Assembly (NCBI GenBank): GCA_007693595.1
Contig: REDI01000038.1
Span: forward strand, 1-64,000
DNA length: 64,000 nt
Origin: Deltaproteobacteria bacterium
GTDB taxonomy: Bacteria > Myxococcota_A > UBA796 > GCA-2862545
Direction of reading: 5' to 3'
Positions 1 through 64,000 of the stretch are shown piece after piece. How positions within the stretch are numbered: the first letter of the stretch is position 1; every line of letters begins with the position of its first letter. A program made the translations under genes and the position numbers. The notes beneath the pieces were generated by a model. It was not told the origin of the DNA. It saw nothing but the letters and a program-made list of their open reading frames with translations, and made no database searches.

Positions 1-15
1 GGGGGGGTGGGTGGG

Positions 16-606
16 CTAAGGCTTGACTTTGCCGGGCGCGTTGGCTTGGGGGTCTGGGCTGGCGGGGGGGGCCGCGCCCGGTGGCTCGGCGACGAGGGGG
101 TGGGGGATGACCTGCGGCGGCGGGACGTCGGGCATGGGACGGGCGAGCTTGTCAGCCGAAGGCAGGGCTTCGGTAGGGACATCCGCCTGCGTGTCGTGGG
201 AGAGGGTCGGCTCTTCGTCATCGGCAGGGCTGCCAGGAACGGGGAGCAGATCGGGGAGCTGGAGCCGGGTCGCGACCCGGAGGAGCTCCACCGCCGACGC
301 CGCGCCAGGGGAGGTGAGCACCCCCGAGGCCCGCTCCCAGACCTCGGCCGCCTTGGGAAGACCCCCATGCTCCCCGAGCGCGAGGAGCGCGTCGTAGCGA
401 CGACGGCGGGCCGGATCGCTCAAGATCTCCCAGGCCTGCTCCACCTGGGTCCGAACCAGATCTAAGCGGGCGGTATCTCCGCGTTGATCCAATAGATCTC
501 GACGCCGCCGCCCCAGCCGCGCCAAGGTGCGCGAGTAGGCGGCCCGGAGCGTGTCGGGGTCGGCCTGGTGGTGTGCACCGATCTGGTCATACAACCCGTG
601 AGTCAT
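16..606 (-). CDS. degenerate J-domain-like protein
   Basis: Protein of 196 residues if it starts at the ATG at 606, where the J-like fold begins (MTHGLYDQIGAHH). A longer reading from 651 adds 15 residues with no family resemblance. Residues 4 to about 70 follow the J-domain plan: an LY-x-x-IG opening, a second helix (LRAAYSRTLARL) and the closing ILSDPARRRRYDALL. The His-Pro-Asp tripeptide that stimulates Hsp70 ATPase should follow the second helix, but the sequence there is GRRRRD. The remaining 100 or so residues are rich in Pro and Ala and look disordered. A normal DnaK co-chaperone role is therefore unlikely; a scaffold or DnaK-independent role is a guess. It is divergent from the histidine kinase gene at 757. 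Confidence 0.7.
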   Translation of the reverse strand: MTHGLYDQIGAHHQADPDTLRAAYSRTLARLGRRRRDLLDQRGDTARLDLVRTQVEQAWEILSDPARRRRYDALLALGEHGGLPKAAEVWERASGVLTSPGAASAVELLRVATRLQLPDLLPVPGSPADDEEPTLSHDTQADVPTEALPSADKLARPMPDVPPPQVIPHPLVAEPPGAAPPASPDPQANAPGKVKP

Positions 607-660
607 AGGATCCGGTAGCGCCGACGTGGCGGGCGCGCAAGAGCGACACAAGACAGTTCA

Positions 661-692
661 AGCCCGGACCGCGCCCCCTAGCGCGACGGGCT
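661..692. promoter_or_regulatory. imperfect hairpin in divergent intergenic region
   Basis: AGCCCG at 661-666 pairs with CGGGCT at 687-692, and inside it CGCGC at 670-674 pairs with GCGCG at 681-685, leaving a six-base loop. It lies between the divergent starts at 606 and 757, so it is not an ordinary terminator. It could be an operator or a leader structure. No function can be assigned from the sequence. Confidence 0.3.
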
Positions 693-756
693 AGCCTGAT
701 CCGACGCACACCGCCCCGAAGTCCTCCTTTGGCCGGAGCGATGGCGAGGAGCCGCG

Positions 757-2919
757 ATGACCGCGTTCGTCTATTTCCTTGTTGCTACTATAGCTATCGG
801 ACTCTCCACCCGGGCATGGATGGGGGAGCGAACCGACCCCGCGAAGATCGCGTTTCTGGGACTGGGCTGGGTCCTGGCGACGACGTGGATCCTCTTTTCG
901 CTCTCGCTCTTTCCGAACCTTGGCATCCTCCGACTCGGCTACATGATCGCAGGAGGCTTGTCACCGGCGATGGCCCTCTTCGCGGTCGACCGTCTCTTCG
1001 GAGACCGCGCCGCGCCCCCGAGCCCCCTGGCCAGCCGCCTGCTCTTGCTCTCGGTCGGGGTGGTGCCTGCTTGCGTGGGCCTGCACGCCTTTGTCTTTCG
1101 GGGCACTCCAGGCACCAGCCCCGCCCAGATCGCCCTCACGCTCTACACCTTCGGTGTCGCCGTCGTTCTGCTCATCCGGCTGTGGCAGGTCCACGACGCC
1201 ACCCCCCTCCGGGTCGAGCAGCTGAGGCTTCGCTATCTGATCGGCGTCACGGCCGGCGCGATCGCCCTCGCCCTCTCCGAGCAGATCGGCCGGGCCCTGA
1301 TGACCCTCGACGCGAGCGCGGACCTCTCCTACATCGCCCGCGCCGTGGCGCTTCAAGGGCCGCTCCCCCCGCTCTCGGTGGTACTCACCGGCGTTGCCCT
1401 CTACTTTTTGTACCACAGCGTCGTAAACTATCGGCTTCTCGACCTGTACGAGCTCTTCAGCTACGCCACGGCCCTCGTGGTCAGCGCCCTCGTGCTGGTC
1501 CTGATCAACGGCATCGCGGTCCTGTGGGTCGACACCTTCAACGACTATCCGCTCCACACAGCCTTTCAGACCTTCGTCGCCTCCATCCTCTTCCTCATCG
1601 CCTACGACCCCCTCAAGCATCAGATCGACTGGTGGGCGAACCGGCTCCTCAACCGACGGGGGCACCAGCTCGCCGAGGCCATCGAGGCCCTTCGGTCCGA
1701 GATCCCCAAGGCCACCACCAAGGAGCTACTGACCCAGGTCCTGCTCCGACGACTACACGGCTCGGGCCGAGTCCCCGTCTGTACGGTCTACCTCTGGGAC
1801 GAGGGCCGAGATGCGTACGCCCTGGCCGGGATCCGAGGAGACGTAGATCCCGAGCCGCTGGTCGCCCTCGCGGGCCCCCCCTTCATCGATGGCTTCACCG
1901 ACGAAGGCCGACCCTGGTACGTCCGGGCGGAGCTCGAGCGGCGCCGACAACATCAGGACGGCGCTGCAGCCGAGATCCTTCAGCTCATGAACGCCATGCA
2001 CGCGGATCTGACCATCCCCTTCCGCTCCGGCGATCTGGTCCTGGGCTGGATGCAGCTCCGCGACGAGGACTGGTCCGACGGCTTCTCGGGGGACGAGATG
2101 CAGCGCCTGGCGGAGGTCGCCGGACTGGCCTCGGTCGCCCTCTCGAACATTCAAGAGTTTCGACGACTCGAAGAGGCACATCGCCTCGCCGCTCTCGGAG
2201 CGATGGCGGCCGGTCTGGCGCACGAGATCCGAAACCCCCTCGCGGGGATCAAGGGAGCCGCTCAGTATCTGCAAGCTGAGGAGCTCGAGTCCGACGCGCA
2301 AGACATGTTGGGCGTCGTGATCACGGAGGTCGATCGCCTCAATGTCGTCGTCAGTCAGTTCCTCGAGTACGCGCGTCCCTTCGAGCTGGACCGCGCCCCA
2401 GACCACCTCAACGCGATCGCGACGCACATCCTACAGGTGCTCCGCGCCCAGGGCCTTCCCCCGAACATCGAGATCGTCGAAGACCTCGCCCCAGAGCTCC
2501 CTCCGATCGCGGTGGACCGGGGGAGACTGGCCCAGGTCTTGCTGAACCTTTGCCAGAACGCCCTCCAAGCCATGCCCGACGGAGGGACCCTCACCGTCCG
2601 AACTCAAGGTCGCAGCTCCCGACAAGGCAAGCGAACGCTCGAGATCGCGGTGAGCGACTCAGGTAAAGGGATCAGCTACGACGCGATGACCAAGCTCTTC
2701 GTTCCCTTCTTCACGACCAAAGAGTCTGGCACAGGCCTGGGACTGGCCATCAGTCAGCGCATCGTCCAGGCACACGGCGGCGAGCTCGAGGTCCTCAACC
2801 GGCCTGGAAAGGGCGCCACCTTTACCGTCATCCTCCCCTCCCCTGAACCACAGCGCCGCGAAGAGAGCCCAAAGCCCCTCGACGAGGAGTCAGAGCCCCT
2901 CGAGGCCGCGTCGAGCTGA
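757..2919 (+). CDS. membrane GAF-domain sensor histidine kinase (NtrB/AtoS-like catalytic core)
   Basis: Protein of 720 residues. The N-terminal 260 residues or so contain about seven hydrophobic segments, a membrane input module resembling histidine-kinase 7TM regions. A linker and a GAF-like domain follow (about 310-470). The HisKA box is GLAHEIRNPLAG with the phospho-accepting His at residue 489; the HATPase domain has its N-box Asn at 601 (NLCQNALQAM), a DSGKGI box near 635 and a GTGLGLAI box near 660. The short His-box spacing and the GLAHEIRNPL sequence match NtrB/AtoS-type kinases, which usually feed sigma-54 response regulators, but no regulator gene is adjacent. GAGGAG lies 7 bases before the ATG. 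The C-terminal 25 residues are acidic and probably flexible. The signal sensed is unknown. Confidence 0.93.
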   Translation: MTAFVYFLVATIAIGLSTRAWMGERTDPAKIAFLGLGWVLATTWILFSLSLFPNLGILRLGYMIAGGLSPAMALFAVDRLFGDRAAPPSPLASRLLLLSVGVVPACVGLHAFVFRGTPGTSPAQIALTLYTFGVAVVLLIRLWQVHDATPLRVEQLRLRYLIGVTAGAIALALSEQIGRALMTLDASADLSYIARAVALQGPLPPLSVVLTGVALYFLYHSVVNYRLLDLYELFSYATALVVSALVLVLINGIAVLWVDTFNDYPLHTAFQTFVASILFLIAYDPLKHQIDWWANRLLNRRGHQLAEAIEALRSEIPKATTKELLTQVLLRRLHGSGRVPVCTVYLWDEGRDAYALAGIRGDVDPEPLVALAGPPFIDGFTDEGRPWYVRAELERRRQHQDGAAAEILQLMNAMHADLTIPFRSGDLVLGWMQLRDEDWSDGFSGDEMQRLAEVAGLASVALSNIQEFRRLEEAHRLAALGAMAAGLAHEIRNPLAGIKGAAQYLQAEELESDAQDMLGVVITEVDRLNVVVSQFLEYARPFELDRAPDHLNAIATHILQVLRAQGLPPNIEIVEDLAPELPPIAVDRGRLAQVLLNLCQNALQAMPDGGTLTVRTQGRSSRQGKRTLEIAVSDSGKGISYDAMTKLFVPFFTTKESGTGLGLAISQRIVQAHGGELEVLNRPGKGATFTVILPSPEPQRREESPKPLDEESEPLEAASS

Positions 2920-2921
2920 GG

Positions 2922-3548
2922 TTAGAGCCCGAGCTTGGCGCGCAGCTCTGGGGCCGTAAGCGCAGCCTGCCAGACCTCGGTTCCTGGGTCGAACGAGGCG
3001 GACGAGGCCAGTTCGCCGACCACGACGGGATCGAACCCGCAGTCCGACACCAGGCCCGCGACCAGCTTCGCATCGTCCGCGTCATCGCTGGCGATAGGGA
3101 TCGCCAAGCGCGGCGCGTCGCGGTGGGCGTACTCGGTCATGGAGGCTGCTGAGAGAGCGTTGTAGGCCTTGACCACCTTGGCGCCATATAGCCGCGCTAG
3201 CGTCCACGTGCCGGAGCCCGTTCCCGCCTCGGTGACCTCTTTCGCAGCCCGAGCGTCGTGCTCAGGGGAAGGGTTGGTCGCGTCGATAACGACCTTGCCG
3301 ATCACCGCGTCCTTGACCGCCATGTCGAGGTCTTGGGTGTGCGAGAACGGAAGGGCCAGCAGGATGATGTCACCCCAGGTCGCAGCCTGGATGATCGGCC
3401 CGCACTGCCCCCCGATGTTCCGCGCGCGCTCCCCGAGCTGCTCGGGATGACGACACGACAACAGCACCTCGTGACCGGCATCGGCGAGCAGCGTGCCGAT
3501 CGCACCTCCTGCATGGCCCGCACCGATGATCCCGATCCGCATGAACAC
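2922..3548 (-). CDS. NADPH-dependent F420 reductase-family oxidoreductase
   Basis: Protein of 208 residues with an N-terminal Rossmann fold: IGIIGAGHAGGAIG is the dinucleotide loop, followed by SCRHPEQL at the end of the second strand, where a Ser-Cys-Arg arrangement favours NADP(H). The middle (ILLALPFSHTQDL, VIDATNP) follows the pattern of the F420-dependent NADP reductase / NAD-binding domain 2 family. Members range from true F420:NADPH oxidoreductases to general NADP enzymes, so the cofactor and substrate cannot be fixed here, and no F420 biosynthesis gene is in the window. It starts at 3548 (MFMRIG) or two codons later. It converges with the histidine kinase, only two bases separating the stop codons. 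Confidence 0.85.
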   Translation of the reverse strand: MFMRIGIIGAGHAGGAIGTLLADAGHEVLLSCRHPEQLGERARNIGGQCGPIIQAATWGDIILLALPFSHTQDLDMAVKDAVIGKVVIDATNPSPEHDARAAKEVTEAGTGSGTWTLARLYGAKVVKAYNALSAASMTEYAHRDAPRLAIPIASDDADDAKLVAGLVSDCGFDPVVVGELASSASFDPGTEVWQAALTAPELRAKLGL

Positions 3549-3603
3549 CTCCGCTCATTCATTGATGGTAGGCCCCCGGAATCCCCCGGCAAGGCCAGCC
3601 GGC

Positions 3604-4293
3604 TCACAGCACTCGCCGCAGGCCCTCCGTCCATGTCCGTATCGAGGGCTCTCCCTCTCGGACGAGCAAGGACTCATATCCCGCCCAGCCCTCAGAGGGA
3701 CAAAAGTGATCGCGAGTGACCAGTCTAAACATTGGATGTTCCCTGTCACAGACCGAGACCAAACCTTCTGAGCACTGATCGCTGGCGAGGATCTCGCAGG
3801 TTCGCTTGACGACCTCACTGCCATGTTCATGGCGATCCTCCCACGTCGCGCCCACCTTCGGGTCGACCGGGAGGAGCAACATCGGAGGCAGCCAGGGCTC
3901 CAGCGAGGCCTGCCCGTCCACCATGGGACCCTCCGCGATGATCGCGACCCCAGCCTGCCCATAGGCGAAGCGCTGCACGACCTGGGGCGCGTCCGGCTCG
4001 TCCACTCCCGTGACGACGTCGTAGTGCAGCGAGTCCCCGGCCGGCAGAGCCTCACTCCAGCGCTGCCGAACCGACTCCCATGGGAGCCCGACGTCAGAGA
4101 CCACCCGCTTGCGCTCGAAGGTGAGCTCGCGAGGAGGGGCCGCCCAGCTCAACAGCGAGGCGGGCAGGTCCTGCTCGGTCGTCGCGCTCCGATCGACCGC
4201 GCGAGGACACCCGCTCAGGCCCAGCACGCACAGGGAGAGCGCGGCCGCGGAGCTCCCGCAGAGCACGCGCTTCGATGAGCGTCGAAGGCTCAC
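3604..4293 (-). CDS. putative lipoprotein, unknown function
   Basis: Protein of 229 residues with a GTG start that overlaps the stop of the upstream aldehyde dehydrogenase gene (GTGA), so the two are probably translationally coupled. The N-terminus is basic (RRSSKR), then hydrophobic, then a lipobox LSGC with the acylated Cys at residue 29. The mature part has no domain I recognise; it carries a few Cys residues (for example CEILASDQC), some of which may form disulfides. An export and membrane-anchoring role is supported; the activity is unknown. Confidence 0.75.
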   Translation of the reverse strand: MSLRRSSKRVLCGSSAAALSLCVLGLSGCPRAVDRSATTEQDLPASLLSWAAPPRELTFERKRVVSDVGLPWESVRQRWSEALPAGDSLHYDVVTGVDEPDAPQVVQRFAYGQAGVAIIAEGPMVDGQASLEPWLPPMLLLPVDPKVGATWEDRHEHGSEVVKRTCEILASDQCSEGLVSVCDREHPMFRLVTRDHFCPSEGWAGYESLLVREGEPSIRTWTEGLRRVL

Positions 4294-5855
4294 GGGTCAT
4301 CCTCGACCAAAGCACCCGTGAGGTCTGGAGGATCATCGTCGCTGGCGTCCCAGTTGAGGCCAGGCACCATGTGGGTCGGGTCGAAGGGTCGACGCTCGAC
4401 GAGCATCGCGCGGGGCCGAGTCAGGAAGCGGAGCAGATCGATCCCCCCAGAGAAACCATTGCTCGATCGTCCCATTCCCGCCGAAGGAAGACGCTGAGAC
4501 GCCCCGATCGTGCCTCGGTTGATGTTCAGGGCGCCCGTGCGCAGGCGCTTGAGCATCTCTGGCTGATCGGGATGGTCGGGATGGACAAAAAGCGAGGTTG
4601 CAGGCCGGAACGATAGCTGGTTGTGCACTTTGATCGCGGCCTGCCAGTCCTCGGCCCGGTACGCGAGGAGGATGGGGCCAGGGGGCTCGTCGACGAGGAA
4701 CTGTTGGCCTCGATCGGGATTGATCGCGTAGAGTGCGGGATTGACGTAGAAGCCTCGCCGATCGCTCAGATCGAGGTTGTGGGCCTCGAGCATCGGGGTG
4801 TGGCCGTCGGCGACCAAGGCGCGGCCGAAGCGTCGATACCTGGCCCGCACGTTATCGGAGATCACAGGACCCATGAAGGTCTGGTCCTCGAAGCCATAGC
4901 CTACGTTCACGGACGCTGCGCGCCGCATCACCTGCTCACAGAAGGCGTCGAAGATGTCGTTGGTGACCACCACCCGGGCGGTGCTGTTGTGCCGCTGCCC
5001 CGCCGTGAGGTAGGCGCCGACGACGACCTCGTAGACAGCCTGCTCCATATTGCAGCCCCCGACCACGATCGCACAGCCCTTCCCTCCGCACTGGTAGAGG
5101 ACCGGCAGGTCCGGCCGATCCCCGAGGGCGCTCTGGATGGAGGCCGCGCTCTGGGGCGCCCCGCTAAAGATCAGGGCGTCGACCATAGGGTGGGAGGCGA
5201 GGCGCTGACCGATCCCGGCCCCCGAGCCCTGCACGAGGTTGAACACCCCCCTCGGCAAGCGACACTTGTCCATGATCTCGGCGATGCCCTGCCCGACCCC
5301 AGGGGTGAACTTCGAGGGCTTGAGCACCACGGTGTTGCCCGACATCATCGAGGCAAGGACCTGAAGGCAAGAGTGCAGGAGCGGCAGGTTGTGGGGCGCG
5401 AGGATGCCGATCACCCCGTGCGGCATCGGATCGCTGCGCGCATCGGTCTCGTGAAGGATGCGGGGAGCGAGCAGACCGAGCCCTTCGTCGAGCAGGAGAT
5501 CCACGACCCTGATGGAGGCGACGACCTCTTGACGAGACTCCCACAACGGCTTGCCCGTCTCACGGCTGATCAGGGCCGCGAAGCGCTCCTGCTCTCGAGA
5601 CAAGGCCTCGCGGAACCGCCGGAGCGCTGTGGAGCGCTCCGCGAGGGAGCAACGACGCCACACCGCGAAGCCACGGCGGGCCGCACCGACCGCGTGCTCG
5701 ACCGATGCTTCCGAAAATCCGAATCTTCCAAGGACATCAGAGCGATCGCCTGGATTGATCCCGACGATGTATCCATCGATTCTCTCAGGCTTCACGAAGG
5801 AACCGCGAAGATAATCCCCACGCCTAACCAAGCGTTCATGTCGACCAAGAATCAC
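4290..5855 (-). CDS. AstD-like aldehyde dehydrogenase homologue lacking the catalytic Cys and Glu
   Basis: Protein of 521 residues, full length for the aldehyde dehydrogenase superfamily and closest by motif to succinylglutamate-semialdehyde dehydrogenase: RETGKPLWES, the PHNLP loop with its oxyanion Asn, GNTVVLKPSKFTP and a C-terminal SAGMGRSSN region. In active enzymes the nucleophile is the Cys of GQRC and the general base is the Glu of ELGGK, 34 residues earlier. Here these positions read GQRH (His289) and QCGGK (Gln255), exactly 34 apart. The Phe of the NAD-binding EEIFGP loop is also replaced (DEPPGP). The His codon is CAC, two changes from any Cys codon, so a sequencing error is unlikely. 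The fold and NAD site look kept, but ordinary dehydrogenase chemistry should be lost. The start is GTG at 5855. Confidence 0.85.
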   Translation of the reverse strand: MILGRHERLVRRGDYLRGSFVKPERIDGYIVGINPGDRSDVLGRFGFSEASVEHAVGAARRGFAVWRRCSLAERSTALRRFREALSREQERFAALISRETGKPLWESRQEVVASIRVVDLLLDEGLGLLAPRILHETDARSDPMPHGVIGILAPHNLPLLHSCLQVLASMMSGNTVVLKPSKFTPGVGQGIAEIMDKCRLPRGVFNLVQGSGAGIGQRLASHPMVDALIFSGAPQSAASIQSALGDRPDLPVLYQCGGKGCAIVVGGCNMEQAVYEVVVGAYLTAGQRHNSTARVVVTNDIFDAFCEQVMRRAASVNVGYGFEDQTFMGPVISDNVRARYRRFGRALVADGHTPMLEAHNLDLSDRRGFYVNPALYAINPDRGQQFLVDEPPGPILLAYRAEDWQAAIKVHNQLSFRPATSLFVHPDHPDQPEMLKRLRTGALNINRGTIGASQRLPSAGMGRSSNGFSGGIDLLRFLTRPRAMLVERRPFDPTHMVPGLNWDASDDDPPDLTGALVEDDP

Positions 5856-5938
5856 GGCTGAACCATCCTGGCACCGGCCCTCGATGAGCCCGCCGCCCTG
5901 ACGCTACCACAGGCAGGGAACGCGTGGCAGGGCAAGCC

Positions 5939-5966
5939 TTCGACGTTAGGGACCTCCCCCTAGATA
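5939..5966 (+). promoter_or_regulatory. possible sigma-70-type promoter for the transsulfuration operon
   Basis: TTCGAC at 5939-5944 and TAGATA at 5961-5966 are separated by 16 bases, about 35 bases upstream of the ATG at 6001. The -10 element is fair and the -35 element poor, so this is a weak prediction. Confidence 0.3.
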
Positions 5967-6000
5967 CGGGACCGCCAACAACCGGGGTCGAGGAGCGTCG

Positions 6001-7383
6001 ATGCGCAATGTACACGAGAACATCCTGAGCTGCGTGGGCGACACGCCGCTGGTGCGCCTAAACCGCGTCACAGCGGGCCTCCAGAGCACCCTGTATGCCA
6101 AGGTAGAGTTCCTGAACCCGGGATCATCCGTCAAAGACAGGATCGCGCTCAAGATCATCGAAGATGCAGAACGGGAAGGTCTGCTCGAGCCGGGAGGCAC
6201 GATCGTCGAAGCCACCTCAGGCAATACCGGCGCCGGGCTCGCGATGGCCGCCGCCCTCAAGGGCTACAAGTGCATCTTCGTCCTACCCGACAAGCAGTCC
6301 GAAGAGAAGCGGGCAGCCCTACGCGCCTACGGGGCCAAGGTCGTCGTCACTCCGACCGATGTGGAGCCCGAGGACCCGCGCTCCTACTACAGCGTAAGCA
6401 AGCGGATCGCCCAAGAGACCCCCGGCGCCTTCTACGCCAACCAATACCACAACCCGAGCAATCCCCAGGCCCACTACGAGTCGACCGGACCCGAGCTCTG
6501 GGGCCAGCTCGGTCAAGCGCTCGACGTCTTCATCGGCGGGCTCGGAACAGGCGGCACGATCACCGGCACCGGAAGGTTCCTCAAAGAGGTCCATCCCTCG
6601 GTCCAGATCGTCGGCGTCGATCCCGTAGGGTCCCTGTACTACGACTACTTCAAGACCGGGCAACTCACCCAAGCCTTCAGCTACGTGCTCGAAGGGATCG
6701 GCGAAGACTTCCTCCCTTCGACCATGGACTTTCAGTACGTCGACGAGGTGGAGCGCGTCTCAGACAAAGAATGCTTCCAGATGACCCGCCGACTCGCTCG
6801 CGAAGAAGGTCTGTTCGTGGGGGGATCCTGCGGCGCGGCGGTCGCAGGCGCGCTGAAGTACCTCCGCCGGCACGACCGTCCGGGGCTGACCGCGGTGGTG
6901 CTCCTCCCCGACAGCGGCAGTCGATACCTGTCGAAGATCTACAACGACAACTGGATGGCCGAGAACGGCTTTACCGAGGACCCTCTCGGCCTCGGCACGG
7001 TCGCCGAGATCATCTCCGCCCAGGGAGGCCCTCGCACGCCGATCGTGGTCAAGCCCGACGTCTCGGTGCACCGCGCTATCGACCTGCTCAAGGAGCATGG
7101 CATCTCGACCCTGCCTGTCATGGACGGGGATCGCCTCGTCGGCGTCATCCACGAGAGCCGACTCCTCGAGGCCGCGTTGTCCGGGGCCGGCGCAGGCTCC
7201 AGCTGTGCCGAGCTAGCCGACAGCTCCTACTGTACGGTTACTCCCACCACCGACGTCACCACCCTGTCCGATCTCATGCGAAAGGTCCGGCTGGCCCTCG
7301 TTCTCGTCGACGGCCAGCTCCAGGGGGTGCTCTCGCACATCGACCTCATCGACCACGTCGCTCGCCGGACGAGCACGACCTGA
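6001..7383 (+). CDS. cbs: cystathionine beta-synthase
   Basis: Protein of 460 residues that condenses serine (or O-acetylserine) with homocysteine to give cystathionine, using PLP. The fold-type II catalytic domain covers about 1-320: the Schiff-base Lys is residue 45 in PGSSVKDR, the substrate loop is SGNTG near 73, and the phosphate-binding loop is GTGGT near 182. A pair of CBS domains fills about 335-455, as in animal CBS, and may bind an adenosyl ligand. This two-part layout separates it from plain cysteine synthases, which are about 310 residues and lack CBS domains. A gamma-lyase gene follows at once, which supports a reverse transsulfuration role. Confidence 0.93.
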   Translation: MRNVHENILSCVGDTPLVRLNRVTAGLQSTLYAKVEFLNPGSSVKDRIALKIIEDAEREGLLEPGGTIVEATSGNTGAGLAMAAALKGYKCIFVLPDKQSEEKRAALRAYGAKVVVTPTDVEPEDPRSYYSVSKRIAQETPGAFYANQYHNPSNPQAHYESTGPELWGQLGQALDVFIGGLGTGGTITGTGRFLKEVHPSVQIVGVDPVGSLYYDYFKTGQLTQAFSYVLEGIGEDFLPSTMDFQYVDEVERVSDKECFQMTRRLAREEGLFVGGSCGAAVAGALKYLRRHDRPGLTAVVLLPDSGSRYLSKIYNDNWMAENGFTEDPLGLGTVAEIISAQGGPRTPIVVKPDVSVHRAIDLLKEHGISTLPVMDGDRLVGVIHESRLLEAALSGAGAGSSCAELADSSYCTVTPTTDVTTLSDLMRKVRLALVLVDGQLQGVLSHIDLIDHVARRTSTT

Positions 7384-7400
7384 GCCCTCTGGAGGAACCC

Positions 7401-8588
7401 TTGAGTTCATCGTCAGACGATCGCATCGAGACCCGCGTGATTCACGGGGGACAGGCTATCGAGCCCGTGACCGGGGCGGTCATGCCACCCGTGTTTCAGA
7501 CCTCGACCTACGCCCAGCCCTGGCCGGCCCGACACACCGGGTACGAATACAGCCGAAGCCAGAACCCCACCCGAGAGGCGCTCGAGCGCTGCGTCGCCGA
7601 CCTTGAAGGAGGCTGTGAGGGCGTCGCCTTCGGCTCTGGACTCGCCGCGTCGGCCACGGTGCTGCACACCCTACCCAAGGGAGCGCGCATCGTCTGCGGC
7701 GACGATGTCTACGGAGGGACCTATCGCCAGCTAGAGCGCGTCTTTCGGCCGCTCGGTCACCACATCGACTACGTCGATCTCTCCGGGGCAGATCCCGTCT
7801 CGTCGATCCCCGAGGGCACCGACATGGTCTGGCTCGAGTCTCCGACCAATCCCCTGCTCAAGGTCGCCGACATCCGCGCGATCTCGGCCCGCGCCAAGGC
7901 GGTCGGAGCGACCGTCGTCGTCGACAACACCTTCGCGACCCCCATCTTTCAACGCCCCCTCGAGCTGGGCGCCGACCTGGTGCTCCACAGCACCACGAAG
8001 TACCTCAACGGGCATAGCGATGTCGTCGGCGGGATCGTCGTGGCGGGCGACCCGGCGCACGCGGAGCCGCTCCGGTTTCTGCAGAACGCGATCGGCGCGG
8101 TAAACGGGCCCTGGGATGCGTGGCTGACCCTCCGTGGCCTCAAGACCCTGGCGCTGCGCATGGAGCGCCATCAGCAAAACGCGCTGCAGATCGTCGAATG
8201 GCTGCAAGCCCACCCCGACGTCAAGGCCGTCCGCTATCCGCTCTCGCCTGCCGATCCCGGCTACGCGGTCGCCTCCTCCCAGATGAGCGGCTTCGGCGGC
8301 ATGGTGAGCTTCGTGCTCGACGCTGACCTCGCTCGGGCCGAACGCTTCTGCGCCCTGACCCGCATCTTCACCCTCGCCGAGTCCCTCGGGGGCGTCGAGA
8401 GCCTCCTGGAGCTCCCCGCATCCATGACCCACGCCTCCGTGCCGGCTGAAGAGCGCCTGGCACGAGGCATCGAAGACGGACTGGTTCGACTGTCCATCGG
8501 GATCGAGCACGCCGAGGACCTCATCGCCGACCTCGATCAGGCGATCCAGCGCTCGCGCGATCCCGACTCGGCTCATCCTCCAGCCTGA
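7401..8588 (+). CDS. cystathionine gamma-lyase / gamma-synthase family enzyme
   Basis: Protein of 395 residues in the Cys/Met-metabolism PLP family. The open frame runs back through cbs, but the family begins at TRVIHGGQ, so I chose the TTG at 7401, which has GGAGG at 7391-7395. The PLP Lys is residue 200 (HSTTKYLNGHSD). The SRSQNPTREALE segment and the C-terminal LAESLGGVESLLELPASMTH are typical of the family. Sequence alone does not separate gamma-lyase from gamma-synthase. The neighbouring cbs makes cleavage of cystathionine to cysteine, 2-oxobutyrate and ammonia the likely reaction. The 17-base gap from cbs indicates one operon. Confidence 0.88.
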   Translation: MSSSSDDRIETRVIHGGQAIEPVTGAVMPPVFQTSTYAQPWPARHTGYEYSRSQNPTREALERCVADLEGGCEGVAFGSGLAASATVLHTLPKGARIVCGDDVYGGTYRQLERVFRPLGHHIDYVDLSGADPVSSIPEGTDMVWLESPTNPLLKVADIRAISARAKAVGATVVVDNTFATPIFQRPLELGADLVLHSTTKYLNGHSDVVGGIVVAGDPAHAEPLRFLQNAIGAVNGPWDAWLTLRGLKTLALRMERHQQNALQIVEWLQAHPDVKAVRYPLSPADPGYAVASSQMSGFGGMVSFVLDADLARAERFCALTRIFTLAESLGGVESLLELPASMTHASVPAEERLARGIEDGLVRLSIGIEHAEDLIADLDQAIQRSRDPDSAHPPA

Positions 8589-8604
8589 GCCCTCCGGAGT
8601 CTGC

Positions 8605-8802
8605 GTGCGTGTCCCCCTCCTGCTGCTTGCGCTCGCCGCCTGTGACGCCGAGAACCCCTTCAGGGCCGAGGAGCTGTCCTGCGAGGAGCGACAGATCTGG
8701 TACCCCCTTGATGGGGGCGAGGAAGTCATCATCTCGTGCGACGACCCCGGAGAGGGCTGGACCCTCGATCCCCCCGACAGCGACGATGCACACCGATGGT
8801 GA
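8605..8802 (+). CDS. small putative lipoprotein overlapping plsB
   Basis: Protein of 65 residues from a GTG start at 8605, preceded by CGGAG. The first 13 residues form a very short signal with one Arg, a Leu/Ala core and a lipobox LAAC (Cys13). The mature part is acidic with two more Cys residues. Its stop codon overlaps the plsB start region (ATGGTGA), a usual sign of translational coupling. No known domain. The short signal makes lipidation plausible rather than certain. Confidence 0.5.
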   Translation: MRVPLLLLALAACDAENPFRAEELSCEERQIWYPLDGGEEVIISCDDPGEGWTLDPPDSDDAHRW

Positions 8803-11393
8803 CCGAACCGAGCCACTCCCGAGACCCCGAGACGCCCGGCGCCCTCCGCGCCGAGGCGGAACGCATGGGCGCTTCCATGATCCGTCGCTTCGGGTGGTTT
8901 CACTGGCTGCTGGGTCTTCGCCGAGCCCTGCGGCACGTCCGCTTCGACGATGCCTCCGCCGAGCGCATCCGGCAGGCGGCGAACCGTGGCCCGGTCGTGT
9001 ACGTCCTGCTTCGGTCTTCCAACCTTGATCATCTCGCTCTAAACCACGTACTCAACCGCCGGCTGCTGCCGCTTTCGATCTGGGCGAACGGCGTGACCCA
9101 GTTCTTTTGGCAGCCTGTCGTTCAGGCCTGGAGCGGGCTCTTTCAGCGGCTCGGGGATCGCCTCGCCGCCAAGGCTCCCCCCGATCCCATCTCTTCGGGC
9201 TGGATCACCCGCGCCCTGGCCGCGAACGAACCCGTCACGCTCTTCCTCGAGCCCGCGACGGGCTTGTGGCGGAACCTGGCGCGGCGTTGGCAGGACCCTC
9301 TCCCCGCCCTCCTCGAGGCACAGGCTGCGCTCGATCGCCCGATCCAGGTGGTTCCGATCAGCGTGGTCTGGCAGCGGGGACTGGGCCGCGAGGTGCACCC
9401 CGCCGTGCGCATGGTGCTCGCCGATCCGGATCGACCCTGGGGCGTGACGAGGCTTGGCAAGCTGATCCTCTACCCCTCCGACAGCGTGGTGGTGGCGGGC
9501 GAGCCGGTCGACCTCTCGACCTTCTTCGAGCGTGTGCCTCAGCCCGAGCGCCGTCGCCGCACCCTCTTCGTCCTGCTCCGGCGCTACCTCCGCCGCGAGG
9601 GTCAGGTGGTGCGGGGCCCCAGGCTCCCCTCTCCGGCCTCGCTGCGCGCAAACGTGCTCGACAACCCCCCCATGCGAGCCTTGTTGGCCTCCGAGGCCGA
9701 GCGGACCGGCGAACCTCCCGAGCGCATCCGACGCAAGATGGAGCGAGAGTACGACCGGATCGCCGCCCACATGCGGTGGTGGATCATCCGGGTGCTCGAT
9801 GTGCTTCTGCGGCCCCTCTGGACCCGCGTCTACAGCGGCGTCGACGCCCCCGAAGAAGACATGGAGCACATCCGACAGGCCATCCGCGACGGCGCCGCCA
9901 TCGCCCTACCCTCCCACAAGTCCCACTTTGACTATCTGCTGCTGGCCTGGGTCTTCTACCAGCACAAGCTCACGCTCCCTCATGTCGTCGCCGGCATGAA
10001 CCTCGCGCTGCCCGTGGTGTCCTTCTTTCTTCGCAGCGCGGGAGGCTTCTTCCTCGAGCGAACCTTCGCCGGCAAGGTCCTGCATCCACCGATCTTCGCG
10101 CGCTATCTGCGTGAGCTCATCCACCACGGCGCCCCCATCGAGCTCTACATCGAAGGCGGCCGGACCCGATCGGGCAAGCTTCTGCCCCCCAAGGTCGGGG
10201 TGCTCGACATGATCTTCGACGCAGCCGCCCTGCGCCCCAAGGGCCACGAGGTCACGTTACTCCCGATCGCCCTTGCTTATGAGCAGGTCGCGGAGCAGGG
10301 AGCCTACGTTCGAGAGCTCGGCGGCCAGCGCAAACGAAAGGAGGATCTGGGCCAAGTGGCGAAGGCCAGCAGCGTGCTCCGGCGACGGCTCGGGAGGGTC
10401 TACCTGCGCGTCGGCACCCCGATCCCTCTCGGGCCGCTGGTCGATCCCAGCGACGAGCGCGAGGGCTGGATGCAGCGCAGCCGCGAGGACCGAAAGCTCC
10501 TGCTCAACCACATCGGCCACAAGGTCATGCATGAGGTCGGGCAGCGCACCGTCCTGCTGCCCACCACACTCGTCGCCCTCGCGCTGCTCGCCCACTCTCG
10601 CCGCGGCATCGAACAAAAGCAGCTCCTGGATCGCACACGAAGGTTCCGCTCGCTGATCGCGCGGCACCAGATCCCCGAGGCCGCGAGTCTCAGCCGCTTC
10701 GAAGAGGCCATGCGCCTGAGCTTGTCGCGCCTGGCCGATCAGCGCTTGATCGAACACTTCGAGCACCAAGGCGAGCGGATCTGGGCGGTGCGGGTCGAGC
10801 GCCGACTCGAGCTCGATTTCGCCAAGAACCAAGGTCTCCACCCCTTGGTCCCCGCAGGACTTGCCGCCTGCGCCCTGCGCGCGGTGGGCGAGGGGGCCTC
10901 TCTTGAAGCCCTCTCCAACGAGGTCGCTTGGCTCCGACGCCTCTGGCGCCGAGAGTTCCTGCTCGATCCCGACGCCAGCGCCCTCGAGGTGCTCCAGCTC
11001 GGGCTGGCCGATCTGACAGCCCACGGCGCCCTCTCGCCCGACCCTCCCGAAGCTCCGACGATCGATGACCGACACCGGATTGCCGAGGTTTACGGACTGT
11101 TTCGACCCTTTCTCGAAGCCTACATCGCGGTCGCGAGCACCGCTCCCGAGGTGGACGGCGCACGACTTGGGCGCAAAGAGTGGGTGGCGGCACTTCAACG
11201 ACGCTCCGAGGCGCTCTTGGCCGCCGGTACGATCTCCCGACCCGAGGCCCTGTCGCTCGTGACTCTCGAAAACGCCGTAAAGGTCTACCTGGACGATGGA
11301 GCGCTGATCCTCGACGAGCGGGAGCACCTCGCGTCTCGGCCCGACAAGTTGGGGTCGATCGTGGACCGACTTCGCCCCTTGGTGCACCCGTGA
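8796..11393 (+). CDS. plsB: glycerol-3-phosphate 1-O-acyltransferase
   Basis: Protein of about 865 residues from the ATG at 8796; a GTG one codon later is equally possible. It acylates the sn-1 position of glycerol 3-phosphate, the first step of phospholipid synthesis, at the inner membrane. The acyltransferase core has the HX4D motif HKSHFD (His374, Asp379), the substrate-binding FFLERTF segment, and the block III motif YIEGGRTRSGK. Length is a little above E. coli PlsB (about 807), with the usual long N- and C-terminal extensions. It overlaps both neighbours: the small lipoprotein upstream and a membrane protein downstream (GTGA). Confidence 0.93.
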   Translation: MVTEPSHSRDPETPGALRAEAERMGASMIRRFGWFHWLLGLRRALRHVRFDDASAERIRQAANRGPVVYVLLRSSNLDHLALNHVLNRRLLPLSIWANGVTQFFWQPVVQAWSGLFQRLGDRLAAKAPPDPISSGWITRALAANEPVTLFLEPATGLWRNLARRWQDPLPALLEAQAALDRPIQVVPISVVWQRGLGREVHPAVRMVLADPDRPWGVTRLGKLILYPSDSVVVAGEPVDLSTFFERVPQPERRRRTLFVLLRRYLRREGQVVRGPRLPSPASLRANVLDNPPMRALLASEAERTGEPPERIRRKMEREYDRIAAHMRWWIIRVLDVLLRPLWTRVYSGVDAPEEDMEHIRQAIRDGAAIALPSHKSHFDYLLLAWVFYQHKLTLPHVVAGMNLALPVVSFFLRSAGGFFLERTFAGKVLHPPIFARYLRELIHHGAPIELYIEGGRTRSGKLLPPKVGVLDMIFDAAALRPKGHEVTLLPIALAYEQVAEQGAYVRELGGQRKRKEDLGQVAKASSVLRRRLGRVYLRVGTPIPLGPLVDPSDEREGWMQRSREDRKLLLNHIGHKVMHEVGQRTVLLPTTLVALALLAHSRRGIEQKQLLDRTRRFRSLIARHQIPEAASLSRFEEAMRLSLSRLADQRLIEHFEHQGERIWAVRVERRLELDFAKNQGLHPLVPAGLAACALRAVGEGASLEALSNEVAWLRRLWRREFLLDPDASALEVLQLGLADLTAHGALSPDPPEAPTIDDRHRIAEVYGLFRPFLEAYIAVASTAPEVDGARLGRKEWVAALQRRSEALLAAGTISRPEALSLVTLENAVKVYLDDGALILDEREHLASRPDKLGSIVDRLRPLVHP

Positions 11394-11779
11394 GCCGCGA
11401 CGTCGAAGAGCTCTTCGAGGGCGGACGCGCCGCCGAGCCGCGCGTCAAGTGGGTGCTCGGCGTCCTGATCTCAGGCCTCGTCCTCACCTTGCTCGGCATG
11501 GCCTGCACCGCCGTCCCTGGCGGACTCGTGACCTTGGCAGGCTGGAACGCCCTCCAGAAAGAGATCGATCGCGTCGATAGCGGCTACCTGCCGATCGAGC
11601 ACCGGCCCATGCTCCAGAGGCTCCAGATCCTGGCCTGGGCCTCGCTCGGGATCGTAGTCGCTTGCTTCATCGCCCAGGGTGTGCTGCTCTGCCTGGGCTT
11701 CTACACCACCCTGTGGGGGTTAGCGCTCGAGGCACTAGGTCCCTTGGCCGTCCTCATCCTCTCGACCTGGGGTGGATGA
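11390..11779 (+). CDS. small membrane protein of the plsB operon
   Basis: Protein of 129 residues from a GTG that overlaps the plsB stop (GTGA). Two or three hydrophobic helices are visible: about 25-50, 82-105 and perhaps 108-125. A charged segment between the first two (LQKEIDRVDS) is probably outside the membrane. No family recognised. The tight coupling suggests a role linked to PlsB, such as membrane placement or activity control, but that is inference. The last 45 bases overlap, in antisense, the end of xseA. Confidence 0.65.
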   Translation: MSRDVEELFEGGRAAEPRVKWVLGVLISGLVLTLLGMACTAVPGGLVTLAGWNALQKEIDRVDSGYLPIEHRPMLQRLQILAWASLGIVVACFIAQGVLLCLGFYTTLWGLALEALGPLAVLILSTWGG

Positions 11780-13018
11780 CCCCCGCAACGCCCGAGCGCG
11801 CAACATTCCTTCAGCCAGGCGGATCTGGAGCGTGGCTCCGAACGGGACCTGGTCTGGAGCGCGGATGATTCGCTCCTCGACGCTCACCACCGCGAAACCC
11901 CGTTCGAGCACCGCCAGCGGAGAGAGGGCATCGAGCGTGGCTTGCGCCGCGACGAGCTGACGACGAGACCGCTGGAGCCGGTGGGGTATGAGAGCGTGAA
12001 GGCGCCTCTCGAGCGCAGAGACCGCCTGGCGAGCGCGACCAACGCGGGCCCCCAAGAGGCGCTCGAGTCGCTCTTGAGCCTGCTGCGCGGACAGTCGGAT
12101 CCGAGCCAGACGTCGCTCAGGGTGCTGGAGGCGATCCGCGAGGCTACCGACCCGCTCCCTTCGCTGCCGGAGCGTGCGCAACCAGGCGTGCTCCAGGCGG
12201 AGCTGCCAGTCCTCGACGCGAGCGCTCAAGGCAGGACCATCCGGCAAGGTCCGCACAGCCGCTGCGGTCGGCGTCGGCACCACGACGTCCGCCACGAGAT
12301 CGCACAGGGTGGTGTCGATCTCGTGCCCCACCGCGCTGACCATGGGGATGGGGCTGTGCGCGAGGATCCGGGCGAGTTGCTCGTCCTGAAAGGCCATCAG
12401 ATCCTGCGCAGAGCCACCGCCACGGGTGATCACCAAGATCTCGGCCCGACCGTCTTCAAGGAGGAGCTCGACCGCCCGCAGGATGTCCGCCGGAGCCTGA
12501 CGCCCCTGCACCAGCGCGCCCGCGACGAGCACACGCGTCGCTGGCCAGCGCTCCCCGCTGACCCGCAGGAAGTCTTGCAGGGCAGCCCCTGTGAGCGCCG
12601 TCACCACTCCGACATGCTGTGGGAAGGCTGGCAGGGGCCGCTTTCGCCGTGAGTCGAGCAAGCCCTCCGCCTCGAGCCGCGCTCGGCGCTCCGCCAACTC
12701 TCGCGCCAGGCCCCCAAGCCCTGCTGGCCGGATGTCTCGGACATAGAGCTGAAAGGTTCCGCGAGCACCATAGATCGAGAGCCTCCCCGTGACGAGAACC
12801 TTGTCGCCAACCTTGGGCCGATGGCGCAGCGCGCGCCACACCGTGCTCCACGCCACCGCCGACACGCGGCTCTGCTCATCGGTGAGTTGAAGAAAGGCGT
12901 GACCCGATCCCGCCACGTTGAGCTCAGCGATCTCACCTTCGACCACGACCCCCGGGAAGCGAGCGCGCAGAAGCGCGTCGACCTCTTGAACCAGTCCAGT
13001 GACCGAGTAGCGCTGCAC
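11735..13018 (-). CDS. xseA: exodeoxyribonuclease VII large subunit
   Basis: Protein of about 427 residues. I place the start at the GTG at 13018 (VQRYSVTGLVQEV), which has GGAGG six bases upstream and matches the family start; the frame runs back to 13123 without family resemblance. Order of domains: OB-fold tRNA_anti-like nucleic-acid-binding region (about 1-100), then the catalytic XseA domain with the conserved QGRQAP, TRGGGSAQDL and SAVGHEIDTTLCD segments, then a long coiled-coil-prone C-terminus. It digests single-stranded DNA to oligonucleotides together with XseB, whose gene is not in the window. Confidence 0.92.
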   Translation of the reverse strand: MQRYSVTGLVQEVDALLRARFPGVVVEGEIAELNVAGSGHAFLQLTDEQSRVSAVAWSTVWRALRHRPKVGDKVLVTGRLSIYGARGTFQLYVRDIRPAGLGGLARELAERRARLEAEGLLDSRRKRPLPAFPQHVGVVTALTGAALQDFLRVSGERWPATRVLVAGALVQGRQAPADILRAVELLLEDGRAEILVITRGGGSAQDLMAFQDEQLARILAHSPIPMVSAVGHEIDTTLCDLVADVVVPTPTAAAVRTLPDGPALSARVEDWQLRLEHAWLRTLRQRRERVGSLADRLQHPERRLARIRLSAQQAQERLERLLGARVGRARQAVSALERRLHALIPHRLQRSRRQLVAAQATLDALSPLAVLERGFAVVSVEERIIRAPDQVPFGATLQIRLAEGMLRARALRGSSTPGREDEDGQGT

Positions 13019-13071
13019 GCCCAACCTCCAGCGAGGTGAGGTATGCTGATCCTCCAACGAGAGCGAGCCCG

Positions 13072-13947
13072 ATGGCGATTTACAACACACCACCTCCGAG
13101 CCCCCAAGTCGACGTCTTCGCACGTCCCGACGGGCCTCTTCCCCCCCCTTCCCCGCCCCCAGGACGGCGGGGACTCCACCCGCTGGCCGCGATGGTGATG
13201 ATCATCCTAGTCTTCGGCGTCGTCGGGGGGATCGGGGTGGCCGTCTTCTTCTTCAAGCCCCAGGTCAACCTCGGCACCCCGCTCGAAGAGAGCGTGCCTT
13301 TCCAGCGTACCGCAAGCTACTTCGCCTCTTATGACGAGATCGTCGCCATGACGGGTCCCAAGCCCAAGGTTCGAGACGTGGGCGACTCGCGCCTGGACTG
13401 GTCCGTGACGGGAGCGGGAGAGGCTGTGATCCACCTGCAGCTCGCCGGTCCCGAGGGGGAGGCGGAAGGCTGGAGCACCTGGAAGAAAGACGCGGATGGC
13501 TGGGGCCTCAAGGCGGCCTCTTTCCTGAGCGCGTCGGGGGAGCAGGTGGCGATCCCTACGGGAGGGGGTGGCTTCTTGTCGCGATACGACCTCGCCGCCT
13601 GGCGGGCGGCTGACCCGCTGACCTCCCTAGGGCGCGGGCAGCGCGAGCTCATCGAGGGTCGCCCCGTACAGGCCATTCAAGACCTCACCGCGGTTATCAA
13701 GGAAGACCCTCAGAACGCTGACGCCCTACTCTGGCGAGGCCGCGCCTTCGAGCGCCTGGGCAACGTGCCCAAGGCCCTGGCAGACTACCAACGTATTCTG
13801 GTCTTCGAACCCGACAACGCTGCCGCGCTCGCGCGGCTCGACGGGCTGCGGGCCTCCCCGCCCTTGGGCGAGGCCGTGTCTCCCCGACCCGACGCCGCAA
13901 AGCCCCCCAGCCATGGCGCGCGCCCGAGCTCGCTCATCCCAGACTGA
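13072..13947 (+). CDS. membrane-anchored TPR protein
   Basis: Protein of 291 residues from the ATG at 13072 (MAIYNTPP); an in-frame ATG at 13036 overlaps the xseA leader and is less likely. The N-terminal 45 residues are Pro-rich and probably cytoplasmic, one transmembrane helix follows (about 42-63), then an extracytoplasmic domain of unknown fold, and two TPR-like repeats near 195-265 (GRAFERLGNVPKALADYQRI). It is probably a protein-protein interaction module facing the periplasm. No partner is evident from neighbours. Confidence 0.72.
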   Translation: MAIYNTPPPSPQVDVFARPDGPLPPPSPPPGRRGLHPLAAMVMIILVFGVVGGIGVAVFFFKPQVNLGTPLEESVPFQRTASYFASYDEIVAMTGPKPKVRDVGDSRLDWSVTGAGEAVIHLQLAGPEGEAEGWSTWKKDADGWGLKAASFLSASGEQVAIPTGGGGFLSRYDLAAWRAADPLTSLGRGQRELIEGRPVQAIQDLTAVIKEDPQNADALLWRGRAFERLGNVPKALADYQRILVFEPDNAAALARLDGLRASPPLGEAVSPRPDAAKPPSHGARPSSLIPD

Positions 13948-13950
13948 GAC

Positions 13951-15729
13951 CTACGGCGAGGAGAGCTTCAAGATCCGACGCAGCCGGAGCTGCTCGGCGG
14001 CGAGGGCCTGAGCAGCCTTGGAGGCCGTGTCCGGCATTTGAGTCGAGACGTCACGCTGCTCCGTGGGGTCCTCATCGAGCTCGAACAACAGGCCATCGCC
14101 TCCCTCGACCGGCACCAGGTACTTGAGGTCATTACTCCGAAGACCGATCCACCAGACATCGTTTTGATCCCGCCCCACCAAGACCGTCGAGAGGTCGAGA
14201 TCTCGCTCCCCCCCTAGGTAGGGGAGCAGCACGATCGACTCCGACTCGTGGCGGGGGCGGATCTCGGCGTGAGCGAGCAAGGTCGCGTAGAGGTCCTGGA
14301 GGCGTACATCCGCACGGACGACCCGATCACGAGGCCCACGCGGGATCGAGATCAGCATCGGGACCTTGACGTTGGCTTCGTAGAGCCCGCGGTGGGTGAA
14401 CCGGCCCCCGTGCTCCCCAAGGAGCACCCCGCCCGTCCCGACGACGACGACGACGGTGTTGTCCGCGAGGCGCCGTGCCTGAAGCGCATCGAGGATCCGG
14501 CCGATCTGAAGGTCCGCCGCAACGACCTCTTCGCGGTACAGACGCTTGAGCGAGCGGACGTCTGCCGGCTTGTCGAAGGTCTCGTCGAGGCGGCTGCGAT
14601 GATCGATGGAGGGAGCACCCACCTGGCCGTTCGCTTCGAAGCCCTCGAGGCCGTGTGGCTCGAAGGGCTCTCGCGGCCCATGCAGATGGACCATCGCAAA
14701 GAACGGGCGATCCGCCACGCCGTCGAGCCAGCTCAGAAAACGATCGACGGTCTGTGCGTCGGGGCGCGGACGAGGACCTCTGCCCAGCAAGTCGAAGACG
14801 AGCTCGGGGATCCGTAGCCGAGAGAGCCCCGCCAACCTGGAGGGGGCCTCATCGTCATAGATCTGATAGCCGTAGTCGAAGCCCGAGCGGTACGAGAGGT
14901 CTGACGTCGAGACAAACCCCCCGGTGGCGTAGCCTTCTTCGGAGAAGGTGGCGGGCAACAGCGCCTCGACCCTCCTGAGCCGGTCGCCACCGCGAAGGAC
15001 CTCGTGCCGCAGCGGGTAGAGACCCGCGCTGATCGAGGCAACCGCGGGGGCGGTGTCCGGCGAAGGTGTGATCGCCGACGAGAAGACGACCCCCGAACTC
15101 GCGATCCGGTCGAGGTTCGGGACGGGGGCGGCCCCCAGATCCGCGCGAAGCGAGTCCACGACGATGACCACGAAGCGCGGGTCGGAGTCCAAGGCCGCTC
15201 CACCCATGGGCTGAGCGCTTCGGAGGAGCAGAGAGCCGGCCAGCAAGAGGCCAAAGCCGCCCACCCCAGACAGCGCAGAGAGGAGCTCGGCCGAGAGCCC
15301 CGAGCGGTCTTCCTGGTAAAGCCTGGACCCGAGCAGGAAGGCGGTCAAGGTGAGGAGCAGGGGCATGAAGAGGAGCAGCGCAGCCACGACCGCTCGGTCC
15401 TCTGCCCAAGCCTGGGAGGCGAGCCCCGAGAAGAGCAAGAGCAAGGTCAAGCCGGTGGTGAGGGCGAGCTGGACCGCGAGTCCACGGGAGATCACGATCC
15501 GCTTCATGGCCGTGTGAACGGCAAGCCCCAAGAGCAGGCCAACCGCACCGGCGAAGGCCGCGTACATCGCTGCGCTGAGGAGGCCTAGCACCACCAGATC
15601 CAGCGGACCCAAGGCGAGCTTGACCCGCGCTGCGAGGGGGAGGGTCTCGAGCCCGCCTACGAGGGCCCCGACGGCAAGGCATGACAGCGCCCCCCGAAGC
15701 GAGAGTCGCGCGACCGATGGCTCCTGCAT
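13951..15729 (-). CDS. membrane sulfatase-superfamily protein with altered metal site
   Basis: Protein of 592 residues. Residues 1-170 hold about five hydrophobic helices. The rest follows the alkaline phosphatase / sulfatase plan: VVDSLRAD at 191-197, the nucleophile region TPSPDTAPAVASI with Thr rather than a formylglycine Cys, MVHLHGPREPF, and a sulfatase-type C-terminus (LLFELDEDPTEQRDV). The metal-binding segment, normally SDHGE followed by LGEHG, reads GTGGVLLGEHG (residues 431-441), so its conserved Asp and His are missing while LGEHG is kept. It may be an inactive or re-tooled member, possibly acting on envelope lipids or glycans. It converges with the TPR gene, three bases apart. Confidence 0.8.
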   Translation of the reverse strand: MQEPSVARLSLRGALSCLAVGALVGGLETLPLAARVKLALGPLDLVVLGLLSAAMYAAFAGAVGLLLGLAVHTAMKRIVISRGLAVQLALTTGLTLLLLFSGLASQAWAEDRAVVAALLLFMPLLLTLTAFLLGSRLYQEDRSGLSAELLSALSGVGGFGLLLAGSLLLRSAQPMGGAALDSDPRFVVIVVDSLRADLGAAPVPNLDRIASSGVVFSSAITPSPDTAPAVASISAGLYPLRHEVLRGGDRLRRVEALLPATFSEEGYATGGFVSTSDLSYRSGFDYGYQIYDDEAPSRLAGLSRLRIPELVFDLLGRGPRPRPDAQTVDRFLSWLDGVADRPFFAMVHLHGPREPFEPHGLEGFEANGQVGAPSIDHRSRLDETFDKPADVRSLKRLYREEVVAADLQIGRILDALQARRLADNTVVVVVGTGGVLLGEHGGRFTHRGLYEANVKVPMLISIPRGPRDRVVRADVRLQDLYATLLAHAEIRPRHESESIVLLPYLGGERDLDLSTVLVGRDQNDVWWIGLRSNDLKYLVPVEGGDGLLFELDEDPTEQRDVSTQMPDTASKAAQALAAEQLRLRRILKLSSP

Positions 15730-15847
15730 TCAACCTCCGTCGACGAGCTAACCTGCGACCGCCAAGCCGGCGCCTCCCCCGCCAGCGGATCCCTGCACGG
15801 ACCCGCCTGACCGACTACGATCACTCTGCATGCCTCGAGGTTCGCTC

Positions 15848-16834
15848 ATGACCATGAACGCCATCGCTGTCGAAGGGGAACGACTCGTCCTTCGGCCCAT
15901 CCCCGCACCTCGTCCCGGGCCGCTCGACGTGAGGATCCAAGTCGCCGCCACCGCGGTCAACCGCGCCGACCTTCACCAGCGCGCCGGCCGCTACCCTCCC
16001 CCACCCGGCGCCTCTCCGATCTTGGGTCTGGAGTGCGCCGGAACCGTCATCGAGGTGGGCGCAGAGGTGCGAGGTGTGCAGGAGGGCGACCGGGTCGCAG
16101 CCCTGCTCGCCGGTGGGGGCTACGCCGAGCAGGTGGTCTGCCCCGCCAGCCACCTGCTCCCCGTACCCGATGCTCTCCCGACGACGCTCGCCGCCGCCCT
16201 ACCCGAGGCGCTCTGCACCGCCTTCCTCAACCTCGCGATCGAAGGACAACTTAAGCCAGACGAGCGTGTGCTGCTGCACGCCGGCGCGAGCGGTGTGGGG
16301 ACCATCGCGCTCCAGCTCCTCCGGGCGTGGGGCAACCCCGCGTGGGTCACGGTGGGCTCCCCCGCGAAGGTCCAGGCCTGCCTGGCTCTCGGCGCCCGAG
16401 GCGGGAGTGATCGTCATGCCGGCCCGTGGCTGGCCGACGTGCTCGAGTTCAGCGGGGGGCGCGGAGTCGATGTGATCCTCGATCCAGTAGGCGGGCCCTA
16501 CCTCGCCGACAACCAGCGCGCCCTGGCTACCCTCGGGCGGCTGGTGCTGATCGGGCTGCTCGGAGGCCGGAGTGGCGAGCTCGACCTCGGCCGACTGCTA
16601 GTCAAGCGTCAGCGGGTGGTCGGGAGCGTGCTGCGCAGCCGAAGCGACGAGGAGAAGGCCTCGCTCATCGCTCGGATCCGGGCAGAGGTCTGGCCCCTCT
16701 GCGTCGAGGGGACCGTCCGCCCCCTGATCGACCACCAGCTCCCCCTCACCGAGGCCGAGCGTGCGCATGCACGCATCGCGAGCAACGAGACCATCGGAAA
16801 GGTGGTGCTGATCGTAGACCCGGACCAGTGCTGA
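15848..16834 (+). CDS. NADPH:quinone oxidoreductase, PIG3/Zn-independent MDR family
   Basis: Protein of about 328 residues from the ATG at 15848 (MTMNAIAVEGERL), which has CGAGG about 9 bases upstream; an ATG at 15830 is possible. Medium-chain dehydrogenase fold: the catalytic half includes AVNRADLHQRAGRYPPPPGA, nearly the PIG3 signature, then GLECAGTV. The nucleotide-binding half has HAGASGVGTIALQL. There are no zinc ligands. Likely reaction: NADPH-dependent one-electron reduction of quinones; physiological substrate unknown. Confidence 0.87.
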   Translation: MTMNAIAVEGERLVLRPIPAPRPGPLDVRIQVAATAVNRADLHQRAGRYPPPPGASPILGLECAGTVIEVGAEVRGVQEGDRVAALLAGGGYAEQVVCPASHLLPVPDALPTTLAAALPEALCTAFLNLAIEGQLKPDERVLLHAGASGVGTIALQLLRAWGNPAWVTVGSPAKVQACLALGARGGSDRHAGPWLADVLEFSGGRGVDVILDPVGGPYLADNQRALATLGRLVLIGLLGGRSGELDLGRLLVKRQRVVGSVLRSRSDEEKASLIARIRAEVWPLCVEGTVRPLIDHQLPLTEAERAHARIASNETIGKVVLIVDPDQC

Positions 16835-16885
16835 ACCGCGGTCCTCCTCATCAGGTTATCCCCGGTGACCAGCACGGAGCACACC

Positions 16886-18478
<1,593 letters not shown>

Positions 18479-18534
18479 GGCGGCCACAGGTCTGTTTCCC
18501 AAGAGCCTGCTCCCGGTGTACGCTACGCGCGGAG

Positions 18535-19014
18535 GTGTGCATGGACTGCCCCCGCTGCGCCACCACCCTCGAAGCCAAGGTGGCCAACCCCCAGATCGAG
18601 CTCCGCGTCTGCCCAGCCTGCACCGGAACGCTCGTTCCGCAGAGCCGCCTCGTCCCCCTGCTCGAGATGATCGCCCGCCCCCTCGCCCATGTCGTCGACG
18701 TCGATGAGCCGATCGAGGCCATCCCCGACAAAGGGGGCCACTGCCTCTGCCCCACCTGCCGACAGGTCATGGAGTCCTTCGGCTATATGGGCACCCGGCT
18801 GGTCATCGCGGACCGTTGCGGGCCCTGCGCGCAGATCTGGACCGATCCCGACGAGCTCGGCACCATGGCGCTGCTCTACCTGCGAACCCACAAGCGGACG
18901 AACCTCAGGAACCAGAAGACCCAACAGTACGGAGTCGAGCTGACCGAGCGCGTAAACAAGCTCATGAGATCGCGCGCCAAGGCGAACTTTGTCGCGCGGC
19001 ACCTGTTGAGCTGA
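18535..19014 (+). CDS. zinc-ribbon (TFIIB-like) protein
   Basis: Protein of 159 residues from GTG at 18535 or ATG at 18541. The first 35 residues hold CPRC and CPAC pairs spaced as in the TFIIB-type zinc-ribbon domain, and a second Cys set (LCPTC and CGPC at about 81-106) makes another likely zinc site. The C-terminus is basic and helical. Proteins of this kind are common and mostly uncharacterised; nucleic-acid or protein binding is possible. Confidence 0.75.
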   Translation: MCMDCPRCATTLEAKVANPQIELRVCPACTGTLVPQSRLVPLLEMIARPLAHVVDVDEPIEAIPDKGGHCLCPTCRQVMESFGYMGTRLVIADRCGPCAQIWTDPDELGTMALLYLRTHKRTNLRNQKTQQYGVELTERVNKLMRSRAKANFVARHLLS

Positions 19015-19048
19015 GCCTCGTCCTACGCCAGCCCCCCTCGGACCCGAT

Positions 19049-19546
19049 TCAAGCCTTCAGGCCACGCTGATCGAGCCACTGAAGGCTCACCTGATAGGCG
19101 CGTTCATAGCCATCGATCACGCTCTGGTGGATGGCCGACTCGATCCGACCGCCGATCAGCGGGATCCGAACATTGATCGCGCCGTCGACCAGTCTCTCCA
19201 GCCCCACGCCCTTGGCCTGGACCTTCATCGTGCCCTTGGCCTGGACCTTATCGGGGACGACCGCCGGGAAGACCTCCCAGTGAAGCACACGGTCTTGGTC
19301 GAGGAAGCTCTCTTGTTCGTAGACGAGCTTCTTGGTGCCGACAGCCCGTGCGACCATCGCGGGCAGCTCCTGGTTGGGGGTGAAGCGCATGCGCCAGCGG
19401 CGCCCCCCCGCTTCCTCGCGATCCCAGAGGGTCTCACGGGTGACTTCAGCAGCCTCGCGCAGCATTCGATCGTAGTCTTCGTCCCAGAACATCTGCCAGA
19501 AGACTTCGTGGGAGCAAGGAAAGGCGTGGCGGACCATCAACTTCAC
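19049..19546 (-). CDS. DUF2505-like (START/SRPBCC-type) protein
   Basis: Protein of about 165 residues. I chose the GTG at 19546 because GGAG sits six bases upstream; the frame is open to 19588. The pattern MVRHAFPCSHEVFWQMFWDEDYDRML, the middle MRFTPNQELPAMV and the C-terminal YERAYQVSLQWLDQRG resemble DUF2505 proteins, a helix-grip hydrophobic-ligand-binding fold. Known members have no clear function. It converges with the zinc-ribbon gene. Confidence 0.72.
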   Translation of the reverse strand: MKLMVRHAFPCSHEVFWQMFWDEDYDRMLREAAEVTRETLWDREEAGGRRWRMRFTPNQELPAMVARAVGTKKLVYEQESFLDQDRVLHWEVFPAVVPDKVQAKGTMKVQAKGVGLERLVDGAINVRIPLIGGRIESAIHQSVIDGYERAYQVSLQWLDQRGLKA

Positions 19547-19663
19547 GGGAACTCCTGCATCGGAGGCCAAGCCTAACCGATTGGACACGGCGGTCGATCA
19601 GGCTCCGCGACAAGGACGGCTCCAGCCGATAGAACACCTGACCCTCCATCCTGTGAGCACCGC

Positions 19664-22600
19664 ATGCCCCGCCCTTCCATGCTCGCCGTCCTGGCGCTGG
19701 CCCTTCCTGCTTCCGCCGGCCCTACAGGCCCCTTCCCCGACTGCTCCGAAGAGAGCTTCGAGCACTGTCCGAGCGAGCTGAACTGGTCCGACATCTCGTG
19801 GATCCCCGAGGGCGCCCGAGACACGGTCCGCCCCTACGAGCGCGACCTCGGCTCTGGCGTAGGCCTTGACCGCGCGCTCCGCCACAGCGCCGGCTCGTTC
19901 AAGGTCGTGGTCGCCGTCGTCGACAGCGGCATCGAGTGGCAGAACGGCGAGGCCGCCTCGACCGTCTGGCTCAACCAGGGCGAGTTGCCCCTGCCTCAGC
20001 GCGCCGACGGAACCGAGATCGTCGACGGCGACCTCGACGGCGACGGCGTGCACACCTTGGCCGACTGGGTCGAAGACCCACGGGTCTCGATCACCGCTGG
20101 CGTCGACGCGGCCGATCACGTGCTCGACCCCTCCGACCTCATCGCCACCTTCTCCAACGGGGTCGACGACGACGGCAACGGCTACATCGACGACATCGCG
20201 GGTTGGGACTTCTACGAGGACGATAACGATCCCTACGCAGCCTACGTGGACGGCTTCGCCGATCACGGCACCAGCGTCGTTCGAACGGTTGGGGCCTGGG
20301 CCGACGACCGTGGGCGGATCGGCGGCTGTCCAAACTGCGCCGTGATGCCGATACGGATCGGTGAGGCCTTCGTCACCGATGGCGACCGCATCGCCCTGGC
20401 CATCGCCTACCTGGCGGATCACGGCGTGGGGGCCGCCGCGATGGCGCTCGGGGCTCTCACCCAGCCCGGAGCGGTCGAAGCCGCCGCCCGGTACGCCGAA
20501 GATGCGGGCGTCATCCTTGTCAACGCGGGCGGCGACGAGAACGCCTGGCACCGAAACCGACCAGGCAGCGCCTCCCCCTTCCTCTTTGTCAAGTCGATCC
20601 GCGCCGACAACCGCGACGAGCGAAACAACGCCTTCAGCTTCATGAACACCATCCACTGCAACAACTTCGGTCCTAGGATGGATCTGGTCGCGCCGTCCAC
20701 CTCCTGTGCCACAGGAGCCACGGGAAAGATCGGCGGGATCGCGGGCTTGCTGCGAAGCGTCTCAGACGACCTCGGGCCACCTCACCCCTCCGCGGCCCAG
20801 CTCAAGGCGGTCCTACGAGGTACGGCCACCGATGTCGTCTTCGACGAGGACGACGCCGCGACGGCCCGGACCTTCCCGGCAGGGGTCGGCCGCGACTCCT
20901 TCTACGGAGCGGGCAGGGTCAACGCAGGCTCCGCGGTCGAGGCCCTCATCGCCGGAGACGTTCCGCCCCACGCACGCATCCACAGCCCCCGCTGGTTCGA
21001 CTGGTCTCACGACGGGACGGCACAGATCGTGGCCACTATTCAGGAGTCGGGCGGGAGCACCCCCGATCGATGGGTGCTCGAGGTCGGGATGGGCCCCGAT
21101 CCCGACAGCTGGTCCCAGGTCGCTGCGGGGCAAGGCTCGATCGACGGCCCCTTGGCCACCATCGAGCTTCCCACCCCGACCCCCTCCTTCGCCCCCCTGA
21201 CCGAGAGCGACCTCTTCCTCGATCGCTACCAACAAGCCCATCAACCTCTGGTGCAGATCCGACTCACCGTCACCGACACCGACGGGCGAACCGCCGAAGA
21301 CCGCACCGCCGTGTGGGTGGACCCCGATCCCGACCGGCTGCCGGGCTGGCCGGCTGTGCTCGATGGCTCGGTCGAAGCCGCCCCGAACCTGGCCGATCTG
21401 ACAGGCGACGGCATCCTCGAGGTCATCGTCGCCAGCTCCTCGGGCACCGTCTATGCGCTCGACGGCAACGCCGAGCCGCTCCCAGGCTTTCCCGTGCACA
21501 CCGGGCGCCACCCATGGCTCGACGCCGACCGTCACGGGAGCGCTCCGGCTTGGCAGGTCCTCCCTGAGCTTCGCGAGGGTCTGATCGGACAGCCCGCCAT
21601 CGGCGACGTCGATGGTGATGGCCGCCCGGACATCGTCGTGGGCAGCCTGGCCGGGAAGGTCTGGGCCTGGTCCAACCAAGGACAGCTCCTCGACGGCTTC
21701 CCCGTCGAGATCCAAGGGCGGCCTACCCCATGGGGGCGTGGACAAGCCTGGGATCACGCGATCTACGGCGCGACCGCCCTCGCCGACATCGACGGCGACG
21801 GTCGGCTCGAGATCATCGCAGGGGCTGGGGATCAGAGGCTCTACGCATGGCACGGCGACGGCCGCCTGGTCGACGGCTTCCCCGTCGAGCTGTGCAGTAC
21901 CTCCTGCGGCGAGCGCGGCTATCGGGTCATGTCGAGCCCCACCCTGGGCGACATCGACGGAGACGGCCGCCTCGACGCGGTCATCGGTACCAACGAGGTC
22001 CCGAGCGGAGCTGCGGGGGCCTTATACGCCGTCGACCTCGTCCGCGCCGAGATCAAGCCCGGCTACCCCATCGGTCGGCGCGGCTTGGTCAACACGACCC
22101 TGCTGCCCGTCATCGGCGAAGGGCACTCTTCCTCGCCCGCGCTCACGGATCTCGACGGCGACGGTCGGCTCGAGATCGCCTCCGCCCCCATGCTCGGCCT
22201 GTCTGATGTGCTCACCCACGACGGGCAGACGGCCCTCGATCCGAGCTACGTCTACTCCGACTTCGGGGCAGGGGCGCATTTCAGCGATGGCTCCTTGATC
22301 CAGTTCGTCAATCAGCCCGCCTGGGCCGATCTCGACGGCGATGGGATCGACGACTACATCGTCGGTGGATCGGGCAGCCCCTACCTCGTCTCGCTGGCCC
22401 TGGTGCGCGTTCAAGAGCACCAGCACGGCGTGATCGCCTTCAGCGGCGCAGACGGGCGCACCCTCCCCCACTTCCCCATGCAGATGGACAGCCTCTCCCT
22501 CATGACGGGGCCTGCGGTCGCAGATCTCGACGGAGACGGTCTGCCCGAGGTCATCGCGACCAGCTCCGGCCACCTGGTTCACGCTCAGGACATCGCCGGC

Positions 22601-22930
22601 CGCACGCCCGAAGGCTTCCCCAAGTTTCATGGAGGCTGGGCGCTCGGCGGGCCGGCCGTCGGAGACATCACGGGCGATGGATTCCTCGACGTGGTCGTGA
22701 CCACCCGCGAGGGCACGGTCCATGCTTGGCGGACCAACGGGCCCGCCGACGGCCTGGTGCTCTGGCCATCCATGCGCCATGACCCCGCGAACACGGGCAA
22801 CGCCCTCACCCCGCTGGCGCCCCAGGAGGGCCCTCGACAGGGCTGCTGCGCTCGAGGGAGCGCCGCTCAGGGCATGGCCGCGATCCTCTTCTTACCGCTG
22901 TTGGGGCTGGCCCGACGCCGGAAGCGCTGA
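19664..22930 (+). CDS. secreted subtilase-like protein with FG-GAP repeats and MYXO-CTERM tag
   Basis: Protein of 1088 residues with a signal peptide (about 1-18). Residues 75-430 follow the subtilisin fold: the catalytic Asp is at 87 (VVAVVDSGI) and the His at 201 (DHGTSVV). The oxyanion-hole Asn motif (AAGN) reads AGGD (Asp291). In place of GTSMAxP stands CATGATG; an ungapped alignment puts Thr350 at the Ser position, though a small insertion could let Ser347 serve. Residues 560-1050 hold about seven FG-GAP/VCBS-type calcium-binding repeats with DxDGDG loops. The end has Gly-Cys-Cys, a hydrophobic stretch and RRRKR, a MYXO-CTERM-type tag for surface anchoring. Protease activity is doubtful; surface display or binding is likely. 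Confidence 0.85.
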   Translation: MPRPSMLAVLALALPASAGPTGPFPDCSEESFEHCPSELNWSDISWIPEGARDTVRPYERDLGSGVGLDRALRHSAGSFKVVVAVVDSGIEWQNGEAASTVWLNQGELPLPQRADGTEIVDGDLDGDGVHTLADWVEDPRVSITAGVDAADHVLDPSDLIATFSNGVDDDGNGYIDDIAGWDFYEDDNDPYAAYVDGFADHGTSVVRTVGAWADDRGRIGGCPNCAVMPIRIGEAFVTDGDRIALAIAYLADHGVGAAAMALGALTQPGAVEAAARYAEDAGVILVNAGGDENAWHRNRPGSASPFLFVKSIRADNRDERNNAFSFMNTIHCNNFGPRMDLVAPSTSCATGATGKIGGIAGLLRSVSDDLGPPHPSAAQLKAVLRGTATDVVFDEDDAATARTFPAGVGRDSFYGAGRVNAGSAVEALIAGDVPPHARIHSPRWFDWSHDGTAQIVATIQESGGSTPDRWVLEVGMGPDPDSWSQVAAGQGSIDGPLATIELPTPTPSFAPLTESDLFLDRYQQAHQPLVQIRLTVTDTDGRTAEDRTAVWVDPDPDRLPGWPAVLDGSVEAAPNLADLTGDGILEVIVASSSGTVYALDGNAEPLPGFPVHTGRHPWLDADRHGSAPAWQVLPELREGLIGQPAIGDVDGDGRPDIVVGSLAGKVWAWSNQGQLLDGFPVEIQGRPTPWGRGQAWDHAIYGATALADIDGDGRLEIIAGAGDQRLYAWHGDGRLVDGFPVELCSTSCGERGYRVMSSPTLGDIDGDGRLDAVIGTNEVPSGAAGALYAVDLVRAEIKPGYPIGRRGLVNTTLLPVIGEGHSSSPALTDLDGDGRLEIASAPMLGLSDVLTHDGQTALDPSYVYSDFGAGAHFSDGSLIQFVNQPAWADLDGDGIDDYIVGGSGSPYLVSLALVRVQEHQHGVIAFSGADGRTLPHFPMQMDSLSLMTGPAVADLDGDGLPEVIATSSGHLVHAQDIAGRTPEGFPKFHGGWALGGPAVGDITGDGFLDVVVTTREGTVHAWRTNGPADGLVLWPSMRHDPANTGNALTPLAPQEGPRQGCCARGSAAQGMAAILFLPLLGLARRRKR

Positions 22931-22955
22931 GGGCCCCTTCGGCTCGCGGGCCCTC
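22929..22955. terminator. hairpin between convergent genes
   Basis: GAGGGCCC at 22929-22936 pairs with GGGCCCTC at 22948-22955 around an 11-base loop. It overlaps the stop of the FG-GAP protein gene and precedes the convergent gene end at 22971, so it could stop transcription from both sides. There is no U tract on either side. Confidence 0.5.
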
Positions 22956-22970
22956 CGCGCGCCCACCGAC

Positions 22971-25505
22971 TCAGCCCTGGTCTTCGCCTTCCTCATCGCC
23001 GTCCTCGTCGGAGCCCGACGCGCCCGAAGACGCTCGGGAGGGCGCGCCGCGTCGCGGCGCGGGGGGGAGCTCGTCGAGGGAGGGCTCGGTGAGCTTGAGT
23101 TCGACCTCGGGATCGAAGGCGCGGGCGTCGAGGTACTGCGAGAGGGTTGAGAGCCCATGCCCGACATAGTCGGTACGAACCTTCTGCTCGTTCATCGCAT
23201 ACTTGATCCCTCCGTGGATCAGATCGGGGCGCGCCGCGAAATAGCTGGAGGTCTCGTCGAACTGCATGACCCCCATAAAACGGATCGCCTCGCGGGTGGA
23301 GACGTCGTACTTTTCCTTTGCCTCGGGCTTGAACTTGGCCGCGATCCGATAGGCGGCCGCGGTGCCCTCGGAGTAGCAGAAGGTCTGCATCGCGGGGAGC
23401 TCCGTGGGGATCTTGTAGTAGCCTCCGACAAAGTCCGGGAAGGGAGATCGCTCCTCACTCCACTGGTAGTTGTCGATCATCCAGTCCGAGACCTCGAGAC
23501 CGAAGGCCGCCGCTCGCTCATCGCCCGTGAGCTTGTAGTACTGCGCCGAGGCCATGACGGACCAGGGACCAAACTGAACCATGTCGAGCCGATCGTCGTT
23601 GGTATACGTCCCGTGGGGCCATCGACCCGTCGGGCGCACTCGTTTCGCTCGCTCCCGGAACCACGGCTCATAATAGTCTAAAAACTTCGGATAGAACTCG
23701 ACCCATTCGGGTTCGTCGAAGTACTCTGCGACCAGCCCCAGGGCCAGGGCAGCCTCTCCGGGGACGATGTCGTTCTTCATGTTGTGGTAGCTGTGGCCAC
23801 GGTGCACATAGTAAGGGTCAAACTTGCCGTTGCTCTCGAGCCGGCTGAGCACGAACTTCGCCATAGCGCGGATATTCTCGTCTTCGCTGCGATCTCCGCT
23901 GACCCGAGCGTAGGGGACCCAGCCCAACAAGGCGACTGCGACCGTCCCAAGCTTCTGGTTCGGGGGCTTCCTTGGCACCTCGCCCGGCTTGAAGGGGTAG
24001 CGGAAGAGCATCGAGCCGGCCGGGGGGTGTGGCAGCCGGGAGTCGGGGGGATCGGTGTCGCGCACCGCGTAGCGCATGATCCAGTCCATGGCGCGCCGAG
24101 ACCCCTGCAGGTAGCGCGGGTCCTTTCGATAGCGCCAAGTGTCAGCGAGGTCCCGGACTCCCAGGAGGTGTCGGACCTCGTTGTAGTCGCTCGAGAAGCG
24201 GTTCTGTTCCGGCCAATACTTGTAGGTGAAGCTGTCGTCTTCTTGCAGGTTGTAGAGCCACCACTCCCCCCCTGCCACGAGCATGTCTCGGATACGATCG
24301 TCGGTGAGGTCCCGCATCTTGACTTCGGGCATGCCACGAACCAGCCGCACCGCACCCGCGCCGCCTCCAGGACGTTTCTCCATGAAGTGGCTCGTACGCA
24401 TCAGATCGAAGCGTGTGCGCGAGTCCTCCCAAGGCCTGGGGTGGTTCCAGCCGAAGCGCTGCACCCCATCGCGGAGCATGGCCTCGGCGGACTTAAACGC
24501 GCGCGGGACCGCCTCGGAGCCAGGGACATAGGTAAACTTTTCGGGCTTCAGCCCCCTGGCGCGACGCAGGAAGAATCCATCGACCCCCAACTCGAAGAGC
24601 TCGAAGATGGCATAGGCGCTCCGTGGCTCGATCTGCGCCCGCTCCATGACGACGTGGACCTCGAGGCGCACGTCGTCCAGCCGATCCTCGAGGATGCCGT
24701 GCCCCTCGATGGCGACATGACGGTCCCACTGCCGCTGGACCTTGCTCGCCAGCTCGTCGAGCACCCGCTCGAGATTACGCCCAACCGAATGACGGATCAC
24801 CAGCGTATGTCCCTGCAAGCGCGCGCTCGCCATCAAGCGCACCGAAGACTTGGGCTTCCAGCTCTGTGCGGGAGGGGGGCGCCCCTCGAGTCGCGCCCGC
24901 AGGCCCTCGAGGAGGAGCGTACCCGTCGAGAGAGGGACCACGCTCGGAGACTCGCGTACCGTGTAGATAAAGAGCTGCTCGGTGACTCGCCGGAGCTGGA
25001 ACCACTCCAGATGGTCGTGCTGAGCCAGTCGCGAGATGACGGTCGCGTCGCGATCGATGGCCTGCGTCAGATCTCGGTAGACCACCACGGCTCGGACCCC
25101 GAGCTCGCGCACGGCCGCGGCCGCCGCCTTCTCGTCGGTGGCGTGTAGGAGCGACTTGAGCTCCTCGGGCAGCGGCAGCTCGTCGGCGTCCGCGTCGAGC
25201 TTTGGGCCGATCACCAAGGTCTTTCCACTCTTCGCGAAGCTCTGGAGCTCGCCCTTGGCTGCCTTCGAGAGGCGCGGCCGCGCCAGCTCGGCCAGACAGG
25301 CGTCGAAGCGCTCTTCGTGGCTGCCGCGCAAGGTGGTACAAGCCTTGGTTCGATCCGACTTGGGCGGTCGGTACATGTCGGCGAGCTCCCCAGTAAGCTC
25401 CTGCTCCGGGGCCCGGCTCATGTAGCCTTGCCAGACGATCAACCCCCCGACGACTCCCGCCGCCAGGACAACACCGACCACCGCTTCACGGATCCACGAC
25501 TTCAT
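22971..25505 (-). CDS. large membrane-anchored protein with alpha-helical barrel-like C-terminal half
   Basis: Protein of 844 residues from the ATG at 25505, with GAGGAG about 6 bases upstream; the frame is open to 25565. One N-terminal transmembrane helix (about 8-25) leaves the rest outside. Residues about 260-370 vaguely resemble AMMECR1-type domains (VRLEVHVVMERAQI, then GVDGFFLRRARG). Residues 420-790 contain repeated aromatic-rich helical hairpins (GEWWLYNLQEDDSF, HSYHNMKNDIVPGEAALALG, GRWPHGTYTNDDRL), like the (alpha/alpha)6 barrels of glycan epimerases and hydrolases. The tail is acidic and disordered. I cannot name the family with confidence; a cell-envelope glycan role is inference. 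Confidence 0.7.
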   Translation of the reverse strand: MKSWIREAVVGVVLAAGVVGGLIVWQGYMSRAPEQELTGELADMYRPPKSDRTKACTTLRGSHEERFDACLAELARPRLSKAAKGELQSFAKSGKTLVIGPKLDADADELPLPEELKSLLHATDEKAAAAAVRELGVRAVVVYRDLTQAIDRDATVISRLAQHDHLEWFQLRRVTEQLFIYTVRESPSVVPLSTGTLLLEGLRARLEGRPPPAQSWKPKSSVRLMASARLQGHTLVIRHSVGRNLERVLDELASKVQRQWDRHVAIEGHGILEDRLDDVRLEVHVVMERAQIEPRSAYAIFELFELGVDGFFLRRARGLKPEKFTYVPGSEAVPRAFKSAEAMLRDGVQRFGWNHPRPWEDSRTRFDLMRTSHFMEKRPGGGAGAVRLVRGMPEVKMRDLTDDRIRDMLVAGGEWWLYNLQEDDSFTYKYWPEQNRFSSDYNEVRHLLGVRDLADTWRYRKDPRYLQGSRRAMDWIMRYAVRDTDPPDSRLPHPPAGSMLFRYPFKPGEVPRKPPNQKLGTVAVALLGWVPYARVSGDRSEDENIRAMAKFVLSRLESNGKFDPYYVHRGHSYHNMKNDIVPGEAALALGLVAEYFDEPEWVEFYPKFLDYYEPWFRERAKRVRPTGRWPHGTYTNDDRLDMVQFGPWSVMASAQYYKLTGDERAAAFGLEVSDWMIDNYQWSEERSPFPDFVGGYYKIPTELPAMQTFCYSEGTAAAYRIAAKFKPEAKEKYDVSTREAIRFMGVMQFDETSSYFAARPDLIHGGIKYAMNEQKVRTDYVGHGLSTLSQYLDARAFDPEVELKLTEPSLDELPPAPRRGAPSRASSGASGSDEDGDEEGEDQG

Positions 25506-25671
25506 GACCACTCCTCGCTCCGACGGGGCTATCCCGATCCATCCTCCCGCCCAACTTCCATCCACCCGACCAGCCTCACTTGCGCCTCATCCCCCCACCC
25601 GTTAGCTGCCGCCGTCCCGGTGCCGGTTCGATCCGCGCCGCTGCCCTCCACTGAAACGTCAGGAACGTCCC

Positions 25672-25977
25672 ATGGCCAAGACCAGCCAGCTCAATCGTCA
25701 AAAGAAGCGTGAAAAGCTCGTCCAGCGGTACGCCGCGAAGCGCGCCGAGCTCAAGCGTCGCTCGAAAGACAGCAGCCTCAGCCCCGAAGACCGCATGGCC
25801 GCCCGCGAAGCGCTCGCGAGCCTGCCCCGCAACAGCTCCCCGGTCCGCCTCACCAGCCGGTGCATGGTCTCCGGCCGCAGTCGCGCGGTTTACCGCAAGT
25901 TCAAGCTGAGCCGGATCGCCTTCCGCGAGCTCGCGCACGCAGGCCATCTTCCAGGCGTCAAGAAAGCCTCCTGGTAG
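25672..25977 (+). CDS. rpsN: 30S ribosomal protein S14 (zinc-free long form)
   Basis: Protein of 101 residues, the length of the zinc-free uS14 type (the zinc form is about 61 with two CxxC pairs; here there is a single Cys). The C-terminal half [19 protein letters not shown], then [15 protein letters not shown], is diagnostic. It binds 16S rRNA in the 30S head. AGGAACG lies about 7 bases before the ATG. It stands alone, away from the spc operon where S14 is normally found, and is followed by a terminator-like hairpin. Confidence 0.93.
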
Positions 25978-26005
25978 GTCCGCGCAGTCGCCGCACCGCG
26001 CAGCA

Positions 26006-26038
26006 GAGCCGACCCCCTCTCCTCGAAGGGGTCGGCTC
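26006..26038 (+). terminator. terminator-like hairpin after rpsN
   Basis: An 11-base perfect stem (26006-26016 with 26028-26038, GAGCCGACCCC / GGGGTCGGCTC) with an 11-base loop, 28 bases after the rpsN stop. The following CTGCTATT is only weakly T-rich, so termination may be partial or assisted. Confidence 0.65.
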
Positions 26039-26070
26039 CTGCTATTAATCGGGTCGTTTAACTGGAGACT

Positions 26071-26100
26071 TCCCGTCGCACGGCGAGCGAAGCGACGGGA
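26071..26100. terminator. second hairpin, probably for the minus-strand gene
   Basis: TCCCGTCGC at 26071-26079 pairs with GCGACGGGA at 26092-26100 around a 12-base loop. It lies 29 bases beyond the stop of the VWA gene on the minus strand and just after the rpsN hairpin, so the two together could insulate the convergent units. Confidence 0.5.
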
Positions 26101-26128
26101 GGACGTCCAGCCCGGGTGGGGGCGCGGC

Positions 26129-28015
26129 TCAGCGCCAGCTAAAGGCTCGATCGCCCTTGAGCTGCATCGCGCGTTCGATGAGATCGATCAGCTCAGCGTC
26201 TTCGGGGTACTCTTGGCGCTGCCCGTCCTGGGCGAGCTGGAGCACGCGCGCCATGCTGACATCCTGCATGGGAGGGCTCGCGCGCAGCAGCTCGGCGAAG
26301 CCCGCGACCGCAGCCTGGATCTTGAGCTGGCGGCTGGCGTCGTCGAACTGCGCGGGCAGCGCGCCGACGTCGAGCGCATAGCTCCGCTCCACCGAGGGGT
26401 TGTCCGGGCCTGGAGCCTTGCTTCGAACTCGCATCTCACCGAGCTTGCCTTCCGAACCCTCCTCGAGCTCGAGCTCGAACAGGGCAGTCACCTGATGGCC
26501 CGAGCCCACCTCGCCCGCGTCGACCTTGTCATCTCGGAAGTCGCGGTGCTCGAGGTGACGGTTCTCGTAGCCGATGAGGCGCCAGGAACGGACCTTGTTC
26601 GGATCGAAGTCCACCTGGAGCTTGACGTCCTTGGCGATGTTCTCGAGGGTCGAGGAGAGCTTGTCGACGAAGAGGCGTCGGCTCTCTTGCATGGAGTCGA
26701 TGTAGTAGTAGTTGCCGTCCCCGTCATTGGCCAAGCGCTCCATGCGGGTGTCCTTGTAGTTGCCATTTCCAAAGCCGAGGGTCGTCAGCGTGATCCCCCG
26801 GTCCGCATGTGCCCGGATCATCTCGGAGAGCGCCGAGTGACTGGTCTGACCGACGTTCGCGTCACCATCGGAGGCGATGATCACCCGGTTGACGCTCCCT
26901 GGCTGGAAAGACCGCTCCGCCAAGCCATATGCCAGCTCGATTCCAGCGCTCATCGCCGTGGATCCGCCAGCGTGCAACCCGTTTACCGCCCGCTCGATCC
27001 GGGCCCGCTCACTGACGGGGGTGGGATCCAGCAGGACCTTGGAGCCCGAGGCGTAGGTCGCGATGGCGAGGGTGTCGCCATCTTCGAGCTCATCGGTCAG
27101 CATCATGATGCTCTTCTTCACCAAGTCGATCCGATCGGGTCCGCGCATCGACCCCGAGACATCGACCAAGAAGGTCAGGTTGACGGGCTTGCGCTGATCG
27201 TAAGAAACGTGTCGGCCCTGCACCCCGACGCTCATCAGGACCTTGTTGTCGGTGTACGGGGACGGCGCCGCCTCGACATCGACCGCGAAGGGCTCCCCCT
27301 CCTTGGGCTGTTGGTACTCGTAGGGGAAGTAGTTGACGAACTCCTCGACGCGCACGGCGGCGGTCGGGGGGAGGTGGCCGCTCCGCAGCTTGCGACGGGT
27401 GATGGTGTAGCTCGCGGTGTCCACGTCGATCGAGAAGGTCGCCATGCGATCGTCGCGGGTGAGCTTGACGTCGCGCACCCCGTGGTTGGTGAACTGCTCG
27501 CCGCCAGACTCGACCCTGGGAGCAGGCGCCGGCCGAGTCGTAGGCCGCACGGCACCGAGCTCGGCGGGTCGACTCGGCGCACGGCGCGCCCGCCGCTCCG
27601 AGAGGGCGCTCCTTCCGACCGCGGCGGAGGAGCCCCCATAGGCCTCTTCGTCCACCATCACGTCCGGGCTGGGAGCGTGGCGCGTGGCGACGGAGCCAGT
27701 GGTACGGGAAGGCGCGGGCTCAGGCTCCGCCGTCGCGGGACCGTCGGAGAGATCCAGCGTGTCTCCCTCAACTCTGGCCTTCGAGGGCGACTGGGTCGTC
27801 TCGGACCGGGCCCCCGTGGTTGAGCGAGCCACCTCGCGCTCGACCTGCGCGGGCTCCTCCGCGACGACCTCACGCCCGTCCGCCTCGATGGTGGAAGTGG
27901 AGCGCTGGTTGAGGTCGGGGGATGAATCCGCTTCTAGCGGAGCGCGGTGTCCGCCACAGGAGGCCGTGGCGAGGATGAGGGTGAGGGGAAGGACCCGAAG
28001 GGTGGACGTGTTCAT
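26129..28015 (-). CDS. VWA-domain lipoprotein (YfbK-like)
   Basis: Protein of 628 residues. Lipobox ATASC gives acylated Cys20. A disordered, charged region of about 150 residues follows. The YfbK-type N-terminal conserved region starts near 185 (DDRMATFSIDVDTASYTI), the VWA domain has the MIDAS motif DVSGSM at 285-290 with its Thr (GGSTAMSAG) and Asp (ASDGDANVG) partners, and the C-terminal DUF3520-like domain ends the protein. The MIDAS site binds a divalent metal and usually a protein partner. No partner gene is adjacent. GAGAGAACC precedes the ATG. Confidence 0.88.
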   Translation of the reverse strand: MNTSTLRVLPLTLILATASCGGHRAPLEADSSPDLNQRSTSTIEADGREVVAEEPAQVEREVARSTTGARSETTQSPSKARVEGDTLDLSDGPATAEPEPAPSRTTGSVATRHAPSPDVMVDEEAYGGSSAAVGRSALSERRARRAPSRPAELGAVRPTTRPAPAPRVESGGEQFTNHGVRDVKLTRDDRMATFSIDVDTASYTITRRKLRSGHLPPTAAVRVEEFVNYFPYEYQQPKEGEPFAVDVEAAPSPYTDNKVLMSVGVQGRHVSYDQRKPVNLTFLVDVSGSMRGPDRIDLVKKSIMMLTDELEDGDTLAIATYASGSKVLLDPTPVSERARIERAVNGLHAGGSTAMSAGIELAYGLAERSFQPGSVNRVIIASDGDANVGQTSHSALSEMIRAHADRGITLTTLGFGNGNYKDTRMERLANDGDGNYYYIDSMQESRRLFVDKLSSTLENIAKDVKLQVDFDPNKVRSWRLIGYENRHLEHRDFRDDKVDAGEVGSGHQVTALFELELEEGSEGKLGEMRVRSKAPGPDNPSVERSYALDVGALPAQFDDASRQLKIQAAVAGFAELLRASPPMQDVSMARVLQLAQDGQRQEYPEDAELIDLIERAMQLKGDRAFSWR

Positions 28016-28155
28016 GGTTCTCTCCGTGCGGCGCCGGTTCGTACCGGCCAGGTTCGCAGGGAGAACGGGACCACGTCCCGGCGCTTACACCCCCGGACAC
28101 AAAAACTTCCGACCTCGGGATAACCCAGCCAAAAAGCGGACTATCCTGCCGAAGC

Positions 28156-29097
28156 CTAACCCTCGACCCCGAGCTTCGACAGCAGCTCCCGGCGCTCGCG
28201 TTTCGACAGGCCGCTCTGCGCCAAGGCCTGGTGGACCCTGTCGGCATCGACCGCGCGTCGCAAGACCTCGATCTCTTGACGGCTGAAGAAGCCCCCCCCA
28301 ACCCGGTAGTCGCGGAACGCTTCATGGGCGACGGGCACCCAAGCCGCGACCAGCTCTGCGATCTTGTCAGCATAGACCCTGATCTCGTACTGTGCGTGTG
28401 CGTCGGCGCGCAGCGAGAGGAAATGCAAGAGGTTGTGCAGGTCGATCTTCCAGTACCACTGGGTGTAGTAGTTGACCGTTAGATTCATGCGCGCCAGCTC
28501 GCGCGCGAGCATGGACCGCTCGGGGTCTTCCGGGGAGCCATCGCCTTGGTCGTTGAGCAGCCAAGCGTAGGTCTGGTAGGACTGGAGCGCGTCGCGACGG
28601 AGAAGGTCCAAAACCTTGGCGCCTTCGGCAGGCGAGAGCACCTGCTCGCGCCCCTGACGGTTCGAGGTGGACTGCGCCGCGAGTTGGTCGGGAGTAGGCA
28701 GGTAGAACTCGCGGTCGAGGATGCTGTAGCGCGCGCTGTACTCGTTGACGTTGGCCGTTCGGTGCCGGATCCACTGTCGCGCGACGAAGATCGGGAGCTT
28801 GACGTGCAGCTTGAGCTCACACATCTCGAAGGGGGTGGTGTGCCGGTGGCGCATCAGGTACCGGATCAAGCCTCGATCGGACGAGGCCGTCTTGGTGCCC
28901 TTGCCGTACGAGACGCGCGCCGCTTGCACGATGGCCGCGTCGTCGCCCATATAGTCCACCACCCGAACAAAGCCGTGGTCGAGGAGGGGGTGGAGCCGGT
29001 GGAGCTGTTCTTCGAGCGCAGGAACCGTCGGGCGACGGGTCGGTTCGGGTGGCCGCGCGAGCAGCTCCTCGAGCTCGGCGTTGCGGTCGTCGCTCAT
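28156..29097 (-). CDS. thyX: FAD-dependent thymidylate synthase
   Basis: Protein of 313 residues from the ATG at 29097, which has GGAGG five bases upstream; an ATG four codons earlier lacks such a site. It makes dTMP from dUMP using methylene-tetrahydrofolate, FAD and NADPH. The ThyX signature RHRx7S is complete: Arg111-His-Arg113, seven residues, Ser121 ([11 protein letters not shown]). A DUMP/FAD-binding [18 protein letters not shown] segment follows. It is longer than many ThyX proteins (about 220-250), with extra N- and C-terminal parts. Confidence 0.93.
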
Positions 29098-29124
29098 CGG
29101 AACCTCCAAGGTTGAGCCGCGTCC

Positions 29125-29529
29125 CTATCTTGATGGCTCGCCCGGCGCCGCCTCGACCCATCCAACCGAGTCCTTCTCGGCCGAGAAGAGCGTGTAGTGG
29201 ATCATGGGGTCGACGGTCTTGCCCGTGTGCCAGACACGAAAGTGCAAGAAGACAAGCCGCCCCCCCTCTTCGCCCAGCAAGACCGGCTGTCCGCTGCCCC
29301 GCCCGGAGACCTCCCGAAAGTTCCGCAAGGTGATGATCGTCCCCCAAGGTTGCACATCCGCCGACGCCCCTAGGCCTTCTTCGGGGCCCGCGGCCTCGAA
29401 CCGAAACTCGATGGCGTAGCCCTCTCCGTCGAACAGAGAGACAACGATGGCGATCGGGTGGCCCATAAAAGAGGTGACAGTTCCGCTCTGAAGGACACGG
29501 GCGGGGCCGCTGGACAAGGTGGAGTGCAT
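29125..29529 (-). CDS. conserved-looking hypothetical protein
   Basis: Protein of 134 residues, starting at the ATG at 29529 with AGGAAG about 8 bases upstream. No signal peptide or membrane helix. Predicted mainly beta strand with alternating hydrophobics (PIAIVVSLFDGEGYAIEFRF, GGRLVFLHFRVW). I do not recognise the family for certain. It lies divergent from the spike protein gene and 27 bases upstream of thyX on the same strand. Confidence 0.65.
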   Translation of the reverse strand: MHSTLSSGPARVLQSGTVTSFMGHPIAIVVSLFDGEGYAIEFRFEAAGPEEGLGASADVQPWGTIITLRNFREVSGRGSGQPVLLGEEGGRLVFLHFRVWHTGKTVDPMIHYTLFSAEKDSVGWVEAAPGEPSR

Positions 29530-29599
29530 GAGTGGAGCTTCCTGCGCGCATTAGATGATGTCGCGTGGGCCGCCTCGCCGATCAACCGCGTGAAGTTGC

Positions 29600-29629
29600 T
29601 TGACGAATGCGCTGCGACTAGCCTATTCT
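29600..29629 (+). promoter_or_regulatory. strong sigma-70-like promoter for the spike gene
   Basis: TTGACG at 29600-29605 and TATTCT at 29624-29629 are separated by 18 bases. The predicted start near 29636 leaves a short leader with GGAGG before the ATG at 29670. For such GC-rich DNA this is one of the best promoter matches in the window. Confidence 0.6.
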
Positions 29630-29669
29630 ACAACTGGTTTTGTGTTGTGCGTTCTGTGGAGGCTCCATC

Positions 29670-30551
29670 ATGGCCAAGTTGACTGATCAAGCCGGACGTC
29701 CTCATTCCGGTCTCCTGCCTTATCCCGTGCCCGCGATCGTCGTCGACAACGACGACCCCGATGAGCTCGGTCGGATCAAGGTCAAGTTCCCAACCCTTCA
29801 CGACGAGCCCCTCTCGTTCTGGATCCGTCAGGTCAGCCCGAACGCTGGCAAAGAGCGCGGCTTCTACGCCCTCCCGGAGCTCGACGACGAAGTGCTCGTG
29901 CTCTTCATGATGGGCAGTCACGACATCGGGGTCATCATCGGCCAGTTCTGGAACGGCGAAGACGTGCCCCCCGATGAGGCCCGCGACGGGATGCCAGGTC
30001 CTGGCCAGCTGTGGAAAGGGGACTGGTCCAAGGATGACTTCGAGGCAGGCAGCTCCGACGACGAAGACAACGACCGTCGCTTCTGGAAGTCCCGCTCCGG
30101 GCACCTCTTCGTCTTCGACGACACCAGCGGCGAAGAGACCGTCCAGATCTGGGACAAGTCCCACAAGCTGGCTCTCGTCTTCGATACGAGCAATGAACGT
30201 ATCATTCTGAGCAACAGCGGCGGCGACATCCACATCCGCGCCAAGAACGACCTCTTCCTCGAAGCGGGCAACGACTGCAAGTTCATGGTCGGCAAGAACC
30301 TCGACACCGAGGTCGGCTCAAACAGCACGTGGACCGTCAAGCAGAACCACAAGCTCAGCGCCAACATGGACATCGTGCTCGACGCCGGCAAGGACTACAA
30401 GCTCGACGCCAGCTCCAACATCACCGCCAAGGCTGGTCTGAACGCCAAGATTGAAGGCTCGCTCATGTTCGCCGGAAAGGGCGGCCAGATCGCGAAGCTC
30501 GAAGGTGGAACCGCCGCCATGGTCAAGGCCTCCACGGTCATGCTCAACTAG
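29670..30551 (+). CDS. orphan contractile-system spike protein (gpV/VgrG OB-fold plus beta-helix)
   Basis: Protein of 293 residues from the ATG at 29670 with GGAGG upstream; an in-frame ATG at 29640 lies in the promoter leader. Residues 15-95 form the gp5/VgrG-type OB fold: PAIVVDNDDPDELGRIKVKF, SFWIRQVSPNAGKERGFY, LPELDDEVLVLF, IIGQFWNGED. An acidic linker follows, and then about 160 residues of short alternating strands with Lys/Asn/Gly turns (HIRAKNDLFLEAGNDC, TWTVKQNHKLSAN), as in the trimeric beta-helix needle. It would sit at the tip of a phage tail, type VI or extracellular injection device. No sheath, tube or baseplate gene is nearby. Confidence 0.85.
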   Translation: MAKLTDQAGRPHSGLLPYPVPAIVVDNDDPDELGRIKVKFPTLHDEPLSFWIRQVSPNAGKERGFYALPELDDEVLVLFMMGSHDIGVIIGQFWNGEDVPPDEARDGMPGPGQLWKGDWSKDDFEAGSSDDEDNDRRFWKSRSGHLFVFDDTSGEETVQIWDKSHKLALVFDTSNERIILSNSGGDIHIRAKNDLFLEAGNDCKFMVGKNLDTEVGSNSTWTVKQNHKLSANMDIVLDAGKDYKLDASSNITAKAGLNAKIEGSLMFAGKGGQIAKLEGGTAAMVKASTVMLN

Positions 30552-30748
30552 CCGTCCGCTGGCGCCCTCTCGGGAACCCGCTGGTCGGGCCGCGCAGGCC
30601 GAGTCTTTGCCTCGTGCCAACGGTTCGTCCTGGGCTGTGCTTGGCCCGTCCTGAGCTCCTGCTCCGATGCGCTGCGCTGTGGACGCGCGTACGCTCTGGC
30701 AGGCCACCGATGGACGCGATACCCGCCGCCCCAGGATGAGGAGGGCGC

Positions 30749-31405
30749 GTGAGCCGACCGAGCACCCCGCTGCTACAAGACCTCCGTCAGCGGATCGCCG
30801 AGCGAGGCGTGGCGACCAAGGATCTCGCGCGCGTCACCGGGATCCTGCCGCCCCAGCTCGACGCGATCCTCAGCGGGATCAGCCCCATGACCGTCGATGA
30901 GCTCCTCACCATCGGCGAGGCGCTCGAGCTCAGCCCCGCAGACTTCGGCTGGCTCGACCCCGAGCATGAGCAACCGCTCTACGACGCCGTCTTCGACGAA
31001 GAAGAGGACTTCTCGGATCTGGTCAGCACGCTGGACCCCGCGGGCAACCACGCCTGGCAGCTCTTCGAGATCGGCTTTGGACTCGGGTGCGACTTCTTCT
31101 TCCATGCCGATGGTCAGCAGCTCGAGGGCTCCGGCCTGCCGCAGAGCGTGATCGAACGGTATCGGGCCTCCGTCTTGCCCATCAAGCTCGACGCCGCCTA
31201 CCACGTCTACAACGAGCCCCGGTACAGCGCAGAAGGGATCGAGCTCAAGCTCTCGTTCGACGAGGTCTACGACTGCTTCTTCCCTTGGACCGCGGTCCAG
31301 CGCGTCATCTTCTCGCCGCTCCCGCCCCCGGAGCCCCCTTCGCCCCAGCCGGACGAAGAGGACGACGAGCCCGCCGGCGCCCCCTTCCTTCGCCTGGTCG
31401 AATAG
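30749..31405 (+). CDS. HTH domain fused to SspB-like ClpX-adaptor domain
   Basis: Protein of 218 residues from the GTG at 30749, with GAGGAGGG upstream. Residues 9-66 form an XRE-like helix-turn-helix (IAERGVATKDLARVTGI, ISPMTVDELLTIGEALELS). Residues about 98-190 follow the SspB core: a first helix (HAWQLFEIGFGL), a strand (DFFFHADG), LPQSVIERYRASVLPIKLD, then GIELKLSFDEVYDCFFPW and AVQRVIFSP. A Pro- and acid-rich linker (191-210) leads to the end APFLRLVE, close to the LRVVK tail with which E. coli SspB docks on the ClpX zinc domain. If correct, a DNA-binding or substrate-sensing module is tied to a ClpXP delivery module. This is inference from motif and layout. Confidence 0.7.
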   Translation: MSRPSTPLLQDLRQRIAERGVATKDLARVTGILPPQLDAILSGISPMTVDELLTIGEALELSPADFGWLDPEHEQPLYDAVFDEEEDFSDLVSTLDPAGNHAWQLFEIGFGLGCDFFFHADGQQLEGSGLPQSVIERYRASVLPIKLDAAYHVYNEPRYSAEGIELKLSFDEVYDCFFPWTAVQRVIFSPLPPPEPPSPQPDEEDDEPAGAPFLRLVE

Positions 31406-31421
31406 CCCCTAGGAGCTTCCC

Positions 31422-32348
31422 GTGATCCAGTCCACGATCCCCGTCGTCAGCCTACGTGACTTTGGTGCGAGCCCCGAGGCCCACGAACATTTCGTCAAGA
31501 CCCTGGGTGAAGGGCTCGAGACCTTCGGCTTCGTCGCCGTGACCGACCACGGCATCCCTGTCGAGCTGCTCCATCGTGCCTACGACCTGGCGAGGCAGAC
31601 CTTCGCCCTGCCCGAGCCAACCAAGCAGCGCTACGAGACCCCGCAGAACGGCCGCCAACGCGGCTATACCTCCATGGGGGTCGAGCACGCCAAGGACTCC
31701 GACAAGCCCGACCTCAAGGAGTTCTGGCACGTCGGCCGCAGCCTCGGGCCCGACCACCCCATGCACCTCTCGGGGGCGGTGCCGCCAAACCTCTTTCCGA
31801 ACGAGGTTCCCGACTTCGCGCCCACTTTCAGCGAGCTCTTCCTCGCCATGGAGCACTTCGCGAACCGGCTGCTCGAGGGCGTCGGCGAGTTCTTGGAGCT
31901 CCCCCCAGGCACCTTCGCTGATCTCGTGCGAGACGGCAACAGCGTCCTGCGCCTCATTCACTACCCTGACACCGGCAGAGCCCCCATCCCAGGAGCGGTC
32001 CGCGCAGCCCAGCACGAAGACATCAACCTACTGACCGTGCTGCCTGCCTCGACGCGGCCCGGACTCCAGCTGCTCACCCGCGAGGGGGAGTGGATGGCGG
32101 TCGAGACCCCTCCCGACGTCATGGTGTGCGACACCGGCGACATGATGGCCCTGCTCACCCAAGGGCGCCTGCCCGCCACGACCCACCGGGTCGTGAACCC
32201 CGAGGGCTCCGATGGAGGACGGCTGTCGATGCCCTTTTTCCTGCACCCCCACCCCGACGCCCTGCTCACCCCCTTCGGGTCCGACACGCCGGGCGTGACT
32301 GCGAGGGCGTTCCTGCACGAGCGGCTGGTGGCGATCGGCGTGGCCTGA
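31422..32348 (+). CDS. 2-oxoglutarate/Fe(II)-dependent dioxygenase, isopenicillin N synthase-like
   Basis: Protein of 308 residues from the GTG at 31422 with TAGGAG upstream. The N-terminal DIOX_N part is clear (IPVVSLRDF, FGFVAVTDHGIP). The iron triad is His198, Asp200 (HEDINLL) and His255 (THRVV), and the RLSMPFF motif supplies the Arg and Ser that bind 2-oxoglutarate. Substrate unknown; relatives modify amino acids, peptides or plant-type small molecules. It is 16 bases downstream of the HTH-SspB gene, so the two are probably co-transcribed. Confidence 0.88.
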   Translation: MIQSTIPVVSLRDFGASPEAHEHFVKTLGEGLETFGFVAVTDHGIPVELLHRAYDLARQTFALPEPTKQRYETPQNGRQRGYTSMGVEHAKDSDKPDLKEFWHVGRSLGPDHPMHLSGAVPPNLFPNEVPDFAPTFSELFLAMEHFANRLLEGVGEFLELPPGTFADLVRDGNSVLRLIHYPDTGRAPIPGAVRAAQHEDINLLTVLPASTRPGLQLLTREGEWMAVETPPDVMVCDTGDMMALLTQGRLPATTHRVVNPEGSDGGRLSMPFFLHPHPDALLTPFGSDTPGVTARAFLHERLVAIGVA

Positions 32349-32368
32349 TCCCGCGGGATCGCCGATGT

Positions 32369-32569
32369 TCAGCTGTCTCCGATGGCGGTTTCTACGGCGG
32401 AGGTCCACTCGGTGTAGACGTTGTCTAACGAGTCGGCCAGGGCGCGAAAGCCCGCGATCGCGACGATCGACATCAGCGCCGCGATCAGGCCATACTCGAT
32501 CGCCGTCGCGCCCTCTTCGTCGGCCACGAAGTCGCGCAGTAGCTGCGTTGCGCTCTGGGGGTTGTTCAT
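32369..32569 (-). CDS. Flp/Fap-type pilin
   Basis: Protein of 66 residues from the ATG at 32569 with GGAGG upstream; the longer open frame to 33109 is not real coding. The short basic-acidic leader ends at Gly20, where prepilin peptidase would cut, and the mature part starts ATAIEYGLI with the Glu25-Tyr26 pair of the Flp motif and a single hydrophobic helix. It would be assembled by a Tad secretion system, but no tad gene is in the window. It has its own promoter at 32598-32625. Confidence 0.9.
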   Translation of the reverse strand: MNNPQSATQLLRDFVADEEGATAIEYGLIAALMSIVAIAGFRALADSLDNVYTEWTSAVETAIGDS

Positions 32570-32597
32570 GGAGGCCTCCGACAGCCGATTCCCCTCT

Positions 32598-32625
32598 ATT
32601 CTAGCATACGTCTCACCCCTCGCAA
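32598..32625 (-). promoter_or_regulatory. promoter of the Flp pilin gene
   Basis: On the minus strand, TTGCGA (32625-32620) and TAGAAT (32603-32598) are separated by 16 bases, followed by a GGAGG and the pilin ATG at 32569. Both boxes are good for this genome. Confidence 0.55.
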
Positions 32626-32636
32626 GGTGCGAGTGG
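32616..32636. promoter_or_regulatory. inverted repeat over the pilin -35 box
   Basis: CTCGCA at 32619-32624 and TGCGAG at 32628-32633 form a perfect six-base dyad with a three-base centre; two more outer pairs match after one mismatch. It overlaps the -35 box of the pilin promoter, the placement expected of a repressor or activator operator. Confidence 0.4.
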
Positions 32637-32684
32637 GAGTGATGAAAGTTTTTCGTCGCCAGGGAGGGCGCTCGACCCGAGAGG

Positions 32685-33164
32685 CTACGCGCCACGATCC
32701 ACGAGCTCACCCCGGTAATCGCGCAGCATGCCAAGCGATGGAGCCCCGAGCGCGAGGGGGCTGGGCGCGTCGAAGCGGCCGACTCCGAGCGGCAGCTCGA
32801 GCCCCCGAAGCTGGTCAGCCAAGTGCAAGACCTCTCCGTGTCGAACCGCGGTGGCGAGCGTCTGGGCGATCTGCGCCACACGACCTTGCGGGACGCCGTC
32901 GAGGAAGGCGACCTCGCCATAGACCAGGCCGAGGGCCGCGGGCGCACCAGCCAGAGACAAGGCGAGGTCCAGCGGCGGCTCGCGCTCCTCGATGAAGTAC
33001 CAGGCGCCGTGGACCGCGAGCCCACGGCGAGCGTAGGCGTGATCCGGCACGCGCAGCAGCGCACGGACCCGGCCACAGACCGCGCCCATGCCATGCTCAC
33101 CCTCGACATGGTCGAGGCCGTGGATCACTGCCCAGACGAGCCAGCCTTCGACAGGCTCGACCAT
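32685..33164 (-). CDS. hypothetical protein
   Basis: Protein of 159 residues from the ATG at 33164, after a G-rich GAGGGGGG. No membrane helix or signal peptide; the middle is Ala/Leu-rich (LDLALSLAGAPAALGLVYG) and His residues are frequent. I do not recognise a family. It begins ten bases after the stop of the gene at 33175-33555, so the two form one unit. Confidence 0.55.
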   Translation of the reverse strand: MVEPVEGWLVWAVIHGLDHVEGEHGMGAVCGRVRALLRVPDHAYARRGLAVHGAWYFIEEREPPLDLALSLAGAPAALGLVYGEVAFLDGVPQGRVAQIAQTLATAVRHGEVLHLADQLRGLELPLGVGRFDAPSPLALGAPSLGMLRDYRGELVDRGA

Positions 33165-33174
33165 GAAGCCCCCC

Positions 33175-33555
33175 TCAGCCGCCCAGCCGCTCTTGGATGT
33201 CGCGGAGCAGGTGGCTGGCGGGGCCGGGGCGGTTGTTCTGAATGCACCGCTTGTAGGCTTTCCAGAGGTCGGCGAGGAAGGGATCTTCAGACTCGACCAG
33301 GCGGTGCTCGTCGGTCGAGATGTCGTCGTTAGGCGTCGGGACGGCGCCGAGGCTTCGTCGGGCGTGCAGCGTGCGCAGGGTCTTGAGGAAGAGCGGGACC
33401 GCGCTGGGCTCCCCTCTTCGGCGCAGCTCCAAGAAGAGATGCCACGCAAGGCTCTCGGGCATCACACCGGCCGTATCCGTGACGGTCCCAGCACGCAGCC
33501 GGCGGACGAGGTCGCGGTCGGTCGAGGCGGGATCGATCAGCGCGGGTCCATGCAT
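33175..33555 (-). CDS. hypothetical protein
   Basis: Protein of 126 residues from the ATG at 33555, chosen because GGAGG lies five bases upstream; the frame is open to 33585 with another ATG pair. Mostly alpha-helical and charged (HLFLELRRRGEP, LFLKTLRTLHARR), with no export signal. No family recognised. First gene of a two-gene unit with 32685-33164. Confidence 0.6.
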   Translation of the reverse strand: MHGPALIDPASTDRDLVRRLRAGTVTDTAGVMPESLAWHLFLELRRRGEPSAVPLFLKTLRTLHARRSLGAVPTPNDDISTDEHRLVESEDPFLADLWKAYKRCIQNNRPGPASHLLRDIQERLGG

Positions 33556-33626
33556 CAGAGCCTCCGTGAGCGTGGGGATCATCAACCCATCATGCGGAGG
33601 ATGCTAGCACAAGATAACGGCTGCAT

Positions 33627-34706
33627 ATGTGTTGGAACCGTCATGTGATCCTCGGCCTGCTCATGCTGTGGGGCGCCTGCGGGCCTCGGGTGCTCCCCGG
33701 CCCTTCCAGCCACGAGCTCGCCGCGACAGCTCCCGAGGTCAGGCTCGAGCCCGACGACGTTCGACGTCTCTCCCTCGAACTACTCGCTGGAGGATCTCGC
33801 TGGGACCCCCCCGGGCTGGAGGGCCGCGCCTGGCGAGCCCTGCACAGCGCCTACGCCCACCTCGAACACGCTCAGGTCACCGTGGGCCGCGACGTCGCAA
33901 CCGTGCACCTCCCCTGCACCGACCAGCCCCCCGAGGACTGCGCCTCCGCTTTGGTCCGCCCTCTCCGAAATCCACAGCCTCCTCGGGCTCTCCCGCCTAT
34001 GCCTGAGCCGACCCTTCTAGACCACCTCCTCGCGGCGCTCTTCGAGGGACACCCCTACCAGCACCCCCCTCAAGGCTGGCCCGAGACCCGAGAAGCCCTG
34101 CGACCCCACGACCTCGAGCACTTCTTCAGCACTCAGATCGCGCGAAGCACGGTGGTCGCCACCGCGAGCGACCCCTCGCTGCACGCCGCGCTCCGCGCCG
34201 CCCTCGAAGACCTGCCCGTTCGTCTACCTCCGGATCCCGCCATGTTCGGTCCACCTCAGCCCCCCTCGCTCGCGCTCATCGTTCTCCCGAGCTCCGAGCC
34301 TCAGGCCCGGATCGCCCTCGGTCTGACCGCTCCTCGCAGCGCCCTCGCCGCGACCCCCTTAGACGCCCCCGAGATCGAGGCCGATCGCTCGCTCCTCCAC
34401 GCCTTGACAGGCGCGGGGATATGGCCACCGGAGTCCAACCCCGGCCCCTCCCTCCTCCATCGCGCCGCCATCGCGATCAGTCCGGCGATCGAGCCTGCCG
34501 AGGCCGAGCGGATCATCCAGCGCCTCCCCGACACCTGGGCCGAGATCACCACGACCTCGGCTGCCCACCTTGACCCTTATATCGACTGTTCTCCTACGGT
34601 CCTCGTCTCCTGGCCCCACACCATCGAAGATCCTTGGCACCCCCGCGTCCCACCTGGCGGCTACGCTCAGATCCATCGCCCCCTGCTCTCGGAGCCCTCC
34701 CCATGA
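33627..34706 (+). CDS. M16-peptidase-like lipoprotein without the zinc motif
   Basis: Protein of 359 residues. Lipobox LWGAC gives acylated Cys18. Residues about 130-200 match the M16 (insulinase-like) pattern: LFEGHPYQHPPQGWPETREAL, then an edl-type LEHFFSTQ and a strand in the vl-vVGd position (STVVATASD). The HxxEH zinc motif of active M16 subunits is absent, as is the case in the non-catalytic partner subunits. The protein is also shorter than a full M16 subunit (about 420-450). A non-catalytic binding or partner role is inferred. Its stop overlaps the next gene (ATGA). Confidence 0.6.
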   Translation: MCWNRHVILGLLMLWGACGPRVLPGPSSHELAATAPEVRLEPDDVRRLSLELLAGGSRWDPPGLEGRAWRALHSAYAHLEHAQVTVGRDVATVHLPCTDQPPEDCASALVRPLRNPQPPRALPPMPEPTLLDHLLAALFEGHPYQHPPQGWPETREALRPHDLEHFFSTQIARSTVVATASDPSLHAALRAALEDLPVRLPPDPAMFGPPQPPSLALIVLPSSEPQARIALGLTAPRSALAATPLDAPEIEADRSLLHALTGAGIWPPESNPGPSLLHRAAIAISPAIEPAEAERIIQRLPDTWAEITTTSAAHLDPYIDCSPTVLVSWPHTIEDPWHPRVPPGGYAQIHRPLLSEPSP

Positions 34707-35527
34707 ACCCTCGCCTGCTCTGGGTGCCCCTCCTACTTCTCGGATGCGAGGAGATCTCTGACTTCATCCCCGAGGTCCAGTTCTCGCGCCTCGAAGTGGA
34801 AGAGATCGACTTCGAGCACATCGACGCCGGCTTCGTCTTTCAGGTCGACAACCCCAACCCCATCCGGGTGCGCCTCGATCGCTTCAACTACGACCTTGAG
34901 CTTCAACAGATCAGCCTGCTCAGCGGCAGCGAGCCCGAGGGCCTGGCCCTTCCGGCGGGAGACAGCGCCGAGGTTCGACTCCCCGCCTCGCTGATCTGGC
35001 AGGATGTCTGGAGCACGATCCAGGCGATCCGAGGCGAGGACATCGTGGACTTCGGGCTAGCCGGCAGCTTCGGCTTCGACACCAACATCGGCCCCATCAA
35101 CATTCCTTACCAGGCTGACGGCAGCTTCCCGGCGCTGCGCACTCCGGGCATCGCGCTCGGTCAAGTGCGGGTCGGAGGGCTCGATCTCATCCGAGGGACC
35201 GGGACCATCGCGCTCGACCTGCACGTCGACAACGATCATCGCTCAAACCTTCGCTTCGAGAGCTTGAACTACGATCTCGCGCTCACGGGGAGGCCCGTCG
35301 CCTCGGGCGTCCTCTCGGAGCTTGGACAGGTCGAAGGTGCGACCACCTCCACCCTGACCGTCCCGATGACCATCGACCTGGTTCAGGCAGGCGGCACCAT
35401 CGTGGACCTCCTGACCACAGGCAGACAGGCGGACGCCCGTTTCGATGCCACGGTCGACGTCGACACCCCCTTCGGCGTGGTGCCCTTGTCCATCGACGAG
35501 CGCGGCCGCGTCGACCTTGTGCGCTGA
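34703..35527 (+). CDS. lipoprotein with two LEA14/WHy-like domains
   Basis: Protein of 274 residues from the ATG at 34703, which overlaps the previous stop. Lipobox LLLGC gives Cys15. Two similar domains follow: about 25-150 (FVFQVDNPNPIRVRLDRFNY) and 155-265 (LDLHVDNDHRSNLRFESLNY). Each has the 'V-x-N-P/D-N ... L ... F/L-Y' pattern of the WHy domain found in LEA14 proteins, a beta sandwich linked in plants and bacteria to stress protection. Function here unknown. Confidence 0.78.
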   Translation: MNPRLLWVPLLLLGCEEISDFIPEVQFSRLEVEEIDFEHIDAGFVFQVDNPNPIRVRLDRFNYDLELQQISLLSGSEPEGLALPAGDSAEVRLPASLIWQDVWSTIQAIRGEDIVDFGLAGSFGFDTNIGPINIPYQADGSFPALRTPGIALGQVRVGGLDLIRGTGTIALDLHVDNDHRSNLRFESLNYDLALTGRPVASGVLSELGQVEGATTSTLTVPMTIDLVQAGGTIVDLLTTGRQADARFDATVDVDTPFGVVPLSIDERGRVDLVR

Positions 35528-35529
35528 AC

Positions 35530-36864
35530 TCAGGCGCGGTCCTGTTCCTCGACCGAGAAGCCGTCCACCAACAGAGCCGCCGCGTCGATACCTCCGAAGC
35601 GGTCGGTGTCGGAGGCCAGATCGAGCACGCTCGAAAACACGGTCGCGAGACTACCGGAGATCCGCATGAAGGGCATCACCCCCGCGATCTGGTTCCTGGG
35701 CAGAACCACCCGGCCCGAGGCGCGACAGTCGAGCTCACCCGTGGGAAGATCGAGACCCTCTTGTAGCCCTCGCAGGTGATCGAGGATGAGGACGGGCACG
35801 TCCTGCTCAGCCAAGAGCGCGTTGACCGAGCGGAGGCCCCCTCGGATCACAAGGTTACTGGGATGCAAGAAGCCATCCGTCTCGTGACCCGTGGGGCGCA
35901 CCCCCCGGACCCTCGCTTCGTCGACCCCCTGGAACCAGCCCTCGACGACGCCATCACGGATGAGGGTGAGGGGCACGGGAGAGACCCCGCGATCGTCGAA
36001 AGATCGGCTCCGAAGGCCTCCCGAGAGCAGGCCGTCATCGACCAGATGAAGGAGGGTCGAGAACTTGAACGCACCGCCAGGGCGTGCCTTGGCCAGGAAG
36101 CTGCTGCCCTCCTCGAGAGCAGCCCAACGAAAGTGTGGACCGAGCAAGCGAAGGAGCTGTGCGGTCGCCCAGGGAGAGAGGACAGCACGGATGGGTCCCT
36201 CGAGAGTGGCCCGATCTCCGCGGAGCTCCACGAGGCGTCGCCCGAGGGCGGCCGTGAAGGGCACGGAGGCGACGGTGGCAAAGGATCGGTCATGCAGGAC
36301 TTCGCGCAAGCCGAGCCCCGTGCGGGGGTCGTGAACCGCGCCCTGAAGGCGGTACCATGTCGAGGGTTCCTGCATTGAGACGCCACGAGAGTTAGCGAAG
36401 GTCCTTATCTGACGGGCATCTTCGTAGGAGATGTCGCTGACTTCGAGGTCGGGATCGACCTCGAGGCCGGCCTTCTCAGCGCTAACCAGCGCTTCGAGGC
36501 GGTCTTCTCGGGCGAGGTTGGGGTAGCGCCGATCGGCGATATCCGGGGCGATCCCTTCGGCAGCCGTGCGCCCGACCGGGCCAGCGTCTGCCCATCGAGC
36601 CGCGCCCTCGGCGAGGCGCCCTGCGTCGTCGAGCAGGCGCTCGAAGGCATCGACGGAGCCCGTAGCGCGCCCCTCTCGCCCCCCTTCGAGCCAGACGCGG
36701 ACCGAGACGTACTCCTTACGGTAGTTCCGAGCACCGCCGACCTTCCCACGGGCGACGGAAGCTCGGAAGCCCTCGATGTCGGTGTGAAGCACCTCGGCCC
36801 CCTCGAAGCCCCGGGCTTTCGCCGCCTCGAGCCACCGCTGAACGAGCTGCTCCCGGTCGTCCAT
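35530..36864 (-). CDS. PmbA/TldE-like protein
   Basis: Protein of about 444 residues from the ATG at 36864, with GGAGG five bases upstream; the frame is open to 36936. It matches the TldD/PmbA family along its length: an N-terminal part with ERLLDDAGRLAEGAA, a central VLSPWATAQLL block, then VEGWFQGVDEARVRGVRPTGH and a C-terminal NQIAGVMPFMRISGSLATVF. The HExxxH zinc motif of TldD is absent, so this is the TldE/PmbA type, the non-zinc partner in TldD/TldE peptidase that processes small peptides. No tldD gene is in the window. It converges with the WHy lipoprotein gene. Confidence 0.87.
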   Translation of the reverse strand: MDDREQLVQRWLEAAKARGFEGAEVLHTDIEGFRASVARGKVGGARNYRKEYVSVRVWLEGGREGRATGSVDAFERLLDDAGRLAEGAARWADAGPVGRTAAEGIAPDIADRRYPNLAREDRLEALVSAEKAGLEVDPDLEVSDISYEDARQIRTFANSRGVSMQEPSTWYRLQGAVHDPRTGLGLREVLHDRSFATVASVPFTAALGRRLVELRGDRATLEGPIRAVLSPWATAQLLRLLGPHFRWAALEEGSSFLAKARPGGAFKFSTLLHLVDDGLLSGGLRSRSFDDRGVSPVPLTLIRDGVVEGWFQGVDEARVRGVRPTGHETDGFLHPSNLVIRGGLRSVNALLAEQDVPVLILDHLRGLQEGLDLPTGELDCRASGRVVLPRNQIAGVMPFMRISGSLATVFSSVLDLASDTDRFGGIDAAALLVDGFSVEEQDRA

Positions 36865-37002
36865 CTCCACCTCCACGCCAGCGCTTATCGCGCCACGCCC
36901 CGGTGCGCTGGATCGGATCGTCTCGCCCGGCCTCACCGGGGCGAGTCCGAATCATGCGGGGAGAAAAGAAACGGATTAGGAGGCCGTCGAACTGGAGGTC
37001 TC

Positions 37003-37959
37003 TTGAATCGCGCACTCCTTGTCCTCGGCAGCCTGTGGCTAGCGACCGGATGTACCTCGGCAGGAGATCGGTCCCCCGCCCCCCCCGAGCCCTCCAGCGA
37101 CGCAGCCACCAAGCGCTCCGCTCCTCCCGTCGACGAGCGACCGATCATCGCCATCGGCGATCTGCACGGCGATCTGCGTCAGACCCGCCGAGTGCTTCGC
37201 ATGGCAGGGCTCACCGACCGGCGAGGCGACTGGGCCGCTGGCAACACCATCTTCGTTCAGACCGGCGATGTGGCCGACCGAGGCCCCGACACCCAAGCCA
37301 TCTACGCGCTGCTCAGGGCGCTCGGTCCCCAAGCCGAGGCGGCGGGGGGCGAGGTCGTGACGCTCCTGGGCAACCACGAGGTCATGAACATGATCGGAGA
37401 CCTCCGGTACGTCCACCCCGGTGACACCGAGGCCTTCGGGGGAGCCGAGGCGCGCGCCCAGGCCTTCTCCCTCGACGGGGATCTGGGCTCCTGGCTCGTC
37501 GAGCTACCGATCGTCGTCCAGATCCAAGGCATCGTCTTCGCGCACGGCGGCGTGAGCGAGCGCTGGGCCAAAGAAGGCATCGACGAGCTGAACCGCCAAG
37601 CGAAAGAGAGCTTGCGCGCACCGGGCCACCAGCAGGGGCGCGCCCCGGTGCTCAGCTCGACCGGCCCCCTGTGGTTCCGAGGCTTCGCCAGGGATCCTGA
37701 GTCCGAAGCATGCCCCCATCTGGAGCGCAGTCTCAAGGCCTTGGGGGCGCACCGCATGGTTGTGGGGCACACCGCTCAGCGCACCGGCGAGATCCTTTCT
37801 CGATGTGATGGGCGTCTCCAGGTGATAGATATAGGGATAGGATCAGCCTACGGTGGGAACCTCGGTGCTTGGTCGTGGTCTGAAGGGAGAGCGGTCGCGC
37901 TCTACCCGAGCGGGCCCGTCGAGCTCCCCTCCCCCTCCGCCGGTCCAGCGCCCGAGTAA
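37003..37959 (+). CDS. lipoprotein metallophosphatase (PPP/Shewanella-like phosphatase family)
   Basis: Protein of 318 residues from a TTG at 37003 with GGAGG at 36994-36998; the longer open frame from 36784 overlaps the divergent gene. Lipobox LATGC gives Cys17. After a Pro-rich linker the full set of PPP-type metal motifs appears: GDLHGD (52-57), GDVADRG (near 86), GNHE (near 123), an AHGG motif and a VVGHT motif. This is the layout of Shewanella-like protein phosphatases. It would be an exported, membrane-anchored phosphatase with two metal ions; substrate unknown. Confidence 0.85.
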   Translation: MNRALLVLGSLWLATGCTSAGDRSPAPPEPSSDAATKRSAPPVDERPIIAIGDLHGDLRQTRRVLRMAGLTDRRGDWAAGNTIFVQTGDVADRGPDTQAIYALLRALGPQAEAAGGEVVTLLGNHEVMNMIGDLRYVHPGDTEAFGGAEARAQAFSLDGDLGSWLVELPIVVQIQGIVFAHGGVSERWAKEGIDELNRQAKESLRAPGHQQGRAPVLSSTGPLWFRGFARDPESEACPHLERSLKALGAHRMVVGHTAQRTGEILSRCDGRLQVIDIGIGSAYGGNLGAWSWSEGRAVALYPSGPVELPSPSAGPAPE

Positions 37960-37964
37960 GACCC

Positions 37965-39479
37965 TTGCATCAGAGCTACCGCATCGCTATCGCCCTGTTC
38001 GGACTGTCCGTGGGACTGCCCGCCAAGGCAGGTACGATCGCGGTCGTGGCCGAGGCTCAGGACGGTCCCCTCCCAGCCCCCGTATTCAGCTCCGTGATCT
38101 GGCACGCTCTCTATGACAAAGATGGGCATGACGCGGTCTTTCTACCTCGACTGGACGCCAGCGCCGTCCAGGCCATGCAGGGCACCGCCATGACGACGCT
38201 GCTCCACGCCGAGCTGGTCTGGAGACCCGAGAGTCTCCGCATCGGGGCCGAAGACCACGAAGCCCACCTGATCGGTGGGTACTATCCCCACATCAAGACG
38301 ACGGAATACGCGCTTCGCGGCGATCGGCTCGTGGCGACGCGTACCTGGAGCACGACGGGCCCCCTCAGCGTCTACAAGGTCACCTCTCCCTCGGACGATC
38401 ACTTCATCGGCTTGCCCGAGGTCAGCCTTCAAGAGACGGTCGTCCATGCCCTTCAGGCCGTTCAGGCCCCGGTCTGGACCGAAGAGCCCGACGTGATCAC
38501 CGTCCCTGTGATCCTTGCGGCCGACGAAGAGTATCGCTCGTTCTACGGGAGCTCCCGATGGCAAGGCACCGCCGGGCGGGCGGTGGACCGAGCCAACGCC
38601 CTGCTCCGCGCTGCCGGGCTCCGGCTCGAGGTCATCGAGCACCAGCGCTGGACCTCCCCGGATGAGCTCACCGATCTCTCCGATCTCTTGCGCGACCTTC
38701 ACGCCCAGCCCAGGTCCCACGGCAACGCGTTGCGGGTCGGATTCACGGGGCAGACCCGACTCGAGGCCACTTGGGAGTCCCACATGGAAGACGTGGGTAG
38801 GGCCTACACGCCAGGTCGTGACCTCCTGGTCGCCGACCAGGCGAGCCCGCCTGGCCACGATCCCGCCTGGGACGTCGCCGAGGAAGGCGTCGCGGTCGCC
38901 CACGAGGTCCTGCACGCCCTCGGGCTGCCTCACGTCGCCGAAGACGACGCCCTCATGAGCGCCACCAAGCGAGGCACCGTCCACCGCATCTCCAAGCCCT
39001 CCGCGGACCTCGCAAAAACCGCCGCCAGTGCACGGTTCAACCACTGGGACACGCTCGCCGCGCTAGCCTCTCTCTCGGCGGCTGCTGAGCAACACCTCGA
39101 CGATCTCGATCTCCAGCTTGACTATATCTCCGAGAATCTGGCCTTTGGACCAGGCGTACCTCGTCCCGGAGCCTTGCAGCCGCGGCAGCTCTCGGCGCTG
39201 ACCAACGTGGCGATCGGTCGCTACTACCTGCGCCAGACCTCGAAGGACCCCGACGAAGCCCAGGAGCTTCGCCAGCGTGCGCACCAGCACACCGAGTCCG
39301 CGATGGCTCAGGAGCCCTCCTGGAAGGCCCTTCAGACGGTGCAACGACAGATGCTCGCCGTGCAGCCTTCCTCTCTGGTATCTTCTTCGGGCAGCTCGCC
39401 CGAGCCGCCACCGAGGCCAAGCGACATCGGCGAGCCCGGTGTCTGCCTCGACGAGGATCCCCATCCGATCTGCGAGTAG
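37965..39479 (+). CDS. secreted metzincin metalloprotease
   Basis: Protein of 504 residues from a TTG at 37965, five bases after the phosphatase gene; it opens with a signal peptide (about 1-22, ending AKAG). The zinc site HEVLHALGLPH at 313-323 is a full HExxHxxGxxH metzincin motif with a Met-turn candidate at Met331. The C-terminal 150 residues are helical and Pro/Ser-rich and carry a late CLDEDPHPIC pair. Substrate unknown. No N-terminal zymogen Cys-switch motif is visible. The rare start codon and weak ribosome site suggest coupling to the upstream gene. Confidence 0.78.
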   Translation: MHQSYRIAIALFGLSVGLPAKAGTIAVVAEAQDGPLPAPVFSSVIWHALYDKDGHDAVFLPRLDASAVQAMQGTAMTTLLHAELVWRPESLRIGAEDHEAHLIGGYYPHIKTTEYALRGDRLVATRTWSTTGPLSVYKVTSPSDDHFIGLPEVSLQETVVHALQAVQAPVWTEEPDVITVPVILAADEEYRSFYGSSRWQGTAGRAVDRANALLRAAGLRLEVIEHQRWTSPDELTDLSDLLRDLHAQPRSHGNALRVGFTGQTRLEATWESHMEDVGRAYTPGRDLLVADQASPPGHDPAWDVAEEGVAVAHEVLHALGLPHVAEDDALMSATKRGTVHRISKPSADLAKTAASARFNHWDTLAALASLSAAAEQHLDDLDLQLDYISENLAFGPGVPRPGALQPRQLSALTNVAIGRYYLRQTSKDPDEAQELRQRAHQHTESAMAQEPSWKALQTVQRQMLAVQPSSLVSSSGSSPEPPPRPSDIGEPGVCLDEDPHPICE

Positions 39480-39579
39480 AGCCCTGAGACGCCTGAGCCA
39501 CACCAAGACCGAGCGACGCCACCACCTCCGTCGAGATCCCAGGGCCCCAGGTCGGGTCGGGACCTGCCGAGGCCTCCTG

Positions 39580-40101
39580 ATGGCGGCCTCGATCCTCGCC
39601 GTCCTCTCGGGGTGCGACGAGCTGCTCAACCCTCCCGAGCCCGAACCCGAGGTCACCACGGCACCCAAAAAGCAGGGGGTCAAGGCCAATGAAGGTGTGC
39701 TCTCCATGCCCGACGCGACCCTCGCCGAGATCTGCGCCGACGACGGGCTCCTCCTGGCACGGCACGAGGTGTCGATCCTCAAACACCGCTTCACCGAAGT
39801 CTGCTGTGGCCCCGACGGTCTGGACCCGAGCTCGGAGCGCTGCGCCGCGCCCTGGCCCGGCCCCGACGACATGCCCTGCGAGCGCTGGAGCGAGCTTCAT
39901 GCCCACCTCCTGGCTCGGTACGGGCACCGCTTCCAGAACGAGAAGCTCCAGAGCTACTTCGACGAGCAGCCCTGGTATCAGCCGAATAAGAACTTTCGTA
40001 CCGGAATGATGTCGATCACAGCCAAGCGGAACGTCTCGGCCCTTGAGCTCTTCCTTCGAGAGAGGAAGGACTGTGTCGCGACCGGAGACGCCGAGCCCTG
40101 A
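39580..40101 (+). CDS. putative lipoprotein, unknown function
   Basis: Protein of 173 residues from the ATG at 39580. The N-terminus MAASILAVLSGC ends in a lipobox with Cys12, but lacks the usual basic residue before the hydrophobic run; a start further upstream would add several Arg residues, and only non-standard codons are available there. The mature part contains a Pro/Glu linker and several Cys residues (EVCCGPDG, ERCAAPW, MPCERW), likely disulfides. No family recognised. Confidence 0.55.
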   Translation: MAASILAVLSGCDELLNPPEPEPEVTTAPKKQGVKANEGVLSMPDATLAEICADDGLLLARHEVSILKHRFTEVCCGPDGLDPSSERCAAPWPGPDDMPCERWSELHAHLLARYGHRFQNEKLQSYFDEQPWYQPNKNFRTGMMSITAKRNVSALELFLRERKDCVATGDAEP

Positions 40102-40127
40102 GCCACCGCGCGCGACCACCCCCTCGT

Positions 40128-40553
40128 TCAGGGCAGCGTCAAGGGACGATCGCGACGGTCGACTTCGGCTTCGCCATGCTGGACCGCGTTGAAGAGTGAG
40201 GGATTGATCCGTGCCTCGGCCTGCCGCTCCTCGAGCGTCGCCACCACCACGTAGTCGAGCGCCACCCCCCAGCAGCCTTCGACGCTCGTGATGTCGAGAT
40301 CGGCGAGCGAGGCCTCGCCCAAGGCATCGCTCAGGCCGGAACCTAGTGTCTCGCGCAGGTAGTTGCGCTCTTCAAGGGTGACCGTCGCGCCCTCGGCCGG
40401 CTCCCCCGACGCATCCACCACGCGAACGTGAAGGGTAAGCACATGCTCCGTGACTGGACCACACGCCCCCTGTGCGCTGAAGATTGGCTCCTCCTCGGTC
40501 CCACAGGAGACCAAGGGCACCATCAAGACGAGGCTCATCACCGACCGTGACAT
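40128..40553 (-). CDS. lipoprotein with carboxypeptidase-regulatory-like domain
   Basis: Protein of 141 residues with lipobox PLVSC (Cys17). The mature part contains the beta-sandwich pattern LTLHVRVVDASGEPAEGATV, then LGEASLADLD, as in carboxypeptidase-regulatory-like / transthyretin-type domains, which are usually binding or stabilising modules. Divergent from the glutamate dehydrogenase gene; the region between holds a strong dyad. Confidence 0.68.
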   Translation of the reverse strand: MSRSVMSLVLMVPLVSCGTEEEPIFSAQGACGPVTEHVLTLHVRVVDASGEPAEGATVTLEERNYLRETLGSGLSDALGEASLADLDITSVEGCWGVALDYVVVATLEERQAEARINPSLFNAVQHGEAEVDRRDRPLTLP

Positions 40554-40583
40554 CGCAGACTCCTGAACCTGCGCGCCTCGGGA

Positions 40584-40616
40584 CCCGCAGCTTGGTACGC
40601 TTAGCCAAGCTGCGGG
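40584..40616. promoter_or_regulatory. 12-base perfect dyad between divergent genes
   Basis: CCCGCAGCTTGG at 40584-40595 and its exact reverse complement at 40605-40616, nine bases apart. It lies 31 bases upstream of one start (40553) and 40 bases upstream of the glutamate dehydrogenase ATG at 40656. Both neighbours start here, so it is not a normal terminator. An operator or a 5' leader hairpin of the glutamate dehydrogenase message is likely. Confidence 0.5.
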
Positions 40617-40655
40617 CCACGTGCTCGTCCCCCCTTTCAGACGTCAGGAGCTCTC

Positions 40656-43600
40656 ATGACCCCAGCCGCTTCCTCGAGTCAGGCCCTCCGCGATCGGATC
40701 CGCGCCGCACTGAATCGTTGGAAGGGCTCGGTCCCCGAGGACCAGAGGCCCCTGTTCGACGCCTTCATCGATCAAGCGGTCGCCAAAATCCGTGGGCCAT
40801 ACCTCGCGCAGCACCATCCGACCCAGGTCTTGCGTCACCTCGAGGCAGCCTTTCGCTTTTCGCTCCATCGCCAACCCGGAGAGATCAAGGTCGACGTCCG
40901 CGCCGGGGAGTCCAAGGGAGTCTTCGCCCTGTCGACCATGCCGGACCAGCCCTTCATCGTCGACTCCATCCGGCTCTACTTCCGCCGCCATGAAGCGGAT
41001 TACTGGGGAGGGTTCAACCTGGTCCTCCCGGTCGTGCGAGACGAGACCGGCCGGATGATCGCGATCGACGATGCCCAGGGCGAGGCCGAGTCGATCGTGT
41101 TGCTCGAAGCCGACACCGGCGACATGCCCCTCGACTTGGCCGAATCCATCGATCAGCTCACCGAGAACCTCATCCTCGCGCGCGCCATGGTGCGCGACTT
41201 CCGCAGCATGACCCGCATGGTAGAGCGCGCGGTCGAGAAGTTCGAGGTCGCCGCCGACCGCGACCCGGAGCGTGCCGCACCTTGGCGGGAGTCCGCCGCC
41301 TTCCTCCAGTGGCTCCTCCACGAGAACTTCGTCTTCATGGGCATCGAGAGTCTCGCGGGCGGAGAGCCCGAGACAAAGCTCGGCATTCAAGATGAAGACA
41401 GCCGGTATTACAGCGACTCTAGCGGGGACTGGCCCGAGCCTCACAGCACCGCCACGGTCAACGTGCGCAAGGGCCTCAGCGAGTCTCCCGTGCACCGCGC
41501 AGGGCGCATCGACGAGATCTTGGTTCAGCTACCCGGCCAGTGGGATGACCAGGTGTTGCTCATTCGCGGCATGTTCACCTATCGCGCGGTCACTCAGCCC
41601 AGCCGCAATGTTCCGATCCTTCGAAAGATCTTGGCTGACATCCTCGCCGAGAGCGACGCCAAGCCGGGCTCTTATCGCTATAAAGGGATCGCCAACGTCT
41701 TCGACTCGCTGCCGACCGAGTTTCTCTTCACCGCGACCGAGACCGCGATCGAGCGTATGGTCGACCTTGTCTTTGAGGCCGAGCAGCAGCAAGAGGCCGG
41801 CGCCACGTTCCTCCAACTCAGCGCGCACTCGGCCTTCTGCCTCGTCGCGATGCCGAAGAGCCAGTTCAGCGACGCCCTCCGACGATCTCTCCAGCGCGAG
41901 ATCGTCGGCACGGTCGAAGCCACCTACTCCGACCACGGCGTCTTCGTCGGCCGATACGAGACCGTGCTCGTCCACTTCTACCTGACCGGCGTCTCGAACC
42001 TGAGCGAGTCCTTGCTCCAGGATCTCTCAGATCGTGTTCGAAACCTGGCTACCCCCTGGATCTCAAGACTCTGGCAGAGCTTGGCGGAGCGCTTCGACGA
42101 CGCCACCGCAGATCGCCTCACCGAGCGCTACGGCAACGCCTTCCCCGGCGAGTGGACGCGCGTCACCACGGCCCAGCGCACCATCCACGACATCCTCATC
42201 CTCGAGAGTCTCGCGGATCGAAGGTGGCCCTCCGCAGATCTCTGGGCGGAGGGCGAGCAGGTGATGCTCCGCCTTTACGAGCCGGTGGACATCTACCTCA
42301 CCGACATCCTGCCCGTCCTCAACAACTTCGGGCTCATCGTCAAGGACTCCTACCCGAGCAAGCTCGATCTCCCCGATCAGGCGCTGCGCCTCGACACCTT
42401 CCGCCTCGCGGAGCTACCCGGAGTCGACGCCAAGACGCTACTCCGTCGGAAGCGCCTGCTTATCGAGGCTCTCGAGGCCGTCTTCGCCGAGCTCGTCGAG
42501 ACGGATCAGCTCGACGCGCTCGTGACCCGCGCGGGACTGTCTTGGCGCCAAGTGGACATGCTCCGGGGATACGTTCGCTATCTCAGGCAGCTCCAGGTCA
42601 AGGTCGCGCCCACCCGCGTTCGAGAGATCCTCCTCGGGAGGCCGGCGCTGGTCCGGCAGCTCGTCGACCTCTTCCAGGTCCGGTTCGACCCAGACTTCCA
42701 AGGATCCCGCGCCGAGGCGGTCATCGAGTGCTGGGAGGGGATCGACCACGACCTGCGGCGGATCCACGCTCACGACGAGGACCTGATCTTCAGCAGCCTG
42801 GCCGGCCTCATTAAGGACACCCTACGAACAAACTTCTATCGCCAAGATCGCGTCTCTCACTACATCTCCTACAAGTTCGACGTGCAGACCAGCCGCAGCC
42901 ATCCGAGCGCCTCCCATCGCTACGAGATCTACGTGCACAACAAGGATGTCGAGGGCGTGCACATCCGCTTCGGACCCGTCGCCCGGGGCGGCCTGCGCTG
43001 GTCGGACCGCGATGACTTCCGGACCGAGGTCCTGGGATTGGCGAGCACCCAACAGAAAAAGAACGTCGTGATCGTCCCCGAAGGCAGCAAAGGCGGATTC
43101 TACCTCCGCAACCCAAGCGTGGATCGCAGTCTTCGTCGCGAGGAGGCCGACCACCACTACCAGACCTTCATCCGTGGCTTGCTCGACCTGACCGACAACG
43201 CCCGACAGGGCACGCCGACCCGCCCCCCGCGGGTCGTGTGCCACGATGATCCCGACCCCTACCTGGTTGTCGCCGCAGACAAGGGAACGGCACACCTCTC
43301 CGACACCGCGAACAGCCTCAGCTTGTCCTACGACTTCTGGCTCGGCGATGCCTTCGCTTCGGGGGGATCGAACGGCTACGACCACAAGAAGGTTGGGATC
43401 ACGGCCCGCGGAGCCTGGGTGCTGGTGCGCCGGCACTTCGCCGAGATGGGCAAGGACCCTTACAAGGAACCCTTTACCGTCGTCGGGATCGGCGATCTCG
43501 GAGGCGATGTCTTCGGCAACGGTCTGGTCGAGACCCCCCAAGCCAAGCTGGTCGCCGCCTTCAACCATCTACACATCTTCCTCGATCCCGATCCCGATCC

Positions 43601-45359
43601 CAAGACCTCCTACGAAGAGCGACTCCGCCTCTTCAAGCTCGGCGGACGCGAAGCGGGCTGGGATCGCTACGACCCATCGAGGATCAGTAAGGGAGGGGGA
43701 GTCTTCGAGCGCTCCGCAAAGACCATCCCCCTCTCTCCCGAGGTGCGGGAGCTCCTGGGACTGGATCGCGAAGAGGCGCCCCCAAGCCAGGTCATCCAAC
43801 ACCTGCTCACGCTCCAGGTGGACTTGCTCTGGAACGGAGGGATCGGAACCTACGTCAAGGCGAGCCACGAGTCTCACGCCGACGCCGACGATCGGAGCAA
43901 CGACGACGTGCGGGTCGACGGCGCACAGCTCCGGTGCGGGATCGTCGGGGAAGGAGGAAACCTGGGGTTCACCCAACAAGGGCGGATCGAGGCGGGCCGA
44001 CACGGCGTTCGACTGAACACCGACGCGATCGACAACTCGGCGGGCGTCGACATGTCCGACCACGAGGTCAACCTGAAGATCCTGCTCGCCTCCATCGTCG
44101 AGAAGGGCGGGCTCACGCAAGAGCAGCGAAACGAGCTACTCAGCTCCTTGACGGACGAGGTAGCGCAGCTCGTCCTCGAGAACAACAACGCGCACGGGCG
44201 CCAGATCTCGCGGGACCAGATCCGCTCCCGCATGGATCCCTACCAGTTCGAGCACGCCATCGGCTTCGTGGAGCGTACCTTCAACGTGCGCCGGGACCAG
44301 CTCGACTTGCCGACGACGAGCGACCTCGCCCACCGCGTGGAGCACGGCGAAGGGCTGACCCGCCCCGAGCTGGCGACCCTCGGGGCCTACGTCAAGATGT
44401 ACGTCTATCGCGAGCTGATGGCCGGCGATCCCAAGTCGATCCCTGGCTACCACGAGATGCTCAACGCCTATTTCCCAAAGGAAGTTCAGGAGCGATACCC
44501 CGAGGCCATCACCGCTCACATGCTCGCGGACGAGATCGCGATGACGGTCGCGACCACGCGACTGGTCGCCGATGGGGGCTGTGCTCTGGTCCCCATCCTG
44601 ATCGAGACCACCGGGGCGACCGTGCCCCAGATCACCACCGCCTTCTTCAAGGCGCAACGGATCGCCCGTATGGCCGAGGTCCGCTCCACCTTGGAGCAGC
44701 TCCGCACCAGTGTCTCGCTCACCACCCTCTCCGATGGCTTCGTCCGCATCATCGAAGGGGCTCGTATGGTGGCGCTCTACTGGCTCTCGGCCCGCGGACG
44801 CGTGCCCACCGATGAAGAGGTCGAGCGCATGGTGCCGGCGGTGGACCAGTACTCCGCCCTGCAGGCGGCCGATTTCGCTCGCGAGAATCAAGCGCGTACC
44901 GTCGCGCTGCGCGAAGAAGACATCCCCGAGCGGGTCGCCGACCTGATCGTCAAGGCGCAGTACCTGAACTTCGCGATCATGTCGTGGGCGTACTCCGAGC
45001 GCACTGGGCATCCGCTCGATCGAAGCATCATCTCGCTCCAGGCCATCGGTCTGAGCAGCGGTCTGCTCCCGATCGTCGAGCAGCTCGCGGTCCGGCCGGC
45101 CGAGGGCAACTGGGAGCCGATCGCCCTGCGGATCCTCTTCATCCGATACCTTCAGCTCCTCCGGACCTTGCTCGATCAGGTCAAGCTCGATCTTCCGGTC
45201 CAATCGGTCGACCAGCTCCTACCTGTCCTCGACGACGGCGCCGCACGCGCCGTCCGAACGCAGATCGATGACATCCTCGTCGACGACGAGCCCCCCTCCC
45301 CGGCCACGCTCCTGGTCCTTGAGGAGCGCGTGGCAGCGGTCTTGGCCCGGCTCCCATGA
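40656..45359 (+). CDS. gdhB: NAD-specific glutamate dehydrogenase, large (L-GDH) type
   Basis: Protein of 1567 residues, close to the about 1600 of the large bacterial NAD-GDH family known from Pseudomonas and Caulobacter. It deaminates glutamate to 2-oxoglutarate with NAD and works mainly in catabolism. A long N-terminal regulatory half leads to the dehydrogenase core near 750-1130: GGLRWSDRDDFRTEVLGL, KKNVVIVPEGSKGGFYL, ADKGTAHLSDTANSLS, GITARGAWVLVRRHFAEMG, and IGDLGGDVFGNGL in the nucleotide-binding part. AGGAG precedes the ATG. It overlaps the next gene (ATGA). Confidence 0.94.
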   Translation: MTPAASSSQALRDRIRAALNRWKGSVPEDQRPLFDAFIDQAVAKIRGPYLAQHHPTQVLRHLEAAFRFSLHRQPGEIKVDVRAGESKGVFALSTMPDQPFIVDSIRLYFRRHEADYWGGFNLVLPVVRDETGRMIAIDDAQGEAESIVLLEADTGDMPLDLAESIDQLTENLILARAMVRDFRSMTRMVERAVEKFEVAADRDPERAAPWRESAAFLQWLLHENFVFMGIESLAGGEPETKLGIQDEDSRYYSDSSGDWPEPHSTATVNVRKGLSESPVHRAGRIDEILVQLPGQWDDQVLLIRGMFTYRAVTQPSRNVPILRKILADILAESDAKPGSYRYKGIANVFDSLPTEFLFTATETAIERMVDLVFEAEQQQEAGATFLQLSAHSAFCLVAMPKSQFSDALRRSLQREIVGTVEATYSDHGVFVGRYETVLVHFYLTGVSNLSESLLQDLSDRVRNLATPWISRLWQSLAERFDDATADRLTERYGNAFPGEWTRVTTAQRTIHDILILESLADRRWPSADLWAEGEQVMLRLYEPVDIYLTDILPVLNNFGLIVKDSYPSKLDLPDQALRLDTFRLAELPGVDAKTLLRRKRLLIEALEAVFAELVETDQLDALVTRAGLSWRQVDMLRGYVRYLRQLQVKVAPTRVREILLGRPALVRQLVDLFQVRFDPDFQGSRAEAVIECWEGIDHDLRRIHAHDEDLIFSSLAGLIKDTLRTNFYRQDRVSHYISYKFDVQTSRSHPSASHRYEIYVHNKDVEGVHIRFGPVARGGLRWSDRDDFRTEVLGLASTQQKKNVVIVPEGSKGGFYLRNPSVDRSLRREEADHHYQTFIRGLLDLTDNARQGTPTRPPRVVCHDDPDPYLVVAADKGTAHLSDTANSLSLSYDFWLGDAFASGGSNGYDHKKVGITARGAWVLVRRHFAEMGKDPYKEPFTVVGIGDLGGDVFGNGLVETPQAKLVAAFNHLHIFLDPDPDPKTSYEERLRLFKLGGREAGWDRYDPSRISKGGGVFERSAKTIPLSPEVRELLGLDREEAPPSQVIQHLLTLQVDLLWNGGIGTYVKASHESHADADDRSNDDVRVDGAQLRCGIVGEGGNLGFTQQGRIEAGRHGVRLNTDAIDNSAGVDMSDHEVNLKILLASIVEKGGLTQEQRNELLSSLTDEVAQLVLENNNAHGRQISRDQIRSRMDPYQFEHAIGFVERTFNVRRDQLDLPTTSDLAHRVEHGEGLTRPELATLGAYVKMYVYRELMAGDPKSIPGYHEMLNAYFPKEVQERYPEAITAHMLADEIAMTVATTRLVADGGCALVPILIETTGATVPQITTAFFKAQRIARMAEVRSTLEQLRTSVSLTTLSDGFVRIIEGARMVALYWLSARGRVPTDEEVERMVPAVDQYSALQAADFARENQARTVALREEDIPERVADLIVKAQYLNFAIMSWAYSERTGHPLDRSIISLQAIGLSSGLLPIVEQLAVRPAEGNWEPIALRILFIRYLQLLRTLLDQVKLDLPVQSVDQLLPVLDDGAARAVRTQIDDILVDDEPPSPATLLVLEERVAAVLARLP

Positions 45360-45853
45360 GCTCCCGCGTCGTCCAGCCCGCGCAGACCCGCTGCGAGATG
45401 ACCTGGATCGTGCTTCCCCAGCACGCCAACGCGCTGGGCACCGCCTTCGGGGGCGCCGTGATGTCCTGGATCGACATCTGTGCCGCCGTCAGCGCCCAGC
45501 GGTTCACCCGGACCACGGTCGTCACGGCTTCGATGGACGAGCTCTCCTTTCGGGGCCCGATCCCGCAGGGGCATGTCGCCGTCCTTCAAGCGATGGTGAA
45601 CTGGGCAGGCCGCACCTCGATGGAGGTCGGCGTTCGCGTCGAACACGAAGATCCCTCAACGGGGATCCGAGCCCACACCTCCACGGCCTACCTCACGTTC
45701 GTCGCCCTCGACCAAGACGGCGTGAAGGTCAAGGTGCCAACCCTGCGTCCGAAGACCCCCGAGGAGGTCCGACGCTGGGGTGAAGCGGAGCGCCGCCGAG
45801 AGCGACGTCTCGCGGCGAGGGCCCAGGAGCATGCCCTGAAGGCCAAGGCATGA
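45356..45853 (+). CDS. hotdog-fold acyl-CoA thioesterase
   Basis: Protein of 165 residues. The hotdog segment ALGTAFGGAVMSWIDICAAV with the Gly-rich turn and Asp, and the later TAYLTFVALD strand, match the YciA/BFIT family of acyl-CoA thioesterases. It hydrolyses acyl-CoA to free acid and CoA; chain length is not evident. A basic helical C-terminus of about 30 residues is extra. Start overlaps gdhB stop; its stop overlaps maf. Confidence 0.88.
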   Translation: MSSRVVQPAQTRCEMTWIVLPQHANALGTAFGGAVMSWIDICAAVSAQRFTRTTVVTASMDELSFRGPIPQGHVAVLQAMVNWAGRTSMEVGVRVEHEDPSTGIRAHTSTAYLTFVALDQDGVKVKVPTLRPKTPEEVRRWGEAERRRERRLAARAQEHALKAKA

Positions 45854-46416
45854 TGAAGCTGGTGCTCGCGAGCGGCTCGCCTCGGCGCAAGCAGCTCTTG
45901 GAGTGGGTCGGTCTCCACGCTGAGGTCCGCACCTCGGGTATCGACGAGACGCGGCACCCACGGGAGGCCCCCATCGCCTACGCCCGGCGGCTGGCCTTGC
46001 ACAAGGCGCGGGCGGTGGCACAGGGCGAGGGCGAGACGATCCTCGCCGCCGACACGGTGGTGCATCTCGACGATCGCATCTTCGGCAAGCCCGCCGATCG
46101 GCGCCAAGCGCGAGACCACCTGCTCACCCTGTCTGGGCGGACCCACCAGGTGACGACCGCGGTCGCCGTCCTACCTCACCGTGAACCTCCGCGACTCGGC
46201 CACTTGAGCACGATGGTTCGCTTTCGGGAGCTCACACCTCAAGAGATCGAGGCCTACCTCGCTACAGGAGACGCGCAGGACAAGGCCGGCGCCTATGGGA
46301 TCCAAGGCCGAGCCGGCGCCTTCGTCGCCGAACTCCACGGTTGCTGGACAAACGTGATGGGGCTGCCCCTCGAGCTCTGCCTCGCGCTCCTCGAACTCCC
46401 CCCGAGAGACCGATGA
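45850..46416 (+). CDS. maf: Maf/YceF-family nucleotide pyrophosphatase
   Basis: Protein of 188 residues starting MMKLVLASGSPRRKQLL, the diagnostic Maf opening. AADTVVHLDDRIFGKP holds the catalytic Asp and Lys, and AGAYGIQGRAGAF is the conserved substrate loop. It hydrolyses non-canonical or certain canonical nucleoside triphosphates to monophosphates, a house-cleaning role. Start ATGATGA overlaps the previous stop and its end overlaps the next gene. Confidence 0.93.
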   Translation: MMKLVLASGSPRRKQLLEWVGLHAEVRTSGIDETRHPREAPIAYARRLALHKARAVAQGEGETILAADTVVHLDDRIFGKPADRRQARDHLLTLSGRTHQVTTAVAVLPHREPPRLGHLSTMVRFRELTPQEIEAYLATGDAQDKAGAYGIQGRAGAFVAELHGCWTNVMGLPLELCLALLELPPRDR

Positions 46417-47096
46417 CCTCCCTCCCCGATCGACTCGCCCTCGTCCAAGAGACCATCCACAAAGCCTGTGCCACCGCTCGTCGAGATCCAGAGACCGTAG
46501 GGCTCATCGCGGTGAGCAAGCGGCACCCCCCGAGCGCCATCCTCCGCGCTCACGCGTCGGGTCACCTCGACTTCGGCGAAAACTATGCCCAGGAGCTTCG
46601 CGATAAGAGCCAGGACCTCCGCCGGACGACGCCACCGATCCGCTGGCACTTCATCGGTCAGATCCAGAGCAATAAGGCTAAGTATATCGCTCCTACGGCC
46701 TACCGGATCCACGCCCTCGAAGAGGTGCGGCACGCTCAAGCCCTCGCCCGTCGAGCCTCCGCCGAGCTCATCGGGCTGGTCGCCGTGAACGTCGCGCGAG
46801 AGCAGAGCAAGGGCGGCGTCCGAGTCGAGGAGGCCCTAGAGCGGTGCGCCGCGCTCGACGCGATCGATGGCATCACGATCCGCGGGCTGATGACCCTGCC
46901 TCCCCCCCAGGACGACCCCGAGCGGAGCGCACCGCACTTCGAGAAGCTCGCCCTCCTCGCAGAGGAAGGGCGCGCCCAGGGGCTCGAGCTCACCGAGCTG
47001 TCGATGGGCATGAGTCAGGACTACCACGTCGCCATCCGCTACGGCGCCACCTGGATCCGGGTCGGAACGGCGATCTTCGGGCCACGACCGAGCTGA
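46413..47096 (+). CDS. PLP homeostasis protein, YggS/PROSC family
   Basis: Protein of 227 residues from an ATG overlapping the maf stop (ATGA). PLP-binding Lys lies in LIAVSKRHP, followed by the family signatures FGENYAQEL, IRWHFIGQIQSNKAK and the end SMGMSQDYHVAIRYGATWIRVGTAIFG. It binds PLP in an alanine-racemase-like barrel and keeps the free PLP pool in balance. Confidence 0.95.
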   Translation: MTSLPDRLALVQETIHKACATARRDPETVGLIAVSKRHPPSAILRAHASGHLDFGENYAQELRDKSQDLRRTTPPIRWHFIGQIQSNKAKYIAPTAYRIHALEEVRHAQALARRASAELIGLVAVNVAREQSKGGVRVEEALERCAALDAIDGITIRGLMTLPPPQDDPERSAPHFEKLALLAEEGRAQGLELTELSMGMSQDYHVAIRYGATWIRVGTAIFGPRPS

Positions 47097-47100
47097 GGGC

Positions 47101-48762
47101 TCAGAACTCGACGTTGCGAACCGCTCCTGCGGTGAGGTCGACGCGCTGTTCCTTCCGCTTGCCCTTGTCGACGATGTGGATCGTGTATGCGCCGGGAGGA
47201 CGCTCGACATCGACAGGCGCCATGCCCACGGGGACGCCGTTGACGTACACCAACGTCGCCCGCGTCGCCCGGACCTTGAGCGTACCCGGCGTGTCGGCCG
47301 CGGGCGCCGCGCGCCGGACGGGCTGACGCACGGGTGCTGGCTTCGAAGCGGCCGCAGCAGGCTCTGGGGTCGCCTCGCCCTCGGGCTCGTCGGCCCCTTC
47401 TTCGGGGAGCGCTTCGGCCTCGTCCGACTCATCCGCCTCGTCGACGTCAGGGACCTCCTCGGTCAGGCCGGGGCGCACAACCTGGGGAACGGCCGGCGAG
47501 ACCGTCGCGGGTTCCTGGGAGGTCGGAGGGGCAGAGGATGGGATGGCCAGGAATAGGATCAGGCCCGCGAGCACGAAGACCGCGAGGAGCACCGCCGCGC
47601 CGGTCACCGCCAAGAACAGTGGGTCCTGCCAGAACGGGCCCGAGCTGTCCGCCTTGGGGCCCGATGGGGACGGCCCCGGCGCGGAGGCCGGCGCGGAGGA
47701 GGGAGAGGTCGGCGAACGCACCTCTGGTGGGGCTGCGCCGCCGGGGGGCGTAGGCACAAAGTCGGGCTTCGCGCTCTTGGCGTCGGGACCGACCTCGCGA
47801 TCGGAGGTGCGGCGGGTCGGCGCTGGCGTGAAGCGATCGAGAATACCGGGGATAGGAGGGGGCTCGGGCACGTTCATGGGCGCTCGGTAGAGGCTTGAGA
47901 AGTCCTCCATCGTCGCGGCCTGGGCCTCTTCGGTGGGAAGGTCACCCTCTTCATCTCGGAACCAGTCGTCTTCGAGCCCTCCTTCATCGAGTCCTTGCAC
48001 CGCGGACTCTTCGGCGGGCGCCCCCCTTGGACCCGAAGCGCGCTCCCGGGCAGGCTCAGGCGTACCGGAGACCATGGCCTCGCTCCCATCAAAGCCCGGC
48101 GGCAAGGAGTCTGGAGTGGGGCGCAGTGGCGCTGCCGGCTCGTCCAGAGGTTCAGGCGGCGTGTCGTCGAACTGCACGAAGCTCTGAGGCGGCCCGCTCG
48201 GCGCAGACACGTCGGGCGACCCACCGCTCGGCGAAGGATCCGACAGAGAGTCCGACTCCGAGAGCTGCTCCCAGCTCTCTTGGGGACGGGCCGGCTCGGA
48301 GCTGGAGTCTCTCGCGGTACTCGGGAAGGCGGAGCGGGCTGCGGTGGGATCGGAGCTGAGCAAGCCCCCGCGGCGCCTGGAGCGCCCTCCAAGGCCCAAG
48401 CCGCGCTGGGAGGACGAGGCGAAGGACGAGGGCGGGGGGGCCTCGGTGGGCGGGGGGGCGGGGGTGGGCGGGGACGGCTCGGCAGCCTCGGGCGGGTCGT
48501 CGGCTCCCTGATCGGCGGCCTCCGTGTCCGCAAGCTGATCGTCCGCTCCCCGATCGTCGGCTGCCGCAGCGGGCTCCGACTCGCTCCCGTCCGAGCTGGG
48601 CTCTGGCGCGTCATCGTCGTCGACAGCTGTCGCTTCGGTCGAGGCCTCGGCCGGTGGATCCTTGTCTGCCGAGGATGTGAGCGAGGAGGGTGACGAGGGA
48701 GGCAGGGGCAAACCTGTCGGCCCCTTCGAGCCTCCGAGCAGACCTTTACGACGACGTGCCAT
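47101..48762 (-). CDS. membrane protein with disordered N-terminus and PEGA domain
   Basis: Protein of 553 residues. The first 380 or so are low-complexity, Pro/Ser/acid-rich and probably cytoplasmic and unfolded. One transmembrane helix lies at about 381-408. A Pro/acidic linker is followed by a C-terminal PEGA-type domain (TLVYVNGVPVGMAPVDV, then PPGAYTIHIV), a beta-rich extracytoplasmic module common in myxobacterial surface proteins. It follows the gene at 48769 by six bases, last in a three-gene operon. Confidence 0.8.
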   Translation of the reverse strand: MARRRKGLLGGSKGPTGLPLPPSSPSSLTSSADKDPPAEASTEATAVDDDDAPEPSSDGSESEPAAAADDRGADDQLADTEAADQGADDPPEAAEPSPPTPAPPPTEAPPPSSFASSSQRGLGLGGRSRRRGGLLSSDPTAARSAFPSTARDSSSEPARPQESWEQLSESDSLSDPSPSGGSPDVSAPSGPPQSFVQFDDTPPEPLDEPAAPLRPTPDSLPPGFDGSEAMVSGTPEPARERASGPRGAPAEESAVQGLDEGGLEDDWFRDEEGDLPTEEAQAATMEDFSSLYRAPMNVPEPPPIPGILDRFTPAPTRRTSDREVGPDAKSAKPDFVPTPPGGAAPPEVRSPTSPSSAPASAPGPSPSGPKADSSGPFWQDPLFLAVTGAAVLLAVFVLAGLILFLAIPSSAPPTSQEPATVSPAVPQVVRPGLTEEVPDVDEADESDEAEALPEEGADEPEGEATPEPAAAASKPAPVRQPVRRAAPAADTPGTLKVRATRATLVYVNGVPVGMAPVDVERPPGAYTIHIVDKGKRKEQRVDLTAGAVRNVEF

Positions 48763-48768
48763 GGTGCT

Positions 48769-49254
48769 CTAGCCCTCCCAGAGTCCCGCGAGTTCAGGTG
48801 GGGCTTGTCCGCGAGAGACCAGCGCGCGCGCCCCATCGGCCCAGTCCGGGTGAATCGACACCAACGCCCCAGAGGGCGCCCGAGTGAGGACCAGGCCTCC
48901 GAGCTGAATCAGGACCGAGACCGCGTAGGCCGCGACTTCGTAGTCTTCGGCGGGTAGGCCTCGGTACAGATTCTCGCGACGGGTCGTCCGGTCGCCGATG
49001 AGCTCACGCTGTAGCATGGCCTCGATCATGCCACGCACGATGGCCCTCCGCCGGTTGTCGTCGTCGGGAAGCTCGATGGAGCCCCACCACGTCTCGATCC
49101 CGCCGAACACTCGAAGTTGGGCGATCCGGTCGCGTGGAACCGAGGGTTCCACAGAATGACCCGCCATCACGAGCAAGCGAACGACCTCGAAGGGATGCTC
49201 ACCGAGCTCGAGGGCCGCGCCATGAAGGTCTAGGGGTTTGAGGGCATCAAGCAT
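48769..49254 (-). CDS. hypothetical protein of the PEGA operon
   Basis: Protein of 161 residues from the ATG at 49254, overlapping the stop of the coiled-coil gene by eight bases; the frame is open to 49293. Mixed helical with a Trp-rich segment (ETWWGSIELPDDDNRRRAI). No export signal. I do not recognise the family. Coupling to both neighbours points to a shared task. Confidence 0.68.
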   Translation of the reverse strand: MLDALKPLDLHGAALELGEHPFEVVRLLVMAGHSVEPSVPRDRIAQLRVFGGIETWWGSIELPDDDNRRRAIVRGMIEAMLQRELIGDRTTRRENLYRGLPAEDYEVAAYAVSVLIQLGGLVLTRAPSGALVSIHPDWADGARALVSRGQAPPELAGLWEG

Positions 49255-50155
49255 CGTCCACCTCTTCGTCATCGGCGGGGAGTAGAAGGTCAACCGGCAC
49301 CTTGGCGAGACGGAGCTCTACCCGAGCCGCAGCGATGTCGACAGCCGATTCGAAGGTCTGCTCCATGGCCGCCTGCAGACGCTCTGGGAAACCCGACATG
49401 TCGAGGGGGATCTCAAGCTCCATCGCGAGCAGCCCTTCATGGCCACCATAGACCGCCTCGGCCGCCTCGGCCGCGGTGCCGCGGAGCGCCGTGTACAGCC
49501 CCTCGACGATCTTTGCAGCGATGCGCGTATCGAGTCCCGCTGGACGCCCCGCCCACTGGCTGTAGACGTCAGCGGAGACGGGTGTGATGATCATGACCAG
49601 CCCCTCATCGCTCGAGAAGACGACATCGAGCGGGATCGACTCGGCGTCGAGCTCCGGGGTGACGTCGAGCTCCTCGAGATGCGCCCGAAGCTGATCGCGC
49701 ACCTTATTGTGCACCTCTTCGATGGCCTTGCGATAGGAGGGCGGAAGCTGAGCCAGCGCCGCGTCGCCGCCGTCGCGGAACTGCTGGTACTCCGCCACGA
49801 GCGGTGCGATCTCGGGTGACTGCAGCGCCTTGTTCTTCTGGGCTTCGACCGCCGCGACCGCCTCGGCCCACATCGCCGCGCGCTCCGCGAGGCGGCCCGA
49901 GTGTTCACGAAGGACCTGAAAGATGAGCTCAGCGCCACCTTCGAACTCCGGGTCCTGTTCCTGCTCGATCTGCGCCCTGGACTCCTGGAGCGTCTGGATC
50001 TGTGCCTGAAGGTTCTGGATGCTCTCTTGTAGCCGCTCGATCTCTTCGTCGACCTCGGCCAGGCGCGCGCTGTGACGCTCCTGAGCCGCGACACGTTGCT
50101 CCTCGACGGCCCGGAGGGCGTCGGCGATGGAGCCCGGCTGCTCATGTGTACTCAT
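49247..50155 (-). CDS. coiled-coil protein
   Basis: Protein of 302 residues from the ATG at 50155 with GGAG upstream; the frame runs open to 50938 but the upstream part is Arg/Gly-rich and not protein-like. Residues 15-70 form a heptad coiled coil (IERLQESIQNLQAQIQTLQE); the rest is helical then mixed (PLDVVFSSDEGLVMIITPV). No signal or membrane helix. Family not recognised. Confidence 0.78.
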   Translation of the reverse strand: MSTHEQPGSIADALRAVEEQRVAAQERHSARLAEVDEEIERLQESIQNLQAQIQTLQESRAQIEQEQDPEFEGGAELIFQVLREHSGRLAERAAMWAEAVAAVEAQKNKALQSPEIAPLVAEYQQFRDGGDAALAQLPPSYRKAIEEVHNKVRDQLRAHLEELDVTPELDAESIPLDVVFSSDEGLVMIITPVSADVYSQWAGRPAGLDTRIAAKIVEGLYTALRGTAAEAAEAVYGGHEGLLAMELEIPLDMSGFPERLQAAMEQTFESAVDIAAARVELRLAKVPVDLLLPADDEEVDDA

Positions 50156-50467
50156 GCTGTCTCCGGGGTGGGCCACAACCCTACCACCAGTGAACCCACC
50201 CGTGGGGTGGCCCCCGAGATCCGTGCGACGGCCGTGGGCTGCGCCCGCCGCTCGCAGACGGCGCGAGCCGACTCCTCGGCCAGCGCGCGCACCCGCGCGC
50301 TTCGAGCTCCAGCGCTCCTGGCACATCAAGCCGCGTCGCGCGACGACTCCCTCCCCGTCGGAGTCAGGGTTCGACGATCGCAGCTGGCAGAGATCGAGAC
50401 GACGTCCTACGATCTCGCTCGACGGGCACGACGGCCCCCACCCCTCCCCGCAACGGCCAAGCTCCCG
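50156..50467. other. 312-base divergent intergenic region
   Basis: Between the divergent starts at 50155 and 50468. A plus-strand frame is open through it but its translation is Arg/Ala/Ser-rich with no family or start-site support. CCACCC near 50195 with GGGTGG just after could form a small hairpin. I see no clear promoter, RNA gene or other repeat. Confidence 0.4.
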
Positions 50468-51151
50468 ATGAACGCTCCCTCCCTCCCCAACGGCCTGGCG
50501 CTCCTCGCGGCGATCGCGACATGCGGCGCAGCGCTGGCGAGCCCACCCCCCTTCGAGGTGAGCGAGTCCTGGGAAGTGGTCGAACGGAGCGAAGACGTCG
50601 TTGTCTTTCGCTATCGTGACAGCGCTCACGGGGTTCGCATCAACCTGCGACCAGGCCCCAGAGGCCGCGTACCCGGTGTCGCCCCCATCCTGCACGGCAA
50701 GACCTGGGAGGTTCACGAAGGCGAGCGCCTCTTTCCCCTCTTCGCGATGCCCTACGCAGACCGAGAGCCCCGAGGCGTCGAGATCCGATCCCAGGGGCCG
50801 GACCTCTTCATCGAGCTTCGCGGCCCGCCCCTCGGCGAGTTGGTCGACCACCCCGAGGCGCCCGACGACCCGGTGCTCTCCCGGCTTCGGATCCGGCCTC
50901 GCCCAGGTTCCTGGAAGATTATCGCGCAAGGCCTCCACCTATGGTCCTTCCCCGCCCAGGACCTGAGCCTCCATCAGCTCGGCGACGCCCGCACGCTGAG
51001 CTGCGCTTGGGGGGTGGTGCACCTGCAGGGTCGCGCGTCAGGATCGCGGAGCCTGTGGACCCCCGACCGGCTGTGGATCGACACCACCCCTTCTGCCGCC
51101 GCCTTCGATCCCTACCCGACCCTCGAGCTCACCGTCCCGCTCAGCCCTTGA
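50468..51151 (+). CDS. exported hypothetical protein
   Basis: Protein of 227 residues from the ATG at 50468. Signal peptide about 1-24 ending ALASPPP. The mature part is beta-rich (DVVVFRYRDSAHGVRINLR, WEVHEGERLFPLFAMPYAD) with no known domain. No lipobox. It converges with malG, the last 11 bases overlapping. Confidence 0.68.
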   Translation: MNAPSLPNGLALLAAIATCGAALASPPPFEVSESWEVVERSEDVVVFRYRDSAHGVRINLRPGPRGRVPGVAPILHGKTWEVHEGERLFPLFAMPYADREPRGVEIRSQGPDLFIELRGPPLGELVDHPEAPDDPVLSRLRIRPRPGSWKIIAQGLHLWSFPAQDLSLHQLGDARTLSCAWGVVHLQGRASGSRSLWTPDRLWIDTTPSAAAFDPYPTLELTVPLSP

Positions 51152-51989
51152 CCGCCCCCGAGGTCAGTCCCTCGACAAAGTAGCGTTGGAGCGCAAAGAA
51201 GAGGGCAACCACCGGGATCGAAACCAGGATGGCGCCCGCCGCGAAGTGCCCCCAAGACGCCCCATAGTCATCGACGTAGCTCTGGAGCACCACCGGGAGC
51301 GTGTAGGCGCGGGGGTCGCCGAGAAGGGTCGCGGCGAGGATATACTCATTCCACGCCGTCATGAACGAGAACAGCCCGGTCACCGCCAAGGCAGGTCTCG
51401 CGAGCGGCAAGATCACCTTGGTGAAGGTGGTCCACCGCGACGCCCCATCGAGCAGCGCTGCTTCTTCGAGGGCGACCGGGATGGTGTCGAAGTAGCCCTT
51501 GAGGGTCCACACACTGAAGGGCACCGCCGTCGTCGCATACACGAGCGCGAGACCGAGGAGGCTATCGAGAAGACCAAGGGTATCGAGCAGGATGTACAGC
51601 GGGATCGCCATCACGACCCCCGGGAACATCTGGGTGACAAGAAAGGCGCTCATACCGGCATCTCGGCCCGGAAAGGCCCAGCGCGAGAGCGCATATCCAG
51701 CGCTGGTCGCGAGGACGAGCCCCACCCCAGCGGTGGCCGTGGCGACCACCAGGCTGTTGAAGAGCTGTGCCCCGAAGAGCCAGTATCCTCCGTCGAAGGT
51801 CCAGATGACATCGACGAAGTTCTGAAGGGTGAGCCGACCCGACAGCAGGGTGGGATCGCTCGAGAACTGCTGCGAGGGAGACAGGGCCATGCGCACCACC
51901 CACAGCACGGGATACAGGGCTAGGAGCGTGATCACCACCAAGGCGAGGTGAGTCAACACCACCCGAAGCGTCGAGGGGGAGCGCGCCAT
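51141..51989 (-). CDS. malG: sugar ABC transporter permease, MalG type
   Basis: Protein of 282 residues with about six transmembrane helices. The EAA loop that docks on the ATPase is EEAALLDGASRWTTFTKVILPLA (about residues 188-210). The C-terminal YFVEGLTSGAVKG is typical of MalG. Its start abuts the fused MalE-MalF gene stop (sharing one base), so it is translated as part of that operon. Maltose or another oligosaccharide is the likely class of substrate. Confidence 0.9.
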   Translation of the reverse strand: MARSPSTLRVVLTHLALVVITLLALYPVLWVVRMALSPSQQFSSDPTLLSGRLTLQNFVDVIWTFDGGYWLFGAQLFNSLVVATATAGVGLVLATSAGYALSRWAFPGRDAGMSAFLVTQMFPGVVMAIPLYILLDTLGLLDSLLGLALVYATTAVPFSVWTLKGYFDTIPVALEEAALLDGASRWTTFTKVILPLARPALAVTGLFSFMTAWNEYILAATLLGDPRAYTLPVVLQSYVDDYGASWGHFAAGAILVSIPVVALFFALQRYFVEGLTSGAVKG

Positions 51990-54148
51990 CAGAGCACCTT
52001 CCGGCCAGCGAGGCGGTTCGCGAGCCGACTGTAGAAGAGCAGAACGAGGAAGATCAGCACCGCATAGGCCGCCGCGTAGCCATAGCGGTTCCCACGCGAG
52101 AACGCCCAGCGATAGGCCTCCGAGATGAGGATCTCGGTGCTGCCGTCGGGCTCACCGGCCGAGACCAGGTAGATCACGTTGAACATGTTGAAAGTCCAGA
52201 CCGATCCCAGGATCATCGCTGGGAGGAGGGCGGGCATCAACATGGGCCAAGTGACGTGCCGAAAGCGCTGCCAGGCCCCGGCTCCATCGACCTCCGCGGC
52301 CTCTTCGAGATCGCGTGGAATACTCTGGAGCGCGCCGAGCGTCACCACCATCATGAAGGGGAAGCCCAGCCAGGTATTGGTGGTGAGGTTCGCCGCAAAT
52401 CCTGTGGCAAAGCTCGAGAACCAATCGATCTGCAAGGCCTCTCCCCGAAGCAGGAGCAAGCCCAGGATCGCGTTGATCGCCCCCACCTGGGCATCGAAGA
52501 GCGAGCGCCAGATCAGGGCCGTGATGTAGTTCGGCACGGCCCAGGGCAAGATGAGCAGCGCTCGCCAGACCCCTCGGAGCCCGACCCAGGGCTCGCGCAG
52601 GAGCATGGCGAGCGCGACCCCGATCACCACGTGCAGCGTCACGTTACTCACCGTCCATAACACGGTGACGACCAAGGTAAAACCAAAGGACATGGGCGAG
52701 GTGATCGGCCAGTCGCGCGCGAGCAGGATGTCGATGAAGTGCGCGAGTCCTACGAAGCTCCACTCCCCTTGATGGTGGGCGAAGAGCGCCACGGCCGCGC
52801 CGGTGAGGAAGGGCACCACCACCAGCACCACCATCGCCAGCCCCGCTGGGGCGATCCAGAGGTAATCCGGCGCGTGAACGAGCATACGACGCCGAAGATC
52901 GGGGTCGCGGAGTCGGTAGCCCAGCGCGCCGAGCCCCGCGAGGGCCAACAAAGCCAACACGATCCCGTAGGGCCAGGGGTTGGCGGGCGGTGGAGGGGGG
53001 CGCCGGAGCACGGTAGCGTGCTGTTGGGCTGCCGCCATCGCGCGATCGGGGAGCACCGTGCCTCGAAGGACCTGGCGCAGCGCCCGGGCCAGCCCCTCCC
53101 AGGCGGACTGCACCTCGGGATCGGTCGGCAGCGGCTCGGAGCGGGCCGCCTGATCGAGCTGCACCTGCAGGATGGGGTCGCTCGGGACCACCCGGCTCGC
53201 GGTGACAGCCTGCCGTCCTACCTCTTGCCGGATCTGAGCTCCGTCAACCCCCGAGAGGAAGGACGCCAGCTCGGCGGCCGCCTCGGGATCCTGACCTCGG
53301 GCCGCGACGAAGGCGGCTTCGACGGTGAGGTAAGGGCGAGCCGGCTCCCCGGTCGGGCTGACCAGGGGGAGCGGAGCCGCCGCCACCCGGCGCCCGAGAT
53401 CTGCGACGCGCCACGGGCCATCGATGATCATCGCGGCCCGTCCTTCGGTATAGAGCGATGATACCCGATCTGCCGAGGGGGCGGTGGGCATGAGCGCCGC
53501 GAGCTCCGCGGCGAACGTCAGCGCGTCGACCTGCGCTCGGGTATCGAGCGTGGGCTCCCCCATCTCGTCGATGGCGGCCCCGCCAAAGCCGTGCATCCAC
53601 GGGGCGTGGTAGAAGGGTGTGCCCGCTTCATAGACAAGGCCATACCTTCCATCTTCCGTCAGCGCGGCGCTCAGCGCTAGCAGCTCGTCCGTGGTCCGCG
53701 GGGGCGTGTCGATGACCTCAGGGTCATAGATCAGCATCAGCGACTTGAAGGCGAGGGGCTGCCCCCAGAGCTCTCCTCCTTCGGTCAGCGCTTCGATGGC
53801 GGGATCGCGGTGTTCCCCAGAGACGTCCCCCGCCGGGACCAGCAGACCCATCCGTCGCCACTTGCCCAGGTTGCCTTGGGCGGCGATGAAGAGGTCCGGG
53901 CCATTTCCTCGGGGGATGGCCGTCTCGAGCTTGGAGTCGTAGACGCCGAAGCTCACCGACACGAGCCGAACCCGGTGACCGCGCCCCTCGGCGAAGCGAT
54001 CCACGGCCTCGCGCAGCGCCGCTTCTTCGGCACCGCGGTAGGCATGCCAGACCGTCAGATCCGCCGCATGAGCCCAGGTGGGTGCCAGGAGGCAGGCGAC
54101 CACTACCCCGCACAGCAGCAGCGCCTGGAGCGCTCGTCGGGCCTTCAC
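51989..54148 (-). CDS. fused sugar-binding protein and MalF-type permease
   Basis: Protein of 719 residues that joins two normally separate ABC-importer parts. Residues 1-28 are a signal peptide, about 29-385 a MalE-like solute-binding domain (LTVWHAYRGAEEAALREAVDRF, EGRAAMIIDGPW), then a helix at about 393-412 and a MalF-like permease from about 425 with six further helices and the EAA loop EEAAEVDGAGAWQRFRHVTWP. The extra helix places the binding domain outside while letting the permease cross the membrane. No separate malE or malF gene is present. The fused binding domain can only serve its own transporter. Confidence 0.9.
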   Translation of the reverse strand: MKARRALQALLLCGVVVACLLAPTWAHAADLTVWHAYRGAEEAALREAVDRFAEGRGHRVRLVSVSFGVYDSKLETAIPRGNGPDLFIAAQGNLGKWRRMGLLVPAGDVSGEHRDPAIEALTEGGELWGQPLAFKSLMLIYDPEVIDTPPRTTDELLALSAALTEDGRYGLVYEAGTPFYHAPWMHGFGGAAIDEMGEPTLDTRAQVDALTFAAELAALMPTAPSADRVSSLYTEGRAAMIIDGPWRVADLGRRVAAAPLPLVSPTGEPARPYLTVEAAFVAARGQDPEAAAELASFLSGVDGAQIRQEVGRQAVTASRVVPSDPILQVQLDQAARSEPLPTDPEVQSAWEGLARALRQVLRGTVLPDRAMAAAQQHATVLRRPPPPPANPWPYGIVLALLALAGLGALGYRLRDPDLRRRMLVHAPDYLWIAPAGLAMVVLVVVPFLTGAAVALFAHHQGEWSFVGLAHFIDILLARDWPITSPMSFGFTLVVTVLWTVSNVTLHVVIGVALAMLLREPWVGLRGVWRALLILPWAVPNYITALIWRSLFDAQVGAINAILGLLLLRGEALQIDWFSSFATGFAANLTTNTWLGFPFMMVVTLGALQSIPRDLEEAAEVDGAGAWQRFRHVTWPMLMPALLPAMILGSVWTFNMFNVIYLVSAGEPDGSTEILISEAYRWAFSRGNRYGYAAAYAVLIFLVLLFYSRLANRLAGRKVL

Positions 54149-55182
54149 GGCAGGCGCTCGCCGGTCTCGGCGTGGAAGCGGTGAACGACCCGCGGCAGGA
54201 GCGAGACGACCTCGCCAGGCTGGGCCTGGCAGGGCTCGGGCACCTGCGCCACGAGCTTTCGGTCTGGTCCGAGATCGAGGTGCAAGAGCGCCTCGGCCCC
54301 CAACGACTCGATGACCTCGATCTGGCCCCGCAGCGGACCGCGGCCGACCTCGATGTCGGTGGGCCGCAGTCCGAGGGTCATCGCGCCTTCGCCGGGCAGC
54401 TCCAGCTCCCCCTCGAGGCCATCGATGCGGACCGTTCCCCCGGCCCCGACCGCGGGAAGAAGGGCCATGGAGGGCGAACCGATGAAGGTTCCTACGAAGG
54501 TATTCGCGGGTCGATCGAAGAGCTCACGCGGAGTTCCGACCTGCTGGACGACCCCTTGATGCAAGACCACAATCCGATCGGCGAGGGTCAAAGCCTCGAC
54601 CTGATCGTGCGTGACGTGAAAGACGGTCGTCTGGAGTCGGCGGTGCAGGTGCTTCAGCTCGACACGCATATGATGGCGCAGCGAAGCGTCGAGGTTCGAC
54701 AGCGGCTCATCGAAGAGGAAGACGTCCGGCCTGCGCACGATCGCTCGCCCCATCGCGACCCGCTGGCGCTGCCCCCCCGAGAGCTGCCCTGGAAGCCGGT
54801 CGAGCAAGGGAACCAGATCGAGCATCGCCGCAACGTCTTCGACGGCCTCTCGGATCTCGGCCTTGGGGCGACGGGCGACCTCAAGGGCGAAGCCCATGTT
54901 CCGACGAACGGTCATGTGAGGGTACAGGGCGTAGCTCTGAAAGACCATCGCGACGTTCCTGGCTCGGGGGGAGAGATCGTTGACGCGACGTCCGCCGATC
55001 TCGAGGGTGCCCGCCGTGATCTCCTCGAGTCCGGCGATACACCGGAGCAAGGTAGACTTTCCACAGCCCGAAGGCCCCACCAAGACGATGTACTCCCCAT
55101 CCTCCACGTCGAGATCGATGCCCTCCAGCACCGAGGTGCTGCCGTATCGCTTGTAGAGCCCGTTAAGGGTGACGCCGGCCAC
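54145..55182 (-). CDS. sugar ABC transporter ATPase, MalK/UgpC type
   Basis: Protein of about 345 residues. I chose the GTG at 55182 (VAGVTLNGLYKRYG), five bases after the upstream stop; the frame runs to 55221 inside the upstream gene. Walker A GPSGCGKST at 36-44, Q-loop VFQSYALYPHM, signature LSGGQRQRVAMGRA, Walker B VFLFDEPLSNLD, switch HVTHDQ. A TOBE-type regulatory domain fills about 230-345. It would energise the fused MalE-MalF and MalG; its stop overlaps the fusion gene. Confidence 0.92.
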   Translation of the reverse strand: MAGVTLNGLYKRYGSTSVLEGIDLDVEDGEYIVLVGPSGCGKSTLLRCIAGLEEITAGTLEIGGRRVNDLSPRARNVAMVFQSYALYPHMTVRRNMGFALEVARRPKAEIREAVEDVAAMLDLVPLLDRLPGQLSGGQRQRVAMGRAIVRRPDVFLFDEPLSNLDASLRHHMRVELKHLHRRLQTTVFHVTHDQVEALTLADRIVVLHQGVVQQVGTPRELFDRPANTFVGTFIGSPSMALLPAVGAGGTVRIDGLEGELELPGEGAMTLGLRPTDIEVGRGPLRGQIEVIESLGAEALLHLDLGPDRKLVAQVPEPCQAQPGEVVSLLPRVVHRFHAETGERLP

Positions 55183-55187
55183 GGGGC

Positions 55188-56345
55188 TCAGTTCCCCTGC
55201 ATGAGGGCACCGTACCACCACTGTATGCCGTAGATACGCCCCTCAGCGTTGTTGGTGGGCAAGCGCACCTGCCCCTCGATGGCCCGGCCGACGCTGATCT
55301 CGATGAGCTCGTCGGGGTCCCAAGCGCTCCACAAGGCGTTGCTGATCAGGTGTTGACCATCGTCGAAGACCGCACAAGTGATGGTGTCTGCCACGACCGA
55401 GTTCGACTCGACAGAGGCGTACCTTCGGGCGCGGATGAGGACGTAGTCCCCGGACTCTCCACCTCTCCACCTGAGATTGATGGAGCTGAAGGGGGGCAGA
55501 GTGGCCAAGGTGTCGTTCTGCATGGCGGGCTCGAAGACCTCGAAGCCCTCTTCGGGGATCGGCACGGCGTCCTCAAGCAGCAGCTCAGGGAAGCCGACCG
55601 CACCCTCGGGCTGCTCCACATCGTAGGTGGCGCCGTAGGAAAACGTAGCATCAGACTCGTAGAAGCCGAAGAACTCCCCATCGCTGTCCGGGAGGAGAGC
55701 GTGATCTCCGGTGGGTCCCGACAGGGTCATCGCGGACAGCCCCGGCTCGATGAAGTTGATCCGAGGCCCCTCTCGCTCGTAATCTCGAACGCAGGTGTCG
55801 ATGGTGGGGGCATAGAGCTCCCACCACCGCAGCGACGAGGGCTCGATCCAGACCAGGCTCGCCGACCGATCGAACTCGGGCGGCGGAATGTAGGGTCGAC
55901 CGTAGTCGTGGTTGCTCACCACCCCGACCAGGCCCGTCCGCCCCGAGCCATCCGGCCAGTAGTAGAAGGCTTCGGTGGCGCGTGCGAGCTCTCCCCGCGA
56001 GGCGATCACGACATCGACCGAGCCGTTGAAGGCCACGGCCGGCGTGAGCACGACCACCTGATCCTCCGTCGCCGAAACCACCGAGGCCTGCACCCCACCG
56101 AAGGTCACCGAGATGTCGCTCGGATCGACGGGCCCCACCTGAATGGTCACCTCGGTGGCACCGCCGTTGCTCCCCACGACCGGCGCGAGGCCAGCGTAGC
56201 GGAGCGGCACGACCTCGGTAGGATCGGAAGACGTGGGATCAGACTCCGTCTCTTCGGTCGGGAGGTCTGCGACCTTGGCTGCCACCTGTTCGGAGGTCAC
56301 CCAGCACCCGGCGAGCAGCGGAAAGAGGAAGAGAGCTCGGTCCAT
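55188..56345 (-). CDS. lipoprotein with IPT/TIG domain
   Basis: Protein of 385 residues from the ATG at 56345, overlapping the previous stop (TGATG). Lipobox LLAGC gives Cys14. An acidic linker, then an IPT/TIG immunoglobulin-like domain at about 50-130 (GLAPVVGSNGGATEVTIQV, ISVTFGGVQASVV). The rest is beta-rich with no known domain. TIG domains usually bind sugars or proteins. Position just ahead of the transporter ATPase gene is suggestive of a carbohydrate link. Confidence 0.75.
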   Translation of the reverse strand: MDRALFLFPLLAGCWVTSEQVAAKVADLPTEETESDPTSSDPTEVVPLRYAGLAPVVGSNGGATEVTIQVGPVDPSDISVTFGGVQASVVSATEDQVVVLTPAVAFNGSVDVVIASRGELARATEAFYYWPDGSGRTGLVGVVSNHDYGRPYIPPPEFDRSASLVWIEPSSLRWWELYAPTIDTCVRDYEREGPRINFIEPGLSAMTLSGPTGDHALLPDSDGEFFGFYESDATFSYGATYDVEQPEGAVGFPELLLEDAVPIPEEGFEVFEPAMQNDTLATLPPFSSINLRWRGGESGDYVLIRARRYASVESNSVVADTITCAVFDDGQHLISNALWSAWDPDELIEISVGRAIEGQVRLPTNNAEGRIYGIQWWYGALMQGN

Positions 56346-57274
56346 CAGAATCGCCCCCGCACGCGAAGAGTGGCGCTGTTCCGCTGGACCGCCAGATCGA
56401 TCCCCGAGACCGTGAGCCCCACCCCCGCGAGGCTGTAGCCCGTGACGTACAAGGCGTTCGACTGACGGGCATCCGCCGCGATCTGGTCGGCGCGCGCGGT
56501 GGTCCAGCAGGACTGGGCGCGGGTACAGTCCCCATAGACTGGGGCGTCGTAGCGACGATCGTCGAACTGGCGCTCCAAGACGTAGCCACCGCCCACGAAG
56601 GCCGCCCCGGCGACCGCCATGCCGAGCCCCACCGCAAGTCCGATCCGACGCCGACGCGGCGTGGGCGGCGGAGGGGGAGGCGCTACTTGAGCAGAGCGCT
56701 CCCCCGGTGGAGGGGCGGGCGGCTCGTAGCGCTCCACGACCAGCGGCAGGCTGAGAGGCGGTCGACCCTCGACCAGCTCGACGACCCGACTCGTCCACCC
56801 CTGCGCGGTTCGAGCCTGGATGAGGTGCTCTCCCCCGACGATCTGCACCGGGGTCTGTTCGACGCGCTCCCCGTCGATCCAGAACTCGACGCTCGGATCC
56901 GCCGTCGAGACCAGCAGGAGGTCCTTGCTGAGTCGGTCAGCCCACTGGCGATGCTGCTCGATGAGCTCCGGCCCGACGTCTTCGGGAGGGTTGGCCGTGG
57001 GATCGAGGGTCACAGAACGAATGATCGCGTAGAGGGCCGCTTTGGGGTCCTGATCGGCCACGCTCGCCAGCGCGTCGAGCTGATAGAGCTCTTGCAAGGT
57101 CGATCGGGTGACCACCTGTTCCTGACAGGCGAGCGCGTCGGACGCCTCCGCGAGGCGTTCCCGAGCCTCTGCGACCCGCGCCTCGTCGAAGGCCTCGGTC
57201 GCCTCGACGATCAAGGACGTCAGTTCTGGACACTCCGGATCGGCAAGGGCGAGGCTAGCAAGGAACAGCAGCAT
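56345..57274 (-). CDS. exported PEGA-domain membrane protein
   Basis: Protein of about 309 residues from the ATG at 57274 with GGAG nine bases upstream (a GTG five codons earlier is possible). Signal peptide 1-16, a helical TPR-like region to about 110, a PEGA-type beta domain (VEFWIDGERVEQTPVQIVGG), a Pro-rich linker and one or two helices in the C-terminal third (RIGLAVGLGMAVAGAAFVGG, ALYVTGYSLAGVGLTVSG). This layout is common near Ser/Thr kinases in myxobacteria. Confidence 0.73.
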   Translation of the reverse strand: MLLFLASLALADPECPELTSLIVEATEAFDEARVAEARERLAEASDALACQEQVVTRSTLQELYQLDALASVADQDPKAALYAIIRSVTLDPTANPPEDVGPELIEQHRQWADRLSKDLLLVSTADPSVEFWIDGERVEQTPVQIVGGEHLIQARTAQGWTSRVVELVEGRPPLSLPLVVERYEPPAPPPGERSAQVAPPPPPPTPRRRRIGLAVGLGMAVAGAAFVGGGYVLERQFDDRRYDAPVYGDCTRAQSCWTTARADQIAADARQSNALYVTGYSLAGVGLTVSGIDLAVQRNSATLRVRGRF

Positions 57275-57401
57275 CGGGGAGGACTCCACGCGCCCGAACG
57301 GCGCAGCCCCCCCGTTTTACACGCTCCACCGCTCAGCGCAAAGGCTTCATCGCTCGTACAGGTGCCCACGGCCCACCGCTTCGTGGGGGAAGAGGCTGCA
57401 C

Positions 57402-58982
57402 TTAGGGACACTTCCCGTCGTGAGATCGACCCTCCGGGAAGGAGTAGCACCAGGTATTCGCCCCCTGAGCGCCGACCAGGATAGGGAACTCCGCTCGCTC
57501 CTCGCCGCTGATGACCTCGATGCGGTGCTCGCCGAGGGGCATACGGATGCGCTTGGGCGTCCGCCCCGCGTCGGCGCCATCGATGCGGATCGCGACCGTC
57601 TTGGGTACACTGAACAAGAGCACCTCGGCATCGTCAGGCGCGCTGGACGAAGAGGGCTTCTCGGGCGGAGGAGGATCGGGTTCGATCGGAGCAGGTGGAT
57701 CTCGGGCCGGCTCGGGGGGCTCGGGATCGAGCTCGGTGAGCGGCGGCGGCACCACTTCGATCTGCGGCTCGTGCGGCGGCACCTCGTCGGAGGGTGGAAG
57801 GGTAGAATGGAGCTCCGGGCCGTCCTGAATCACCTCGAAGGGGTTGGCCCACAAGCTGGTCCCCACGCCTAGAACGATGAGCAGGGCGAGCACCGCCCCC
57901 AAGACCGGGGCCATCAACAGCACCCCCAACATCAGCGCGAGTCGACGACGTCTAGGGCGAGAGCTGGACCCTGGATCGGATGGGGACCGATCCAGGTCTT
58001 GGGGGGTGGTCGCCGAGCCTCGGGGAGCCGCCCCGCGAGGTGGAGCCGAGACCGGCGTGAGCTTCCGGAGGGCCACGGGCATGGAGGGCGCATCGACCGG
58101 GATCTCTTCGGTCTGCGTTGGCTCATGGGGGATGGGGTGATCGACGATCTTCCAGGTCCGCTGGCCCGAGAGGACCTCGATCAGGGAATCGCAATCGGGG
58201 ATCCGCTCCTCGCGGTCGAGGATCAAGCACCCGTCGATTGCCTGAATGACCGCGTCGGGCAGATCCGGGTTGAGGTCCTCGGCCGGCGTGTACCGACCCG
58301 CCACGATGTTGTTGTAGATATCGAGCGCCTGATCGCCCGGGAAGGCGCGCTGGCGGGTCGAGAGCTCGTAGAGGATGCAACCGAGGCTGAAGAGATCGGC
58401 ACGCTGATCGACCGCGCGGGCGTCACGGATCTGCTCGGGCGCCATGTAGGCCGGTGTCCCCATCGCGATGCCCTGCCGGGTCGTGCCCGTCTCTTGGCTC
58501 TCACCCACCAAGAGCTTGGCCAAACCGAAGTCCGTGACCTTCGGAACGAACCCTTCCGGGCTACGAAAGAGCAGCACGTTCGCGGGCTTCAGATCGCGGT
58601 GGACGAGCCCTTCACGGTGAGCGGCGCGCACCCCGGAGACCACCCCCCGATACAGGGTCAGGGCGTCGAGCAGGCTGATCTTGTAGCGCCTCATCGCCTG
58701 ATCGAGGCTCGGACCGTCGATATACTCCATGAGCAAGCCAGGGTTGCCATCGATGTCCAGGACATCGGTGACGCTGACGATGTTGGTGTGCTGGAGCGCC
58801 GCCTGCACCCTGCCCTCACGGAGGAGCCGTTGGCGGATCGCCCCGGAGGTCAGCGAGAGGACCTTGAGCGCGTGCTGGCTGTTGAGCTGATTGTGCCGCA
58901 CCAGATAAACCACTGCCGTGCCGCCGTGCCCAATCACGGACTCGACGGTGTAGCGGTCGATGATCTGGCCCGGGTTGAGCAT
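57402..58982 (-). CDS. Ser/Thr protein kinase with transmembrane helix and PEGA domain
   Basis: Protein of 526 residues from the ATG at 58982 (MLNPGQIIDRYTVESVIG); the longer frame to 59129 is rejected. Kinase domain about 12-270: glycine loop GHGGTAVV, ATP Lys40, catalytic HRDLKPAN at 128-135, DFG at 151-153, APEQ motif. One transmembrane helix at about 343-370, a Pro/Glu-rich linker, and a C-terminal PEGA domain (TVAIRIDGADAGRTPKRIRM). A membrane receptor-type kinase of Myxococcota style. No phosphatase or target is evident from neighbours. Confidence 0.93.
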   Translation of the reverse strand: MLNPGQIIDRYTVESVIGHGGTAVVYLVRHNQLNSQHALKVLSLTSGAIRQRLLREGRVQAALQHTNIVSVTDVLDIDGNPGLLMEYIDGPSLDQAMRRYKISLLDALTLYRGVVSGVRAAHREGLVHRDLKPANVLLFRSPEGFVPKVTDFGLAKLLVGESQETGTTRQGIAMGTPAYMAPEQIRDARAVDQRADLFSLGCILYELSTRQRAFPGDQALDIYNNIVAGRYTPAEDLNPDLPDAVIQAIDGCLILDREERIPDCDSLIEVLSGQRTWKIVDHPIPHEPTQTEEIPVDAPSMPVALRKLTPVSAPPRGAAPRGSATTPQDLDRSPSDPGSSSRPRRRRLALMLGVLLMAPVLGAVLALLIVLGVGTSLWANPFEVIQDGPELHSTLPPSDEVPPHEPQIEVVPPPLTELDPEPPEPARDPPAPIEPDPPPPEKPSSSSAPDDAEVLLFSVPKTVAIRIDGADAGRTPKRIRMPLGEHRIEVISGEERAEFPILVGAQGANTWCYSFPEGRSHDGKCP

Positions 58983-59085
58983 CGGGCGTTGGTTCCTCTT
59001 GGCATCGCCGTGGCGAGCGTGCGACGGCGCGGCTCGTAGTGTCGCCCGCGAATGGGCTCCGTGGCAAGAGCCCAGGCCAAGGCCG

Positions 59086-59835
<750 letters not shown>

Positions 59836-59859
59836 GATCGTGCCTCCATCGCACACCCA

Positions 59860-59889
59860 GGTATAGCGCGAGATCGGCACCGTTGTCAG
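59860..59889 (-). promoter_or_regulatory. candidate promoter for the Asp-Thr lipoprotein
   Basis: On the minus strand CTGACA (59889-59884) and TATACC (59865-59860) are 18 bases apart, followed by GGAGG and the ATG at 59835. A fair match to sigma-70 consensus. Confidence 0.4.
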
Positions 59890-59920
59890 CAGTGGACGAC
59901 GGCGAGCACGCCCTTTCGTG

Positions 59921-62485
59921 TCACCGGACCACCAAGTTGACGAGCCGACCGGGCACGACGATCTCCTTGACCGTTGACTTGCCCTCGATCTGACGGGCGA
60001 CGTTGGGCTCGGCGCGCGCAGCCTCAAGCGCCTGCTCCTTGCTGGCACCCGTAGGCAGGGTGACGCGGCCACGCACCTTGCCGTTGACCTGCACCGCGAT
60101 CTCGACGGTTTCGAGCACGAGCTTGGCCGGATCATGCTCGGGCCAGGCCGCGTCGACGACCGAGGGCGGATGGCCCAGCTGCTCCCACAGCTCCTCGGCG
60201 AGGTGCGGGGCGAAAGGAGCGAGGAGCCGCACGAAGGCGGAGAGCTGCTCCACACCGACCTTCGCCGCCTTCGAGGCGACATTGACGAAGATCATCATCT
60301 CGGAGATCGCCGTGTTGAAGCGCAGGCTCTCGACCGCCTCGGTGACCTGCTTGATCGCGCTGTGTAGGGCTCGGTCGAGCTCGGCGTCGGCGACCCGGCC
60401 CTCGACGAGCTCGGTGACGTCGCCGCGCACGAGCCGGTCCGCGCGATCCAGGAAGCGGCGCGTGCCGGCGACCCCGCTGGTCTCCCAGTGCGCGCCCACA
60501 TCGAGGGGGCCCATGAAGAGCTCGTAGAGCCGCATGGCGTCCGCCCCGTACTCCTCACACATGTCGTCGGGGTTCACGACATTGTACCTTGACTTAGACA
60601 TCTTCATGAGCTTGGGGTAAAGCCGCTCCCCGCTCTCACGGTGCTCGAAGTGATCTTCATCGTTAGCCTCGGAGAGAGGGATCTCCCCCCCTTCTCGAAG
60701 CGCCCGAACCTCGGAGGGGTACGCGTACCGCCCCCGCATGTCGGGATCGGTGTTGTAGCCGGTGGCGTGAACCATTCCCTGGTTGAACAAGCGCTGGAAG
60801 GGCTCTCGGGTGCTGACCAGCCCCAGATCGTGCAGCACGTGGTGCCAGAAACGCGCATACAGCAGGTGAAGCACCGCGTGCTCCGCCCCGCCGACGTACA
60901 AGTCGACCGGCATCCAGTACGCTTCTTCGGAGGAATCCCAGGCGACGTCGCTCCGGTCAGGGCTTATGAAGCGAAGGTAGTACCAGCAGGATCCGGCCCA
61001 CTGCGGCATGGTGTTCGTCTCGCGACGCGCCGATGCCCCGCTCATTGGATCGGTGGTCTGGACCCACTCGCGCGCTCGTGCGAGGGGTGGCTGCCCGTCG
61101 GCGGTGGGCTTGAACGCGTCGAGATCGGGCAAGAGCACGGGCAGATCGCCCTCGGACAGCGCCCGCACCGTGCCGTCTTCGAGCTCGATCAGCGGGAAGG
61201 GCTCGCCCCAGTACCGCTGACGGCTGAACAGCCAGTCTCGGAGCCGATACTGCACCGTGCCCTCGCCCTTGCCCTGCGCCTCGAGCCATGCCACCACCGC
61301 TCGGATCGCCTCGTGGTTGTCGAGGCCATCGAGAAAGTCGGAGTTCACATGGGGCCCTGAACCGGGGAAGGCCGCCTGCTGCACGTCCTCCCCGCCCGAC
61401 ACGACCTCAAGGATGGGCAGATCGAAGGTCTTGGCGAAGGCGTGATCCCGTTCATCGTGGGCTGGGCAGGCGAACACCGCGCCGGTTCCATAGTGGGCGA
61501 GCACGTAATCGGCGATCCAGATGGGGACCTTCTCGCCTGTGATCGGGTGGACCGCGTAGGCGCCGGTGAAGACGCCGGTCTTAGGGGCATCGGCCGCCTG
61601 GGAGGTGCGATCGCGCTCCGATCGACGGCTCACCTCGTCGAGGTAGGCCGCGACGGCCTGGCGTTGCGCCTCTGTGGTGATCCTCGAGACCAGGGGATGC
61701 TCAGGGGCGAGCACCGTGTAGGTACAGCCGAACAGGGTGTCGGGACGGGTGGTGAAGACTTCGAAGGAGGCGTCGTGATCCGCGACCTCGAAGGTAAATC
61801 TTGCTCCTTCGGACCGCCCGATCCACTCGCGCTGCATGGCCTTGATGCCCTCGGGCCAGTCCAGCGTGTCGAGGCCCGCGAGGAGCGACTCCGCGTAATC
61901 GGTGATCTTGAGCATCCATTGCTTCATGAGGCGACGCTCGACCACATCACCCGTCTCGACGTAGCGGCCGTCGACGACCTCTTCGTTGGCGAGCACCGTT
62001 CCGAGAGCCGGGCACCAGTTCACCGGGACCTCGGCCTGGTAGGCCAAGCCCCTCCGATAGAGCTGTAGGAAGATCCACTGGGTCCACTTGTAGTATTCGG
62101 GCTCGCTCGTCGCGAGCTCGCGGCTCCAGTCATAGGAGAGCCCGAGGCGCGAGAGCTGACCCTTAAAGGTGGTGATGTTGCGCTCGGTGATCTCGCGGGG
62201 GTGTCGCCCCTCACGCTCCGCTTGGCGCTCGGCTGGCAAGCCGAAGCTGTCCCAACCCATCACCCGCAAGACGTTGTAGCCCATCATGCGACGAGCCCGA
62301 GCGACGACATCCGTGGCGACGTAGCCCTTGGGGTGGCCCACATGCAGGCCAGAACCCGAGGGATAAGGGAACATGTCGAGCACGTAGTACTTGGGGCGGG
62401 TGCGATCCTGCGAGGTCAGGTACGTGCCCTGGTCCTTCCAGTGGCGCTGCCACTTGGACTCGACGTGAAGGTGATCGTAGGCCAT
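59921..62485 (-). CDS. leuS: leucyl-tRNA synthetase
   Basis: Protein of 854 residues, normal length. Class I synthetase: HVGH at 48-51 (the HIGH motif) and KMSKS at 628-632. The editing domain sits between them (TTRPDTLFGCTYTVLAPEHPL, VFACPAHDERDHAFA). It charges tRNA-Leu and hydrolyses mischarged tRNA. The C-terminal VNGKVRGRVTLP is typical. Confidence 0.97.
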   Translation of the reverse strand: MAYDHLHVESKWQRHWKDQGTYLTSQDRTRPKYYVLDMFPYPSGSGLHVGHPKGYVATDVVARARRMMGYNVLRVMGWDSFGLPAERQAEREGRHPREITERNITTFKGQLSRLGLSYDWSRELATSEPEYYKWTQWIFLQLYRRGLAYQAEVPVNWCPALGTVLANEEVVDGRYVETGDVVERRLMKQWMLKITDYAESLLAGLDTLDWPEGIKAMQREWIGRSEGARFTFEVADHDASFEVFTTRPDTLFGCTYTVLAPEHPLVSRITTEAQRQAVAAYLDEVSRRSERDRTSQAADAPKTGVFTGAYAVHPITGEKVPIWIADYVLAHYGTGAVFACPAHDERDHAFAKTFDLPILEVVSGGEDVQQAAFPGSGPHVNSDFLDGLDNHEAIRAVVAWLEAQGKGEGTVQYRLRDWLFSRQRYWGEPFPLIELEDGTVRALSEGDLPVLLPDLDAFKPTADGQPPLARAREWVQTTDPMSGASARRETNTMPQWAGSCWYYLRFISPDRSDVAWDSSEEAYWMPVDLYVGGAEHAVLHLLYARFWHHVLHDLGLVSTREPFQRLFNQGMVHATGYNTDPDMRGRYAYPSEVRALREGGEIPLSEANDEDHFEHRESGERLYPKLMKMSKSRYNVVNPDDMCEEYGADAMRLYELFMGPLDVGAHWETSGVAGTRRFLDRADRLVRGDVTELVEGRVADAELDRALHSAIKQVTEAVESLRFNTAISEMMIFVNVASKAAKVGVEQLSAFVRLLAPFAPHLAEELWEQLGHPPSVVDAAWPEHDPAKLVLETVEIAVQVNGKVRGRVTLPTGASKEQALEAARAEPNVARQIEGKSTVKEIVVPGRLVNLVVR

Positions 62486-62547
62486 CGGGTCTCCATCGCG
62501 CTTGCGTGAGGCCCCGGGTCATAACCGCACCGGCCCGACGCGAAAGG

Positions 62548-62691
62548 CTAGGACACGGCGGTGACCGCCACCGCGATGAGTCCGACGATGCCAGCGATCG
62601 CCAGCCAATCCGTCACCCAGCTCAGCACGCCGGTCAACTCTTCGGAGTCGGCGCGGCCTAGCTTGTGTATTGGGGAGGGACTACGGAGCAT
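62548..62691 (-). CDS. small membrane protein
   Basis: Protein of 47 residues from the ATG at 62691, with CGAGG about six bases upstream. The first 25 residues are polar, the last 20 or so a single hydrophobic helix (LAIAGIVGLIAVAVTAV). No family recognised; its size makes it uncertain. Lies between galU and leuS on the same strand. Confidence 0.4.
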   Translation of the reverse strand: MLRSPSPIHKLGRADSEELTGVLSWVTDWLAIAGIVGLIAVAVTAVS

Positions 62692-62795
62692 GGTGAACCT
62701 CGACGGGCGACGCGCCCGGCTCGAACGACGACATCCTACCAAGGGTCGCCAGAGCAGCGCAAGCGCCCGAGGTGGCTCAGCGCCGACGATCGCAG

Positions 62796-63671
62796 CTATT
62801 CCATCTTGCTTTGTACACTTTTACTCGATGCGTCAGCCATCCATTGCAAGAGCGCCGGCCTGAGATCCGGTCGTGCCAGGGCCTCCTCGAGGAAGGCGCG
62901 GACGTATCCTAGGGTCGAGCCGGTATCCCGACGCACCCCGCCGACGGTGGTGGCGACGACCCGGCCGGCAGAGGCGAGCTCTTCGATGGCGGGCATCGGG
63001 TAGTATTCACCCCCTCGGTGCTCTTGATAGAGCCGCTCGAGCACCGGGAAGAAGTCTGGCGTATACAGATATCGCCCGTAGGTGACGAGACTCGAAGGCT
63101 CGGTGCCCGGCGCAGGCTTCTCGACGATGCCACGCACCCGCAGATGCTCCCCCTCGCGCGTCGCGTCGAGCACGCCGTAGCGCGAGACGTCCTGGCCCGA
63201 GAGGTCTGCGGCCGTGAGCACGGTACATCCCGTCTTCCTCCAGGTCTCGACCAAAGCGAGCGAGGGGTTCGAGCCCACGAAGAGGTCGTCGGGGTACGCC
63301 ACGAGGACGGGGTCTTCCCCAGCGAAGGCCGACGCCAAGAGCAGCGCGTCGCCCGTCCCTCCCATGCGCGCCTGACGCACGATGTGGACCCGGAGCCCTC
63401 GTGGCTGAGCGCGCTCCAGCAAGTCGTGGCGGTCGCCCTGTTCGAGGGCCGCCTCCAGCTCGGGATCGTGGTCGAACCAGTCTTCGAGCGCTCGTTTTCG
63501 TCGGCTGGTGATGAGCAGTAGATCCGTCACGCCGGCCTCGACGAGCTCTTCGACCACAAAGTCGATGGCGGGCCGATCGACGAGCGGGAGGAGCTCTTTC
63601 GGCAACACCCGGGTCGCAGGAAGGAGGCGCGTTCCGTAGCCCGCGGCGATGATCACAGCTTTGAAGGTCAT
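62796..63671 (-). CDS. galU: UTP-glucose-1-phosphate uridylyltransferase
   Basis: Protein of 291 residues that makes UDP-glucose. The nucleotide motif is AAGYGTRLLPATRVLPKELL (first Gly-rich loop and activating Lys region), then VVEELVEAGV, ITSRRKRALEDWFD and PDDLFVG, all matching GalU. The C-terminal IVEKPAPGTEPSSLV holds the sugar-phosphate Lys. Some usually conserved positions differ (RVLP for KAIP, GGTGDA for GLGHA), so substrate preference may be altered. Confidence 0.88.
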   Translation of the reverse strand: MTFKAVIIAAGYGTRLLPATRVLPKELLPLVDRPAIDFVVEELVEAGVTDLLLITSRRKRALEDWFDHDPELEAALEQGDRHDLLERAQPRGLRVHIVRQARMGGTGDALLLASAFAGEDPVLVAYPDDLFVGSNPSLALVETWRKTGCTVLTAADLSGQDVSRYGVLDATREGEHLRVRGIVEKPAPGTEPSSLVTYGRYLYTPDFFPVLERLYQEHRGGEYYPMPAIEELASAGRVVATTVGGVRRDTGSTLGYVRAFLEEALARPDLRPALLQWMADASSKSVQSKME

Positions 63672-63685
63672 GGGGGGTCCTGAGA

Positions 63686-63719
63686 GTTGGGGGCCGAGGA
63701 AGACCTGCTAACCCCCAAC
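63686..63719. promoter_or_regulatory. inverted repeat upstream of galU
   Basis: GTTGGGGG at 63686-63693 and CCCCCAAC at 63712-63719 are exact reverse complements, 18 bases apart, starting 14 bases before the galU ATG on the minus strand. It could be a leader hairpin covering the ribosome-binding region or an operator. Confidence 0.35.
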
Positions 63720-63811
63720 CGTCCGGTCGTCGGACGGGCGCCCGCCGCTGGCGACGCGGGACCATCGAGCTAGGGAGGATCGCGCCGCGCGGGGCGTGGA
63801 GGGAGGCTGCG

Positions 63812-64000
63812 ATGTGGTGGACGATGGCTGGGATCTTCGGGGCGATCGGGGTGATCTTGGGGGCGTTCGGCGCCCACGGCCTCCAGAGCCGCCTGGACGA
63901 CCCTCACTTGCTCGACGTCTGGGCCACCGCGAGTCGCTACCACCTCATCCACGCCCTCGCCCTCGCCGCTGTCGCCGCTCACCCCGGCAAGCCTTGGGCA
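63812..64000 (+). CDS. DUF423 family membrane protein (partial)
   Basis: First 63 codons, cut by the window end. GGAGG precedes the ATG at 63812. The opening MAGIFGAIGVILGAFGAHGL and the later YHLIHALALAAVAA match DUF423 (YgdD-like) small membrane proteins with about four helices; function unknown. An antisense frame over it (63770-63982) is a shadow. Confidence 0.85.
   Translation, partial: MWWTMAGIFGAIGVILGAFGAHGLQSRLDDPHLLDVWATASRYHLIHALALAAVAAHPGKPWA

Follow-up and report, generated by a model that had tools for sequence, protein, structure and literature searches.

An SspB-fold protein joined to an XRE-type helix-turn-helix domain, the probable ClpXP adaptor of a bacterial order in Myxococcota_A

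SspB passes unfinished proteins that carry a tag on to the protease ClpXP. To our knowledge, the SspB adaptors known so far are built of a core and a tail and have no DNA-binding domain. The zinc-binding domain of ClpX binds the XB tail at the C-terminus of SspB (PMC8138137), and AANDENY is the half of the E. coli tag to which SspB binds (PMC8512704). The protein described here is encoded in a 64,000-nucleotide stretch of a Deltaproteobacteria genome (contig REDI01000038.1, hereafter the window). It shares with the SspBs of E. coli and C. crescentus (PF04386) the core fold, the motif C.(V/F)PW.A(V/I), an acid- and proline-rich linker and the LR(L/V)V tail. It differs from them by an additional N-terminal part of about 70 residues, consisting of a helix-turn-helix (HTH) and a linker, by a core whose divergence puts it below the Pfam cut-off, and by its presumed partner, a tmRNA tag that starts with ANN and not with AND. 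The SspBs of this phylum that lack an HTH, such as L080, L081 and L057, have a homologous core, a long linker and a tail LRVVK or LRLVK; those that were read carry no HTH, and they occupy the opposite side of a 99/99 branch. The N-terminal fold, on the other hand, is that of the Cro/C1 (XRE) regulators C.Esp1396I, DdrO and ClgR, with a basic recognition helix in most homologues. Unlike in these regulators, the HTH is joined here to a putative proteolysis adaptor, and in the window the helix reads PPQLDAIL, without R34 and R/K38. No description of an HTH-SspB fusion was found in open PMC texts, subscription papers being outside the scope.

The layout of gene and protein is summarized in Table 1. 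A ribosome-binding site (GGAGG at 30740-30744) precedes the GTG start codon. Judged by its homologues in 48 of 58 related genomes, the open reading frame is a real gene. The sequence-only reading had proposed a protein built of an XRE-like HTH, an SspB core and a ClpX-docking-like tail. All motifs it quoted are indeed found in the reading frame, namely LPQSVIERYR (residues 130-139), ELKLSFDEVYDCFFPW (residues 165-180), the Pro/acid linker and the tail at the C-terminus ...APFLRLVE. Further, the proposed anatomy was borne out by the predicted SspB fold and by the presence of LRxV in all aligned homologues.

Table 1. Positions of the fusion gene and its parts within the window
Feature	Position	Strand	Description and basis
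HTH-SspB fusion gene	30749..31405	+	218 aa, GTG start; ORF list and sequence, homologues in 48/58 relatives
Cro/C1 (XRE)-type HTH, residues 8-66	30770..30946	+	PF13443, 31.3 bits; PDB fold matches C.Esp1396I, DdrO, ClgR; column counts
Acidic linker between HTH and core, residues 70-93, variable	30956..31027	+	low pLDDT; high column entropy and gaps
SspB-fold core, residues 94-190	31028..31318	+	AlphaFold core, PDB fold matches, hhalign to SspB alignment
Pro/acid-rich linker, residues 191-211	31319..31381	+	length and sequence vary
ClpX-docking-like tail PFLRLVE, residues 212-218	31382..31402	+	LRLV at 214-217; LR invariant (30/30)

Structure prediction provides the most direct view of the core. 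AlphaFold2, supplied with 30-32 family sequences, modelled it with pLDDT values mostly of 91-98; the whole model, HTH and core together, reached a pTM of 0.52 and does not fix the mutual placement of the two domains. When the isolated core was compared with PDB structures, SspB was the top fold in both searches. In Foldseek, rows 1-17 were all SspBs (1ou9_A, E 5.1e-4, probability 1.00) and the row that followed had an E-value of 0.48. In VIA-align, rows 1-12 were all SspBs, with Z of 7-10 for all solved SspBs (C. crescentus 2qaz: Z 10.2, rmsd 3.2, 93 residues); one designed small barrel scored Z 7.3 and the next unrelated rows at most 6.0. Identity of the core to solved SspB structures is only 9-19%.

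Searches by sequence tell how far this core has diverged. With the window protein as a single query, only the HTH found matches in Pfam, NCBIfam and PDB sequence searches, and none was obtained for the C-terminal part. The Pfam search gave no PF04386 match of the window protein above the curated cut-off, and no PF04386 match was present in its own genome at E 0.001. Five of the 30 family members do match this model, all below threshold (E up to 10, the best 0.0025). Profile-profile comparison (hhalign) of the family with Pfam-confirmed SspBs of the same phylum yielded E 1.7e-8, and fused cores and SspBs have the motif LSF...C.(V/F)PW.A(V/I) in common. The missing PF04386 match is a detection limit, not a biological feature; the protein is a diverged, fused variant of SspB. 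As far as models and profiles can tell, its C-terminal region has the SspB fold, beyond a chance likeness.

Across the 30 members, no stretch of the fusion protein is better conserved than the tail. Its mean column entropy is 0.76 bits, as compared to 1.57 for the core, 1.66 for the HTH and 2.41 for the linker; the Pro/Asp/Glu linker in front of it varies in length and is not conserved in sequence. Every aligned protein (30/30) terminates with LR[LVI][LVI], where L214 and R215 never vary, and shuffling of the last 27 residues gives a chance of about 0.0005 per sequence for this ending. By sequence, a ClpX-binding (XB) motif LRxV behind a flexible linker is thus present. Among the members, L020 and L021, for example, have the ending PFLRVVK; LRVVK, LRLVK or LRIIK is found at the end of several SspBs of the phylum that lack an HTH. 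Other endings were encountered as well. One SspB branch of the phylum (L163-L169, L172, L173, L175, L176) has a variant tail of the (A/S)(R/A)F(R/K)(V/I)I(D/E)GG type, not LRxVK. In L060:1820-3169 (G031:C285), a longer reading frame that has no HTH includes a second SspB-like core, and its C-terminal extension is a different one, with the end PHLSLVE. A viral contig (L201, IMG/VR IMGVR_UViG_3300007512_001076), which also carries exonuclease- and SSB-like genes, encodes at 1168-1530 an SspB-like protein of 120 aa that has no HTH and terminates with APKLELV; this may be a phage adaptor or a mimic of an adaptor.

According to a profile search, six families of the order possess the protein in full length, and both domains are present in all 30 aligned members. 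Homologues, mostly one copy per genome and mostly at 34-51% identity along the greater part of the protein, occur in 26 of 27 genomes of good quality; the 10 relatives (of 58) without a match are mostly incomplete genomes. Contig searches returned no match with the window protein as a single query and 24 loci with the alignment as a query. The named records at these loci are MAGs filed under Myxococcota, Myxococcales, Deltaproteobacteria or Proteobacteria, plus a few with odd labels. No homologue of the fusion protein was found on plasmids. A complete fused copy (L171) resides in a distant bin of another family (G192:C423, 12 Mb, 7% contamination), which is either transfer or contamination.

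How is this distribution related to that of ordinary SspB? No PF04386 match occurs in the 58 relatives, but across the phylum 72 of 190 genomes have one; the fused protein therefore takes the place of SspB. Other families of the same class possess HTH-less SspB-like proteins (L057, L058, L059, L170) with tails LRVVK, LRIVK or LKLVK, and the two of them that were scanned against PF04386 gave weak matches. In a core tree (unrooted, about 100 columns), a branch with support 99/99 has every fused member on its one side, a topology that fits a single fusion event.

Presumed partners of the adaptor are available in these bacteria. The ClpX zinc-binding domain is encoded in 29 of 29 genomes, usually by at least two genes, and 12 of 12 genomes have tmRNA-family matches, 9 of them above the gathering score. 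The tags start with ANN in 12 of 12 cases within the order and with AND in 10 of 10 outside it; the window's own genome has ANNNNAFAARMAA, and AANNNNAFAARMAA is an example of a native tag. The switch from D to N at residue 4 of the mature tag goes together with the fusion of the adaptor. As this is one phylogenetic event, a co-change of adaptor and tag is suggestive only.

We consider it likely that the fusion protein is the ssrA/ClpXP adaptor of this order of uncultivated, myxobacteria-like bacteria, extended by an HTH. It is the only recognisable SspB of its lineage, and it probably still serves as an adaptor for the ssrA tag. In this model, the fused core would bind tmRNA (ssrA)-tagged proteins and the flexible C-terminal LRLV tail would dock on the zinc-binding domain of ClpX. 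The XRE-type HTH would have been joined to the N-terminus of SspB once, in the ancestor of the order.

The HTH is the sole significant Pfam match of the window protein (PF13443, HTH_26, cut-off 22 bits), its fold relatives in the PDB score Z of about 10, and it is conserved as well as the core. The recognition helix is basic in 28 of 30 members, with Arg at position 34 and Arg or Lys at position 38. In the window genus the helix reads PPQLDAIL (window protein) or TARLDALL, with D38 and a net HTH charge of -4 or -5, so that the window protein and its congener have lost the basic residues. Because of this pattern, we consider it likely that the HTH binds DNA in most of the order, but doubt that it does so in the window species. 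In most members the basic HTH probably binds DNA and would either keep the adaptor there or make it a regulator whose DNA binding depends on the load of tagged proteins. In the window genus the acidic HTH may have lost DNA binding, and its role would then be no more than structural, dimerising or protein-binding. Inverted repeats and shared k-mers upstream of the gene did not exceed shuffled controls, and no operator common to the family was found; autoregulation of the fusion gene is therefore unsupported.

The alternatives assign the two domains differently. In the first, which takes up the inference of the sequence-only reading, the protein is a dedicated regulator: its HTH would recognise an operator or a transcription factor, and its SspB part would deliver this partner, or the whole protein, to ClpXP, with no task in handling the bulk of ssrA-tagged substrate. 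Such delivery is a possible activity of the protein, and the prevalent basic helix and an HTH as conserved as the core (1.66 vs 1.57 bits) agree with a dedicated regulator. Nevertheless, we regard it as unlikely, because the protein is the sole recognisable SspB of the order and is order-wide and mostly single copy, as expected for a housekeeping adaptor; a conserved operator was not found upstream, and the window genus dropped the HTH charge yet kept the tail. The neighbourhood comparison of relatives likewise offers no order-wide neighbour gene as an obvious target. A Phage_base_V gene (T6SS/phage baseplate spike-like, 29640-30548 in the window) lies upstream; many relatives from several families have it in the same direction as the fusion gene. 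A 2OG-Fe(II) oxygenase gene often follows downstream in the window's own family; neither is order-wide, and they give no functional link.

An HTH followed by a ligand-binding domain is the domain order of many one-component regulators. It is thus conceivable that the protein is an SspB-derived transcription factor without delivery, in which the core senses ssrA-like peptides and the tail is a ClpX degron or a relic; the adaptor function itself is putative. We find this improbable, since conservation peaks in the tail, which matches the tails of HTH-less SspBs, and since the window genus retains core and tail without DNA-binding residues. Finally, an ordinary XRE regulator with a chance likeness to SspB is hardly credible: the HTH is all that Pfam recognises in the window protein, but fold, profile and tail evidence contradict this reading and all agree on SspB.

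Taken together, we favour a diverged SspB adaptor that acquired an HTH, and its existence implies that SspB reaches past what the Pfam model detects. More tentatively, and with somewhat more doubt than conviction, we suggest that the whole order uses a DNA-binding ClpXP adaptor which senses or carries ssrA-tagged products, and whose HTH either adjusts gene regulation to the load of ribosome rescue or serves to bring DNA-associated proteins to the protease. The difference in the tmRNA tag presents a ready test case of adaptor-degron co-evolution. The predicted fusion of adaptor and HTH suggests a direct link between protein clean-up and gene control; if the order-wide HTH fusion is true, quality-control proteolysis would be tied to DNA or transcription in one polypeptide.
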